64,000 nucleotides of DNA from Pyropia yezoensis (Eukaryota > Rhodophyta > Bangiophyceae > Bangiales > Bangiaceae), in assembly GCA_009829735.1 (NCBI GenBank), contig CM020620.1, positions 14,071,420 to 14,135,419 on the forward strand, in the 5' to 3' direction. Below, in pieces: positions 1-64,000 of this stretch. The notes under the pieces are model-generated. The model was not told where the DNA came from and did no database searches. It saw only the letters and a list, made by a program, of their open reading frames with translations. The position numbers and the translations under genes are program-made. Numbering within the stretch: position 1 is the first letter of the stretch; each line of letters opens with the position of its first letter.

Positions 1-1769
1 ACAAGCTGTTGGATGCGTTTACTCAACTTGGGGCAATCATATGCCCAGTGTCCATCGGAGTTGCAGTTCCAACACCGATTGTCAGTTCCCGGAGGGGTCT
101 TCCCAACTGGGGAAGACGAAGAGATACCCTGGGAAGTTCCCACGGCAGCTACCACTCTCTCCTTGCGGATGCGGCGTGCCTCTCTCAACTCTCTGGCCTG
201 GCGCGCATCCTCCCGTTCCTTGGCCAACTCGGACTGACGCTCCTGGCGTTGTTCCTCCCGCAACTTGCGGTAGGCCTCGCCTCTGCGGTAGGCGAACCTA
301 GCCAACTCGGCCAGGGTCGCCCGGGCAGTGTAATGCTCCCGGGTCTCCATCCGGACTGACCAATGGAGCCCCTCCACAAACCGACTCATCACCACAGCTT
401 GTGGATGAAGAAACTCACAAAGATTGTTGAGCTTACGGACTCGCTCCGCAAAAGACAACTCGTCCTCCGCCTCTTCCTGATGGGCTTGCGTACACTCCTC
501 GACTTGAGAAGCCAGCGCCGCTTCATCAACCATGGCTCTCAACAACCAGTTCACGAGCTCCAAATAGGACGTCACCTCACCAGCGCCTCCACTTGAGGAG
601 CTGGGCATGACGGACATAAGTTCTGTCCGCAGGTCTCCCTTCGTAAACTCCTGTAGCATGCAGAAAGCCATGCCTTCACTTATGGCATTGTCGTCACAGG
701 CTTTTGTGAAACGACGTAGGAACTCAAAGACACGGAGGGGGGGAGTTCCATCCCACTCCGCTTTGTGCCCAAAAGAGTGAAGTGCATTCTTCTTGGCACG
801 GCCCATGGCTTGGGCCTGGTCAGGACCATACGCCACCGACTTGTTGTGGAGGGCGTAGGTCTCACAGTCAAAGACCCTCTGGTAGACCGGGTTGGCTACC
901 TGGATCTTGGGCGGCACCTCACGTTGAGGGAACAGCCGCTGGGGCACTGGGGTAAGTTAACCCTCAGGGCCTGTAGTCCGGCGCGGCGCGCTTGGTGTAG
1001 CCGCCGGCGTTTCCGGGGGGAACTCCCCCATGAAGGGCGTACGCCCCACCGAGTATGATGTGGCTCCCTCGTTGGGAGTCACAGGTGTCGCCCCCTGTTC
1101 GGGGCGACCAGAGGTAGGCGTGAGGAGGGATTCCCCCGGCGCCTGCGGGCTCGAAAGCCCCGATCCGGTCTGGACATTAAGGCCATCTGGCAAACTCGCC
1201 ACAATCTGATTCAGAATTGTATTCGTCATCGTGACCACCAGGTCCGGCAAAGTCTGCCGCAACACATTGGTCGCCTCCCGACGGACAGTTTCCGCGAGGA
1301 GTGGATTGACGACTCCAGTTGAGTCTCGGTCCGCCTCCGGGAGTCCACCTGAGGGGTAACCACGTTCCTCAGGGGTCTCAACCGGGGGCATGGGCACGAG
1401 CCCATCGCCGACCAACGGAGATCCGCCGTCCTCCGAAAGCCTAGTTGGCGACGGCTCCAAGCCAAAGTTGGCTCCAACCCGAGTGGAACCCGCGGGGACA
1501 GTCCTCACCCCTTGGGACGTTCCCGTTGAGTGTACCACACGGTGGCCAGACTTCGGCCCACCCACATCAGAAGTGTCACCCGAGTGAACTCCCGACTGAG
1601 TCGGGGTGGCCTGTTGCCCGCCCGCACTTCCAGTCCTGCTGGCTTGAGGGACCTCTAGTCCCTCTGCGAACCCAGGTAAACCCACCTGTGTCTCACCAGT
1701 ATTCAAAGGCACTGAAGTACGTGCGTCACCCGTGTACTCCCCGGATGACGGGGGGTCCGAACTAGCCAT
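1..1769 (-). pseudogene. gag: Ty3/gypsy Gag, 5' part, interrupted by one in-frame stop; runs off the window
   Basis: The minus strand is open from an ATG at 1769 to the window edge in one frame, broken only by a TAA at 957-959. Residues before the stop form a Ser/Pro/Gly-rich N-terminal region. After it comes a helical capsid-like core containing a SYLELVNWLLRA motif, then a Lys/Arg/Glu-rich stretch and a CCHC zinc knuckle (C-x2-C-x4-H-x4-C, CWNCNSDGHWAYDC, near 30-75). The core matches the Gag of the element at 37.4-39.1 kb, which has SYLEMVNWLLRT, and that of the nested element at 48-50 kb. A primer-binding site lies just upstream at 1870-1886, so this is the 5' end of a minus-oriented LTR element whose pol lies outside the window. 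A GTG at 1793 is in frame, but the ATG is the better start. The stop is either a nonsense mutation or a readthrough signal. Confidence 0.85.
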
Positions 1770-1869
1770 GTTGGCTGACGATCCGTATGACACGGTCCAA
1801 GTCCACCGTTCCTCTGAGACAGAGGGCCCCCTACACCCGGGTGCACCCGGAGGTAAAGTTTACCTCTGC

Positions 1870-1886
1870 CCCCTGCTGCTCCACCA
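1870..1886 (-). promoter_or_regulatory. Primer-binding site of the first Ty3/gypsy element
   Basis: Read on the minus strand the site is TGGTGGAGCAGCAGGGG, two bases inside the LTR edge (which ends CCACA at 1889). The same sequence occurs just inside the 5' LTR of the nested element (50329-50345), and a near-copy at 37324-37340. It would pair with a tRNA 3' end of the form CCCCTGCTGCTCCACCA; I cannot name the tRNA. Confidence 0.7.
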
Positions 1887-1888
1887 AA

Positions 1889-2240
1889 TGTGGCAAAAAC
1901 CACTTGCACACACGACACCCAAGTTGGGGCGGTGTACAAGGGCTGCCTCCCGTGTCGGGGGAACCGGAAGAAGTGCAAGTCGCACACACTCTGTCCCAGT
2001 TGTGGGGCAAACCCCCCACCGACAAACAAGAGGATGGTGTGTGGTCCAACAGTTTCTTGGTCGGGACGGGGACGCAGGGCCAAGCCCCGCTGTCCCTCCC
2101 CTTATCCCCCCAGGGTCCCCTCAGAATCTCGCCACTCAGAATCTCCCACCCAAGCACCTGCCCACCGGGCCACACGAAAATTCAAGACGATGAATGCAGA
2201 AACCCCTCAAATCCAAGTTGGATTTACTACTAAGCTGACT
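1889..2240 (-). repeat. 5' LTR of the first element (right boundary uncertain)
   Basis: In plus coordinates the LTR starts TGTGGC at 1889, directly after the primer-binding site, matching the TGTGG starts of the other two LTR families here. The partner LTR is outside the window, so the outer boundary cannot be fixed. About 2240 is chosen only because the next coding frame, unrelated to the LTR, ends at 2250. Confidence 0.4.
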
Positions 2241-2510
2241 ATCCCAAACTTAGGGAATATGGACCCAAATGCAGGGGGAGGAACGGATCAGGCTAGTGGC
2301 CTGCCGCCCCGTGTATGGCACGTGTTGCCCCCCTACCTGGGGGTCAATACTGCCACACACACCGCGAAGGGCCCCGACGACTTGCGGTGGGATGCCACCC
2401 TCCAATTGGGCCAACTCGGAGTCAGGGACGTCTCGGTGGCCCATGAGGTTGGCGACAAGGATGGCCGGACCCGAGGAGGGCCCTTGACGATTACCCGTGG
2501 AACCGGCTGA
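1890..2510 (+). CDS. Possible exon with a Gal4-like Zn2Cys6 cysteine cluster
   Basis: An open plus-strand frame of about 206 codons contains C-x2-C-x6-C-x5-C-x2-C-x11-C near 1947-2042, including CLPCRGNRKKC. This closely resembles the CxxCRxRKxKC start of fungal-type Zn2Cys6 DNA-binding domains; the last spacing (11) is longer than the usual 6-9. The frame begins with GTG and has no ATG upstream of the cluster. It overlaps the proposed LTR and, at its 3' end, the antisense-type ORF on the other strand. It could be an exon of a gene disrupted by the retroelement, an LTR-encoded ORF, or chance. No activation domain or partner is visible. Confidence 0.25.
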   Translation: MAKTTCTHDTQVGAVYKGCLPCRGNRKKCKSHTLCPSCGANPPPTNKRMVCGPTVSWSGRGRRAKPRCPSPYPPRVPSESRHSESPTQAPAHRATRKFKTMNAETPQIQVGFTTKLTIPNLGNMDPNAGGGTDQASGLPPRVWHVLPPYLGVNTATHTAKGPDDLRWDATLQLGQLGVRDVSVAHEVGDKDGRTRGGPLTITRGTG

Positions 2511-3963
2511 CCCAGCAGCGCGGGCCACGACCGGACCGGGAAGAGCAGCGCCTTGAGAAGCGGCACCCTCGGTCCCTAGGTCCACTGCGAGCTTCCGACT
2601 CTCCAACACGTCAGAAGAATAAGGTAGGTCCAAGGGGGCCAGGTCCTCATCGACCCGGACCCCCCAGGTCCCGTCCGTTGGTTCGAACCGCACTTGGACC
2701 CAAGAAGTTCGTATACGGTCCTTCGGGTTCACCTTGTGGAGACGGGCCACTAAACCGGGGACCGGGGCCACCTTGTCAAGTAGGTCCAGAAGAAGCTCAA
2801 GGTCCCGCTCGGCCACGGAGTCCAACCCCGACTGGGTGCGACAGATCACCTTGGTCCCTACACGACGGATCCAGGTTCGAAGGGTCCGGGAGAAGAGCCA
2901 CAACTGGCAGGATAGCCAGGCCGTACGGAGCAGAAGGACCCCCGCGTGCACGGCCCACTCGGACCGAAACACCGCCCAGGTGAAGGTATCGTTGGCCCGC
3001 AGTAGGTCCCCGAAGTAACAAAGGACCGGTGGCAGCTCCGTGATGGCCCAAAAAAGGGACCTCGACACCAACCCACCACTGAGGGACCCGGACATAATGG
3101 GCCCCACGGTCCATGGCGGGACAGCTTGGGAACTCTTGTTGATGCCAGTCCACGAAGATCCGATGCTTGTCCCGGTGGTGCCGGTTGGTCACCAGGTACT
3201 GACGGGCCGGCTGGAACCCGTCGTAACCGAGAAATGGAGAGGCCTTGATGACGCACTGGCCCGAAGGGGCCGCCGGCAACGGCGCGGACCCGGCAATCGC
3301 CTTGTCCCGCTCCTCCTTGAACCGAACCACGTAGCCCACCTCGTCCACATGACGGACCACGGTGATCGACTCGGACCGGTCGGCCCGCATTGGAGCACGG
3401 GCCTCGGGCATGGTGACCATCTGGCGGAAGAAGGAGTAGCCAGTACAGGGCCCGTCCATGAAACGCAGGGTCGTGTGGGCCCTTGTGGAAGTAACCCAAC
3501 CCCTGGCCCTCTCGCTGTCCCACGCAACACGGCCCTCGGGCCCAAACTGCTCCGGGAACCCGCCGATGATGTCGGTGTACAGCTTGCCCGCCCCCGGCTC
3601 CTCTTGTCCGCCGTGGTCGTTGGGCCCATCGTGACCAAGGGGCCCATCAGAAACCGCTCCGCCGTCGACGTCCATCGTGGTCCGCGACGCCGCTGCGTCG
3701 GGAACGTAAGGGCCCTTGGAAAACAGGGGGGCCGAAGGTGAGAGAGGGGGTGGAGGGGCCAGGGGATCCGCAAGGTAGCTGGCCAGGTGAGGGACCGATG
3801 AGTATGGTGGTGGTGGCGGCCGACGCGATGGCGCGCGTGGGTCCGAGGGCCCGCGCTGGGTATGAGTGAGTCGGGTGTCCAGGGTAGAGACGGTCGAAGG
3901 GACCCGAGGGGGCCCGCTTATGTCCGGGTCTTCCTCCCCGACAGGAGGCGGACCCGGCGGCAT
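2250..3963 (-). pseudogene. Retroelement-type antisense ORF protein (asORF family), one frameshift
   Basis: The ORF starts at an ATG at 3963 (a longer frame begins with GTG at 4005) and reads about 300 codons, with a Pro-rich N-terminus and then a globular part. The frame then changes at an A6 run at 3050-3055 and continues in another frame to a stop at 2250. The C-terminal part contains ITELPPVLCYFGDLL followed by a Trp-rich helical stretch. It aligns by eye with ORFs found antisense to gag-pol in the nested element (42.8-43.3 kb, TETPPALSYVASGL plus Trp-rich segment) and, more weakly, in the outer element (54.5-53.8 kb). No known enzyme motif was recognised. Its position beside the first element's LTR suggests it is the 3' remnant of a second, plus-oriented retroelement cut by that insertion. 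Confidence 0.55.
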
Positions 3964-5600
3964 GGCCGCGGCAACTCCCCCCCCCCCCCCCTTCCCCCGT
4001 ACCACAGCACTCGACCCCTCCCCTGACGCTCTGCGGCAGAGGGGGATGGGGTCAGGCGTGCCGTGGGGGTGGCATGGCGCGCCCTCCCCTCGCCCCTTCC
4101 CCCCTGTCTCTCTCTCTCTCTCTGCTACGCCCTCCCCCCTTCCCCTCTCTCTCTCCCTGGCGCGTGTGGCCCCCGTTGTGACCCCTCTCGTCGGGCCCTC
4201 TCCGACACCCGTGGACCACGCCTCCCCCCCTTCTAGAAGGCGACCACTGTCGGAGACACTGGCCCAGCGAGTCGTTGTGTGCGGTTCTCACCCCCCGGAC
4301 CCATCGGTTCCTCCCCTCGGCCCGCTCGAATCCTGTACCTTGTTGGCCGGCGGGACGCTCGGCCTTTGTGAGGGGGCCATGTGGCGTTCTGAGCCTTTGG
4401 GGACAGGCGGGCCCTTGGGGAGGTGACTTGGGACCCGGCGGGCTATCCTACGTGGAGCCCTTCTCTTGCCGGGGCCCCCTCTGTCAGTGACTCGGGACTG
4501 TGGCGACACACCCGGGATCCTGATTGGTCCCACCCAGGGAGGCGGATTTGGCCGGCGGAGGTGGCCATACTGGCCATTGTGGCCATTTGTTTCGTATTTG
4601 TTTTCACTGCGTGTTTTCGTGTCTTTCCCCTTTTTCCCACTGGGTTTTTTTCGGGGATTGGCATCTGTGTGTGGGGGGATTTTCGCTTGCTTTTCGCTTG
4701 TGTTTGGCGAACGGGGGTTGATTGGTGACCCTCGGCGCCCCAGTGTGACCCCGGTGTAGGGGATGCGCTGGAGGACCTGGTGGAGGTCAGACGCCTTGCT
4801 GGCGCTCGACCCGCCAGAGGCACCCTCTAGGGGCCCCACTCTAGGCCCCTGGAGGGGCCAAGGGGGAGGTTCTTCAGGGGTGCTCCGGGGTCTCCCCGGG
4901 GCCAACTTGTAAAATCAACGGTTCTTTGGGCTCTTGCTCCCTCGGGCTTTTGTCCTTTTACCCTTGCCTCTAAAGGGGCGGGCGAGTGGATCACGCTGGG
5001 ACCTTTACCCGTTCCTTCCCGACCCCGTTGTGGTTTCTTGTGTGTGTGGACCCTGGGCCAGAAGGGCCATAACGCTACACGGCCCGCAACCGCCGCCACC
5101 TGGTGTGGCAACATGACAGGGGGGCCTGTGTGCAGCTCCCCCCCGGCCCACTGGCCCCACCTTTCACTGCCCAGCCAATGGGAGCCAAAGAACCTCCCCA
5201 CCTGGCGTTCGCTCCCCCATTCACACAGCGCCAGCAGTGCGGGCCGTGAGGGGCCCGCCTGTGGCGCCGCCAGGAAGGTGCCCGGCTGCGACAGCACGAC
5301 AGCATGCTGACCCCCTCCCAGACCGCGTGCCCATTGGGACTGTCGAAATGATCGCGTGACACTCTCGACCGGCGACCGGACACGGCAGACAGTGTACCGG
5401 ACACGTAGCAAGGGGTGCTAGGCGAGCCGGGAAAGACGGTTTAACATCTGTCCTGAAGTGCCACAGTCCGAGGTGGGGGGGGGTGCTGAGTCGTCGTTCG
5501 AGCAGCGATCGTCCAGCGTCGCAGATGCGATCGAGTACACCTGGAATGGTATTGGAAAAATTGCTGTGACATGGCCTACATGTGCTCCCAGAACGGCCCA
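3964..5600. other. Stretch without a supported gene
   Basis: The region begins with a C13 run, a (TC)n run near 4110-4125 and C-rich low complexity. Both strands carry overlapping frames with no recognisable domain. A segment at about 5015-5077 is similar to 38235-38297 inside the gag region of the outer retroelement, so part of it may be retroelement debris. Confidence 0.5.
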
Positions 5601-5623
5601 AGTCGGGTTCGCAGATGGGGAAT

Positions 5624-5672
5624 GGTCTTGGTCACCCCCCATTCTCAAAAAGAATGGGGGATGACCAAGATC
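5624..5672. repeat. Near-perfect 22-bp inverted repeat with a 5-nt loop
   Basis: The arm 5624-5645 and its reverse complement at 5651-5672 match with two differences around the loop CAAAA. Nothing around it looks like a gene end, so it may be a terminator-like hairpin, a mobile-element relic or a palindrome without function. Confidence 0.7.
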
Positions 5673-6845
5673 AAGCCCCATTCTTGACTTCCAAGGTGGA
5701 TGGAGTTACATTGATTAAGGTAACTCGGCCTAATCCGGCAGGAACCTGCTTGGAAATTCAGTGTTGCTGTCTGAGGCCGCGAACCACCGCATGGACCATA
5801 CACACCAGATTTGACGCATATTTGAACCGTTTCGGCGGCAATTTTCTGAAGGTCATGCATATTGCGTTGGGATTCGCTGTTGCAGGTTGTGCCCGAATGT
5901 CCCGTCTCACGTATTAGAATACGCAATTCGCGACCTCTTCCCCGACCCAACATGAACACTTCGTTTTGCCCGCTTCCTCGGTGCCATCGGCATTCTGGGC
6001 GTACGGGCTGTGGAGCGCCGCTGCCGTTACGATTAGCAGTTTTTACATGTTCAACAGGACCGGCTCCTGCCATCGAAGGGGGGGTGGGGGGGGGTGATGA
6101 GGAGGGGTTTTGGCGATGATGAGGCTACAATCTGTGGGGACGGAGTGAATGGAGGAGGTGAGCCCAATATCTGCTGGCGCTCTCCACGCGCTGACACAGC
6201 TCTTCAGTTTGCAGAACCGTCCACAAGGAACTGAGCGTGGGCGATGTGGTCATTGGCAAGAAAAGCCATGTCATCTGGCGGCAGCCACATTGGAACGGCT
6301 AGCGTGGGCGTCCATTCTGAGCGTCAAACCCCTGACTAGAAGGACAAAGGGGTTGGCGAGGTGCTCATTCCAACACTTCGTCAAGGAGGTCCGGCGACTG
6401 GTGGCGACTTGCGTATCCACTGTAACTTTTGAAGGCAGTCCTCGCGTCACACTCGTTTGTGTGTTAGACAGCCTGACGGCGTGTGGCGATGAAACTGCCA
6501 CGCCACACTCGCTGCGCCACATGAATGTGGCGGGTCTTAGACCGCCCGTGAGTGCCTGGACGCAGCTCGGGCGCCGATTGAACCTTCTGGCCTTGTTTTG
6601 GCCAGAATGAGGGACCAAGAGAGGCCGGACAAGACGCAATTAGGAGTTGTCAGGACTTGACAAATCGAAACGACCAGTAAGGTCGCTGACGCGGCACACT
6701 CCCCATCCACTGACGGGGCCCACTTGACATGTGCCTGTGGCACACCGACGGGATTGTGACAAATCTGACAGGTCGACAGCAGAGTACGGTCGCGATCTGG
6801 ACCCATAGTGAGGTTTGGTTGAGACAAGGCCATAAAATGCCGCTC
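5673..6845. other. Stretch without a supported gene
   Basis: Base composition is more balanced here than in the flanking coding regions. Frames on both strands (for example 6149-6610 plus, 5645-6073 minus) have no recognisable domain. A small 8-bp hairpin (GTGTGGCG / CGCCACAC) sits at 6481-6508. Confidence 0.4.
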
Positions 6846-6847
6846 TA

Positions 6848-7422
6848 GCACGTGGTGGTGGAATGTTAACCAATGCTTTCAATGTTGACCGGGCCCGGAT
6901 TGCGCACGGTGACCCCGTGGAGGCCGATTGTCATTGACACAGCGTTCTCCTTGCTTTCTTCCACGTAGTGCAACACACGCACTATCTATGCTACAACCAT
7001 CAGCTTCTCACAGACGGCGAAGAACAGAGTCTTCACCTCGTGTACAAAAAACTGTGGCCTGCAAGCGTGTGCTTCTTGCCTTCCATGTCTTTTTTACGCC
7101 CAGAATTATCCTTTTTCAGGGGCTGAGAAGGTCCCCCAGTCACCCAACGATGAGAAGGGTATTTCCAACGCTTTCTCCCCCGCGTATGATTGGTGCTACG
7201 CCGGAATACTCCTATGTCATTGGCGTACAACTGGTCGACATTGCCGCTTTCACAGTCAGCACCTTCTCGTGCATGCGTCTCGGCCAGAGCAACAACACCG
7301 AGAAAAAAAGTATGCGTTGTGATGCTCACAGCGAGAGCGGTTTCATGGTGTTTTTTGACCCTCACAGCGACAAGGTCGACGACGGCAGGTGACGTATTGG
7401 TCAACATTCCGCCAGCACGTGC
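6848..7422. mobile_element. MITE A: 575-bp TA-flanked element with 27-bp terminal inverted repeats
   Basis: The ends 6848-6874 and 7396-7422 are inverted repeats of 27 bp with three mismatches, beginning GCACGTG and containing GGAATGTT(A/G)ACCAAT. They are flanked on both sides by the dinucleotide TA (6846-6847 and 7423-7424), the target duplication of Tc1/mariner/pogo elements. There is no transposase inside. The AATGTTGACC motif recurs within it and is shared with the terminal repeats of the pogo-like transposon at 58444-60951, suggesting a non-autonomous relative. Confidence 0.75.
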
Positions 7423-7924
7423 TATGGGCATCCAGAGTGACCCACTTCGACTGAAAGGCCCCCTAGAGCCGTCTCCGGACAGGTCACAGACCCTCAGTCT
7501 GGCCGAGAAGGTGGTCGAAAGGGCAAGGCTGTTGCGACTGGGTTGTCACAGTGCTCAGTTCCTACCAACTGTGCTCTTTCACGCGCTTTCATTGGTTCAC
7601 GGCTTCCCCCCGTGGCACCGGAAGTGATACAGTCTTTCTCCATTCTTGTCACATCCGTTCTTGGTCACGGTGTCTAAGAACGAAAGTAGGTCGACCGTGC
7701 CGCATGGCCAGATCATCGCAGGCGTCGACATTCGATCGAGTTCGTTGTCCAATCAGCGGACGGATCCAGATTGGGACTTCGCGGCTTACGGCCGTCGTAA
7801 AGGGTGTCTTGCATTGGAGATAGACTGTACTGTATCAGAGGTAGATCGCTGACGGCTGCCGTTCTGCAGAACGAGAGGCTGATCAAAGATACGCTCGTTC
7901 TATTTACAGTTCTACATCGATCTA

Positions 7925-8306
7925 TTGCAGTTCTCCCAATTTTGGCCGATCCGGACAAGAACAAGAACAACAGTCCACTGACCAATGACATGCCTCACAG
8001 GATGCGTCTTTGACCAATGAGAGCTCCGAATTGGCCTTCATTGTTGTGCAAACAGTAAGATCTGCGACTTTTCCGGGACTCCGAGCACACGTAGGGGAGA
8101 ACCCGAGTGGAACAGAAACGAAGACAAGCTGGACAACTGTTCCGGAGAGGAACGAGACGATGTGGGAGGAATCTTCGGCGATCTCAGCCGAGAGAACAAC
8201 AGTGTTTCGACCAATCAGCGATAGGTAAGAGGCCCACTTTGGCTGCACACAGTTGTTCATGCAGTGTTGTTCTTGTCCGGATCGGCCAAAATTGGGAGAA
8301 CAGCAA
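7925..8306. mobile_element. MITE B: 382-bp TA-flanked element with ~39-bp terminal inverted repeats
   Basis: The left end from 7925 (TTGCAGTTCTCCCAATTTTG onward) and the reverse complement of the right end from 8306 match over about 39 bp with one mismatch. TA dinucleotides flank the element at 7923-7924 and 8307-8308. There is no coding capacity. The terminal sequence differs from MITEs A and C, so it belongs to another TA-targeting family whose autonomous partner is not in this window. Confidence 0.85.
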
Positions 8307-8308
8307 TA

Positions 8309-10578
8309 CTTCGTTCGAGTTGTCTCACTAAAATACTGATGAACGCGGAAGAGGAAGGAGGAGGCGCCGTCGCGGGTGCGCCTGCCGCCACCAGTGACAT
8401 CACCACGGCCAGCCGCGGTGGCGGCGGCGGCCGCGGTGGCCCCGTCGGCGCCGCTACGGCCGTGGCGCACGGGGAGTGGTCACGGTCGGGACGACGTGGC
8501 CGACGTGACATCAACGTCGGACGACACTTGGCCTCTGCGACGCCGCTGGTCACGGCGCCGACGAGGCGGCGAAGCTGCGACAGTGGCGGTGGCGGGCCCA
8601 CCTGGTGCGGGCTGTTGGGCGGTAGCCGCGGTTGAGGAGATTGCCGTGGCCGCTCTGCTCCGCACGCCCACCACGCGCCATCGTAGGCTGCCCCCAGCGC
8701 GTGGGGCGGCACCCCGCCCCCTCCCCCCTTATCAGATCTGGCGGCGATGGCAGTAGCGTACCAAGGGCGGCGGCGGAGGGGTGGACATTGACAGCGATGG
8801 GTGCGCGCGTCGCCGTCGTTGACAGCGTCGGCTTGCGGACGGGGCGAGCCCCACGGGCGCAGGCGCGGACCGCAGAAGGTGCGACTGGCGCGGCGCCGCG
8901 GGAAACTGCGGCGGGCGGCGGCGGCGGCGGCTGAGACAGCAGCGGCGGGGGCGGGAGCGGCGGCGGCGACGGCGGTGATGGCACACCCCCCCACCTCCTC
9001 TTCCCAAAGGCCCTCCGTTGTGCTCGTCGAGGGACGTCCCCCCCCACGTGGCCGTCGCGTCGGCGGCCGCCGCGCTCGCCACCGTCTACGCCGTTCGCCA
9101 ACGTCACACGGGAGCCGCGCGGGTGCGAGCCCGTTGCGGCCGAAATCCTGGCAGCTGCCGCCGCGGCCACGCCCCCCCTTCCCCCCAACCCCCGTCCGCC
9201 GAGGCGGAGCGGGGGGGCCGTCCCGACCGCCGCGGCAGCGTTGCGGCTGGGCCACCCCGCCGACGCGGCGGCGGCGCTCGTGGCGCTTTCCCCCGACCTC
9301 CGTGGCGGGCGCGAGACGCCACGGGCGCGGCTGCGGGCGCCGCGGCGGCGGCGGCCACGGCCAAGACCCCAAGGCCGCAGCCGCCGCCGCGTGGACAGTA
9401 GGCGACTGGGCGGCGGAAGTGCGCTGGGTGGCGGTTGGCGGCGGCGGGCAAGGCACGGGTGGCGGCCGGCGGCCGCCGAGGCCGACGCCTGCATGGCGGA
9501 AACCTGCAGAGGCCCTGCGTGGACGTTGACGCGGCCGCCGCGACGGCGCTGCTCTTGTACTCCCCGTGGCGGCGGCCGGGGAGCGCCGCGGCAGCCGCCG
9601 ACGTTGCGTCGCCGGGGGAAGGGGGGGGCACGGGGGAGACTGAAGGTGGAGAGAGACTTGACGGAGCTGCGTGGAGGGGGCGACGCTGCCGAGCTGCGGA
9701 GGGCGGCGACGCGGTAGGTAGGGCTGCGGGGGGTGGACGCCCATCGAAAACGGCCTTCGCTGGGACTCTGCGGACTTCGTTGGACCTCAATGGGGTGTGG
9801 GTGGTGTCTGCGATTGTAGGTCTGCCAATTCTAGCTCATACGAGCCGCCTCAGTCGTCACCAGCTGATGAAGGCGTCGTGACCGTTGCCGTTGCGGTGCA
9901 CCCACATGCTCTGCCGCTTGGTGGTCTCATCTCGCTTTACCTGGTTGCGCCTTAATACTGAAGCCGACAGGTGGTGCCATGTGCATCCCGCGTCTGCCGC
10001 TGGGGACGTCCGCCCCTCACGCTCGCTGGTGTGTGGTTTGACGCGACTCTGACCTTTCTCGCCGAGATGCATTTTGGCGCATCTGCTCCCTCCCCACCAG
10101 CCATAGAATACTCTCTTCTCCGGCCTCGGTATAGATTCCGTGCACGACACGTACATCTTGAGGTGTCACCTTTACTGCATGGCAAAATATATATAAAGGC
10201 ACGCCGCACAGCCTGTTTGGCTGGTGACAGTTACTACGCTCCAGCTCTTCCCAACACGCACTACGCATCGCAAGGAGACTGGTCAAGGAGAAAGAGAGAA
10301 TAAAGAGCACACATGGACCCCGCCTAGGCTGTGGGGGGGCACCACGCACAAGGAAAACACAAGAGAGAGCGCGTCCCAAAAAAACTAGCGCAGGAGTGGC
10401 GAAGGCGACCGACGTGGAATGACCCATCACTAGCCTGCGCAACCGATCACCGCCACGACATGCCCGCCCGAGAACGGCCCGCCAACAATCCGAAGCGCAT
10501 AAAACAACACATGGGCATCACACGTTCCCCGCCGCGGCACGAGCGCCACCGTCCACCGTGCAAGCCCGCCCAGCGCCG
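8309..10578. other. GC-rich low-complexity region; coding status unresolved
   Basis: Both strands carry long overlapping frames: plus from an ATG at 8339, and minus 8257-9744. Composition is dominated by Pro/Arg/Ala on one strand and Gly/Ala/Arg on the other, as expected from (GGC)n-rich DNA. No domain is visible in any frame. 9.8-10.5 kb is closer to average composition and contains a TATA-like element. Confidence 0.35.
10188..10198 (+). promoter_or_regulatory. TATA-box-like sequence
   Basis: TATATATAAAG lies in otherwise GC-rich DNA. It faces the plus strand, but no confident plus-strand gene follows within 500 bp, so its role is uncertain. Confidence 0.3.
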
Positions 10579-12093
10579 TCATTGCGACCGACCTGCAAGC
10601 GGCTGCGAGCTGGGCGCGGTCTGTGACAGTGGTGGCGAATCCCCCAGGGAGCCCTGCGACGCCAGCAGCAGCACGTCGATCCCGTCATACGGGCCATACG
10701 GCCGCGACAGGGGGTAGGCTGACCTGCGCGGTGCTGGCTGGGCTGGCGGCGGCGGTGGCGGCGACGAAGCCGGCGGCGGCGGCGACGGCGGCGGCGGCGA
10801 CGGCGGCGGCGGCGACGGCGGCGGCGGCGACGGCGGCGGCGGCGACGGCGGCGGCGGCGACGGCGGCGGCGGCGACGGCGCCCGCACGGGAGCCGCCGGC
10901 GCCGGTGCAGAGGCGGGTAACGGGTGGCCCCACCCGTCGCACGTGGCGGATGCCGCGGCCACCGCGGCCAGGCGCGCGAGCGTCTCCCGCCGCGACGGGC
11001 GGGTGCTCAGGGCGGCTGGCGATCGCACCGCCGCGGCGCCGCCCAGATAAAAGGACGACCCACCGCCGATGCCGCCACGGGCGCCGCTTGCCATGCTACG
11101 CGCCGGGGTTGAGGCCGGCGCTGGGGCCGGCGCCGCCGCAGACGAAGCACTCGTCGACGGTGGTGGCGGCAGGGCCCGCTCCACCCCTGCCGTCGGCGGC
11201 CCCATCAGCCGCCGCAGCCGCGCCTCCATCGCACTCCCAGGTCGGATGCACGGCGCCGTCGCGGGCGGCACCGCCGACGTGCCAGACCCACCACCGCCGC
11301 CACTGCCGCCGGCTGGTCGGCGGGGCGTGCCGGGTGCCGGCGCCAGCAGCAGCGAAACCGCGTCCACCACGGGCGCCGCCGCCGGTGGCGCCACGGGCGG
11401 GCGGCCACCGCTTGGGGCGGCCAACGCTGCCGCAGGCGCTGCCGACGAGGACGCGGCCACAGCCTCGGCCGCGGCCGCGGCGGCCGCCAAGGCGGCCGCC
11501 CGCGCCGACGCCCCACCCGGTCGGCGGAGCACGCCCCCAGGCCACCCCGCCACGCTGCTGCCGCCTCGGCCACCGCCCGTGCCCCCGGAGGGCCGAGCCG
11601 CCCCCGACATGGCCGCCACCACCGCCGACAGGGCTCCCCCCACTCCCGGTCGAGGCCGCCGCCGCCGCACCGCCCGCCGCGCAGCCGGATGCGCGCCGAT
11701 GCCGCCGCGGTCGGCAACAGGCAGCGGCACGCCCGCCATCAAGCCGGCACCGGCGGCCACGGGAGCGCGGTCGCCCACCGCTGCGGAGCCGGCGACCGCC
11801 CCCCGGCCCCGCCGACGGCGGCCACTGCTGCCGCCGCCAGCAGCGCTGCTGGGTGCGCCGCCAAGTACTACCGCCCTTACCCGGTCAATCGCGCGCGACG
11901 GCGATGACACCGGGGGGGGCTCGGCCATGGCCGGAAGGCAGGCCGGCTCGGCGGGCGTCAAGGTGAGCAGTGCAGCCGAGCCCTCAGCGGGGGCAGTAGA
12001 AGATGGCACACCAGCGTACGGGCGGGGCTTGAGCGGCGGCAACCGCTGGGGCATCCCCGCCATGGGCTGAACGGTCGTCGTTAGACGGGTCAT
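10579..12093 (-). CDS. Low-complexity Ala/Pro/Gly protein with an SPPPP repeat block
   Basis: A minus-strand frame of 504 codons runs from an ATG at 12093 to a stop at 10579; it is also open upstream from a TTG at 12273. The middle is Ala/Gly/Pro/Arg-rich. Near the C-terminus are seven SPPPP pentapeptides (DNA 10773-10880), then Pro-rich sequence and a more ordinary ~50-residue tail (RPYGPYDGIDVLLLASQ). SPPPP is the glycoprotein motif of extensins and algal wall proteins, but no signal peptide is evident here. The opposite strand is also open over much of this interval (10623-11966, 11069-12070). I prefer the minus frame because of the non-repetitive segments at both ends. Function unknown. 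Confidence 0.4.
   Translation of the reverse strand: MTRLTTTVQPMAGMPQRLPPLKPRPYAGVPSSTAPAEGSAALLTLTPAEPACLPAMAEPPPVSSPSRAIDRVRAVVLGGAPSSAAGGGSSGRRRRGRGAVAGSAAVGDRAPVAAGAGLMAGVPLPVADRGGIGAHPAARRAVRRRRPRPGVGGALSAVVAAMSGAARPSGGTGGGRGGSSVAGWPGGVLRRPGGASARAAALAAAAAAAEAVAASSSAAPAAALAAPSGGRPPVAPPAAAPVVDAVSLLLAPAPGTPRRPAGGSGGGGGSGTSAVPPATAPCIRPGSAMEARLRRLMGPPTAGVERALPPPPSTSASSAAAPAPAPASTPARSMASGARGGIGGGSSFYLGGAAAVRSPAALSTRPSRRETLARLAAVAAASATCDGWGHPLPASAPAPAAPVRAPSPPPPSPPPPSPPPPSPPPPSPPPPSPPPPSPPPPASSPPPPPPAQPAPRRSAYPLSRPYGPYDGIDVLLLASQGSLGDSPPLSQTAPSSQPLAGRSQ
10773..10880. repeat. 15-bp tandem repeat, about 7 copies
   Basis: The unit GGCGGCGGCGACGGC is repeated without change. On the minus strand each unit encodes one SPPPP pentapeptide. 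Confidence 0.9.
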
Positions 12094-13780
12094 GGAGTCG
12101 GCTGACGGACGCAGAAACGCCGAAAGAAGGCGGGGGGCAAGGCAACGAGACAGGACGAAACACACGCCAGCGACGTCCAGCGCCGGTCGTACCCGCGAGC
12201 AGCCGCAGCCGCCGCTTCGGACACAAGGGGGGGGGGGGGGGACAGAAACGTTGATCTGCCGTCGCGCCGTCAAAAGGTGATCGGGCGAGGCGCAGCGTCA
12301 CCGGGTCCCGCCACCACCACAACAACCGAACGTCGGAAGCGCCCGCCAAAAGAAGACGAACACAATGCAACGACACGACGCGCTAGCGCGAAGGCGTCTT
12401 ACCGTTGACCACCCGCCCACTCCCCGCCCGCGCGGGTCGCGACCCGCGTACACACACACACAAAGAGCGGCGCTGCACGCGCCCCCCCTCCCGCTGCTCC
12501 TCGGCACCTGCAGCCAGCGGCCAACTCAAGAACCCCCCACACGCTCCACTCAACGTCCAAGCAGCACACCCCCCAATGCACGCCCGCGGTCACAGCCCGT
12601 CGTGGCCCAACCAGCGCCGTCGCTCCTCCCCCCACGCCTCTCCACGCCAAGCTCCTCTCCCTCCCGTCCCACCGCGGGAGTGCAGGGTGGCTCGTCCTAC
12701 AGACAGGGAGGTGCCGCACACTCCCACCGCACCAAAGTCGCCCCGCGCGGAGACGGGACGGTGGTGGTGTTTGCTGGTGCACCGCCACCCCCGTACGCCG
12801 CCGCCCCTGCCGAGGCCTTGGCGCCAGCCGCCGGACGGACTGCCGTTGCGGGTCCACAGGGGTCGAGCGGGCGTGGGCGCGGGCGCGGGGGGGGGGGGGT
12901 GCGGCACGGCCGCAGCGGTAGCCGTCAGCAGTCTAGACCGGGGGGGGGGTGGAACGGGGCGCGGCGTCGTCGGGACGGCCTGATGGTGTCGCGGCCACTA
13001 TGAACGGGGTCGCCGCCACGGCGGCGTGCGCACGTGTGACGAAAGCCAGCGGGATGCACTGGCGTTCGGATGGACGGGGGGGGGGGGGGGGCGGCCGTGC
13101 AGAACGGCGGTGCTGGCATGCCGGAAAACCAATGGCAGGCCGTCTTGCCGTCGGTCTTGACTCAAGCCGTGTGACAAGCGGGGAGGGTCTCATGTGAGGT
13201 CGCCGAGCTATCAATTGAATATAATTTGTTTTGATTGATTGGCTGGCAAGCTTTGCGACCCTTCTCGCAACCCGAGTCCAAGGGGCCCAAACCCACGGGT
13301 GAGCGAAACGTGACCACTCCCACGTCCTTCCGCGTGTCGTTCGACGTTGGCCCGGCCGCTTCTAAGGCCCGCCGCCACCTCTCCAGGACGAGCCCAACTC
13401 GCCAGCCAGCGCACGAACCCAGACTGGCGCGGTCTGGGCCAATGGACAAGCCCTGCTGGTGGTCTACAGTAATCAGGTTCCAACAAGACCTTGGACAGGA
13501 GAGCCAGAGTGAAAACACTCGAGCTCTTTGTGTGCTTCTCACCGAAGAAAAAGACACCTGGCCCGACCATAATTCTCTTGTTCTGTTCGGTTTTGTGACA
13601 CTCAGATTTACTGTATGAAATAAGCTCTTCCAGCTGGCTCAGAGTGAAAATTGTCGTCTCAAAATAGACTTTCATCGCTGACAGTTGTGCCTCGTCACCC
13701 AGCATCCGACTTGATCCCCTCTGTGGTGCTCTCGCGGTGGCGCACAACATACCATCCCGTGCTTGCACGACAGCGTCGCC
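12094..13780. other. Low-complexity stretch without a supported gene
   Basis: Pro/Arg-rich frames overlap on both strands up to 13.2 kb, with G runs at 12228-12241, 12889-12899 and 13077-13091. From 13.2 kb the DNA becomes less GC-rich and resembles an intergenic or promoter region of the downstream thioredoxin-fold gene. I recognise no gene. Confidence 0.4.
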
Positions 13781-13900
13781 GCTGCGACTTACGCCTCGGT
13801 TGACCTCACCGCTGCGTCTTACGCCTCGGTTGACCTCACCGCTGCGTCTTACGCCTCAGTTGACCTCACCGCTGCGTCGTACGCTTCGGTTGACCTTACC
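13781..13900 (+). repeat. 30-bp tandem repeat, four copies, upstream of the thioredoxin-fold gene
   Basis: Four head-to-tail units at 13781-13810, 13811-13840, 13841-13870 and 13871-13900 differ by a few substitutions. Being a multiple of three, the repeat is open on the plus strand and would encode the decapeptide AASYASVDLT per unit. The array ends 174 bp before the gene's ATG, so it may be a 5' UTR or promoter array rather than coding. Confidence 0.9.
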
Positions 13901-14073
13901 GCTGCGCCCATGTCTCCCGGCTCTCCTATAGACCACTGTTGCAACTGGCTTTTCCCGCTCTGTGTGTCTTCAAACTCTGCACAACTCCCCAAACCTGCTT
14001 CCCGCCGGCTGCGCTGTGGGCATCCCCGGAAGGCGCAGCTCCCCCTCCGGCCCCTCTTTCCTCCGACGGCAAG

Positions 14074-15336
14074 ATGAGAGTTTGCAAGCCCCTTCCCCTT
14101 GCTGCCGCGGTCCTGTTCCTCCTGCTCCTGTTCACCCCCCAACTTACCCTCGCCGCGTTCGAGCCGTCCTTCCTCTACGACGACCTTGCCACCCTGTCGA
14201 CGGCCGACACCCCGACGGTGCTGGTGCTGCTTGCGCCGTGGTGCGCGGCCTGCCGGGCAATGGCCCCTATGGTGGCCTCGTTGGGCGCCGCCGCCGCTGC
14301 CGACGGCGCGGCGGTCACCGTTGGGGTGGTGGACACTGACGAGGAACCCGGGGTGGCCCCCAAGTTTGGGGTCACCGCCTTTCCCGCCATCCTCTACTTC
14401 CCGCCAGGCTACTCCTTGGCACGGGGCAAGGCACCCACCGCCCCGCCCCTTTCGTACGCTCCGCGAGAGGGGGATCCACACCCGCGGCCGTCTCCGCCGT
14501 CATGGCCGGTGGCGTATGGGGACCACCGGCAGGCGCCAGTGGTGGCGGCCTGGGTCAACGCTCTTGCCGGCTCGCCCGTCTTGACTGTCGAGGAGGGTCC
14601 GGCCTACGCGGCGTGGCTGGCATCGGCTGGGGGGGTGCTGCCACCCGCGCCGTCTGTGAAGCCTTCATACGCCGCCGATACCCCTGCGTCGGATGATGAA
14701 GGGGATGCCAGCAAGCCGCCCGTATACCTGGATCGGGAGGGCGGCGAGGAGGTGGCGATGGAGCTCACGCCCACCGCAGCGGCGGCGTGGTCGCCTGCCA
14801 CCTTTTGGTCAGCCGTCGCGGGCCACCGCCACGCGCTGGTCTTGTGGGGCGCTGCCGCTGCAGAGACGGGTGTGGCCGATGGGATGGCGTCTGCATTGAT
14901 GGGCAGCGACGCTGCCGCCGGTGACGATGGAGGGTGGATGGTGGGCGTGCTGTCTGCACCTCCGGGGGTGGGGGAGCCCGTGGGGGGGGCGGCGGTGGTA
15001 GACGTGTCCGCCGGCGCGCCGCTTGCCGGCGCGGTCGGTGGCGGTACGGCGGCCGGCGGCGGTACGGTGGCAGGCGGCCTGTGGGGTACCGCCGACGTGG
15101 TGCACTGCCCAGGGTGGGGCTTTGGTGAGCTGTTTGAGTGCATCAACACCTGGTCGGTGCACCGTGCCAAGGCGCAAGTGGCGGCAGAGGTGGGCGACGC
15201 GTCGGGTATTGAAGGAGGGGCAGAGTGGATGGGGGGGGGTGACGTCGGGTCTGGCGCATCGGGGGTCGTGGACGACACGGTAGAGGCGGAGGCCGTGCCT
15301 CTAGGCAGTGTGGATCAGGTCAAACAGGAGCTTTAA
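14074..15336 (+). CDS. ER-targeted thioredoxin-fold (PDI-like) protein with a KQEL tail
   Basis: The product has 420 residues. The chosen ATG at 14074 begins a classical signal peptide (basic MRVCK, then a Leu/Ala/Phe hydrophobic core to about residue 28). A thioredoxin domain follows at about residues 30-130. It has the motif APWCAACRAMAP, where the CAAC active site replaces the CGHC of typical protein disulfide isomerases, and a TAFP cis-proline region. The C-terminal half is Gly/Ala-rich with no clear second redox site. The last four residues are KQEL, a KDEL-type ER-retention signal. Together this indicates a lumenal ER oxidoreductase or chaperone with one redox-active domain. The frame extends upstream to a TTG at 13939, but only the ATG gives the signal peptide. 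The four-copy 30-bp repeat lies just upstream. Confidence 0.8.
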   Translation: MRVCKPLPLAAAVLFLLLLFTPQLTLAAFEPSFLYDDLATLSTADTPTVLVLLAPWCAACRAMAPMVASLGAAAAADGAAVTVGVVDTDEEPGVAPKFGVTAFPAILYFPPGYSLARGKAPTAPPLSYAPREGDPHPRPSPPSWPVAYGDHRQAPVVAAWVNALAGSPVLTVEEGPAYAAWLASAGGVLPPAPSVKPSYAADTPASDDEGDASKPPVYLDREGGEEVAMELTPTAAAAWSPATFWSAVAGHRHALVLWGAAAAETGVADGMASALMGSDAAAGDDGGWMVGVLSAPPGVGEPVGGAAVVDVSAGAPLAGAVGGGTAAGGGTVAGGLWGTADVVHCPGWGFGELFECINTWSVHRAKAQVAAEVGDASGIEGGAEWMGGGDVGSGASGVVDDTVEAEAVPLGSVDQVKQEL

Positions 15337-15529
15337 CGGGTGTGGGGCATCGTGCCTACCACCGTTCGACGGGCTTTGCCAGAGTGATGCGCCTGGTTCT
15401 TGCTTGGGGCGTCCTCTCTCTCTTGACTGCCGCCCGGTCACAGGGTGCTCAGCCATCGGCCACCTGCCGTTGCGCCGTTGGGGCCCCAGCAACACACGAT
15501 TTGCAGCTGGTGCGCCCCCTATCGCGGTA

Positions 15530-16135
15530 GCTAGTCGGTTTGCAATGTCGACAACAGTCCAAAATGTTGACCACACCAGGGTCTCCTGGAGGCCCCCAGG
15601 AGGCAGACTCGTGACCGAAGCATTTTCTTTTCTTTTTGTCTGCTACTTCCAAGTCAAGAACAATAGAAGCACACATGGCCTGGGCATCAGGCCTTTCAAC
15701 GATGGATACACATAGACGTTGTTGTTTTTCTTGTCATGTATCAAGACCTGAGCCTCAACTCTCTTTTTGCTGTGCTTTTTTCTCTGCTACAGAGTGTATC
15801 ATTCTCGGAGACATACGGCACCCTTGTGGCACCAAAGGGGTGGTCGGGCCACACTCAGCAAGAATGATTCGCTTGCAGCGCACCGCAGACCGTGACGGTG
15901 AGCAGATCGGGTGCCCCGATTGGCCTCAAGACGTGGTCGACATTAGTGAGCAGATAACTGACAGTACTTTCGCCTTCTCTCCTCATAGCTCAGAGAGAAC
16001 AAGAGCACTCAGAAAAAAAAAAAAGTCATCTGACTCCCCTCAGTTTCCTCTACAAAGTGGTATGTCTTGCATCTCATGCAGTACACAGAGACCAAGGATC
16101 TCATCGAGAATGGTCGACATTAGATCCAGACTGGC
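15530..16135. mobile_element. MITE C: 606-bp TA-flanked element with pogo-related ends
   Basis: The left end GCTAGTCGGTTTGCAATGTC and the reverse complement of the right end, GCCAGTCTGGATCTAATGTC, are imperfect inverted repeats flanked by TA (15528-15529 and 16136-16137). The right end is nearly the same as the left end of the pogo-like transposon at 58444 (GCCAGTCTGGTTCTAATGTT, continuing GACCATTCTCG in both). No transposase is present, so this is probably a non-autonomous derivative mobilised by that family. An AATGTTGACCA motif occurs near the left end and TGGTCGACATT near 15940. Confidence 0.7.
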
Positions 16136-16798
16136 TACCGGGCGCTCAGTGGCCATCACAAAGATATCTCGGCCACGCGTCGTGGGAAGCCATTGTCCAA
16201 TTGCATTGCATCTGTCGTGGAGATTGGTCTCCGCCGGTGTCGGTGTACTCGCGCCCAAGGCGGGTGGGCTGTGGGCCGTGCAGAGCATATCCATATGATA
16301 CATAGCCTTTCGGCTCCTGTCGCGCTACGAATCTGTCGCATGCGCCAGGCGCTCTTTTGGCAGGGGGGGCCCGTCGGGTCGTCTGCGCGGGCCCGCCACC
16401 GACTCGCTGCGGCGCGCCCAGGCGCTCCCCTCCCCCCCCTCAGCAGCAAGGACAACGCTGCCCAGGAAACACGTTTTCCGCGGGCCCAGCAGAAAACCGC
16501 ATTTGCAGAGCTCTATGCGCGCGCGAGGAGGGATTTTGAAGGTGCAAAACCGGAAGCCTCACACGCCGGCGCACCCCATCATCGTCACCGGCACTCCGTC
16601 CTGCTCTGCCGAGGCGACCACGTCACGCACATACACGCGCGCGTCTGTTGCCTGCCCAACACCCTCCCCCCGTCGTAGCTCTTGACGTTTGCGTCCACTC
16701 CACCTCCCCCCCGCCTTCTACCCCTCGCCCCGCGCTTCCTTCCCACGTGCACCTCTCCTCTGTGCCCGCCCTGTTGGTCTACCTGCTGTGCCACCACG

Positions 16799-17553
16799 AT
16801 GGCGTTTGTCCTTGCGCACGCGCTGGTGACCCGACACGGGCGGCCGCCGTCGTCGCGGCCGCGGCGGCAGTACACCATGGCCGTTCCCCTCTCCCCACGA
16901 GGCGCCGACGGCGGGCTGCCCCGCACCGCCTGGGTGGCCGCCCCGGCCACCGCAGCGACCGCCGCCCGTGCCGCGGCCCGTGTCGGCGCCGGCGGCGTTG
17001 CCGACGGCGGGTGGCGCCGGGCGGCGGCGGCGGCTCCCGCGACGGCAACGGCGCCCGACCGGGACGCGGTGGATGAAGCGGCCCTACGCGCGGCCGACAT
17101 CCAAGAGGCGCTGGCGGACCTCGCCGACCTCCGCAGCCGGGTGCTGAAGGGAGAGGAGCGGCTGGGGAGCCCTGCGACGGTATGTTTAGAGTTCCTGTGG
17201 TCGTGCGTATTTGGAGTTCCTGTGGTCGGGGCGACTTGTGCGTACAATACCTGGGTTCCCCTTCGAGATGCCTTTTTGTCTCCATGGTCTGGTGGCCTCT
17301 TTGGTGTTGGGTGCATGGTCAGGCTATTGGTGCCACCTGCCACGACTGCTTATGATTGCTAACGCCTGTTACTCGGCACGTTTGTGTATGAGGGTCCTCC
17401 CTCCCGACGCCCTGCGGCGGCCCATGAATGACTGGGCCTGTGCGCGCGAGCCCCCCCTTACAGGAGGCTGGTGCCGCTCGACGCCTGCGCGCGATGGACG
17501 CCCTGACCGCATCGCTCGAGGCGGAGCTGGGGTCGCTGGAGTTTGCGCGCTGA
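16799..17553 (+). CDS. Small intron-containing gene, C-terminal helical/coiled-coil protein
   Basis: Exon 1 runs from the ATG at 16799 to 17179 and exon 2 from 17464 to the TGA at 17551-17553. The joined protein has 156 residues and the junction is in phase 0. The N-terminus is rich in Ala, Arg and hydroxylated residues and lacks acids, which suggests an organelle transit peptide (inference). The C-terminal ~65 residues are amphipathic helices rich in Leu/Glu/Ala/Arg (for example DIQEALADLADLRSRVLKG and, after the intron, ALTASLEAELGSLEFAR), consistent with a helical hairpin. I do not recognise a family. The frame stays open 60 codons past the splice donor, but only the spliced version gives this regular helical C-terminus. 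Confidence 0.6.
17180..17463 (+). other. Spliceosomal intron (284 bp)
   Basis: The donor is ACG|GTATGT and the acceptor CCCTTACAG|GAG, with a pyrimidine-rich approach. The intron contains a direct repeat of GAGTTCCTGTGGTCG near its 5' end. Confidence 0.65.
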
Positions 17554-18057
17554 AAAATGACGTCTGGCAAGGATGAGGGGGACTCCTCTGCTCTGTAATA
17601 TTTTTCTTATTCCCTGTTGCATGTTGCTTGACCGCGCGGGCTGTTCTCCATGTATATATACCGTCAGCAACAGCCCTGCACTGTTTGCTTGACATGGTCG
17701 TTCCTTTCTTGTGTTGCTGTGAATCTGCTGTCTACGCCGGTCGGGCGCGAAAGCCCTGTGTTCACAGCGAAATGGCAGAGTGGCTCGCATGGTACGCGCC
17801 CCTCCCGGCACAGCTAATCATTGAGGAGTGCTCCGTTGGGGGGTCCCTTCAGCTGGACAGTTACTCTGCCAGACCGGCCGCCAACCGGCGGGACCAGCGG
17901 CCGCAACAAGGACGAGCACAATCGGCAGCTGGCACTTACGTAGGTCAGGATAATTTAGTCAGCAGGACCAGCGAGGCCCCTTTTGAACAGGACCCCGCGC
18001 ACTAAATTAGTGAGTCCCTCCCCCTCCCGCCCGCCAGCAATACCGACAATGCGGCCT
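17554..18057. other. Intergenic stretch between convergent genes
   Basis: It lies between the stop of the small plus-strand gene and the stop of the minus-strand kinase and probably holds both 3' UTRs. A TATATATA run occurs at about 17651-17660. No gene was seen. Confidence 0.5.
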
Positions 18058-21000
18058 TCACTCCAAGGACGAGGACGCCTCCACCGAGTCATCAAACTGG
18101 AGAGACCCATCGATGAGGGCCACCAGACGCCAAACCACCTCGTTCGCCGTCGGCCGTTGCGCAGGGTCCGCCGCCCAACACCTCTCAATCAGAGCCAGGT
18201 ACTCCCTGTTCATGGGCGTCGGTAGGATAGCCTTGGGGTCGACCGCCGTCGCTGCCGGTGCCGGCGCCGCCGACGCCGCCCGGTCGCTCGCCGCCGCACT
18301 ACCCTCTCGGCTCCCACTGACCATGGGGGGGCCCCGCGCGTCCGCCGAGGACTGCGGGGACGCGGGCTGCGACGCGCGCGCTGTCGACGGCTCGGTGGCG
18401 TCCCCCGTCAGCGCCGCGATGGCCGCGTGCAGCCCACTGCGCGACGCACTGTCCCGCCCGTCATGTGAACCAGACAAGCCGGGTGTCTCGCCGTACACGG
18501 GCCCCGCAGACGACGAGTGGGACAGCTTGGCGCTATCATCCGCGGCGGTGCTTGACAGGTGCCGCAGGCCCGCCGTGGATGGAAGGGAGAGGTAGTCTTG
18601 AGCGTTTGGCGGGCGCGCCTGTTGCCGCGCCTGTTGCCGCTGCCGCAGCTGCGAGGAGAGGGACAGCGGTCTACCTGACGCGTCCAACAGGTCGGGGGTG
18701 CCGCCAAAAGATAGCATCCGCCGGGCAAAGAGGTTGCCATCTGGCGCTTGTCTCGACGGCGGTTGCCCAGGGGCGGCACCCCCGCCCGCCCCGCCCGCCA
18801 CCGTGCCGCTTGCACCGCCAGGCGTACGCCCCACAATCGACGAGTAGGCGGACCGCTGGGGCTTATCCGACGAGCTGCACGATCGGTTGATCGGCATGTG
18901 GCCGCCGCTGCCTGCGCGAACCGGTGCGGCGCCCTTGTCGTCGTCTGGAAACACCAGGGTAGTGACGCGGCCGGGCGGACCAAGTGGCGGGCGGCCTCCC
19001 GGCACGTACGGTAGGCCTCCGCCCATGCCAGTGCTGTGCCTCCTCATGGGGCACGGCTGGATCATCTCCGACGACCGGGAAGAGACCGACACCCTTTGTG
19101 GGATGGCCGGCGGCCCGGAGCTGCTCGGACCGATCAATGATGGCATGATTCCGCCGCCGCTGCCTGACCCATCCAACGCCTTGGGGTCGACGCGCAGGCT
19201 GGGGGAGGCTGGCGGGAGCTTGTCGCCCATGGCTGCATTGGCCGCAACCGCCGCCGCCGCGGCACGAGCCGTGATGCGTCGCATCGGAAGGTCCAGGTAT
19301 AGAGAGGTGCTCTCCCCTGGTTGAGAAAGTGGCAAACTTTGCCGGGAGGGGGACCCAGACCGGCCGGGCCGCGGGCCCGGCCCCGGCCGGACGCCCCGCA
19401 AGGCCACCGGTAACAGGGTGGACGACACAATCGAATTGACGCTCGACCCAATGCCCGACAGCTTGGACGTGCTGCCAACCATCGCGGCCTTACGCTTGGA
19501 CGAGGCCGACGACGGAGTGCTGGCGGCCTTCTCCGCCGACGACAGGCGGTTGGCGGCGGGGTCGTCCCCCCCAGAGGTGTGCTGCTCCACTGCCGCCTGT
19601 GTAGGCGAGTGACGGAGGCGGCTGGGGTTGGGGAGTTTGAGGCCAGACGTGTGTGGCTGTTCCGCCACGATTGCCGCGATCGCCAGCGACGCCGACGCAT
19701 CCACCGCCGTCAGCGGCTCCTTCCCCAACAGCGAGGCGTCGGACTGGTCGCCCGGCAACTTGGCCGCCAGCAGGGACAGGTCTGGCCGTAGGTTCTCCTT
19801 GACGACTCCCCACAGCACCTCCATCACAGAGATGCCCTGAAAGGGCAGCTGCCGCGCGGCCAGCTCCCACAGGCAGATGCCAAACGAATAAATATCGGCG
19901 GCCGACGAGAAGGTGTTGGCCTCGAGGATCTCGGGCGCCGAGTACTGGACCGTCCCGGCAAACGTGTTGTTCTGGATGTTGTCCACGGTGCGGCTGAGGC
20001 CAAAGTCGGCCAGCTTGGCGTCCCAGCCCGACGAGATGAGGATGTTGGCGGTCTTGAGGTCCAGGTGGAGCACTGGCGGGTCCTGGCCGTGGAGGTACGC
20101 CAAGCCGCGGGCGGCACCGAGCGCAAACTTGAGGATCCTGTTGCGCGTCAAGCGGGTGGACGAGTCGGACAGCTGCTCCCGCAGGCTGCCCCGGCTGCAG
20201 TACTCCATAACAATCCACAGCTTGGCTGGCTCGTGCACGAACCCCATAAACAGGACAACGTTGGGGTGCCGCAGGTTCACCAGCGTCACCGCCTCGTCCT
20301 CAATCGTCAGCGCCGCGCCGTCGCTGTCTGGGTTGTGCACCTGGAACAGCTGCTTGACCGCCACGAGGGTGCCACGGAAGAGACCCATGTAGACCTCCCC
20401 AAAACCACCGAGGCCCATCTTCTCACCCAGTGCGATCGACTCTGACTCGATGCGCCACTTGATGAGCTTGCCCGCCTCAGACTTTTCCATTGCCAGCAGC
20501 AGCTCCAGCTCCGCCTCGTTGCGCTGGAAGCGCCGCGTAAACTGGCGCTCCCGCGCAATCACCGCTACGGTGGCGACGCGGCCGAGGCGGAGAAAGCGGG
20601 CCAGCCCTAACACCAGGGGCAGACCACACGCGTGGCCAACCAGAGTCAGGGTGGTAGAGAGGGCAACGACCACAAAATCGGCGGCCATGGCGCCATTGCG
20701 AAAGTACCCAGCCTGGCCATAGACAAACACGCGCAGGACCACCTCAATCGAGTAGAGGGAGGAGAGCAGCACGTCCAGCGCCAAGTACTGGGTGGCAGAG
20801 GGAAGTAGCTCCGACTGTGACGCACGAGGGGGTGGGGGGGCGGAGCTCAGCCGTGTCAGCCACCCCAGGCGAACAGTAAACGACACCACGTCACACAAGA
20901 TGAGGGTGTAGGTGAGCAGCAGTGCCACATTGGAGTCAATCATGTCCCAAAAGAGGACCCGCCAGCCGGAAAAGGGTGCCGCCTCGTCCTCATCCTCCTC

Positions 21001-21381
21001 CACACTCAGCGCCTCGAGGGACTCGAGGTCGTCTTCTATCTCTGAGTGGATGCCCGACCGCTGCTGCGAGATGGCGCCGCCGCCACCGACGCCGGCGGCG
21101 GCTCCAGTGGCACTGGCGGCAACACCCCCACCCCGCCCCTCCCCCACGTTCAAGCCCGTCGGCCGAGACGGCCGCCGCCAGGCCGCCACGGACGAGAGGC
21201 CAAAGAAGCCCCGCTTGGCCGCCCCCGCCCTCCCCGCACCGCCCGGCCCGCCGCCCAGCCCACCGCCAGCGCCGGGGCCGCGGCCGCGCCCATCGTCACT
21301 GACCGAGCCGACCGCCTCCAGCTGACGCTCCACGTCCACGACCCCATCGTCCGCCACCACCGCGTCCACGTCGCCAAGCAT
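18058..21381 (-). CDS. Voltage-sensor-domain / TKL (Raf-like) protein kinase fusion
   Basis: The product has 1107 residues from the ATG at 21381, whose context is GCCGCCATG; a GTG lies upstream at 21453. An acidic cytoplasmic N-terminus is followed by four membrane helices at about residues 150-272. S1 carries Asp164 in LILCDVVSF. S2 carries Glu213 and Arg217 (YSIEVVLRVFVY). S3 carries Asp235 (AADFVVVAL). S4 has Arg262, 265 and 268 spaced R-x2-R-x2-R. These are the landmark residues of Hv1/VSP-type voltage sensors. A charged coiled-coil-like helix (277-303) follows, as in Hv1, then a TKL kinase: GLGGFGEVYMG P-loop, Lys343, HLDLK (439-443), DFG (459-461) and APE (482-484). The final C-lobe part, ERCWAADPAQRPTANEVV, lies at about 1066-1083, after a ~500-residue low-complexity Ser/Pro/Gly-rich insert. 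No pore domain is present. Inferred role: membrane kinase gated by voltage or proton flux. Confidence 0.85.
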   Translation of the reverse strand: MLGDVDAVVADDGVVDVERQLEAVGSVSDDGRGRGPGAGGGLGGGPGGAGRAGAAKRGFFGLSSVAAWRRPSRPTGLNVGEGRGGGVAASATGAAAGVGGGGAISQQRSGIHSEIEDDLESLEALSVEEDEDEAAPFSGWRVLFWDMIDSNVALLLTYTLILCDVVSFTVRLGWLTRLSSAPPPPRASQSELLPSATQYLALDVLLSSLYSIEVVLRVFVYGQAGYFRNGAMAADFVVVALSTTLTLVGHACGLPLVLGLARFLRLGRVATVAVIARERQFTRRFQRNEAELELLLAMEKSEAGKLIKWRIESESIALGEKMGLGGFGEVYMGLFRGTLVAVKQLFQVHNPDSDGAALTIEDEAVTLVNLRHPNVVLFMGFVHEPAKLWIVMEYCSRGSLREQLSDSSTRLTRNRILKFALGAARGLAYLHGQDPPVLHLDLKTANILISSGWDAKLADFGLSRTVDNIQNNTFAGTVQYSAPEILEANTFSSAADIYSFGICLWELAARQLPFQGISVMEVLWGVVKENLRPDLSLLAAKLPGDQSDASLLGKEPLTAVDASASLAIAAIVAEQPHTSGLKLPNPSRLRHSPTQAAVEQHTSGGDDPAANRLSSAEKAASTPSSASSKRKAAMVGSTSKLSGIGSSVNSIVSSTLLPVALRGVRPGPGPRPGRSGSPSRQSLPLSQPGESTSLYLDLPMRRITARAAAAAVAANAAMGDKLPPASPSLRVDPKALDGSGSGGGIMPSLIGPSSSGPPAIPQRVSVSSRSSEMIQPCPMRRHSTGMGGGLPYVPGGRPPLGPPGRVTTLVFPDDDKGAAPVRAGSGGHMPINRSCSSSDKPQRSAYSSIVGRTPGGASGTVAGGAGGGAAPGQPPSRQAPDGNLFARRMLSFGGTPDLLDASGRPLSLSSQLRQRQQARQQARPPNAQDYLSLPSTAGLRHLSSTAADDSAKLSHSSSAGPVYGETPGLSGSHDGRDSASRSGLHAAIAALTGDATEPSTARASQPASPQSSADARGPPMVSGSREGSAAASDRAASAAPAPAATAVDPKAILPTPMNREYLALIERCWAADPAQRPTANEVVWRLVALIDGSLQFDDSVEASSSLE

Positions 21382-23234
21382 GGCGGCACGGGGGGGACAC
21401 GACGACGCACGCCCGACAGCCCCGCGAGGAGGGGGCGGCGCAGCGGTCCACACACCGCCACCAGCGGCAGGGCGCCAACGCCAGACGCCAGCTCCCCCCC
21501 CCCTCTGGCGTATGGGCCCACGGGGGTCGCGACCGGTGGGGCTCCGCCGCGGCAGGGATCACCACGACCACCACAACCACCACTGGCCGCGGAGCGTTGA
21601 GCTCCCTATCCCCCCCGGCCCCAACCAGGGATGAGGTGCTGTGGCTCTACTCACAGCGGCCGTCCCCTACCCCCCCCGCCACTCTCGCTCCACAGCCACC
21701 ACCCCCCCCCCCCCCCCCTCAGCCACAGGGGGCTTGCCGTCGACCGCTGCAGCGCGTCGCCTCCCAGCGAGGCCACATACACGACGCAGAGGCGGCGGCC
21801 GCGGCGGCGGTGCCTCCAAAGTAGCGGCCCCACACGTGAGGACAGGGTGGGGGTGGCGGCGGCGAGGGGAAGAGGGGGGGGGGGGGGGGGGGCGGAGAGC
21901 CGGGCGGGCGTGTGTGCGCGTGCCTCGCGGGAAAGTGCCGACGGCCACGGGCACAGGTGGGATACTCCCACACGCTGGGGCGGCGAGAGGAATGGCGACC
22001 GGCGCGCCGCCCCCCCCCCCCCCCCCCCCCGCCTCTCCCGGGAACACTCCCCAGCCGCCGTTGCGCCACGGCAGCCACCGCGGTAGCCGCCGCGGTAGCC
22101 ACCGCCACCACCACCGCCACCGCCACCGCCTCCGCCACCGCCACCGCCACACCACCACCCCTACCGCTACTGCCGCTAACAGCCGCTACCAGCCGCTGCC
22201 GCCCCTGCCGTCGCCACTGCCGCCGCCTGCCGCTGCCGTTGCCGCCAACCGCTGCCGCCGCCACTGCCCGCCAGGCCACCCCCCACCGCCCCACACGTGG
22301 CCACCCCCCCCGCACACCGTTGCCCGCCTGCCGGCCTGCCGGCCGGCCGGCCAGCCGGGTGGTGGGGGATCGCCCGCCCCCCCACCCCCACTCCCTCCCC
22401 CAGCCGCGCCAAAGCTGCCCGTGCCAACAAGGGGGAGAGGGCGATCCCCCCCCCCTCCTCCTGAACCCACCCCCTTCCCCCCCCCCCCCCCCCGCTGCCG
22501 CCGCGGGAGGGCGGCGACGGCGCGACAGGCGCCGCCGCAACCTCCCCGCGGCCACCACCGCCGGCGGGGCGTGCGCGGCGGCGACCATGTGGCGCGCCGC
22601 CCCGTGTCGTGACCCGCCCCCGCCCGGCGGGGGGGCTGCCCCACCCGCCGCGGCGGGGGGCCAACGTGGCACGCGCCGCCACGACGGCGGCGAGCGAGCG
22701 AGGGAGGGGCGGGCGGTCCCCGTCCCCCCCCCCCCACCTCCCCTTGCTCCCCCGCCCCCCTCCCCAGCTCCGCCACGGGGGTGGGTGGCGGGGGGGCGGC
22801 GGCGACCTGCCAGCTGGGCCCCGCCTCCGTCACCGCGTCTGGTCAGCTCATGAGGCCGCATCCCGCAGGTCGGCCGCGGCGGCGCGGCGGAGCGGGATCA
22901 CCCCTTGCGCTTCGCCGGGATGATCCGACCACGGAGGGAGGGTGGACGCCGCACGACGCAAACGCCCCTTCCGACCAACCAAGGAGAGGATGCCCCCCCT
23001 AACGCCAGTGACTTGTCTGTCAGCAAGATTTCACCTGGAAATACTCATTCGCGTCTAAGGACATGCCCAATTACTCGATCTCGACCTGTGCGCTGTCGTG
23101 CTCACCGCGATTGTGATTGTGTCACTTCAGATGACATCAGACTGTCACTACCTGACTATCTGACTGTCTATCTAGCTGTCGGATTCGTTGACTACATGTA
23201 GTGCTATGTATCTGACTGTCTGACTACACAGCGG
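21382..23234. other. GC-rich low-complexity region upstream of the kinase
   Basis: It contains runs of C and G (21700-21718, 21876-21892, 22011-22030, 22477-22492) and (CCACCG)n-like tracts. Long Pro/Arg/Gly frames exist on both strands without any domain. From 23.0 kb an A/T-richer patch holds repeats of CTGACTGTCT/CTATCTGAC near 23137-23228. It is likely the promoter and 5' region of the kinase plus intergenic DNA. Confidence 0.4.
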
Positions 23235-23922
23235 ATGCCTCTGATTAGCATCTGTGGCCGCCCGTGGCCGGCAACCCGCGCCCCCCCTCCCCCCTTCGCG
23301 CTCCTCGCACGCAGGTCTCTCCCGCTCTGTCCGTTTTCCGAGCGGGCGGCCGTTGGTTGTCCACCCTCCATTTCCATTCCCGTGCCGTCTGCCCGGTGCG
23401 CGGCGTGTCGCGCGGCGGGGGGGGGGGGGGTACGGGGGGGGGGGGGGGGGGGGGGGGGGGTGTCACTGGCCGGCCCCTGCGGTGGGGGAGCGCCCATGGG
23501 CGCCGCTGGCGGTGGGGACGGTGGCAGTGGTGGCGGCGGCAGCGGCGGCGGCAGCGGCGGCGGCAGTGGCGGCAGCGGCGGTGGAGGTGGCGGTGGTGGT
23601 GGCGGTGGCGGCGGCCGGGGGGGGGGAGACGGCGGGGCACCCGCTTCCGTTGCCGAGGCGGGGCTGCCGCCCCCCGTGGCCCACCCGCCGCGGGGCGCCC
23701 ACCACGGGCGGTCCGTGTCGCTGGACCTGGGCGTCGCCGCCGCCGCGGGGGCGGCCGCCGCCGCCGCGTGGCCGCCCTTGCGGTCCGGCCTGCCGGCGGG
23801 GAGGGGCAGGCCGCCTGACGGCGCCGGCCGCCGGGGGGGGGTGGTGGCGGTGGCGGCGGCGGGGGGGGGGGGGGGGGGGTGGCCCTCTTTCCGGCGCCGT
23901 CCCTGCGGCGACGGCGTCGGCA

Positions 23923-23953
<31 letters not shown>

Positions 23954-25581
23954 AGGCGGCGGGTGGGGGCGGCGCTGCCGCCGGCGCCCCGCCCTCGCCA
24001 GCGTTGGCGACGCCAGCAGCGACGGTGTCGTCAGCGGCGGCGGTGGCGTCGGCGTCTGCGGCGTCTGCGGCGTCGGCGGCGGCCGCGGCTGCCACCGCCG
24101 CGGCGGCGGCGGCGGGGGCTGCCGCCGACGCGGCGGCGGGCGGCGGCGGCGGCAGCGACGATGAGTGGGCGCCCTTCCTCGCCCGCGCCGCGCGGCGGCG
24201 GCCGCCCCGGCGGCCGCGCCGCGCAAAGTCCGACACGGGCCTGCTGGCGCGGTGGCCCCTGACGCGGGGTGCCGCCGCCGCCGCCGACGGGGGGGCGTGT
24301 GGTGGCGGCGGTGGCCCCTTTGGGGCCGTCCTGGGTGGCGGCGGCGGCGGCGGTGGGGGTGGGGGTGCCCCCGCCGACGGGGGGGGGGGGGGGGGGGGGG
24401 CTGCCGTGGGTGGGAGCGGGCGGCCGCCGCCGGCCGCTGCCGCTGCCGCTGGGCGGCCTGGGCGCCCTCCCCACCCCGCCGTCTCGGCCCGCGTCGTACG
24501 TGTCGGGGTGTGACCTGTCGCTGGGGAGCGCCCAGGGGGGGGCGGGGTCTGGGGAGGAGGCGGGCAGCGGCGGCGGGTGGGGTGGCGGCGACGGCGGGGG
24601 TGGTGGGTGGGATGGGGGTGGCGGCGGCGGCGGCGTCAGTGGCCTCGGTGCGGACCCGCTCGAGCCGTTTGCAGATAGCGACACACTGTCGGCAGACCTG
24701 GAGGACCTGTTTGACGGCGCCAGCGTCACCTCTGCGCGCTACTATGCCGAGCTCCCCGCCCACGTGGACAGCGGCCTGAGCACGGACCTGGTGGTGGAGC
24801 CGTACGTCCCCCGGGGGGGGGGTGCCGCCGGCGGCGGGGCGGGCGTGTATGGCGGTGGCGGCGGGCGGGGCGACAGCGGTGGCGGTGGGGGTGGCGACAG
24901 CGGTGGCGGTGGGGGTGGCCGTGGCGGTGGCCGTGGCTGCGGCGGTCCTGGTGGGGGCTGCGCTGACGACGGCGACGCTGGCGGCGGCGGCCGCGGCGCC
25001 GACGGCGGCGGCGGCAGCGGCGCCACGCCCATGCACCTGGACGTGCACGGGCTGGTGTGGGTGGGCAATGAGGCGGCGACCAACGCGGCGTTTGCGCTCG
25101 CCGGGGCGGGGGTGAGCCCCCTCGCAGACGGTGGGGGTGGTGGCGGCAGCGGGGCGGGCGGCGGCGGCGGCGGCGGCGGCGCCTGCGCCTTGGCGGCTGG
25201 CGACCGTAGCGGCTGGGCTGCCGTCGGCGGCCGCGGCGTCGGCGGCGGCGGCGGTGGCGGCGGCGGCGGCAGCGACGGCGACGGCTGTGGTAGTGGCGGC
25301 GGCGGTGGGGATGACGGTCTGGGCGGGGATGATGGGGGTGGCGGCGGTGGCGGCTGCGGCGGCGACTTTTTCGTGGGCGCCGCCGTGGAGGGTGCCTGGG
25401 TGGGCGCCGCCGAGGCGCACAACGCCCTCGTCGCGGGCTGGACGCACGAGGCTGCCGCCGCCGGCCACGTGCCGGCGCCCCCCCGCCGGCGGCCGCGCGG
25501 CGGCCGCGCCGCCACCGGCGGCCACGGCAGCGGCCACCCCGGCGGCGGCGGCGGCGGCGACCGTACAGACGGCAACGTTGG

Positions 25582-25615
<34 letters not shown>

Positions 25616-25951
25616 GGCGGCTGGGGGCACGGCGGGGCGCCGGTGTACCCCCCCCCCCCGCCCCCCCTGGCTCCCCCGGCCCGCCCCCCCGCCGCCCCCC
25701 CTGACAAGGACAAGGACAAGGACGACGACGACGACGGCAACGACAACGACGACGACGACGGCAGTGAGGACGGGGCGGTCGACGGGGGCCTCCCGCTGGG
25801 CAGCGACGGCGGCCTGTGGGCGGCGCCGACCGCCGCGGCCGACGACATCCGGGTGGTGCCCATAGGCGGTGGCTGGGGGGCGGGAGGGCGGCCGTGCGTG
25901 CCGCCGCCGCGGACGGTGCCGACCAGCGGCGGGCACGACCATGTTCCATGA
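23235..25951 (+). CDS. Gly-rich acidic protein, frame broken at poly-G runs
   Basis: No single frame spans the region, but non-repetitive coding-like segments line up on the plus strand. These are SVSLDLGVAAAAG (frame of 23235), SDDEWAPFLARAARRR (frame of 23254) and, in the frame of 24269 through the stop at 25951, SDTLSADLEDLFDGASV, PMHLDVHGLVWVGNEAATN, DFFVGAAVEGAWVGAAEAHN and an Asp-rich DKDKDKDDDDD segment. The frame changes coincide with long G runs near 23408-23460, 23838-23879 and 24380-24400. The C-terminal 560 codons are uninterrupted. Poly-Gly, poly-Ala and acidic blocks suggest a largely disordered protein of unknown function. The start is uncertain: ATG 23235 is the first in frame. 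A 1131-codon frame on the opposite strand is Pro/Arg/Ala mirror sequence and is not preferred. Confidence 0.5.
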
Positions 25952-27206
25952 GAGGCGGTGGGCGGGGGGGGGAGGGGGGGGGGGGCGAGAGTGGGGGGGG
26001 TGGTTGGGAAGGAGGCGGGAAAGGATGCCGGAAAGGGGGGCGGCGGGGTGGTGGGGAGGGCAACATGGCGGGGGACCTGGCGCGGGGCTGCTGGCAGGGG
26101 TCGTCCACGCTGGACCCACCGCCGCACGTGCCGTACCTACGCCCCCCGCCGCGGGCACCCTGCAATATATTTTCCGCCTGTCGCGCTGGCGGTGCCACCA
26201 CCCCCCACCCCCCACCACCCCCCCACCCCCCACCACCCCCCCCCCCCCCATCGCCGCCGCCGCCGCCACTGGCACCGCCGCCCCCCCTCCCCGCCACCGC
26301 CACCGCCCTCGCCCTCCACCGCCACCGCCACCGCCACCACCACCGCCACCACCACCGCCACCACCACCGCCACTGCGCCGCCGCCGCCGCCGCCACCGCC
26401 ACCGTGCCCCCCGCCGCCGCCACGCACCCCCAATTCGCATCGCCGCTCCCCCCTCCCCCCGCGTCCGCCTCCTCCCCGCCCGCCACCACCCCCCCCCCCC
26501 CCTTGGGTGACCCCCATGCGCCACCGCACGGCCTGCGCGGCCGTCGGATACTCTACCGCCCCCTCCCCCCTCCCCTCCCTCCCCCGCCGTCCCCGCCACC
26601 CCCCCCCCCCCACCCTCTGCTCTACGCTGCGTCTATCCCGCCGCTGCCGCCGCCGCCGTGAGTGCGGGCAGGGAGGGAGGGGGGGAGGGGAATTGCGGGG
26701 CGCAGGAGGGGGGGGGGGATGGGGTATGAGGCGTCGGCGGTGGGTGCTCCCCCCCCCCCCCCCACCCCTCCCCCGCTACCCCCCCCGTACCATCCTCCTC
26801 CTCCCCCCGCGCGGCGCGTGCCGTCTCTTTCAGCGCCCGTCGCTCCCGCAGGCAGCGGCGGTGGTGGCGGTGGCGGCCGTGAGGGGGGGGGGCGGCAGCC
26901 GCCCGCCCGGCCGCGGTGGCTGCCCCCGCCCCCCTCCCGCCCGCGGTGGCCGGGCGGCGCCGCGTGGTGAAAAGGGCGACCGGCGGCGGGCGGCTGGTGG
27001 GGGAGCGCCGGCTCATCCACCCCACCCACCCACCCACCACCACACCACCCACACCCGCCTGTTCCACCCTCCCGCCCTCTCACCATCCTCCCCTCGCCCG
27101 CACCCTGCACCCCTCACCCACCGGCCCTTTCCCCCCCTTGTTCCGCCTCCTCACTGTCGACACTTTTCCTAACCCCCCCCCCCCCCCCTCGCCCCCTCTC
27201 GTCAAG
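25952..27206. other. C/G-run low-complexity region
   Basis: It holds alternating G-rich (25960-26060) and C-rich blocks with (CCACCG)n and (CACCCCCCA)n tracts up to 26.65 kb, then more of the same until the ATG of the next gene. Frames on both strands are compositional. No gene seen. Confidence 0.5.
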
Positions 27207-27635
27207 ATGGCCGCCGCCCTCCGCCGCGCCGTTGCCCCCGCGCTTGCCGCTGCGGCCGTCGCCACCCTCCTCGCCACCCTCTTGGCGGCGGGCGCCGCGC
27301 CCACGTCGGCGCAGCCCGCCGCCAAGTGCGCCACCCCCACCGACGTGGGCACCCTCGTCGGCTGGTGCCGCTGCTCGACCATGATGGTGCCCAAGGACGC
27401 CGTCTCCCCCCCGCCCGTCGCGTCGGCCGACCCGTGGTGCAAGGTCACCCGCCCCGTCAGCGCGGTGCACTACTGCGACGCTGCCGGCGCGGGTGCCTGT
27501 GACCTCGAGTGCGCGCCGCCGGTGGTCGAGTGCACGGGGCCGACCGCACCCAACGGGGTGTGCCCGTGTGTGGCGGGGGCGGTGCGGACGGTGCTGCGGT
27601 ACAAGGGGCCGCTGGACGCGGCCGCCGCCTTGTAG
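27207..27635 (+). CDS. Small secreted cysteine-rich protein (10 Cys)
   Basis: The product has 142 residues. The ATG at 27207 (context GTCAAGATGGCC) starts a clear signal peptide: basic ALRRAV, an Ala/Leu/Val core, and a likely cleavage after about residue 35 near APTSAQPA. The mature part of roughly 107 residues contains 10 cysteines, including WCRC, ACDLEC and VCPC patterns, consistent with a small disulfide-rich extracellular or cell-wall protein. The frame is open well upstream but there it is Pro/Arg low complexity. I recognise no named family. The stop at 27633-27635 is followed by a G20 run near 27667-27686. Confidence 0.75.
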   Translation: MAAALRRAVAPALAAAAVATLLATLLAAGAAPTSAQPAAKCATPTDVGTLVGWCRCSTMMVPKDAVSPPPVASADPWCKVTRPVSAVHYCDAAGAGACDLECAPPVVECTGPTAPNGVCPCVAGAVRTVLRYKGPLDAAAAL

Positions 27636-30261
27636 GTCCTGGTAGGTCCTGGGGGTGGGAGGTCAGGGGGGGGGGGGGGGGGGGGGCCTCCACCGCAGAC
27701 GGACGCCGCCGTGCGGCGCCAGCGGTGCAAGCGTGGCCGCGGTCTCCCCCTCCTCGCCGAGCCCCCGGCATGGGCGGGTGGGTTTTCCACTGTCTTTGTT
27801 TGTACAGTACAGTAAACGCGAGGACGGTGACCGCCACTTGGAACCCACTGGGCCTGTGTTCCTTGCCACTGCCATGACCATACGGGCTGCGCTTCTCACG
27901 CAGCCTCTGGCTGCCCGCCGCCCACGTTGGCGTGCATGGCGCGGCGCCCCTTTCCCCCCCCCCCCCCCCCCCCCCCTCTCACCTTCGCCCCCCGCCCTCC
28001 TCATTCCCTTCCCTGTGGTCCTGTTGACTGCCAGCCCAGCATGGCGAGGCCGGAAGGACAAGCCCCATGTCCATGACCTCACCACGCCGCAGGCGTGCAG
28101 GGAAGTGACAATGGCCTTTGATGCGACGCTGGAAAGTGAATGATCCATGCCCACGCTGCCGAAATCGTCATCGCCCGCGTGGCAAAGGCGCCGCCACCGA
28201 CGCCGCCCGCCTCCAGTCCCAGCAGGGCCTGCTGAGCAGGCAGGTCCCTTGCCGCACCCCCCCCACCCCCCGCGCCTCTGGCGGCACCTCCCCCCCCCCG
28301 CCCGTGCCCATCCCTCGCGCTGGGGCCAGGGTAGAGAACGGCGGCGGCCCGCACACGATAACACGGGGGGCGTCGGCGGCGGCGACGACCGGGGGTGGGG
28401 GGGCGGTACTGGGCGATCGGGGGTTTCGAAAAGCCAGCTGATGACAGACCAGGACGTCATCAACACGATCTTGGCAGTCACCGCATCACACCCCCACTAC
28501 CGCCACGCAGGCCTGCGGCCATCGTCAGCTTTGACTTTTTCCCGCTGCGGTACATCGTGAACTTTGACTTTCTCCCGCTCAAGGCCCTGAATCCGAGCGC
28601 AGTCTGATGCGTATCTGGATCACGAAAGTGAGCTGCTAATCAACGGTCTTGATGCGGGTTCACCTGGTGCGGCCCGGGATACGGCATCACGGGATGCGGG
28701 CTTGATCGACGGTTGTTGCACCAGTGAAAAAGCAGTTTTTTAATGACACAACCTCACCCAGTGACCACGGTGTGGCCGCCCCGTCTACCTCTCCCACCGC
28801 TGCCGTCCCTGCCAACGCCGGCAGCGTAGCGCCATCCCCTCACGCTTGCCAGCGCCGCGTAGCACCACTGCCAGCACAGCGGCACTGTCCACCACGACGG
28901 CCGGCGGCGCGGCGCCTCCCAACATCCCCACATCCGAGCAGCGTAGCGCCACTCGCCACGACCACGGCAGCGCAGCGACGCCTCCGACGCCTCCGCCGGC
29001 CGCGCGGCTCCCCACCCCCACCGGCAGTGTGGCGCCGCGCTCCAGCAGCGCCAGTAGCGCGACAACTTCGTACCCAAGTGCAACCTTTCCAGCACGCAAT
29101 GAGACCCACCAGCGCAGTGAAAGAACAAGAAAGAAGAAAAAGCCAGAGCAAGAACAGGAATGAGGGATGTGGAAAACACATCGAGCGCACAGGCACCACC
29201 GTTAGCAAAGGATAAGGCGGTCAGCGATGCTTGCACGCTCGAGGCGGAGCTGCCCGCGCGCCCCCTCCCTCCTGTGCCTCCGTGCGCACCTCACGCGCAA
29301 CTGCCACCTCAAAAAGTGGGCCTCCAGTGGCGCACACCCTCCACCGCCACCGAACGATCAGCAGTGGTACCTACTGGCCGCCACTGTCCAACACCCCCCC
29401 CGCCCTGCTCAACCCCCCCCGCCACCTCTCCCCCTACCACTCCCCCGCTCCCCCCCCTCCGCTGCTCTTCCCCCCCGCTTGGACCCCCTCTCAGCCCGCA
29501 ATCCTCACTCCCAGCGCCACCGAACGGGCGGGTAGCCGCCATCTCCTGCTTCCCGCCACCGCCGCCGCCAGTCGTACGCCCGTCGGTCTGGAACGCACTT
29601 GCAAAGTGGGTTGTCAAAGGCTGCGCCAGAGCGATTCCGGCAGCGGTGGCCAGGTACGCAGAGCTACTGCCCCTCATGGTAGTGGCGACACCAGGAGGAA
29701 GTCACAGAGGCGACGAAGGTGGTGGAGGCGGTGGAGGTAGGGTGGAGGTGGCGGTGGCGGTGCAAGTTGCGGCGGCGGCGGAGGGAACGCGGCCGACTGT
29801 CAGTGGGCGCCTGCACAGCCTGTGTGGGCTCTGTGCGGTGGGACTCCTGTCCACGCCTCACGTCCCTCTCTGAGACTCCAATGCACGACCGCCTGGAGTC
29901 CTTTGGGCGACTGTCTCGCCGAGTCGGCACAGCGCCTGTCGCGGAACGAGGAGCCAATGAAATTGTGGCGTTCAAATCAAACTCGTGACTACGGCGTCTC
30001 GCTCGCCCGAGCGATTTCGAGCGAGAAGTGATGCGCATCAAAGGTCGTCGCAAAACGCCAATCTGAGCGAGCCACCGCGCTCAGGAGCTCTGATGCGGGC
30101 CTGAGCGCCAAAAAGTGAAAGGTGACGATCAACAACGGCTCCCCGAGTGACACGCAAGCCCCATCCCCCCCCCACGCCTACACGCCCCCCCCGAGGGGGC
30201 GTGTTGGTGGGGGCCCCGCCGCCGCCGCCGCCGCTGCTCAGGCAGAGCCCACCCCCCCGCC
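27636..30261. other. Stretch without a supported gene
   Basis: It contains the likely 3' UTR of the secreted protein gene, C and G runs (27955-27976, 27667-27686) and a pair of near-identical CTTTGACTTTYTCCCGCT segments at about 28529 and 28562. 28.75-29.1 kb carries frequent short GTAGCGCCA-like words. Frames on both strands show only biased composition. Confidence 0.4.
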
Positions 30262-31526
30262 CTAAGGCAAGGCGCGCCCCCCCGCCGGCGGGGCCGGGAT
30301 GCCCCCCCCGCCGGCGGCTCCGTGGACCGCTGCGGCGCGCGCGCGGCGGCGGCGGTCACGGAGCCAGGCGGCAGCGACGCCGGCGGCCACCTGCGCGACC
30401 GCCGCGGTTACGATGAGCGCGGTGCCGACGAGCAGGAGGCACTCAAAGAAGAGAACGATACAAAAGGGGGCCCAGAAAAAGGCGAGCAGCACCACCGCCG
30501 GGATGGCCCACAGGCCGCCGGCCGCGCCGAGCAGCAGTAGGAGACCCCCCACCGACAGGAACCCGCCGGCGGGGAGCCACCCCGTCCCGTGCCGCCGCGG
30601 TGGCGGCGGCGGCCGCAGAAGCGCGCGGACGCGGGCGGCAGCGCCCCCGCCGGCCGCCTCCCGCACGGCGGCGGGGGGCGGCGGGGCCAACGGGCGGAAG
30701 CGGTACGACTCGTTGCACCGGCCGCAGCGGACGATCGGGCACCCCCCCTCCCGCACCGCGTGGGCGCCACACGACGGGCACGCCCCCACCGCCGCGGCCG
30801 CCGCCCACGCGTCGTACACCGCGTCGGCGGCGGGGGTGACGAGCGGCACGGCACAGTCAGTGCGCCCGTGCGCGGCCGCCCCGCAGCGGCGGCAGGTGAG
30901 CGCGCCACACCGGGGGCACCCGACGGCCACCCCGCCGTCCGCGCCGTCGCCGTCCGCGCCGTCGCCGCCGCCGCCGTTGGCCGTCGCCGCCGCCTCGCCG
31001 CCACCGTCGCCACCACCGCCGCCGCCGCCGCCACCGCCACTGCCGCCACCCCCCCGGGGGCTCCGCGGGGGCAGCGGCTCCCAGCACCCGGCGGCGGTGC
31101 ACCAGAGGGCCTCCCCTCGGAGCGACGTTGCTGGCGAGCGGCCGCGGAGGTAGGTGAGGTGCGCGGCGACGCGGGCGCTTAGCAGCGGCACCACGTCCTC
31201 TGTCGCCGCGACGGCGTCGCAGCTGGGGGCAAAGCACGGGGGGAAGGCCCGCCCGCGGTCCGTGATGGCGGTCGCCCAGTAGGTGGCGGCGCAGCCGCGG
31301 CACGCCCGGTGGGCGCACCCGCGGGTGCCGACTGTGTCCGCGGCGGGTACGTCCTCGAGGCAGATGGGGCACGGGGTGGTGGGGGTGGTGGCGGCGGGGG
31401 ATGGGGGGGGGGTGGGGCGGGGGGGGGCGGCGGGGGGCGACGGCAGCGGGGGGGGGGGGGCACCCTTCCCCGGTGAGGCGGGGGAGTGCCGGGGGGGGGA
31501 CCGGCGCTGTCCCCATCGGTGGCCAT
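30262..31526 (-). CDS. RBR (RING1-IBR-RING2) E3 ubiquitin ligase with C-terminal membrane helices
   Basis: On the minus strand RING1 reads CPICLEDV...GCAHRACRGCAATYW...CFAPSCD (31374-31210). An IBR with a Gly-rich internal insert follows (WCTAAGCWEPL ... CPRCGALTCRRCGAAAH ... DC). RING2 is CPSCGAHAVREGGCPIVRCGRC (about 30785-30710), where the Cys in GGC is the position of the catalytic cysteine of RBR ligases. Two hydrophobic segments near 30570-30390 (LSVGGLLLLLGAAGG; VVLLAFFWAPFCIVLFFECLLL) indicate membrane anchoring, as in the RNF19/RNF144/RNF217 group. The best start is the ATG at 31526 (MATDGDSAGPPPG), but its Pro-rich leader is in another frame from the RBR core; the frames meet in the homopolymer at 31449-31460. 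The RBR frame has no ATG of its own upstream of RING1. Inferred role: ubiquitination at a membrane surface. Confidence 0.85.
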
Positions 31527-32824
31527 GGCCCCCGCTTCGCAGCGGCGCCGCTCAGGGCGTGCGGGCCGCCGCAAGGCCAGCAGCGGGCACACGGGGTGGG
31601 TCGGATGGGGACAGCCGTTTACCGGGGACGTTGATGGGTGTGGGGGCTTTGGGTGTGGGGCGTGGAGGGGGGGGAGGGAAAGACGGTCTAGGAGAGGGTG
31701 GAGGGGGTGCGGTGGGCGGGGGATGATTGGGGTGGGAGGGGATGGAGGGGTGAGGTGGTCGGCGGCGGCGGGGGGGGAGGGGCTCACCAAAAGGGGAGCC
31801 GACGAGCGGGCTGAGCCCGACAGTGGGGTGCAGGGGACACAGCACCGGCGCGGCCGGTGGGGTGCAGGGGCCACAGCTCCGGCGCGGCAACGCGCTGGCC
31901 GTGCGGGGGGGCGCCGCAACACCAGACGCCCCGCTCCCCACGTGGCCACGGCGTGGCCCCTGCGGGCGGGGGGCCGGTAGCGGGCGTCTGGCGTTGGGGT
32001 CTCCCCGTGCAGCGGCCACGCCACGGCCTGGCGCACTCGCTGTGCCTTGTTATGCTCTTCTGCGCGACGCCCCATTCCCGCGTACTTCCACCTCTTTTTC
32101 CTTGTCGTGCTGGCCGTGAGGCGCGGACGCACCCCGCGCTGTGCAGGTGCCCGGGGACGGCGTTGGGGTGGCAACTGCGAATATCCGTCCCGCACCAGTA
32201 AATCATAAATCGCCCCACCAAGGTGCCTTCTGGCACTTTGTTTCGAGAAAAAGACATATGAGCGAGATCGTGGGTATGCTGCGATGTCACCCATTTTATC
32301 CTCTTCAAGAACGGACCACTCGTTCCATTTCTTAGAGCCTTCCCAGCGGTGCCGTTTTTAGGTCGCGCCGTCACTTATAGTGCAGATTTAGGAAAAGCAC
32401 CTTCCCAGCGGTGGGGTTTTACCGCGAGCGGCAACGCTAAAAGCTGGGATGGGTAGGCGGCTCGCGCTATAATCGGTCATTATAGGGGACGCCCGTCAGC
32501 TTTGCGGCGCCCGTATAGGGGACACGGACCCCCTCCCAGGCCCCACTCCAGAGCTGCAGCCAGCCCCAGAGAGCCATCGAGGAGTTCAATTGCAATGCAA
32601 ACCAGCAAGCTCGACAAATTCCCGTGGCTGCCTGTGTTGCGCACTGCACGCACCCAATCCACGGGCGGTGTTCGACGACTGCGAGTGTTCTCGTCCACTG
32701 TGCGCAGCATCTTGGTCCGTTGACCCGCCCCTGCCTCGATTGTTCCTCCCCCCCGCCCCTGCCTCGATTGTTCCTCCCCCCCGCCCCTATTCTTGTGTTT
32801 ATTTCTCTTGTGTTTGTGTACTCA
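31527..32824. other. Intergenic region upstream of the RBR gene
   Basis: It probably contains the divergent promoters of the RBR gene (minus) and the small gene at 32825 (plus). CCTTCCCAGCGGTG followed by poly-T occurs twice (about 32338 and 32400), and TATAGGGGAC occurs twice (about 32482 and 32513). Frames are compositional only. Confidence 0.45.
31822..31890. repeat. 34-bp tandem duplication
   Basis: Two adjacent copies of GTGGGGTGCAGGGG(A/C)CACAGC(A/T)CCGGCGCGGC differ at two positions inside the shared unit. Confidence 0.85.
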
Positions 32825-33114
32825 ATGGCATCCGCCCGCTCCCCCCCGGGGTCTCCCGCGTTGCCTGCTGGGACCGCGGCCCTCTCGATCGAATCGGAGG
32901 ACACGCCCAAGAAAGCTGGCAAGAATCTGGGGTGGTCGCAAGTGGAGCTGCAGGCGTTGGCGGAGACGGCAGCGGGCGCAACAGTATCCATGGCAGCGAA
33001 GAGAGGTGTAACGGTGGAAGGGCGCGGGGGGGGGGGGGGGGGGGGGGGGGGGCGACGAGTGGGGCAGAGGCAGGTAACACGGAGGGTGACGACGAGGCTG
33101 GCGACGCGGCATGA
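32825..33114 (+). CDS. Small protein with a SANT/Myb-like helical segment
   Basis: The ATG at 32825 (context CTCAATGGC) opens a frame containing GKNLGWSQVELQALAETA, which resembles the first helix of SANT/Myb-like domains (a Trp plus acidic/Leu spacing), followed by a helical segment ending SMAAKRGVTV. A G18 run near 33027-33052 follows. In the original frame the protein continues as basic sequence to 33157. One frame over it ends with an acidic, more protein-like tail (SGAEAGNTEGDDEAGDAA) and stops at 33114. About 96 residues in that reading. Only one helix of a SANT domain is visible, so it may be a fragment of a transposon-derived DNA-binding protein. Confidence 0.35.
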
Positions 33115-33962
33115 TTGCTGTTGGCTTCAGCAGAATTGTTTGGAAGTGAACAAGTAGTTTATAACTTCCTCTCACCGCATGCTATAGGGTGACGGACCGC
33201 TGGGAGGGTCGGCTTCGCGGTCGCTCTTTAGAGTGGGGGAGGTCCACTCATCGTCCAGTACGTGTTTTTGCGGCTGCCCTAAAAGTGCGGTTGCGGTGAC
33301 ACCGCTGGGATTGCTATTAAGAACAGGTCCAGTTGGGGGGGGTGCACCAGTAAGCCACACTTCTTTTTCATATGTAGCCTTGCTCTGGAGCCACAGTCCG
33401 GGAAAATTTTGATCTCCACAGGAACAGAAGCTCTTGTATTTCTCGCGCAAATCACGCTCCCATTGGTCGCTGCATCTCGCACAGAGCCATCAACCCCGCT
33501 TGTCCTCTTCGCTCATGTCTACGCAGCACACCTTCTTGCTCCACCGCACCACCTTCGCACTTGTCGCCCCCCCTCCTTCGCGCTCCCCCCCCCCCTGCCC
33601 ATCATCATCTCCCGCTTTTGCTCCTGCCCACCCCTACTATCGCTCCCCTCAATGCTCTGCGTGTGCAGCACTCCCGGTTGACCGCCCAGCTGAGGCCTTC
33701 TCCTCTGCCCCCTGCCCCCTCCCCACCGTGGACGATTCCCCCCGTCTTCAGCTGCCCCCCCCCTTCCGTCTTCCTTCCCCTGTCTAGACTCGAATCCGCG
33801 TGGTGTCTTTCATTGCAAGACATCCATTCATGCTCGACAGCTCCGTACCCCCCCCTCCCCCGCCGCGCTATCCCCCCTCCCCCCGCCCCTGGTCATTGTC
33901 GGGGGCATCGGAGTCGCGCTGCGCCTCTGTTAGCGGCTGCAGCCGCGCTCCGGGTCTCAGTT

Positions 33963-34289
33963 ATGCATCTGTGTCCCGTGGACAGAGAGAGAGCGGTCCG
34001 GAGTGCCGGAAAGGGGCATGGGGCTGGGGGGAGAACGACTAAAAGTCGGAAAAGACACGAGGAGAGCATCGGGGACGACGTCCTGTTCGGCTTGTGGTCG
34101 GAGGCGATCCGGATCATATCAAACGGAGTCATTGGGGCGGCAATTGATCGAGATTTGACCACCACCGCGTCCAGGCTCGAATCTGCTACGCACGGCGCAT
34201 CTACTGCGCCAGTTGGGCGTTCCCTACTTTCTTGGCACCGAAAAAAAGCTGTTGAGCTGGCGCGTCTAGTCATGCATCATGCAGGATGA
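33963..34289 (+). CDS. Hypothetical 108-residue protein
   Basis: From the ATG at 33963 the frame encodes a basic segment (TTKSRKRHEESIGDD) followed by a helical stretch (LFGLWSEAIRIISNGVIGAAIDRD) and ends at 34289. The composition is less biased than in the surrounding frames, which is the main reason for listing it. It lies about 850 bp downstream of the SANT-like ORF and could be a second exon of the same gene; I saw no convincing splice pair. Confidence 0.25.
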   Translation: MHLCPVDRERAVRSAGKGHGAGGRTTKSRKRHEESIGDDVLFGLWSEAIRIISNGVIGAAIDRDLTTTASRLESATHGASTAPVGRSLLSWHRKKAVELARLVMHHAG

Positions 34290-35388
34290 TCCTGTTTGCG
34301 GCGTTGTCGCCATCTTGGTGTCCGAAGAATAGCTCGAAGCTCGCCAGAGCGGTCGATTCGGGCGGTCGATTCTAAGATCTTGTATGTAAACACTGCGGGG
34401 ATCGTTGATTTCCGGATTAGTGATCTACTGGTGCACTTGTGACTTTCTGGTGCAGGACGGATACGCTGGCAGGGGGGGGGCGCCTACTGAGCCGCACCCT
34501 CATGCCGCGCGACGGGGCGAGACGGGGAACCCGACAAGCGATAGGGGATTGGACGTTGGACCTGACCCTACCAAGATTGTGGAGGTTAGGACGTTTGCGA
34601 TCGGTTAACCTTCGACGGGGTGGGGCCGAAAGTCGACAGTGTATGGTCAAACCTAAAGGCGGCGGCGGTGATCGACTTGTTTCATTGACTTCGACGGACC
34701 AGATTGGTTCGATTGTGTGTTTTACCAGGCCGTGATTGTTCGGGTTTATGCATTGTTGTTGGTTGTGTGGAAGGAGGCGATTGGCGGATTACGTTCCACA
34801 TCCGAGAGCCCGCAGTAGTGTGGGGGAGGGGGGCTAGACTTGTGTCTCTGGGCGTGCCGGGTGGGCCCGCCGCAGCGTGCTGCGTACACGCGTGCGGCGG
34901 GGGAGGGTATAAGAGCACCCGGCCGTGTACCAGAGTGCCGGGCGCTCTTGGCCCGGCAGACTTGACATTGGAACTCGCCATCCCACGACGGGGTGCCGGG
35001 TCCCCCGTGTCGGTCTCGCGGGGTATACTGCGTTTTTCTCCACATCCTCGCCGATACTCACGATCGCGATTTCCGTGCCTGCGAGAGTGACGCGCGTTGC
35101 CTCACCGGGCGCGCCGCGGGTGCCGGGGGTGACCGTGCGTGCGCGCGCCGTGCAAGACCACGACGTCCTTCTCGGTCGCGTTCGATCGTACTGCCTGCTC
35201 CCTCCGTCACGGGGATTGTCTGCCCTCCCCGAGGGTCCCCTTCCTTTCGAGGGAGGCTTTGTCATAGCGTGTCTGGTGTGCATCTCGTTCTCTTTCGGGG
35301 CAAACAATAAGGCTGTAACCTGGAGGCGACGTGCTCGTGTCATAGACCAGTGACGGGGGGGTTCGATCGCAACCTCTTAAGCCCAGAC
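34290..35388. other. Probable LTR or promoter region upstream of the truncated gag
   Basis: TATAAGAGC at 34908 sits in a GC-rich block about 480 bp upstream of the gag ATG, as expected for the U3/R part of an LTR. I could not define LTR ends or a primer-binding site. Confidence 0.35.
34908..34916 (+). promoter_or_regulatory. TATA-box-like element upstream of truncated gag
   Basis: TATAAGAGC on the plus strand is the only good TATA match between 34.3 and 35.4 kb and points toward the gag at 35389. Confidence 0.35.
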
Positions 35389-36643
35389 ATGATGAAGCAG
35401 TCCCTCAGCAATCAGAAGCTGCTTGCCTGGCTGCCCACCCACGACGATTACCCTGGGGGGACGGAGGACATGCGCAGCGTGAACCGATTGGCTGCGACGC
35501 TCTACCCGGCTGGTGGAGACAAGAGGGCCGCGCAGCGGATATTGAACAACATCGACCTGCGCAACGAGAGCCTGTGTCGTTGTGAAGACGCACCGCCTGA
35601 GCCCGGCTTTCGATCGCCTAGCCAGTCAGATCGACTCCAGTCGCCGGCAGAAGCTGGACTTATGGGAATCACTGGCGGGCCTGCGAATGAATGCCGCGGA
35701 ATTGACGGGCACTTTTCTTGCGCACCGCATATCCCTCCGCTTCAACAACGACAGCTCCAAAACTTTCGTGGGATGCTAGCGAGTGCCTCGATGATTACGT
35801 AGCTGATGACGAGCTGATATGCAAGGAATACGTGTTATCAGCCAATCAGATGCTCCGCTTCTTCTACAACATGCTCCGCGGAGACGCGAAGCGTTTTTAC
35901 CTGAACGAGCGGGTAATCACGGTGGATACCTACGAGCTGATGGTGGCCCGCCTCCGCAACGAGTATCAATCCGATGTCCACCAGAGCCAGGCCCGCAACA
36001 AGTTGGCTTCTCTGCGCATGAAGGCGTGTGAGGCCAAGGGCATGTCAGTCGAGCAAGCGTTCACGTCCACCTACCAGAAGGTTCTCACTGGCTCCAAGCT
36101 ACTTCCGCCGTCGCACTCTGACGAGGTCTTCCGGGTGGAGTATCTACGTGACGCGGTTGTCGGCTACGACTGGACGACCGAACCCCTCAGCCGTGTCTCT
36201 ACCCATAAACTTGGCTTTCAAAAACTTTACGGTGAGCTGCAAGCTGCCCTTTTCGAGCACCAAGAGGCTGAGCTCGCTCGTCTACGAGACGCCGCGTTGG
36301 GCATCGCCACCCAGGCGGACGTCGAACGGGAGGTTGGCACTGACTACCAAGGCCAAGGGAGGTACGAGCGTAAGCACGTCGGCGTGGGGAACCGTGCTGC
36401 AGGCACGACGACCGGGCAATTCAATCCTCTGTCAATCATGGGTTGCTCCAATCGTGACGACCCCAAGCACACCATCAACGATTGCTCGCTTCCGCGTAAC
36501 GTCGCTCGCGCTGCCCTCAAGCGTCTCGAGTACCCTTCCAAGCGCAAGGCCGATCGTGACGCTACCGCCCAAGGTCTGTTTGAGCTTTGCACGCAGATGA
36601 ACGAGTCGATGGCATGCGAGTCCTCGCGCACCGCGAGAAGCCC
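35389..36643 (+). pseudogene. gag: Truncated retrotransposon Gag with two frameshifts
   Basis: Coding starts at an ATG at 35389 (MMKQSLSNQKLLAWLPTHDD), shifts frame near 35570, again near 35760, then stays open to the LTR junction at 36643. The last segment (about 300 codons) is a helical capsid-like protein with LRFFYNMLRGDAKRFYLNE and ARNKLASLRM. It carries a zinc-knuckle-like CSNRDDPKHTINDC in which the second Cys of C-x2-C-x4-H-x4-C is replaced by Arg. It differs from the SYLE(L/M)VNWLL Gag of the Ty3/gypsy elements here and may be copia-like (inference). The open frame is cut by the left LTR of the outer element; no continuation is found beyond that element's right LTR. Confidence 0.65.
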
Positions 36644-37321
36644 TGTGGGGATCCAAGGGATCCCCCACCACTCGCGCTAGGGTACTGCCCAGGCGATACG
36701 GTGGCATGTGGTGCCCCCGGTGCCAAGGCACGCACACGTGGAGCCCCCACTGGGTGGCCGCGCGGCTATCCGCATGGCCCCCAGTCGATGGGTCCCGCCG
36801 GGATCCTTCGACTCATCCGGGAATGGGGTTACCCGAGACCGGCACCGGTATCTCCCCGGGATACTGGATTCGGGTGGGCGTAAGCCCAATCCGAAATGGG
36901 TCTTACCCCTTATAGGGGGGCTACTTTGCTTTTGAATTTCTGCATTGTTGAGGGATTTGTTGTTGTATTTGCTTTGGCGCCAGTGCCCCGCTGGCTGGGA
37001 TGATCCGTGGGAGGAGGGCGGAGAGATTCCTGCTGGCACTGCTGGCCTGGAATATGATTGGCCCGCACGTGGCCCGGGGTGTACGGTCGCTGGGTGCGGG
37101 GTGAGGGGGGTATATGTGCGCATCGGGGTGCTCGTTGCTTGTCCCCTTCGTAAAGGCAGACTTGTGTGTGCGTGAATACCGCCGTGCTGGTGCGTGCTCG
37201 TCACGTCTTAGACAGCCAGACGGTTGGGAGCACCGTATCTCACCGGTCTCCCTGAGTTTTTCCGAGGTAAGGTTCTCTGTTTTATCTGGGTGCAAGACGC
37301 CTATACCTAAAAATCACTACA
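36644..37321 (+). repeat. Left LTR of the outer element (678 bp)
   Basis: It begins TGTGGGG and ends CACTACA and aligns end to end with 55337-56014, both 678 bp. It contains a TATATG sequence near 37111 that could serve as promoter. Confidence 0.9.
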
Positions 37322-37323
37322 GT

Positions 37324-37340
37324 TGGTGGATCAGCGGGGG
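37324..37340 (+). promoter_or_regulatory. Primer-binding site of the outer element
   Basis: TGGTGGATCAGCGGGGG lies two bases after the LTR end and matches the first and nested elements' TGGTGGAGCAGCAGGGG at most positions. Confidence 0.65.
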
Positions 37341-37441
37341 AGAGGGACTTCGTCTTTTCTGGCCAGTTGGACGGTTTCTCTTTGTCCTATGCTTTTGTGG
37401 TTGGCTTTTTCTTCTTACCTCGGGGAAGATACAGGTTCGAG

Positions 37442-39074
37442 ATGTCTGATCAAGAAAAGCATGTTCCCCCTCAGGGGGGAGTGGGAGTCTCGCCGGGCGC
37501 ATCGTCAGTGACCCGGGCGTCTACCCAAGTTGGGGGTGACGTGTCACGCGTCCAGGGGATTGGGTTAGCTACCTTTGACCCCGCGGCGGGGTCCATCCAT
37601 CCACCCCCGACGGTGTCGGATGAGGAGGCCGAGGGAGGCGGGCCTCACCACCGTTCGGGTGCAGTATCCGTCGAGGGGAAGCCATCTGGCTTCGGCGATA
37701 ACGCCGGGATTGGCCCTTCGGGGGCGGCCGATCCTGGGCATACGCCCTCCCCGACTGGTTCGGTTCGCGAAGGTCCCCCCCGAGAGGCCCCAAAGAGGTT
37801 TGTGGCCCCTCGGTCTGAGGCCCCCACGGAAGAATGGAAGCATGCGATGGTGGAGGCCATGAGTGGCTTGTTGAAGCCGTTGCACCCGCATTTGTCCTTT
37901 CTAGAGGACACCCAACATCGGCCGCGCCGAGCGCGAGGCCTTCGGACCGAGGAAACCTCAAGCGATTGCACATCGGATTTTTCCGATGGGGAAGGAGCCT
38001 CACGACGTGGACGTCGCCCTCCACGTCCTGTAGCGCAGGCTCTCCACGCCGAGCCTGCTGGACCGCGAGTTCCCCTACGGGACATTCCGGAGAAGACTAT
38101 CCCAACGGATGATCATTAAGAAGCGATCCTGGACTGTGAGACTTATGTCGTACATAGCAAGGATAACAATATCCGTGGGGCGCAGGGCACGAGTCTCGGA
38201 AAGAAGAATAAGGATGTTGCCAACTTGCTTGGCCCTTCCTGGCCTTGTTGTAGCTTCTTGTGTGTGTGGTTCCTGGGCCAGAAGAGCCATAACGCTGCAG
38301 TGACTACCCTCTTGGATTTTTTAAGTTCCTCAACCGCTTCCTGAAAGCGGCGGACGACCACGATGTGTCCGAGGCGCGAGGCCTCTACCTCCTTCCGGAG
38401 TTTAAGAAGGACCCTCAAAAAGGGAGTTAATGAGTTTGCTCCCCTCCAAGCAGGAGGGTGGATGTCCAGGGGAGGCATCGTCCTATCTGGAAATGGTAAA
38501 CTGGCTGCTGAGAACGTATGCCACGGAGAATAATCTCCATGCGCAGGAGGCTGAGTTTAACTCCGCCTCGCAGGACCTGGAAGAGAGTGAGAACGCGTTC
38601 TATACACTACGGGAGATCCACGCAAAGTGTGGGTACATCCAAACGGGACCCCAGTTGAGGGCCCGATTTGTCCAAGCGTTACGCTGGGAGGTACGGTTGG
38701 ACGTCAACCCATATTTCACGGACTACCCTGAAATCCCCCTGCTGGGGTTAGTGCAATACGCGCATGAGGGCGGGGATGCAGTCCGCCGCCGCAAGGCGGA
38801 GGCTAACGCGCAGGAGGAGGCGGAATCATCTGCCCTCCGGGATGAGGATGCGGCCAAGGAGGCCGAGCGGGCCGCTCGGTGCGCCCAGAGTCGCAAGTTG
38901 GCGGCCGCTGTCACGTCCACGGCACCGGTGGCGGTGGTGACCCGTTCGAGTTCATCCTCCACTCCACCAATCGAGGGTGGGACTTCTACCCCCAAACGGG
39001 AAGACACTCCACATCGCTTCCCTTGTGGTATGTGCAACAGCATGGAGCACTGGAAGCGGCTTTGCGGTCCCTAA
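37442..39074 (+). pseudogene. gag: Gag of the outer element, frameshifted
   Basis: The ATG at 37442 opens a Pro/Gly/Ser-rich N-terminal region that ends at a TAA at 38117-38119. The sequence beyond keeps homology to the first element's Gag (LDCETYVVHSKD versus FDCETYALHNKS) but needs frame changes: LGFFKFLNRFLKAADD near 38312 is in a different frame from both neighbours. From 38430 a clean frame carries SYLEMVNWLLRT, a Lys/Glu/Arg-rich linker and a CCHC knuckle CGMCNSMEHWKRLC, ending at 39074. A ~65-bp stretch at 38235-38297 with no clear counterpart in the first element's Gag interrupts the alignment. Confidence 0.8.
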
Positions 39075-39317
39075 AGGAGTCTATTCCAGCCCAGATGGCT
39101 CAGATGTGGGCCCAACAGCCGTCGTCAAGTCAAAGCGGCCGTCCCTCGGGAGTAGCCGCGGCCGCGGTGAAGGCGCCGGTGGGTGCGGTGGCAAGTACCT
39201 CTGGCGGACCGACCCTAGGACAGTTGGAACATGGATGGTTCTTCGACCTTCAAGGAAGATGTCTTACCATCCGCGGAAGCGTGCGACTGGGGGTTTTGAT
39301 ACGGGACAAGATCTCTT

Positions 39318-40884
39318 ATGTGTCTTTCCGGGGTAGTGGACAACATGAGTGTCCTGGTTATCGTAGGCTGCTCATTCGGGGATACCGAAGTGAAAACTAT
39401 CTCCACTGAGGAACAGACAGTGACCCTGACGACAGGCACGGTTGTACGGGTCCTGCGGGACGTGCCGGAGGAGGACCCTGTATCGGTCCAGTGGAATCCC
39501 GTGTGTGATTGTTTGCCAACGCAGTCGGGTAAGCTGTACCTCTATACGAAGGCCAAGCTCAAGCCTGGCACCGTTTCGTATGTGCCTGTGACAGGCACCC
39601 TTCAAGGCCATGGACTGATTGAGGGACACTCAAAGGTGTCCTCTCAATATGAGGTCCATGTGGCGTATGGCCCAGGAGAATTGGAGAAGGGTAATCCCTA
39701 TTATGTCCAGGTGATGAACCCACTCAATAAGGAGGTTCGGTTGCGGAAGGGGATGGTGATTGCGAGTATCACCCCTTTCGAAGCACCCCTTTTCCAGGCA
39801 TTCCCTGAGGAATTGGAAGCCTTGGCAGCACCTCGCCAGGTGATGGAAGAACCCCATGCCCAAATGCACATGGGTGAGGTTCCAAACGACCTGAGGGACC
39901 AGCTCATGGGGCTGGTGGAAAAGTATAAGTCCCTATGGGACGGAACGCTAGGCCTGATCAAGAATACGGTTCATCATATCCACCTCAAGCCTGGGATCAC
40001 TCCCGTTCGTCAAATGCCCTACAAGGCAGGGCATCGCCATCTACAGAGGGAGGAGGACCAGATGGAGAATATGCGGAAGTTGTAAGTGATTGAGCCCGCC
40101 ATGGGCCAGTGGGGTAGTCCCGGTGTGGTTGTTCACAAACCAGATGGGACTCCCCGCTTCTGCGTTTACTACGGGCGCCTTGATCTGGTGACGGTCAAGG
40201 ACGCCTATCTCATCCCAAGGATGGATGAATTTCTGGACTTCTGGGTGATGCCCAGGTATTCTCAACATTAGACTGCAACGCGGGGTATTGGCAATTTCCG
40301 ATAGCCCCTGAGGATAAACACCTCACGGCGTTTACGTGCCACAAGGGCACTTGGCAGTGTGTGCGCTTGCCCTTTGGGTTGTGCAATGCACCGGCTACCT
40401 TTCAGCGCGCTATGGATATTATTCTGGCGGGCGCGAAGTGGCAGACCTGTTTAGTCTACCTGGATGACGTAATCGTCTTTTTGCGCTCCCCAGAGGAGCA
40501 TCTGGTCCACCTGGACCAGGTCCTTCACCTGTTGAAGGAAAATGGGGCTTCCCCGAAGCCCTCGAAGTGCCACCTCTTCCAGAAGGAGGTGGAGTATATA
40601 GGACATATTATTCGTTCTGGACAAGTGGCCGTAAATGAGAAGAATGCAAAAGCCCGAAAGGGGCTTCACTATCCTCAAACCCGAACTCGGCTTAAAAGCT
40701 TTTTGGGAATGTACGGCGTATACCGCCGCTTCGTGCCGGACTCCGCGAAAATAGCTAAGCCAGCGAGCGTCCTAACCAGCACCCATCTGTCCAAGGACCT
40801 TCCCCCTCCAACTGAGGAGACCCAAAAAGCCTTCGACACTCTCCGGGAGCTTCTCATGAATCTCCCAATCCTGGTGATACCCTG
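39318..40884 (+). pseudogene. pol: Pol of the outer element, first part (linker and reverse transcriptase), broken
   Basis: The frame from 39318 covers the region between protease and RT (motifs such as HGLIEGHSKVSS and LKPGITPVRQMPYKAGHRH). It has an in-frame TAA at 40083-40085, resumes as early RT (GSPGVVVHKPDGTPRFCVYY), stops at 40269-40271 and shifts frame. The remainder carries the RT palm: LDCNAGYWQ, LPFGLCNAPATFQRAMD and the catalytic YLDDVIVF near 40460, through LKSFLGMYGVYRRFVPD. The gene is interrupted at 40884 by the nested element; RNase H resumes in frame at 50753 once the 5-bp duplication is allowed for. Confidence 0.85.
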
Positions 40885-41290
40885 TGTGGAATAAGTGTTG
40901 ACCAATAAAAGGATATGGGACCGACCGACGCCCGGAAGGCAAAGAGACAGCTATTACAGTACAGGCAAAGAAGACAATCTTTTAGCTCTCAGACGTTCGA
41001 TGGGGAGCAAGCCGGCCGAACGGCGGCGGCGAGCCCCCACGTCGCAGGTAAGGGCGAAATAACATGCTGGTCGAGCGACCGAGCGGAGGCCGGACGGCCG
41101 ATCGCTACGAGCATGGCAATTCACATAAAAGATCCCTCCAAAGCAAGGACACATAAACAATACAAAACAAAAGTAGTCCCCCAAAGGGCGAGCCACAAGT
41201 GGGCCCATACCGACAAAGTTGGGGCCACCAGTCAGGGGGGCTACTAGCCAGACAATACCGGAGTTCGTTGCAAAGGGCGGATATGCTACA
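40885..41290 (-). repeat. 3' LTR of the nested element (406 bp)
   Basis: It pairs with 50347-50752 at about 98% identity. In element orientation it is preceded by a short purine run (GGGGGTA, rc of 41291-41297). Confidence 0.95.
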
Positions 41291-41689
41291 TACCCCCGTT
41301 GCAAGCTTCGAGCCGTCCCGGCGAGATACGATCAGGTTCAGCTTGCAGCCGGTTGTGGCGGCTAGTTGCGTGGTCACCCGCCATCGTGCGGTGGCGAGGG
41401 GTCGCGTCAGCGCATTCGGTGCTTCCAGAGGTACCGGGCCATCTGGCCGTGGGGCGCTCGCTTAGTGTGTGCTTGGCCGGAGGGCCAGTTGGCGGCGCCA
41501 TATAAGTGCCCGGCACACTGGTGCTGTAGTGCGTCTCGACGTTGGTCGGTGGATCGCCCGTCTGTCGACGGGTCGTCTTTCGCCGGGTTGGCGCCCCGAT
41601 TGTTGGTCGCGGCGGGTTGACGGCCAGTTGGCCACGGTGCTACGATTCGCCGGTTGGCATTACGCAGCCGCAGGCTACGGTGACGGTTG

Positions 41690-41880
41690 CCAAGGAGACG
41701 GCCAAGGCGGCACGAGCGGTCAAGGCGTCAAGGCGGCAAGAGCGGCCAAGGCGGCAAGGGCGGCCAAGGCGGCACTTGCGGCAAGGGCGGCCAAGGCGGC
41801 AAGGGCAGCCAAGGCGGCAAGGGCGGCCAAGGCGGCACGTGCGGCAAGGGCGGCCAAGGCAGCAGGGGCGTCAAGGTCAG
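41690..41880. repeat. 18-bp minisatellite in the 3' region of the nested element
   Basis: Degenerate tandem units of GGCAAGGGCGGCCAAGGC form the array. It is open in several frames, reading KAARAA or GGKGGQ on the plus strand and AALAAL on the minus strand. Confidence 0.85.
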
Positions 41881-41940
41881 CTACATTGCTACGCTCCGCC
41901 GATTGGCGTTGGTGAGTGGCCAAGGCGGCGCGGCGACTAA

Positions 41941-43881
41941 TTGGTGCGGCCGGCGGGCCTGTTGCTCGAAGCTATCGCCGGTATGGCGGATGAGATCGCT
42001 CCGGCGGTGGCCAGTGGTGAGGCTGGGGCTCCGGAGGATGGGTGCGCGGGTGCCGCTCGGTCAGTGGTGGGGTGGTACCATAGCCCACGGGCGACCCACA
42101 TGGTCGATGGTGTCGGGTTTGTGGCGGACCCGCCGTTGATGGAAGCCGCGCGCACCAATCGGGTGTTGGCCTTGCAGCGCATCCGCGACACCCGATAGGC
42201 GCGGTTGCCCATTTTCCGGGATGCGTCAATTGACGGACGGTTCTACGAAGGGGAGTCTGTATCAGACGTGCATGGTCATGCCGAATTTGGCCGTCAAGGG
42301 CCGGAGCGGCAGGCGTACGAGGTCTTGTCGTTTGGCAACGAGTTGTTGCGATACGGGGCGGGTGGTGGTCTTCACCCTTATCATCGGTGCTTGTATGCTT
42401 GGGCGCTTGCCTTTCGTGTTGGGCAGATCGAGACCTTTGTGTTCGCGGCCAACAACTTCGGCCGTCTCCGCCGGCTGTGGCCTTCCCCCGTGTTCTTGGC
42501 CCGCGAGTTGGCCGACCGGCTTGATGTGCCCATCGCAGAGGACCACGGGTTGGAGGAGTATCTGTTGATGCTGGCTGAGAAGGTGGCACATGGAGGTCGT
42601 CCAGCGGCTGTTCATTTTGGCCCTTCGACCTGTTCACTTCCCAACCCGTTCCAGGATCCGACGACGTAAACTCGTCTTCGTAGGTCGTGTGACCTGGCGT
42701 CCGTTGAGCGCCGTGGCCTACTGGCTCGGGCTTGGGCATCAAGCTTGTTTCGTGCGCGCCCTTTCTTCGACTTGAAGCGTTGGCTTCCGTTGCGCCCGTC
42801 GTGGTAGGCCGAGTACGACCCGTACACGGAGACGCCGCCGGCTCTCTCGTACGTAGCCAGTGGCCTCAAGGACGCGGACAACGCGGCTTGGGGCGTCGTG
42901 TACGACGAGTACTACTGCTTCTTGCTGGCGGCTTGGGTCCATTGGCTTGTCCAGGACAGACTATTCTGTTGGTTGCCGGACCACGTAACCGAGTGGTTTG
43001 ATGGATTGGAAGAGGGCCGCTTGGCCGACGGGCCCGGGGGTGAAGAGCGTCTGTCGACGTACCATCGCATGCGCGACGCTCACTCCGTGTTCCCCTGGAC
43101 GACTGTCGTCGCCGACGTCCGTCGACGGGATCATCGCACCAAGGCGGCACGCCAGGTCTACGTCAAGCTGGACGCGGCAGCCAAGTATGGCTTCGTTCTC
43201 CGTCAGCCTTGCGGCGCGTTCGACTGGAAGTACGATGCCTCATGGGTGGGAGGTGACGAGTTGTCTGGACCGGGGCGTGGTCCCGGTCGTGTTCGAGAGA
43301 CCAGTCGTCGTGTGCGGGGCGCGTCTCGTTCGCCGTCGCCGCTGGCTGCCGTAGGGTCAAGTGACCGTGCGAACTCCGGTGTTGTCGCCCCTGTGTCCCG
43401 TGGGACGGGCGGCACTGAGCCGATATGGCCGTCGGAGTGAGCCCGTGTTGGTGCTGTTGCCCTCCTGGGTACTGACCGGGTGAGTGACTTGGCCGACCAC
43501 GTGTTACCTCGCGGTGCAACGGTTGGGGCGTTGGCCATTGCTTGGTCTCGTCAGACCGTTGAACTTAATGACGTTCTTCGTCGGGTCAGTGGGATGACTG
43601 AGTCGGAGGCCGTTGAGGCTTTGGTGCTGACGACATCCCGGTTGGCGGATCCGTCTCGCATTCGCGATAGCTTACTCAGCGAGCTGCGGCGTGCGCCCTC
43701 GGTGGAGGCAAGGGAGGCAAGCCCTCGTCGTGTGGATGTTGGTGCCATTCTTGGCGTTCGTCGTCGTCCAGTGTCGGATGACGAGGGAGAGGCTGTGCCT
43801 CGTGCGCCGGTCCGGCGCATGCGCTCGCGCAGTTCGTCTTTTGACGAGGGCTCGCGGCGTCGTCCTGTTGGAGGTGATTAA
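41941..43881 (+). pseudogene. Antisense ORF of the nested element (asORF family), stops but no frameshifts
   Basis: On the strand opposite gag-pol, between pol and the 3' LTR, one reading frame of about 647 codons is kept in register to a TAA at 43881. It contains in-frame stops at 42196-42198, 42667-42669, about 42808-42810 and 43438-43440. Segments include DGRFYEGESVSD, a Trp/Tyr-rich region (YDEYYCFLLAAWVHWLVQDRL), KYGFVLRQPCGAFDWKYDASW and a basic/Ser-rich C-terminus. The middle aligns with the ORF at 2250-3963 (TETPPALSYVASGL versus ITELPPVLCYFGDLL, both followed by Trp-rich helices). The start is uncertain; the frame is also open upstream to 41542 across a TAA at 41938. I recognise no fold or catalytic motif. 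Confidence 0.6.
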
Positions 43882-44052
43882 GGGAGGGGTGGGGTGGTGA
43901 CAGTGTTGCCGTACGGCTTGTGTTAGTCTTGTTTGTACTTGCGGTTGCCATTTGGCTTGTAGGGCTGGCTTGTATGTTTTTGTTTGAACATGAAGGCAGT
44001 TCTGGCTCATTCCGTGGTCGTTGTGTCCGACGCTGGGACTGGCCGAAGTATC

Positions 44053-47000
44053 TCAGACTCTTGACAAAGCCGTTTGGCTCTTGAGAACCATGCGGCGTGT
44101 TCCCAGCGTGGGGTGACCAGGAGCGTCCTTTGGACTGGATGGTAATTCTGTGACCACTTGGTCGAGAGTGTGCATGGGGGGTATCCTCAGGCAGATGGCT
44201 TGTGAGTGGGGTTGCTCGTGGGGAGTGACGTGCTTCTCGGGTGTGTAACTCAAACGGCCATAGTGCCTTGTGAGTTCCGGGAGTTCTCCGAGTGGTCCCC
44301 ATGTGGGGAAGGTGAAGTTCCGACATGCCGAAGGCAACGTTGACTTCATGTAGTACACAGGAATGTTCTCATAAACAGAGCGGTCTGCGTTTTCCCATTG
44401 GACATTAGCCTGTACCACCCCCCATGGGTCGACGTAGACCGCGAGAATGTTGGGCTGCCAAATTGTGGCGCTAGCGCAAGTGAGCGCGGCAAGTCCAGTA
44501 GCCAAGGCAACCTTGGTGGTCGGCTTGCGTGGTTTTCGCCACGTGTATGCAGGTATTTCTACCTTCTTGGACCTCAAATGTCGAATGACTAAGTTACGTG
44601 GCAGATTTTCAACCGGTTCCCACGTGTCATCCTTGGGGGTATAGTCATACCATCGCACCTTAAATTCGTAGGAATCACCGCTCTTACGATGAGACACGAG
44701 CTTGTCGATGACGTACTCGTCGTGGACAGTCGGCTCGGGTCGTGGTTTGTCAAACCCATCGAGCAGTGGGTGCGGTGCGGACTCTTCCGCGTCGTCCGGG
44801 CGTGGTGCCGCAGTGGCGTGGTCGCTGTTGATGCGCTTCTCGATTCCATCGACGTCGATGACGAACGTTGACTCGTCCGCGTCGACGAAGATGAACGGCC
44901 CAATGGCCTTGCTCTGCAGCTTATTAGCTCGTTGGTGGTTTGTCGTGTAGACATAGTCACCGATCTTGATCTTACGGTTGCGATCCCCAATAGGTGCATC
45001 GAAGTTGCGCTTGTAACGTTGTTGCGTCTTTGTAAGCGCTTTGACAACGGCAGGTATCTGCAGTCTCAGTCGGGCCATGAAATCTCGCTTCCTTGCGAGT
45101 GGCGAGCCATTACTCAGCGTGCTGCGCGGGGTGAGGGGTGTGCCAGGTGGCAAGTTGCGGACTGACAAGTTCGGCACACGACACGGTATGACCAGTTCGA
45201 ATGGTGCCAGTCCTGTGGACCGATGTGGTTGGCTGTTGTAAGCCATGGTGAGGACGGGCAGAAGTTCGTCCCAGCCCTTGGGGTCCTCCGTGACGTAGTG
45301 TCGGAGTTGGGTAGCAATCGTCCGATTGTACCTTTCCACTTGACCATTGGTCTGCGGGTGGTAGGCGGTGGTGCGCACGGTCTCAACACCGAGTACTTTC
45401 ATCACAGCGATGAAGAAGTTCGACATGAACTGTGGGCCTTGATCGGATAAGATCTTGTCCGGGGGTCCATAGCACGCGATCCAGTGCTCAATAAAGGCGG
45501 ATGAAACCGAGTTGGCAGTGATGGTCTTCAGTGCTACGCACTTGGTGAGTTTTGCGAACCGGTCGGTAATGACCAAAATGAAGCGGTTTCCGCTCTTTCT
45601 CGCAGGCAAAGGGCCAAGGATGTCAATTGACAACTCGGTCAATGGTTCCGAAGCTGGGAACAGTGTGAGTGGTGTCGTATGCTTTCGCAGCGCCAACCTG
45701 TTTTGTGCACAAGTGGTGCAGTTGGTGATAGTGCTGTGGATATCAGATATCATGGACGGCCAGTAGAATTTTCTTCTCATGGTGAAGTACATCTTGTTCA
45801 TGCCCGGATGGGCGGCGGTGGTCGCCATGTGTTGAAGCTTCAAGATGTTTTCTTGTTGCGCCATGGGTATGACCAGTTGGTTTCCATAGGGTGTCTTGCG
45901 ACGCAGCGCGTTGTCGTCGTCAATGATGAACGACTTGTGACCTCCCTTGGCGATGCTGTTCATGATTGACTTGCAGAAATCATCCGATTGCTGCTTGTCT
46001 ATGACATCGTAGTAGTCGACGGGTGTCGGGTCGGACTTACCCGTGTACCGATGAGTTTGAACGCCGTGTGCCGTCTGGGCAACCACCAGGCATGGAATGT
46101 CATCGTTGATGGGTTCAGTGACTGCGTTGTTGTCCGCTCTGGACAGAAAATCGGGCAAGTGGTGGCTGGCACCAGGCTTGTACTTGAGTTTGAATTCAAA
46201 CTCCGCTGGGCGCATACGCCATCGCATTAGTCGCCCGCTTGAATCGGCAGTGCTGTATATCCAGCTAAGGCTCTGGTGGTCCGAGCGGATCACAAAGCGT
46301 TGACCTTCGAGAAAGTGCCTCAATTTGAGGACAGCCCACCTGATGCCTAGGCATTCTATCTCCGTTGTGGAGTAGTTCAGCTCTGCTGTGTTGAGTGCTC
46401 GGCTCCAATAACCAACCGGTTGTAGGTTGCCGTCATCGTCCGATTGGAGCAGCGTGCACCCAAGTTGATAAGCACTTGCATCGACATCCAGTGTCAGTTG
46501 ACGTCCGGCCTTTGGTAAGGCTAAGATGGGAAGGTGCACCAGGGCGTCACGGAGGTCTTCGAAGGCGGCCCGCTCCTCATCTGAGGGTGGCGCCAAGTCC
46601 GGTGGGACTTCCTTCTTTGTCAACGCGTTGAGCGGTCGTGCTCGCTTAGTGAAGTCGACTACAAATCGTCGGTAGACGCTGCACATGCCGAGGAAACTCT
46701 TGAGTTGGGTCTTGGTCTTGGGGAATGTCGCATGACGCAGCGCTTCCGTGTTCTTGTTTAGAACGTGGAGTTTGCCAGGTGTTATGCTGTGGCCGAGGTA
46801 CTCCACCTCGTTGGAGAACCAATTGCACTTCTCAAGATTGAGGGTAACGCCCGCTTCCCTAAGTCGGGTGAGGACGGTGTCTACATCATGGATGTGTTCT
46901 TTGGCGGTTGCCGAAAATATGATAACGTCGTCTAAGTAGACTAGGCAAACTTGCCACTTGAGTCCGGACAGGATAATATCCAGGGCTCGTTGGAATGTTG

Positions 47001-47742
47001 CCGGCGCGTTGATCAAGCCGAATGGTATTGTTTTCCAGTCAAAGATGCCATAGTGCGTCGTGAAGGCCGTCTTTTCTTGGCCCTCCTTTCGCAGGGGTAC
47101 TTGCCAATACCCGGCAGTGCAGTCGAGAGACGTGAAGCCCTTGGCGTCTCCAAGGGAGTCAAGGCAGTCCTCCATACGAGGAAGTTTGTACGCATCCTTC
47201 TTGTTGACGCTGTTCAGTCGTCGATAATCGACGCAGAACCGGGCCTTCCCGTTCTTCTTCGGGACAATGACGACCGGACCGGCCCAGTCACTGTGGCTTT
47301 GTTTGATAACCTTGAGCTTCAACATCTTGTTGATCTGGTCGACGATAATCGCCCGTTTGAACGCACCGGTTCGGTATGGTTGAGCTCGTATGGGGGCGAC
47401 CCCTGGTGGGGTGACGATGGCATGCTCAGTAGCGTGCATGACTCCGAGAGTCCCGTCCCATATCTTGCCGTGATTGGCTTGCATAGTCTTGATTAGCGCG
47501 TGCAAATACTCTGGCGCATCTTGAAGGTCGATGTCGTCGAGTGACGGTTTTGTTTGCTCGTCCTTCGGCGCCGCCGGGTCGTCTTTCTCCGTTGGAGCCG
47601 TGAGTACTTGACCGAGGTGTTGTTCGGCGAACGCCACGATGCTGCCCTTGTGGATGCTGGTCATGTCTGGCCCAAAGTTGCACATCTTCACCAGGAATAG
47701 TTCGTTTGGGTTGACTGTTGGAACTCCTCGGGCAATTGCCAT
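44053..47742 (-). CDS. pol: Pol polyprotein of the nested element: RT, RNase H, integrase, chromodomain, C-terminal extension
   Basis: The frame has 1229 open codons. RT occupies about residues 115-365 with FCVDYRRLN and the catalytic YLDD at 269-272. RNase H follows (about 415-535) with Asp421 (LDVDAS), Glu461 and Asp488 (SDHQS). The integrase has an HHCC zinc finger (H639, H645, C675, C678) and the D-D-E core Asp707 (LSIDIL), Asp767 (LSDQG) and Glu803 (NGQVERY). A chromodomain lies at about 1007-1057 (YVIDKLVSHRK ... DDTWEPVENL), typical of chromoviruses, which it probably directs to modified histones. A further ~170 residues follow it, with a hydrophobic segment at 1077-1105. The first codon of this frame is not an obvious initiator; protease lies upstream in other frames, so expression as part of a Gag-Pol product is expected. 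Confidence 0.95.
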   Translation of the reverse strand: MAIARGVPTVNPNELFLVKMCNFGPDMTSIHKGSIVAFAEQHLGQVLTAPTEKDDPAAPKDEQTKPSLDDIDLQDAPEYLHALIKTMQANHGKIWDGTLGVMHATEHAIVTPPGVAPIRAQPYRTGAFKRAIIVDQINKMLKLKVIKQSHSDWAGPVVIVPKKNGKARFCVDYRRLNSVNKKDAYKLPRMEDCLDSLGDAKGFTSLDCTAGYWQVPLRKEGQEKTAFTTHYGIFDWKTIPFGLINAPATFQRALDIILSGLKWQVCLVYLDDVIIFSATAKEHIHDVDTVLTRLREAGVTLNLEKCNWFSNEVEYLGHSITPGKLHVLNKNTEALRHATFPKTKTQLKSFLGMCSVYRRFVVDFTKRARPLNALTKKEVPPDLAPPSDEERAAFEDLRDALVHLPILALPKAGRQLTLDVDASAYQLGCTLLQSDDDGNLQPVGYWSRALNTAELNYSTTEIECLGIRWAVLKLRHFLEGQRFVIRSDHQSLSWIYSTADSSGRLMRWRMRPAEFEFKLKYKPGASHHLPDFLSRADNNAVTEPINDDIPCLVVAQTAHGVQTHRYTGKSDPTPVDYYDVIDKQQSDDFCKSIMNSIAKGGHKSFIIDDDNALRRKTPYGNQLVIPMAQQENILKLQHMATTAAHPGMNKMYFTMRRKFYWPSMISDIHSTITNCTTCAQNRLALRKHTTPLTLFPASEPLTELSIDILGPLPARKSGNRFILVITDRFAKLTKCVALKTITANSVSSAFIEHWIACYGPPDKILSDQGPQFMSNFFIAVMKVLGVETVRTTAYHPQTNGQVERYNRTIATQLRHYVTEDPKGWDELLPVLTMAYNSQPHRSTGLAPFELVIPCRVPNLSVRNLPPGTPLTPRSTLSNGSPLARKRDFMARLRLQIPAVVKALTKTQQRYKRNFDAPIGDRNRKIKIGDYVYTTNHQRANKLQSKAIGPFIFVDADESTFVIDVDGIEKRINSDHATAAPRPDDAEESAPHPLLDGFDKPRPEPTVHDEYVIDKLVSHRKSGDSYEFKVRWYDYTPKDDTWEPVENLPRNLVIRHLRSKKVEIPAYTWRKPRKPTTKVALATGLAALTCASATIWQPNILAVYVDPWGVVQANVQWENADRSVYENIPVYYMKSTLPSACRNFTFPTWGPLGELPELTRHYGRLSYTPEKHVTPHEQPHSQAICLRIPPMHTLDQVVTELPSSPKDAPGHPTLGTRRMVLKSQTALSRV

Positions 47743-48344
47743 TGACTTGTGTCTGCAAAGACGTGCGTTTGGCTACTTCGCATCTGACCATGATCCATTG
47801 TTCGGTCTTGCCGTTGATTCGTGTTCGCTTACACGCGCGGACCTTGGATGATCCTTCGGACCATTGTGGTTCCATAACAATGTTGTACTGGATGCACAAG
47901 ATGGGAGAGTGAGCCGTCGAACGATCGTTCGAGGATTGCCAAACGATACGTATGAGTCGGGGCCAGATTGCCTCCATGTGCTTGTCCACAAACTCGGTGC
48001 CGAGGATGCATTTGACCGACAGGTTCGGGGTAACGTAGAAACGTTCGAAGGCTTGAACCCCCCCGGTGTCGATGAACAGGTGGATGGATGCCTTGTGGCG
48101 CGTTGATCGTTTGCCCATTGGCATCAACCATGTGCGGGGCATTGTGCAGAGTTGTCGCGTGGTCACGCCAATGTGGCGGCAAGACATCCGGACGGATGAG
48201 GTTGACACCTGCCCCGGTGTCAAGTATGGGCCTAAAGCTTCGCGTATTCGCTAGCTCAGTGCCGATACAGGCTGCGATCTCATAGTGCCGATGGACTTTG
48301 CTTAGGATCTTCGTGATCTTACGTCTTGCGGGTCGTTTGGGCAA
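47743..48344 (-). pseudogene. Aspartic protease region of the nested element, spread over two frames
   Basis: The active-site motif LDTGAGVNLI occurs in one frame at about 48240-48210, and the C-terminal part (FYVTPNLSVKCILGTEF) in another near 48030-47970. Pol then continues in a third frame. The D-T-G-A motif identifies a retropepsin. The frame changes may be mutations or may partly reflect recoding; two shifts within 600 bp favour decay. Confidence 0.7.
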
Positions 48345-48379
48345 GGGTGCGTCGGGGACGCTGCCCGCCGGTACTCGAC

Positions 48380-50127
48380 TTACTCGTTTTTTGAGTCAGC
48401 CTTGCCGTCACAAACGTCATCGCTCTCGTCCTCGTCCGAGTCTGGGAGGACTTCGTTCTCGACGATAGCGTTGATTTGGTTGCGGACCGAGTCGTCAATG
48501 AGTGCCATCACTCTTGCTTGGCGTCGTTCACGACGGGGCTTTGGGCACTGAGAGGCAAAGTGCCCAGGCTCGTTACAGTTGTAGCAAATGTCGGTGGCCC
48601 GCGGCCTCGGGGTGTCCGTTCGAGCGGCCTTAATAGGCACATAAGGTCGATCGACCGTCCGAGTTGGGGGGGGTGTTGCAGGGCTCGAGTCGATTTGACT
48701 AACCTTGATGAGGGGCGGGCGACTTGCCTTGATTGACTGACGCAGTCGGTTCGCGCCCTCCCAGAACCCTTGGGCAACCGCAACCGTGTCTGCCATGGGG
48801 CGATCTGGGAACTGGCTGTCCAGAACACGGACGTTCGGCTTGATCAGGTCGGAGAGACCGTTGATGAAAATATCTTTCACATCTTGAGCGGAGAAGAGGC
48901 CACAAAGGCGGTCGCATGATGCTTCCACGCCGGTGCCGAACGCGTGTGGGACCTCCGTGTCAAGTTGGTTCATCGTACAGATGTCATGGCACGCCGTTGC
49001 CAAAGCGGCATGAGTTGCATATTTCTTGAGAAGCCAGTTGACTCCTTCACCATATGTGGTAAGTTCGTAGTGCTTGCCACGAACAATTGTGTTGACCGCG
49101 CTAGCGAATTAGCGCTTAGCGGCTCCCGCCAGCCGGAAGGCAATAAGTGGGATCGCCCGACCGTGGGTCTATTCTGCGGCATCACAGGCTCTGCGGAACG
49201 TCGTGAGGAAGGTGAAGACACCCAGGGAGTCTCCACCGTTGAAGGTCTCTTGTCGTTGGAACGCGCCGTCGAGACGCTTGTTCATCTTGCTCGCATCTCT
49301 CACCATAGATGGTGTATACTTAGTGCTCCGTCGGAGAAGGAAGTAGGTCCGGTAGTCCAAGAGTGACTTAAAGCGGCTGTTGCCGGGTCTAATGACCATC
49401 TTACGATCGCCCAATTCCGTGGGTCCGGAGTGGGGCGCGGGTCGGCGCCGGTGCCTGCGCACACATCGACGGTGTGCGTCCGAGCTATCCGTAGTGGGTT
49501 CCGTGCTTGACGAGCTCGGGCTTGACGGTGGGGTGGGGTCCCGGCCACCGTCATCAGTTTCGTCCGAAAACGAGGAAGACGAGGATGATGACTTTTCGGA
49601 TGACAGCCCATCATCAGCGGATGATGCGTCTCCCTCCCGTGCGTCATGACGCTTGGTCGTGGCCTTTGCTTTGAGGTCCTCGACCTGGCGCTCAAGCGCG
49701 CGGATCCGAAGATTCTTCGACTGAAGATTGCCAATGGGCAGACTTGCCTGAGAGGCCGCTTGGGTCTTCGGCTTCAGGTCCATCTTGCCCATTAGCTGTC
49801 GGTTCGACGTCGTCCGTTGACGAGACGTCTCATTTGAGGGTGGCTTTCTCAGCTCCTCAAGAGTAGTTGCCAGTCTGATGCTAGACTCCTCCAACGCCTT
49901 GTTGGTAACTTCTTGGGCCTCAAGACGGTCGCGAAGTGCCTCCACCACCGCCTTCAAGCTCTCCAACTTGGAGGTAGTGACATCCTCCGAGTCAGGGTTG
50001 GGGGGGGTAACTTCAGGGGCCGCAGGGCGGCTTGTTCCGCTCCCTCCGCCTGGTGGCTGTTACCCGAATGCAGGGCGATCCCCTTACCGTTCGAGCGCCG
50101 AGCGCCATCAGGAGCTCTTGAAGCCAT
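48380..50127 (-). pseudogene. gag: Gag of the nested element, two in-frame stops and one frameshift
   Basis: The ATG at 50127 (MASRAPDGARRSNGKG) opens a leader that shifts frame near 50020. The main frame then runs to 48380. It has a coiled-coil-like N-terminal segment (49970-49800), a Ser/Asp-rich stretch, and a capsid core with VNWLLKKYA, matching the VNWLLR motif of the other two Gags. It ends with a CCHC knuckle, CYNCNEPGHFASQC, near 48590-48545, and an acidic tail. Stops TAG (49166-49168) and TAA (about 49106-49108) lie within the capsid region, so this copy cannot make intact Gag without readthrough. Confidence 0.85.
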
Positions 50128-50328
50128 ATCGCAACCAGGCGTAACGTGTGTCGGCGCGCCCCGCGTCATCGACCAAAAGGTCCTCGTTGCACGACGCCCA
50201 GCGTCGTCCAGCCTTCACCAATCGGTGTAGTCGCCCAGCAACACCCGATCGAGAGATCGTCAGCACGCTGCCATAAGGCACCAAGAAACATGTACGAGCG
50301 TACGGCAGCACCGCACACGAGCAGTAAT

Positions 50329-50345
50329 CCCCTGCTGCTCCACCA
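50329..50345 (-). promoter_or_regulatory. Primer-binding site of the nested element
   Basis: On the minus strand it reads TGGTGGAGCAGCAGGGG, one base inside the 5' LTR, the same sequence as at 1870-1886. Confidence 0.75.
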
Positions 50346-50346
50346 A

Positions 50347-50752
50347 TGTGGAATAAGTGTTGACCAATAAAAGGATATGGGACCGACCGACGCCCGGAAG
50401 GCAAAGAGACAGCTATTACCGTAAAAGCAAAGAAGACAATCTTTTAGCTCTCAGACGTTCGATGGGGAGCAAGCCGGCCGAACGGCGGCGGCGAGCCCCC
50501 ACGTCGCAGGTAAGGGCGAGATAACATGCTGGTCGAGCGACCGAGCGGAGGCCGGACGGCCGATTGCTACGAGCATGGCAATTAACATAAAAGATCCCTC
50601 CAAAGCAAGGACAGATGAACAATACAAAACAAAAGTAGTCCCCCAAAGGGCGAGCCACAAGTGGGCCCATACCGACAATGTTGGGGCCACCAGTCAGGGG
50701 GGCTACTAGCCAGACAATACCGGAGTTCGTTGCAAAGGGCGGATATGCTACA
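50347..50752 (-). repeat. 5' LTR of the nested element (406 bp)
   Basis: Partner of 40885-41290. It is followed on the plus strand by the target duplication CCCTG at 50753-50757. Confidence 0.95.
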
Positions 50753-52805
50753 CCCTGGGAGGGTGCCCACTACGTAGTGCAGGTGGATGCTAGCTATGAT
50801 CTGCAGGGGTGTGCGTTGCTACAGCAGCTGCCGGACGGGGAGTATCTCCCCTTGGGATGATTCAGTAGGAGCCTGTCTTCTGCTGAGAAGAATTATCGCC
50901 ACTGAGATCGACGCGTTGGGCGTAGAGTGGGCGGTAACCCACCTCCGCTCTTTTCTGGGAGGGACTGAGCTCCTGGTGAGGTGTGACCATTCGGCGCTTG
51001 CTTCCGCGATGACGTCGAACAGCCCCGACAGAAGGCTGACTGGATGGCGCCTCCGCTTGGCGGAGTTCACGTACCAGATCAAGCATAAGCCTGGTGGGAA
51101 CCACAGGGTGGCTGACGCGCTGTCTCGCCTCCCGACGGATGGCTTGGATACTACGCCGTTGGATGACCACATCCCCGTTCTGGCGGTCACAACCCGGTCG
51201 GCGAAGGCCCTAACGGAGAGGAACCCCAAGGGGCTGGGCCAGATCATTCTCAACGCATTGATTGATGCTCACGCCGCTGATGAATTCTGCAGGACGCACC
51301 TCACGGAGGAGCGGCTGATCGCCCCGGAGGATGCTCAGTGGCAGAGGATTGCGTTCTTCATTCTCAAAGAGGATGGAGTCCCCTGACACAGGTCTCTCAT
51401 GGGAGGAAATACCCAGTGGGTGATTCTTGAGACACTCAAACAGCGTCTCCTGGAGATGTATCACGATTCGCCTTTGGAGGGTCATCCTGGCTCGAAGCGC
51501 ATGTATCGCACTGTGCGTCGCAGGCTCCAGAAGCCTACAATGGTGGCTGATGTGTATGGAAACGTACACGGCTGCACGGGGTGCGCCTGTCATCGGGTGG
51601 GTAACGTCCGGCATACGTCGGATATGAAATTGTTCTCCGAGACTGAACCTTTCGAGTCGGTGGCGATGGACCTCTTGGGTCCCCTCCGCACATCGGAGAG
51701 TGAATATACGATGATCCTAGTGATCTGTGACCGCTTCACAAAGTTCGTCAGGGCGATACTCCTGAAGGATACAACCGCTCTGGAGGTGGCGTCGGCGTTT
51801 ATTCACCACTGGGTGGCTGCCTATGGCATTCCCGATACCACCCTTATGGATAACAGCCCGCAGGTTGCGGTTGTGTATTTTCAGTGTGTGATGGCGTTGC
51901 TGGGAATTGCCACGAACTATACCTCGCCATATCACCCTCAGACCAATGGCCAGGTGGAAAGGTATACCAAGACCGTAATGCGGCAGCTCGGCACGATTTC
52001 GTGGGAGCATCAGCGGGAGTGGGACAGGTATCTGTCCCTTCTGACTACGGCGTATAGTACGCAAGTGCATACGAGTACGGGGGTTGCCCCCCTTACCTTT
52101 GTCAGCCCACGTCGGCTGGAGTCAGACAATATTGAACGCCTGCCGCAGGTTCGAACAAAGGACGAACAAGATCTTAGCCCCGAGTCGGTGGCTGTGCAAT
52201 ATGTGCGGGATTTGCGAAAGCTCTTCCCCGCGGTTCGGTAGAACCTGTCTAAGGCCGAATTTGCCGACAAACGCGTGTTTGAAGTGGGTGTACAACGGAA
52301 GGATGAGGACCTCAGACAAGGTGAATGGGTTTTCGTGAAGTCGCACGCTAATCATAAGACGAAGATGTCTAGCCGGGCACGGGGCCCGTATATGGTGCCG
52401 AGGGCGGATGGCCACCGGTTTCTTATTGAAACTCCACACGGAGAGCAGATGCGAATCGGTGATAATATCTTTAGGGTTCCCTGTCCCAAAGACGGGAGCC
52501 CCATCTGGCAGAGGGCACAGGAGGCCCGTGACGCTTTTATCGCGCGGCGTCCTGAAGATGCCCCTGGCCAGGACGTGTTTGAGCGTATCGTCGACCATGT
52601 CTGGGTTGAGGGGACTCTAAGGCCCCGAATTTGTTTTCCGGGTGCGATGGTTTGGCCACGGCCCCGACGGGGACACTTGGCACCCGCAGGAGGAGATCAC
52701 GAGGGAACACCTCGGGCGGCATTGTCGCAGGAAGAGCTCCCGCTTTTGGGGTTGCAGCAGTCTAGTCGTCTGCTTCAGGCTGAGGATTCGGAAGAAGAAG
52801 AGTAG
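50753..52805 (+). pseudogene. pol: Pol of the outer element, second part (RNase H, integrase, chromodomain), broken
   Basis: RNase H resumes with VVQVDASYDLQGCALLQ, hits a TGA near 50858, and continues in another frame (IDALGVEWAVTHLRSFLGG, RCDHSALASAM, HRVADALSRLP) to 51386. The integrase (51399-52241) has the H-H-C-C region (HDSPLEGHPGSKRMYR ... CTGCACHRV) and core residues in VAMDLLGPL, MDNSPQVAV and NGQVERYTK. The second Asp region is variant (TTLMDNSPQ), and the frame ends at 52241. The linker and chromodomain follow from 52275, with a frameshift at about 52620: FERIVDHVW in one frame, RWFGHGPDGDTWHPQEEI in the next. These breaks make it a clear pseudogene. Confidence 0.85.
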
Positions 52806-52930
52806 AGAAGGGGCTAATCCCCTCTTCTAGCCACACGATTATCAGTGTGTACGTCCAGAATGAACAAGCTCCCCCCAACCAGAAGTGGGTGGCTAGTTAA
52901 CCACTGCCAACTTCCATGTCTCGCTGTCTC

Positions 52931-54811
52931 CTAGGGCGATCGGTACCGCCCGTAGCCATAGGCTGGGCCATGACATCGAGAGTTCGCAGGCGGACCACGC
53001 CAATGGGCCGTCTCCGCCGCTTGACGGAGAGAGAGGCTCGGAATGGCCATCTGCGTATTCGCGTTGGCGCAGTGAATCTCCCGCACCAGGGTTTCCCGGA
53101 GCGCCTCATCCGAAAGGAGAGGCAAACCCACTCCCGAGATGTCACACCCTTCCCCACGGGTAGACGTGATGACCTCCGACTCGTAGGCTTGGCCCGCGTA
53201 GGCCCGACAGAGGGCCATCACAAGGGAGTCCGACACCGCCCCCGAAGAAGGCGGCAAGGCTCGGAAGACGCGCTCTAATGCCACCTCCGGTGTCCCCGCA
53301 AGGGGGCGTGGCATGGCGAGGGGGTCAACCCCCCAATGTAAGTCGGCCAGAGGCCGGGGCACCAGAGCCGTCCACCCTTGTGGCATCTGGACCATCTGTC
53401 CAGGAAAGTACCCCCCCGCTCGCGTGGGAGGCGGACGATCCCTACCAGCATCAGGTGCTGTCGTGGGTCGCCTGGGGCCAGGCCTCGACCCGTACAGCTC
53501 CTGGCCAAAACCTGGCAGAAGTGGCCCCTCCTCTTGAAGGCGGGACTCCAAAAAAAGGACACGCTCCCGCGAGGACAGCCCGCTCACGTAGGGGAGGACC
53601 TCGTGGTTCATCCCTTTAAAAAGTTGGAGGAATCCCTCGGGGGTCAGCTCCCGGCTAAAATGCACCACCCCACGGGGGTGCTCAGCCAATCCAAGGAAGG
53701 AAGATGTGGCCAAGCGAGGGACCTGCTCCACTAGGTTGAGGGCGGCCTCGAAAAGAGCTGCCATTTCCGGGTTGCCCGGACACAACGCCGACGGCGTCGG
53801 GTTACCAGAGGCAGAGGGATAAGCCACAGGTGGCCCTGGTAACGGACGACCCCTGCCAACACGCAGGCCGTAGCGACCTTCCAGCAAATGTAGATGCTAG
53901 CCATCGCCCTGCATCGGCGGGGCCCTTGATCATGATCCTCCCCAGAAGGGCGGGCACCTCTCCAACACGCGCGGCAATACCGTGCGGCACCTCAAACGCA
54001 TCCCACCACTGGGGGTTGAGGGGGAAGTACTTGATGCGGTTGAGATCGGGGAGGGCCTCCACCTTCTTCTGCTCCGCCGTGGCGATAACGCCATGTCGCA
54101 CACGGAAACCCCGCTCCCCCAAAGCGGGGCGTAGGAAGAAGCTAGGGTCGTCAACCTCCGGTACGGGGGGCGAGCCCGAGTGCTTATCCAGGCCTGCCTC
54201 GCGGGCCATCCCCACCGCCAACGGCGGCCGGTCGACGATGTCCTGCAGCCCCTGACACAGCTTTCACTCCTCAGCAAAACGGAGGAAGGGGTAGTCGGTG
54301 GCCTCGCCCAACAGGATCTCGAAAAGGTTTGGGCAGAACAGACGGAAGGTCCGCCACACCTTGGCCATACCCCGCGGGTCAAGATACGCCCAACGCGTCG
54401 TAGCCAGGCACGGCCGTGGATGGGGGTAAGGCCACTCCTGGCTCAGGAGCAGCACAACCTCCCCAAAGGAGCCGGGGCCACGCTCGTGGGTCGGGTGTGA
54501 GTCAACCACCGGCATGGCTGGGGCGGAGCTTGACCCGCCACCGAAGGTGCCGCACTGGCGGAAGAGGAAGGCCGTGTCACCACCTAATCGAGGGCGGAGC
54601 CTGCCTTATTCTTGTCGCCCTCCACAGGGACGTCGAACATCTCGGTGTCGGCCGTCGAGGCCAAGGAGGAACCCATGTTGCCACCCAAAAAGGGAACAGG
54701 GAAACCAAGGGATGAGGGTGGCCTTAAGCCCGATGCCCCGGTGTATGGAAATGGTTGGTGGGCCGGTAGTAGTGAGCACCCACCCCGATGGGGGAGCGGG
54801 TGACCCCCCAA
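52931..54811 (-). pseudogene. Antisense ORF of the outer element (asORF family)
   Basis: The minus strand between the chromodomain end and the polypurine tract holds coding-like sequence in at least two frames: 54811 to about 54590; 54515-53802 in one frame with an in-frame TGA at 54264-54266; and 53887-52931 in another frame. Motifs include GMAKVWRTFRLFCPNLFEIL, LRFAEE followed past the stop by KLCQGLQDIVD, FFLRPALGERGF, NPQWWDAFEVP and, in the last frame, SRERVLFLESRLQEEG. Position and orientation (antisense, between pol and 3' LTR) match the ORF at 41941-43881 in the nested element. Sequence similarity to it and to 2250-3963 is visible but weak. Function unknown. Confidence 0.5.
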
Positions 54812-55323
54812 GAGGGGGAGGACGTGGTGGTGGAGAAGGAGGGAGAGGTGGCGTCATTGGGGGGTGAGTAGAGCTGCGCTGAGGATGCCTGCCATAAGTT
54901 CTGTTCATCCCTTGGCACGGCTCGTCCCCCTCTCGACGGGGCTTTTGTGCCCTCCACCGTGTCCTCCCGTGAGGGATCGGCGCGAGGCGGGGTGGCCCAT
55001 GCCCCCTTGCCTAGGCCTCCCAAAAGCTACAGCCCCTCACTCAAGCCCTCTGAGGGCACCAGAGGGGCAGAAAGCGTCTGCCACCGCTACGTCCCCCCCG
55101 GGGGACGCTGTGAGCCTCCTCCGCCTCTGCATAAGAGGTGGAAGTGAGAGGTTTCTCCCCCTGAGAGGGTCTGAGGGGGTCAACCCCCCCCCTCTGGGGA
55201 CTCTCACTACTTACCCCACCCCTCTTGCATGCCAAGCGAGGCGACTGGGGAATGGCCCGGATGGTGCCCCGTCGCCCCCTGACGGGGGGGTGACTTGGCA
55301 CTAGGCAGGCCTGTCCTAGTCTT

Positions 55324-55336
55324 AAGGGGGGGGAAA
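55324..55336 (+). promoter_or_regulatory. Polypurine tract of the outer element
   Basis: AAGGGGGGGGAAA directly precedes the TGTGGGG start of the right LTR, the expected second-strand priming site. Confidence 0.85.
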
Positions 55337-56014
55337 TGTGGGGGCCCAAGGGATTCCTCAACACTTGCGCCAGGGCATCGCCCAGGCGATAGGGTGGCAT
55401 ACGGTGCCACCTGTGCCAAGGCACGCACAAGTGGAGCCCTCACTGAGTGGCCACGCGGCTATCCGCATAGCCCCCAGTCGGTGGGTCCCGCCGGGATCCT
55501 TCGGCTCGCCTGGGAATGGGGTGACCCGAGAACGGCACCAGTATCTCCCCGGGATACTGGACTTGGGAGCGCGTAGGCCCAATCCAATTGCATGGTTTTT
55601 ACCCCCAATAGGGGGCTACGTTTTGTTGAATTTCTGCATTGTTGAGGGATTTGTTGTTGTATTTGCTTTGGCGCCAGTGCCCCGCTGGCCGGGATGACCT
55701 GTGAGAAGGGGCGAGGAGATTCCTGCTGGCACCGCTGCCTTGGAATATGATTGGCCCTCACGTACCCCGGGGTTTAGGGTCGCTGGGTGCGGGGTGAGGG
55801 GGGTATCTGTGCGCACTGGGGTGCTCGTTGCTTGTCCCCTTCGTGAAGTCCGACTTGTGTGTGCGCGAATTATGCCGTGCTGGTGCGTGCTCGTCACGTC
55901 TTAGACAGCCAGGCAGTTGAGGGCGCCTTATCTCACCAGTGTCCCTGTGTTTTCCGACGGTAAGGTTCTCTGTTTCATATGGGTACTACACGCCGATACC
56001 GTAACACCACTACA
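55337..56014 (+). repeat. Right LTR of the outer element (678 bp)
   Basis: It starts TGTGGGG, ends CACTACA, is the same length as the left LTR, and is preceded by the polypurine tract. Confidence 0.9.
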
Positions 56015-56018
56015 CTTG

Positions 56019-56888
56019 CTACCGCGACCGGTTGCCGCCCCGGCCGCGGCAAGCGGCCACATACGCCGCCAGGGCAGCTGTTGGAGAACATGCGAGAGGG
56101 GAGCGCTCCCCCCCATCGAGCGACAAGCCCACACCGTCACCCTCGCCGCCGGCGCCGCCCCCGCCCGACGCCTCCCAACGCGTAAGTCGCGGGTCGGTAG
56201 CCGAGGCGATCTTTACAAAAGCCCCGGCGGAGTCTGTGGTAGGGCGAGCTTCCCCGCCTTCGAGCGCCGCTTTCCATCTTGCGCCCGCGATCGCCTCGGC
56301 GTCGGTGCAGCGGTGGCCCGCCGCGTCGGCCGCTCCGGGCTCTGCCGCGTCCGCAATGCTTCGAGTGGCCACAACCGCCTCGGGCGCGCCTCCGGCGGCC
56401 AGGCTCGCCAAGGGGCGGCGGCGGCGGCGATGAAGGCGCCGCGGCGGCGGCGGCGATGACGGCGGCGCGGCGGCGGCGGCGGCTGCGGTAATCGGCGAGC
56501 CGATGGCGACGGCAACCGCCGCCGCGGCCACTGCCCCAGCTGCGTGCCGCAACTGCAGCGCCGCCGTGTCGGCTGGGCGTATCTGCAGCGCCGCCACGCC
56601 CGTCAGGGTGAGTGCGTCGGCGGTGGCCACGGCAAGCACCGCCGGCGGCCACACATAGCCCAAGAATATGCTCGCGGCGACGACGGGTCTGGCGATGCAA
56701 ACACGCTGGTGGAGGCAGTGCCTGCGGTCCCCAGAACTGCAAGACGTTTTGCAATTAGTCCCGCTGGCACCTGGAGGGGGCTCCAATCGTAAATTTGTAC
56801 GGTTAAGAAACTCAGCCTGGTCCGATGCAGCTGCGCAGACCTGGCCCATAGTTGGGATAAGCGATGCGGCGGTCGCACCACGACGCAC
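56019..56888 (-). pseudogene. Ala/Arg-rich coding remnant abutting the right LTR
   Basis: An open minus frame of 289 codons ends at a TAG five bases from the LTR. It has a hydrophobic segment (IFLGYVWPPAVLAVATADAL) and a less biased part (GAFVKIASATDPRLTRWEAS). Sequence left of the outer element does not continue it. It may be a gene truncated by the insertion or by a later rearrangement. No domain recognised. Confidence 0.3.
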
Positions 56889-58443
56889 TTATCGCTTCTC
56901 CTTCAGCACGGTTGCCGACTGCCGGTTGTTAGCAGCCCTGTCAATTAAATAGCGCGTCCCTCACGATGCCTTGCAACCTGGCCGGCGAGGCTTTTGGCAC
57001 CGAAGGCCAGCACGGCACGTTAAATAAAGGCGCGCGCCTGTTGAAAAAATGAAGCATGTCCGTTAAAGGCCCGCGCGGTCACATTGGCCTTTTTCAGCAG
57101 CCCTGGTCGATCCGCCTCGCGCACGGCATCCTCCAGCTCTATGACAACGTTGATACGGTTGATTCCCGTCGACGTTGATGGGCGTCAACGTGGGAGAGTG
57201 CGCGGCCCGCTGGGCGGCGTAAGGATCGTTGTTAAAAACGATCCCGCCACGGCTGCTCGTTCTGGCCCTTGGAGCGCGGCCCCTGCACGAGTCAGCGCGC
57301 GCAGTCAACGTACGCTCAGAGATTGGGTCCTATGCAGCTGGTCGTTGTCTCGAAGGTGGCTGCGGGTGCCCGATGCTGCCTGTTTCGCGAGCAGCCAAGC
57401 CAGAAGGACGTGGTACGACCCATGGAGACTTTTTGTTATGGCCAGCGAGGTCGGCTGGACGTCTGGGCGGTGGGGGCGGCCGGTCGGCGGCCGCTGCCCC
57501 AGACCGTATTGATCCACCTACTTGATAGTGCCAATCAAGACCAAAGCACAAATTACCAGGAGTTCTTTAAGAAGCTACGAGAACGATTCAAGCATGTTAG
57601 CGCGTGCACGAAAGAGACACGCATCAGTGAAGATGATGCAGTAATCTGGATCAAGCAAAAGTAAAGCGTCTTAATCGGATGAACAGTACGTACCTCGGAA
57701 AGGCGGTTGACTGCGAACGGGACAGGCTGCAACCGTCCTGGGAATGCGTCGAGGTTGCGTCATCAATCAAGTGCTTGGGGTCCAACGTGCGAAGTGAAGG
57801 AGAAGGTCGTTGAGGGGGATATAGCGTGCTCAAGAGAGAAGTCATCCACAGACACGCACTCGCTCCCACGGGCAGGGGACGAAGAAAGCAAGTGGACAGA
57901 GGGAGGTGGTTGCGGTCACAGGACGGCGAGCGCGAGCAGTGAAGCCGCCCAACGCACAATCTTCTCGAAAGGTAGCACCTGCTTTCGTCCAGCTGTAAAC
58001 CGTATCAAATTACTATTGCAGCTGCTCGAAAACCAGCTCACGAAGAGAGCGCACAACGACCACGCTTCACACAAAGTGCACGCGTACGACGTCCACACTT
58101 GCTTATCTGCTATTTCTTTTTTTTCCTGGAGTCGCGGGACACTCTGGCAGCTGGTGAAGAAATTTCGGGCGAGGACTCATCGGGTGCATCAGAAACAATG
58201 TTTTTTTTATATGCCTTATTCCGTGTGACAGACCTTTAGTCGCAGATTGGGGGAGGACTACGTGTTTTAGTCGTCGTGCTGCTGAGCCGCTCAACGCCTG
58301 ACAAGATTGGCCCATGAGCTAGGGAGATCCGATATTTGTTGTGTTGTTCAACTTGCATTTGCTCTGCGGTTGAGGTATATGACCACCCACGAACCGCCGT
58401 CGTCGTAGCCGGCGCCGTCGTGGGGGGGGGAGGGGGGGGGGTA
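56889..58443. other. Coding remnants of uncertain origin
   Basis: On the minus strand, frames covering 57240-57010 (IVFNNDPYAAQRAAHSP, then VVIELEDAVREADRPGLLKK and AFNGHASFFQQARAFI in a shifted frame) look like a decayed gene. On the plus strand a 110-codon ORF from the ATG at 57332 to 57664 ends with DQSTNYQEFFKKLRERFKHV and similar hydrophilic sequence. Neither was identified. The rest, including an A/T-richer stretch from 57.7 kb, shows no gene. Confidence 0.35.
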
Positions 58444-60951
58444 GCCAGTCTGGTTCTAATGTTGACCATTCTCGGGCGTTTTAGCGGTACCCGTTGCCGC
58501 CGAGAAACACAACAGACATGAAAAAAAAAGCACGCATTGAGTATGTTTTTACTGGGGAGTGATGTGTCTCTCGCTCTGTATCTCTTCTGTAGACAATATA
58601 AAGAGTCATAGGTCGGTGACTATAATGTCGACCAATCGGATTTCCTGTTTATTGCACCAGGAACAGGTCTTGACGTGCCACTGGGGCGTACCTGTGTCGT
58701 CTGCCAATGTGTTTCCCAATGAGTGTCTTATCGGCCATGCCTCTTCTTTCTCCCCTTTGCCTGCTCCCACCCCCCAACCGCGACTCGACCTTGCGGTCCC
58801 CCACCCCCCCTGACCACCCCTGACCCCCCCCCCCCCACCCCCCCCCCCACCCCTTCCCCCCGCCCCCCCCCCACCCCCCCCCCAATCTCCCCCGCCCACC
58901 CCCCCCCACTACCCCGCCCCCCCACCCCCCCCCTTTCAACCTCATCCCACCGCGAGCTCTAACGCGCCCTCTTGCGGCGTGGCTCCTCCTCCACAACCCT
59001 GCCGGGCGCGCTCTCGTAGGGCCCAATGGGGCCAGCAGCCGCCCGCGCTTGAGCTGCACGGCGGCGCAAGCTGTCCTTGCGGGCGCGGAACTCGGGGCTC
59101 TTGCGGCGCGCCTCTGCCTGGGCCTCCTTCCGCGCCTCCATCTCGATGGCCGCCCCATGCTTGGCCTCCCTGCCCGCCTCGAGCTTGTCCTTCGCCGAAT
59201 TCTTGGCCGCCGCGGCCTTGTCCAGCTCCCCGAGGGCCCCCAGCACCGCCTCGCTAGTGGCCTCCACGGCCCGACCTCGGGTGGGCACTGACCCAAACGA
59301 CACTTGCGGCTCACGCATCTCTCGCCGAGCCTCGGGCCCCAGCCGCACGCAAAGCCGTTCAATGTCCACCACCCGTCGAGAGTACTTGGTGCCTTTGCCT
59401 TTCAGAAGGCGCGTTACGTCAATTGCGCCGGGGTTGATGGGCCACGTGCCCGTCTCGCGGAAGCCAGTGATGATGTTGACAGATGAGAGCCCATGGAACG
59501 CGCTCTGGTTGATCAGCTTCATGAGATGGAGTAAGTTAAACTTGGCCCCCCTGGGGAGAGTGGGCAGCATCGCCCCCGTCACGGTGACGCTCCTGGCCTT
59601 GGTCTTGAGGAAGGGCTGGCCGTCCAGCGCCTGAAGGATGTGCGACAGATGGGAGAGGAACATCAGCACGACCACTTCGGCATCCTTGAGCACACGCAGG
59701 CCCACCGCCGACGCGTGGACCTTACACCCGTCCATCAGCAGCACCTTGCACTCCGCCCCGCCCCGCCCCTCGAGGTGCCGCGCCGCAAACCGCGCAAACG
59801 TCTCCCACAAGTCCCGGTCAAGCCCCGGCTTCTCGCGACGGTGCACCTCGGCCCCGTCCTCCAGAAACGACGCCAGGGGGACGCGGCACGAGGGGCCTGC
59901 GACCTGCTCCACAACAGCTAAAGGGAACCGCCTTCCGCTGCCCGCCACGACCACAAGCACGGGGAGGCGCGACCCGTCCGCGCAGATAGTCGCCACCAGG
60001 CCGGCGGCCTCCGCCCCGCTCTAGACTGACGGGGCGACAAACTCCAGGCGGCCGTCATCCTTGTGGGCAATCACCTTGACCTTGGACTTACTCATCGGCT
60101 CATCCGCGTTCATCATGGACTCGTCTGTGTTCCAGACCTGCGATGCCTTGGTGATGCCAAACTCAGTACAGAGGAACCGAACCGCAGCAAAACACTTTGC
60201 CACCGCCTCTAGCGTCGACGCCACAGCCCGTACACCCTCAAGGGCAACAGGCCGCACGCGCCGTAGCTCCAGGCGACCCTCCAAAAAGCGTTGGAAGAAA
60301 GTACGACCCGGAATCCCACCCACCCCAAAGCACCTCTCCGCCTCTGCCTCCCTCCCCATGTCGGCAATATACTGCCGCAACAACACACCGGCAAGCCCAC
60401 ACGTCAGGGCGTCACCCCCCTTAGTCCATGAGGCAAAGTAGACCGCCATGGTGTCCTCCTCCTCTGCGGAGAAGAACCGAGGGCGCCCGAGTGCCACGTC
60501 TTTGCCACGGTTCTGCAGCCAGGTCCGCACGTTGGACCGGGTCGCTCCCGTCGCCCGCATGAGGACAGCCACGCTCCACGTCTTGTGCTCAACTCGGGCT
60601 GTCTCCAGCTTCTCCTGCATCTCACACGTCAGCCGTGTGCCCCAATCACGGGGGCTCGCATCGGATTCGTCAGCGGATGATTGGTCGGCAGGGGGTGAAG
60701 GCATGGTGCACGTCAAAAAAAAAAAAAGACGGCGACGCTCGATGGGGTGGGGAATGGGATGGGTCAATCGCTGTGAGGGGGCGGTGGAGCCGGCGACGTG
60801 AAAATACTTGGAAACGAGCTCCCGTAGCTCTGGGGCCGACGAACCAGCCGCCGCCGAGTCAATCGGGCTTTCTTGCAGTCACTCGTGCCTCCCTTGATTT
60901 ACAGTAATGGTCGACATTTTGGGCAGTGGTCAACATTGGAACCAGACTAGC
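58444..60951 (-). mobile_element. Pogo/Tigger-like DNA transposon with ~26-bp terminal inverted repeats
   Basis: The left end GCCAGTCTGGTTCTAATGTT (58444 onward) and the reverse complement of the right end (from 60951, GCTAGTCTGGTTCCAATGTT) match over about 26 bp with three mismatches. TA precedes the left end (58442-58443) and TC follows the right (60952-60953), consistent with a TA target duplication with one change. Subterminal copies of AATGTCGACCA occur in inverted orientation near 58627 and 60910. The interior encodes one DDE transposase on the minus strand and a C-rich tract at 58800-58945. Confidence 0.8.
58959..60704 (-). pseudogene. Pogo/Tigger-like DDE transposase with one in-frame TAG
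   Basis: From the ATG at 60704 one frame of 582 codons runs to 58959, interrupted only by TAG at 60021-60023 (codon 228). A helix-turn-helix region lies at about 36-62, and a second, CENP-B/Tc5-type DNA-binding segment with GIPGRTFFQRFLEG at about 130-143. The catalytic triad appears as Asp194 (VWNTDES), Asp325 (VLLMDGCKVH) and Asp361 (LSHILQALD), a D-D-D pattern with 35 residues between the last two, as in pogo-superfamily enzymes. The C-terminus is a long charged coil ending in a basic RRKRAR, a likely nuclear signal. The stop falls between the first and second catalytic residues, so this copy is inactive unless read through. Confidence 0.85.
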
Positions 60952-60953
60952 TC

Positions 60954-61505
60954 AGCAGCACAGAAGGCGATCGCCCTCGTCCAGTCCACGTTCCCCCTGT
61001 CTTGACCGTGCCGTCCGCCCGCTCAAATGTGTGGCCTAGAGCAATTTGACTTTCACTGACAACTATGCGGACCAATCAATTCGCATGTGCGTGCAGCTCG
61101 TCCGTGGCGATTTTATATCAGTACCGTAGCAGTTTCACGCACAAAAAGATCAGTTTTTTAAGTAGCCCCCACCCGATGAGCTTCTGCTCGACTCGGTCGC
61201 GGTGATCCTTCGACCCATGCGGTAATGCGACTGGGTCACCGCGGCGACGTCGACGTCTTCTTCCCGCAGGCGACCCGGCTCGCTTGCCCAGGCGCTTCGG
61301 GTCTGCGGCCCTTCCTCTTCGCACGAGTCAGGGCCCCCTTCCTTTCCTTTCCCCGTCCACAACCCCCCCTTCCCCCCCCTTCCCCCCCCCCCCCCCGCTT
61401 TACCATCATTTCGCCGTGACCCCTTCCTGACCTACCCTCCTCCCCCTTCCTCCTCCCCGCCCCCCTCCCCCTCCTCCTCTCCTCCGCCCCTCTCCCTTTC
61501 CCTCA
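60954..61505. other. Intergenic and 5' UTR region upstream of the DNAJC21-like gene
   Basis: A/T-richer sequence around 61050-61160 includes TTTTATATCAG near 61111, then a C/T-rich leader with CCCCTTCC-type runs up to the ATG. This resembles a pyrimidine-rich promoter/5' UTR. No other gene seen. Confidence 0.5.
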
Positions 61506-63971
61506 ATGGGTCTGGCCGAGTGCTACTACGCCATCCTCAATGTCCCCCGCACCGCGACCGACGCGGAAATTCGCACGGCCTACCGTCGGGCGGCGCTCGC
61601 GACGCACCCCGACAAGAACCCGGGCGACGCATCTGCCGACGCGCGTTTTCAGGCGCTTGGCAACGCCTACTCGGTGCTGTCTGACCCGCACGAGCGCGCG
61701 TGGTACGATGACCACCGGGAGGAGATCCTGCGGGGGGAGGAGGTGGGGGAGGGAGGGGGGGGGGATGATGACGAGGGGGGGGGGGGGCGTGGCAACGCCC
61801 GCGCTCGCAATGTACGTTTCATTTTTTGCCCTTTTTCTATGTGTGTGCTGGGAGAAGGGTGAGTGGACGGTGGGGGGGGGGGAGGGGGGGGGGCTTGTAG
61901 GTGGCGCTCTGCCCGAGTGGCTGGTTTCTTTTGGGCGGGTCGCTGCCGAGGACGTTGATTGTACTTTGGTGCTGAGGGCGTCAGGGTGGGGGGACGGCCA
62001 AACTGCCGCGCAGGTGGGCTCTGTGCCGATACGCAAGGTGGGTTCTGACTGGGAATTGCTTGGTGCCTGGCTTGTCTTTGTACGTTCCTGCTTGGTTGGG
62101 CTCCATACTGCTGTCCCTGCTACCGTGCTGCACTCCTTTCCCCCCGGTTCGATGACCCTGCTTGTTCCCCTCTACAGCGACGGTCCTCGACGCTCGACCT
62201 GTACCGCTACTTCTCCTCCTCTGCCTACACACCCGCCACCTTCCACACCGTCTTCTCCACAGTGTTTGACACGCTCGCGACGGAGGAGCGGGAGAGCCCC
62301 AACCCGCCCCCCCGCGGGGTGCTCCCCCCCTTTGGCACCCGCGGCTCGGGCCACGCCGTCACCCGCGCCTTTTACGCCGCCTGGTCCCACTTTGCGTCGG
62401 CCAAGACGTTTGCGCACGCGGACGCGTACAACCCCGCGACCGCCCCCGCGCGCGACATCCGGCGGGCGATGGAGAAGGAGAACCGCGCCCGCCGCTCCGA
62501 GGCGCGCACCGCCTTCAACGCCCTCGTCCGGTCGCTGGTGGCTTACGTCCGCCGGCGGGACGTGCGGGTGGGGGAGGCGGAGCGCGCCGCGGACGAGGCA
62601 GCGGCGGCGGTGAACGCGGCGCGCGTGCGGGGGGTGGCCGAGTCGGTGGCGCGGCGCAAGGCGGCGTCCCGGGCGGCGGCGGCGGCCATGGCCACAGAGG
62701 AGATGGACGCGGGGCTCGCCGAGCTGGTCGCCGCCACCCGCCGAGAGGAGCAGGAGGAGGCGGCCGCGGCGTCGGCAGCGGCCGCGGCAGCGGCGGCGGC
62801 TGCTGGGGATGGGGAGGGGGGGGAGGGAGGGGGGGTGGGCGGCGCGGGGGGGGACCAGGACTGGTGGTGCGAGGCGTGTGCCAAGCGCTTCCGCAGTGAC
62901 AGCCAGTGGCGCAACCACGAGCGCTCCAAGAAACATCGGGCGGTGGTGGCGCGGTGGCGGCGGCAGGCGCTGGCGGAAGAGCGTGCTTTCCAGCGCTTGT
63001 CCTTGGACGACGACAACGACGGTGACGCCGGTGACGACAGTGACGGGAGTGGGGGTGGTGACGGAGAGGCTGCAGCGTCAGCGGCTGACAGCTCTGCAGA
63101 CGGGAATGGGAGCGGTGACGGTGGGTTGGCCCGCCGCGGCGCGTCCGCGTCTGACGCCGAGGCGGCCGCAGGGGACGACGCCGCGTGTGGGTCCAACGGG
63201 GCGGCACCCGCCGCCGGCGTGGATGCAGACGGCACGGCCAGTGACGGGGGCAGCGCCACTGCGAGCGACGCGGCGCCGCCCCGGGCTGACGGTGCCCGCG
63301 CGTCGGGCGGCTCGTCGTCGGCATCGTCCTCGTCGGCCGCGTCGGCAGAGGGGGTTCTCAGCGCCATGGCGCGCGGCCGGGCCAAGCGGGCGCGCAAGGC
63401 GGCGGCCAAGCGGCGGTCTGCGGCGGCCGCCGCCGCGTCGGGGGTGCACCACGGGGCGGCGGCAGGTGCCGACGGCGGCGCGCCCCCCACCGACCATAGC
63501 AGCGACGGTAACGGCGACGGGGACGTCCCCGCCGCTGGGGACAGTGCGGCTGCGGCGGCGGCGGAGCAGGAGGGGGAGGGGGGAGTGCCCCCCGCCGACG
63601 ACGCGGCGGGCAGCCGGGGGCCGACGGCGGCGGCGGCGGCGGGGCGGCGGCCGAAAAAGGGCAAGCGGTCCAAGCAGTCCAAGCAGGGCGTGGCGCCGTC
63701 TGGTGCGGCTGCCGCGGCAGGTGGCGCTGCCGCGGCCGCTGCGGCTGCCGCTGTCGCTGCCGGCGGCGGCGGCCGTAGCGGCGGCGACGACGGCGCGTGG
63801 CGGTGCAACGTGTGTGCGGCCACCTACGAGACCCGCAACCGCCTCTTCCGGCACGTCAAGGAGAAGGGCCACGCACTGGCCGTACCGCAGCAGCCGCCGC
63901 CAGAAGCGGCGGCCGCCGGTGGTGGCGGCGGCCGCCGGCGGCGGCGGGCTGCAAAAGGCGGCGCCCACTGA
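61506..63971 (+). CDS. DNAJC21/JJJ1-type J-domain protein with two C2H2 zinc fingers
   Basis: Exon 1 is 61506-61811 and exon 2 is 62178-63971, phase 0, giving 699 residues. The J-domain is at about 5-70 with HPD at 34-36. Exon 2 begins with LDLYRYFSSSAY and continues with a DNAJC21-type helical region rich in Glu/Arg/Ala (ENRARRSEARTAFNALVRSLVAYVRRRD). A first U1-type C2H2 finger lies near 330-355 (WWCEACAKRFRSDSQWRNHERSKKH). A long Asp/Ser/Ala/Gly-rich linker follows, then a second finger near 642-668 (WRCNVCAATYETRNRLFRHVKEKGH). The order J-domain, charged helices, finger, acidic linker, finger matches yeast Jjj1 and human DNAJC21, which act with Hsp70 in cytoplasmic 60S-subunit maturation. 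It is longer than those, mainly through the low-complexity linker. Confidence 0.9.
61812..62177 (+). other. Spliceosomal intron of the DNAJC21-like gene (366 bp)
   Basis: The donor is AAT|GTACGT and the acceptor CCCCTCTACAG|CGA. Splicing joins exon 1 to a frame that immediately resembles the family, while reading into the intron ends at a TGA within 20 codons. Confidence 0.85.
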
Positions 63972-64000
63972 TACCGGGTGGCCATCCCCCCCACGGCGCC

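Follow-up and report, generated by a model that had tools for sequence, protein, structure and literature searches.

Voltage-sensing enzymes are very few. In the voltage-sensor phosphatases (VSPs), movement of the S4 segment of a voltage-sensor domain (VSD) switches a cytosolic phosphatase through a short basic linker, and the general plan of a voltage sensor plus an enzyme is therefore already known from a phosphatase. In Hv1, the S1 Asp sets selectivity, and the same residue also occurs in non-conducting VSD proteins. The channel-kinases TRPM6 and TRPM7 combine an S1-S4-type membrane part with a kinase, but they possess a pore and their enzyme is an alpha-kinase. In the available text of a plant-physiology review, voltage-coupled phosphatases figure as one of "a few noteworthy exceptions" where biochemistry is acted on directly by voltage (PMC8133626), and no word beginning with "kinase" occurs in the available main text of a 2024 review of voltage sensors (PMC13095418). 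The nearest reported architecture, going by the accessible part of its description, is the VSD-cyclase family of Phytophthora, which includes the guanylyl/adenylyl cyclases PPTG_13136 and PPTG_13761, whose models are called exploratory by their authors, and which is also present in other flagellates (PMC12223298). Many red algae are also described, in the accessible text of PMC10377628, as having proton channels, one per species.

Here we analyse a locus of Pyropia yezoensis that encodes a voltage-sensor-type segment joined to a protein kinase, a new variant of this plan as regards the partner enzyme. An earlier note on this DNA, made from its letters alone, knew of no described protein with such an architecture, and we likewise found no VSD-protein kinase in the open-access literature, a scope that stops short of supplements (among them the protein lists of PMC4878010, possible holders of such a protein), most subscription papers and bioRxiv.

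One frame for a voltage sensor and a kinase

The window, that is, the whole stretch of 64,000 nucleotides analysed, holds on its minus strand a frame of 1166 codons, which its ORF list gives as open from 21558 to 18058. The first ATG, at 21381, starts a protein of 1107 residues (P0001) without an internal stop (Table 1), and the range that had drawn attention, 20572-20931, corresponds to residues 151-270, spanning S1 to S4. The earlier observation of a voltage sensor and a TKL-type kinase in one uninterrupted frame is confirmed. The NCBI model of the locus, the Pyropia yezoensis "hypothetical protein I4F81_011097" (P0002), is 100% identical to the locus protein over the part used for searching, and it begins and stops at the same points as the 1107-residue frame. 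It lacks residues 591-689 (99 aa), which fall in the low-complexity insert of the kinase C-lobe, a difference that possibly reflects alternative splicing or a wrongly called intron.

Table 1. Features of the locus, with positions in the window
Feature	Residues	Position	Strand	Basis
Whole coding frame, 1107 aa + stop		18058..21381	-	ORF reading and comparison with NCBI model
S1, with D164 (Hv1/TPTE-type S1 Asp)	approx. 146-172	20866..20946	-	hydrophobicity, alignment; register from P0011
S2, motif Y210-x2-E213-x3-R217	approx. 198-222	20716..20790	-	motif as given in the available text of PMC4878010
S3, with D235	approx. 229-251	20629..20697	-	hydrophobicity, alignment
S4, R262-x2-R265-x2-R268	approx. 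255-275	20557..20619	-	motif, alignment
Linker from S4 to kinase, ~33 aa, Pro-free	approx. 276-308	20458..20556	-	alignment
TKL-type kinase, N-lobe and most of C-lobe	309-540	19762..20457	-	Pfam, PDB search, motifs
Low-complexity insert in kinase C-lobe	541-1056	18214..19761	-	alignment, motif spacing
99 codons missing from P0002, as if an intron	591-689	19315-19611	-	frame and P0003 read straight through
Kinase subdomain XI	1057-1092	18106..18213	-	motif, Pfam tail match

When the whole protein is ranked by the hydrophobicity of its non-overlapping 19-mers, the top four coincide with the four segments claimed for the sensor (152-170 in S1, 236-254 in S3, 202-220 in S2 and 257-275 in S4), and the seven landmark residues D164, E213, R217, D235, R262, R265 and R268 are all found where they had been placed, which gives S4 only three Arg. 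The S2 motif [FYW]xx[ED]xxx[RK], which, according to the accessible text of PMC4878010, has served to find voltage sensors, is followed by RxxRxxR in only 0.04% of 20,000 shuffles of the P0001 VSD. Between S4 and the kinase, the linker shows no hydrophobic 19-mer peak (maximum +0.23) and therefore no pore helix. An identity as an ion channel was rejected on this ground, since S5 and S6 would be missing.

Regarding the kinase, Pfam Pkinase matches in the same frame as the sensor with an E-value of 2.1e-50. The motifs follow each other at 323 (G-loop), 340-343 (VAVK), 439-446 (HLDLKTAN), 459 (DFG) and 482 (APE), and subdomain XI carries CWAADPAQRPT at residues 1068-1078. The claim of a complete set of kinase motifs in one frame thus stands as to the motifs, all of which are there, but it had missed the long C-lobe insert, which makes subdomain XI start (1057) 517 residues beyond residue 540. 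The 60-residue tail aligns with positions 226-257 of the 258 of PK_Tyr_Ser-Thr, scoring 17.2 bits on its own, below the cut-off of 23.1. The best PDB match of the kinase is CTR1 (E 8e-43); among the best 60 of 708 matches, CTR1, MAP3K9, MLK4, MLT/ZAK and B-Raf come at the top, with FAK and a lectin kinase lower. On the profile match, the catalytic motifs and these nearest solved relatives, which are TKL, the kinase is classed as TKL-type, in agreement with what had been claimed. It resembles the TKL kinases CTR1, MLK, MLT/ZAK and B-Raf in its catalytic domain and differs from them by having HLD for HRD, a large C-lobe insert and an N-terminal voltage sensor.

Elsewhere in the window, a 1229-aa frame of Ty3/gypsy retrotransposon type lies at 44053-47742 (minus strand), with Pfam matches to reverse transcriptase, RNase H, integrase zinc-binding and core domains and a chromodomain. 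A thioredoxin domain (E 1.6e-11) is found in a 465-aa frame at 13939-15336 (plus strand), which also matches OST3/OST6 below threshold. The stretch 22001-28000 is very rich in GC (77-82% in 2-kb steps), with extended G or C runs and numerous long frames that overlap on both strands.

Conservation of the fusion in red algae

A phmmer search with residues 130-345 returned six proteins: the locus itself (P0002), a near-identical copy (P0003, 99% identity), three more at 86, 83 and 68% identity, and a "Protein kinase" from Gracilaria domingensis (P0007), matched with an E-value of 9e-17. The P0007 segment returned five proteins, itself included, with Agarophyton chilense and Gracilariopsis chorda ("putative serine/threonine-protein kinase drkD") among its matches, and the P0011 segment returned no protein other than P0011; all three are single-sequence searches, by which diverged relatives would be missed. 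None of the names shown for family members mentions a voltage sensor. Pyropia yezoensis belongs to the Bangiophyceae and Gracilaria to the Florideophyceae, and the fusion therefore occurs in two red-algal classes; the earlier proposal to look for it in related genomes is thereby answered for named species of both. From their sequences, P0004-P0006 would be Bangiales, and P0010 and P0011 florideophytes.

All ten rows of an alignment of P0001 with P0003-P0011 (P0002, being the same locus, was left out) carry the VSD-kinase fusion, namely the locus, the near-identical copy and eight others. Each VSD has exactly one S2 motif and exactly one RxxRxxR, and the S2 motif, the S3 acid and an S4 Arg at every third residue are present in every row. 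Thirteen of the 136 VSD positions are invariant (D149, S150, A153, D164, D203, V214, R217, Y221, G222, Y226, R262, R265 and R268), and these include five of the seven landmarks (D164, R217, R262, R265 and R268), an enrichment with a hypergeometric probability of 7e-5, which is weak when only the charged VSD residues are considered (seven of 16 invariant, P 0.07). The other two landmarks, E213 and D235, are substituted solely by the other acid, position 235 being E in the five florideophyte-type rows. The column of D164 is free of gaps and lies 15 residues past the invariant D149; in an alignment with fewer members, which split the Gracilaria S1, D164 was not invariant. Against the five florideophyte-type rows, P0001 is 21-30% identical in the VSD and 69-70% in the kinase.

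The linker is of equal length in nine of the ten rows and two residues shorter in the remaining one, and R277, R279, L292, L296, K305, L306 and K308 are invariant in it. Its identity to P0001 (residues 275-308) is 94-100% in P0003-P0006 and 26-38% in the other rows. The coiled-coil-like helix that the earlier note had placed after S4 did not find support in a simple test: the linker is Pro-free and charged, and its helical moment does not rise above that of shuffles in any of the ten rows (p 0.53-0.78).

The G-loop, VA[VI]K, H-L-D-L-K-T-x-N, DFG, APE and C-W...R-P-[ST] are also found in all ten rows, always with the HRD Arg replaced by Leu (HLDLK), and a kinase with HLDLKxxN is by its motif of the non-RD, Ser/Thr type. 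The distance from residue 540 to subdomain XI varies between 290 and 540 residues across the rows. Within the insert, a short motif F[AS]RRMLSF is kept in the five Bangiales-like rows while the rest drifts freely, and KVTATIQMFDDRPPI and FMRRL are kept in the five florideophyte-type rows. The F-x-R-R pieces of both sets may correspond to each other, and this motif could act as a docking or pseudosubstrate motif.

In the scanned genome assembly of P. yezoensis (107.5 Mb, 11 contigs) there are 11 Ion_trans matches, one of which is this gene. No second VSD-enzyme fusion was seen among six of the ten others, those in L004, L005, L007, L009 and L010, whose frames were judged by eye (over 1.5 kb on either side for L004, L005 and L007) and have the appearance of channels or channel fragments.

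Kinship of the sensor

The earlier note had proposed a search against Ion_trans and Hv1/VSP profiles. Pfam Ion_trans matches residues 163-272 of the whole protein with 27.9 bits, and scores 32.9 bits on the isolated VSD segment and 31 on the genome frame, in each case over the curated cut-off of 25. Of four distant members scanned whole, it stays below this cut-off in P0011 (20.8 bits), P0006 (19.3) and P0007 (10.9), and gives no match at E<=1 in P0009; six of the nine isolated VSDs match at E<=1. Precomputed Pfam annotation lists Ion_trans for P0002, P0003 and P0005, and not for P0004 or P0006-P0011.

A profile of nine VSDs picks out solved voltage sensors: at E<=1 it has 115 distinct matching sequences in the PDB, and the best 60 of these bear the names of two-pore or voltage-gated channels, "ion transport proteins", VSP/TPTE2 or 3wkv. 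Calcium channels head the table because the scores of their four repeats add up; of the five single-repeat scores given, the highest is 27.4 bits. Among the one-VSD chains in the 60 of 115 matches listed, the voltage-sensor phosphatase 4g7v, which we take to be Ci-VSP, comes first (47.2 bits, E 2.3e-11), followed by 3wkv, presumably the Hv1-VSP chimera, and TPTE2 (40.8 each) and then by an "ion transport protein" (35.5). When the profile is cut to the part from S2 to the linker, 3wkv (37.5) overtakes 4g7v (30.8) among one-VSD chains, and the match to 3wkv extends into the linker. As a control, reversed VSD sequences gave a single PDB match at E<=10, to an unrelated ribosomal protein (E 1.9). 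Of the refuting outcomes named in the earlier note, the one concerning profiles, that they would not give a voltage sensor, thus did not arise.

Taken singly, the first 309 residues match a T-type calcium channel (E 9e-6) and 3wkv ("Ion channel", E 2e-4) in the PDB. The VSD of P0011 matches a T-type calcium channel (E 2e-4), TPTE2 (0.003) and 3wkv (0.025), and that of P0009 bacterial-type channels (E 0.13-0.29) and GPCRs (E 0.6-1). The matches of the last two VSDs are weak, as are the Ion_trans scores of the distant members, whose assignment depends instead on the alignment, the invariant residues and the joint profile. When P0011 is aligned, its S1 Asp is matched to that of TPTE2 and also to that of 3wkv, and its three S4 Arg to the R-x2-R-x2-R of 3wkv; the S4 register against 3wkv shifts by one turn if P0001 is aligned instead. 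From the profile scores and this shift, the class of stand-alone VSD is well supported by sequence, and the choice between VSP and Hv1 as the nearer kin is not.

The protein shares with Ci-VSP and TPTE2 the stand-alone S1-S4, a short basic linker and a C-terminal enzyme, the VSP linker being about half as long as the red-algal one. The enzyme of VSPs is a PTEN-like phosphoinositide phosphatase and here it is a protein kinase; membership of the VSPs was rejected because Pfam shows a kinase and no PTEN-type phosphatase or C2 domain. Hv1 is similar in its stand-alone VSD, S1 Asp and three S4 Arg, and the red-algal protein differs from it by the lack of RxWR and of a supported coiled coil, and by its kinase; membership is not claimed because RxWRxxR is absent, all ten rows having RxLR or RxIR. 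Contrary to TRPM6 and TRPM7, it has no pore and its kinase is conventional. In the Phytophthora VSD-cyclases, too, a segment of voltage-sensor type that lacks a recognised pore is attached to a signalling enzyme, in their case a cyclase rather than a kinase; their sensor is compared with Kv channels in the accessible text of PMC12223298.

A candidate voltage-regulated kinase

Sequence comparison establishes the homology of the sensor to the VSDs of VSPs, Hv1 and channels, the one-frame fusion, the conserved landmarks and the intact catalytic motifs. The overall interpretation of the earlier note, a voltage sensor (by sequence profile) plus a TKL-type kinase in a conserved pairing, is thereby supported. 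We consider it probable that the protein is a membrane kinase under voltage control, with a VSP-like build and the opposite chemistry; the control by voltage or pH that had been put forward would be of this inferred kind. A stand-alone S1-S4 sensor without pore helices would be seated in a membrane, and depolarisation would shift R262, R265 and R268 past a charge-transfer centre formed by Y210, E213 and D235. As S4 runs on into a short charged linker that ends where the kinase N-lobe starts, its movement would reposition the kinase on the membrane, or release it, by the same S4-linker coupling as in VSPs, acting here on a kinase. We infer that the sensor moves with voltage and alters the activity of the kinase, and likewise the direction of this effect, the membrane and the substrate. 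Given the non-RD catalytic loop, direct mechanical or membrane control would be likelier than activation-loop phosphorylation, and this loop, together with the conserved linker, suits control through the linker. Against this reading speak the low number of S4 Arg and their shifting register on 3wkv, the weak Ion_trans and PDB matches of florideophyte-type members taken singly, the weak landmark enrichment among charged residues, and the linker's lack of amphipathicity beyond chance; moreover, a kinase with HLD and a C-lobe insert of 290-540 residues could be weakly active.

The remaining readings take the same features differently. That two adjoining genes are read as one is very improbable. 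In its favour, the frame is an ORF without splicing, in GC-rich DNA of a kind that often yields long ORFs by chance, and 99 aa separate it from the NCBI model. Against it, the join recurs with near-equal linker length in other red algae, both in gene models and in contigs, and the kinase profile match begins 49-50 residues past R268 with no stop between. Separate mRNAs for the two halves are unlikely because the gene models and contigs of several species hold both in one frame. Were the voltage sensor degenerate, a mere membrane anchor or dimerisation module, the kinase would be governed by other inputs, such as the insert or partners. The faster drift of the VSD (58-79% identity between P0001 and P0004-P0006, vs 94-100% for linker plus kinase) and the weak or absent single-sequence matches of the florideophyte-type members would agree with this. 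However, anchors require hydrophobicity and not buried charges, and here D164, R217, R262, R265 and R268 are invariant in all ten rows and the charge of E213 and D235 is kept at 21-30% identity, which makes this explanation doubtful.

To a similar degree, we find it unlikely that the VSD conducts protons in the manner of Hv1, as a channel to which the kinase is tethered, with the kinase sensing local pH or phosphorylating neighbours. It is the invariance of the S1 Asp in all ten rows and, in P0011, the alignment of this Asp and of the S4 R-R-R with those of 3wkv that speak for it, but the same Asp also aligns with that of TPTE2, and the Hv signature RxWR (as given in the accessible text of PMC10377628) is absent, its third position being L or I throughout.

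For the regulation of a kinase by voltage, which we prefer, we lean, somewhat less firmly, towards an ancient red-algal family of voltage-gated kinases, in which depolarisation would lead to Ser/Thr phosphorylation without an ion messenger, following a VSP-like design and possibly with a proton-conducting sensor. If true, membrane potential would be tied directly to phosphorylation in multicellular seaweeds, the family would supply a naturally occurring module for signalling under voltage control, and it would serve to test whether the VSP type of coupling works with an unrelated enzyme.
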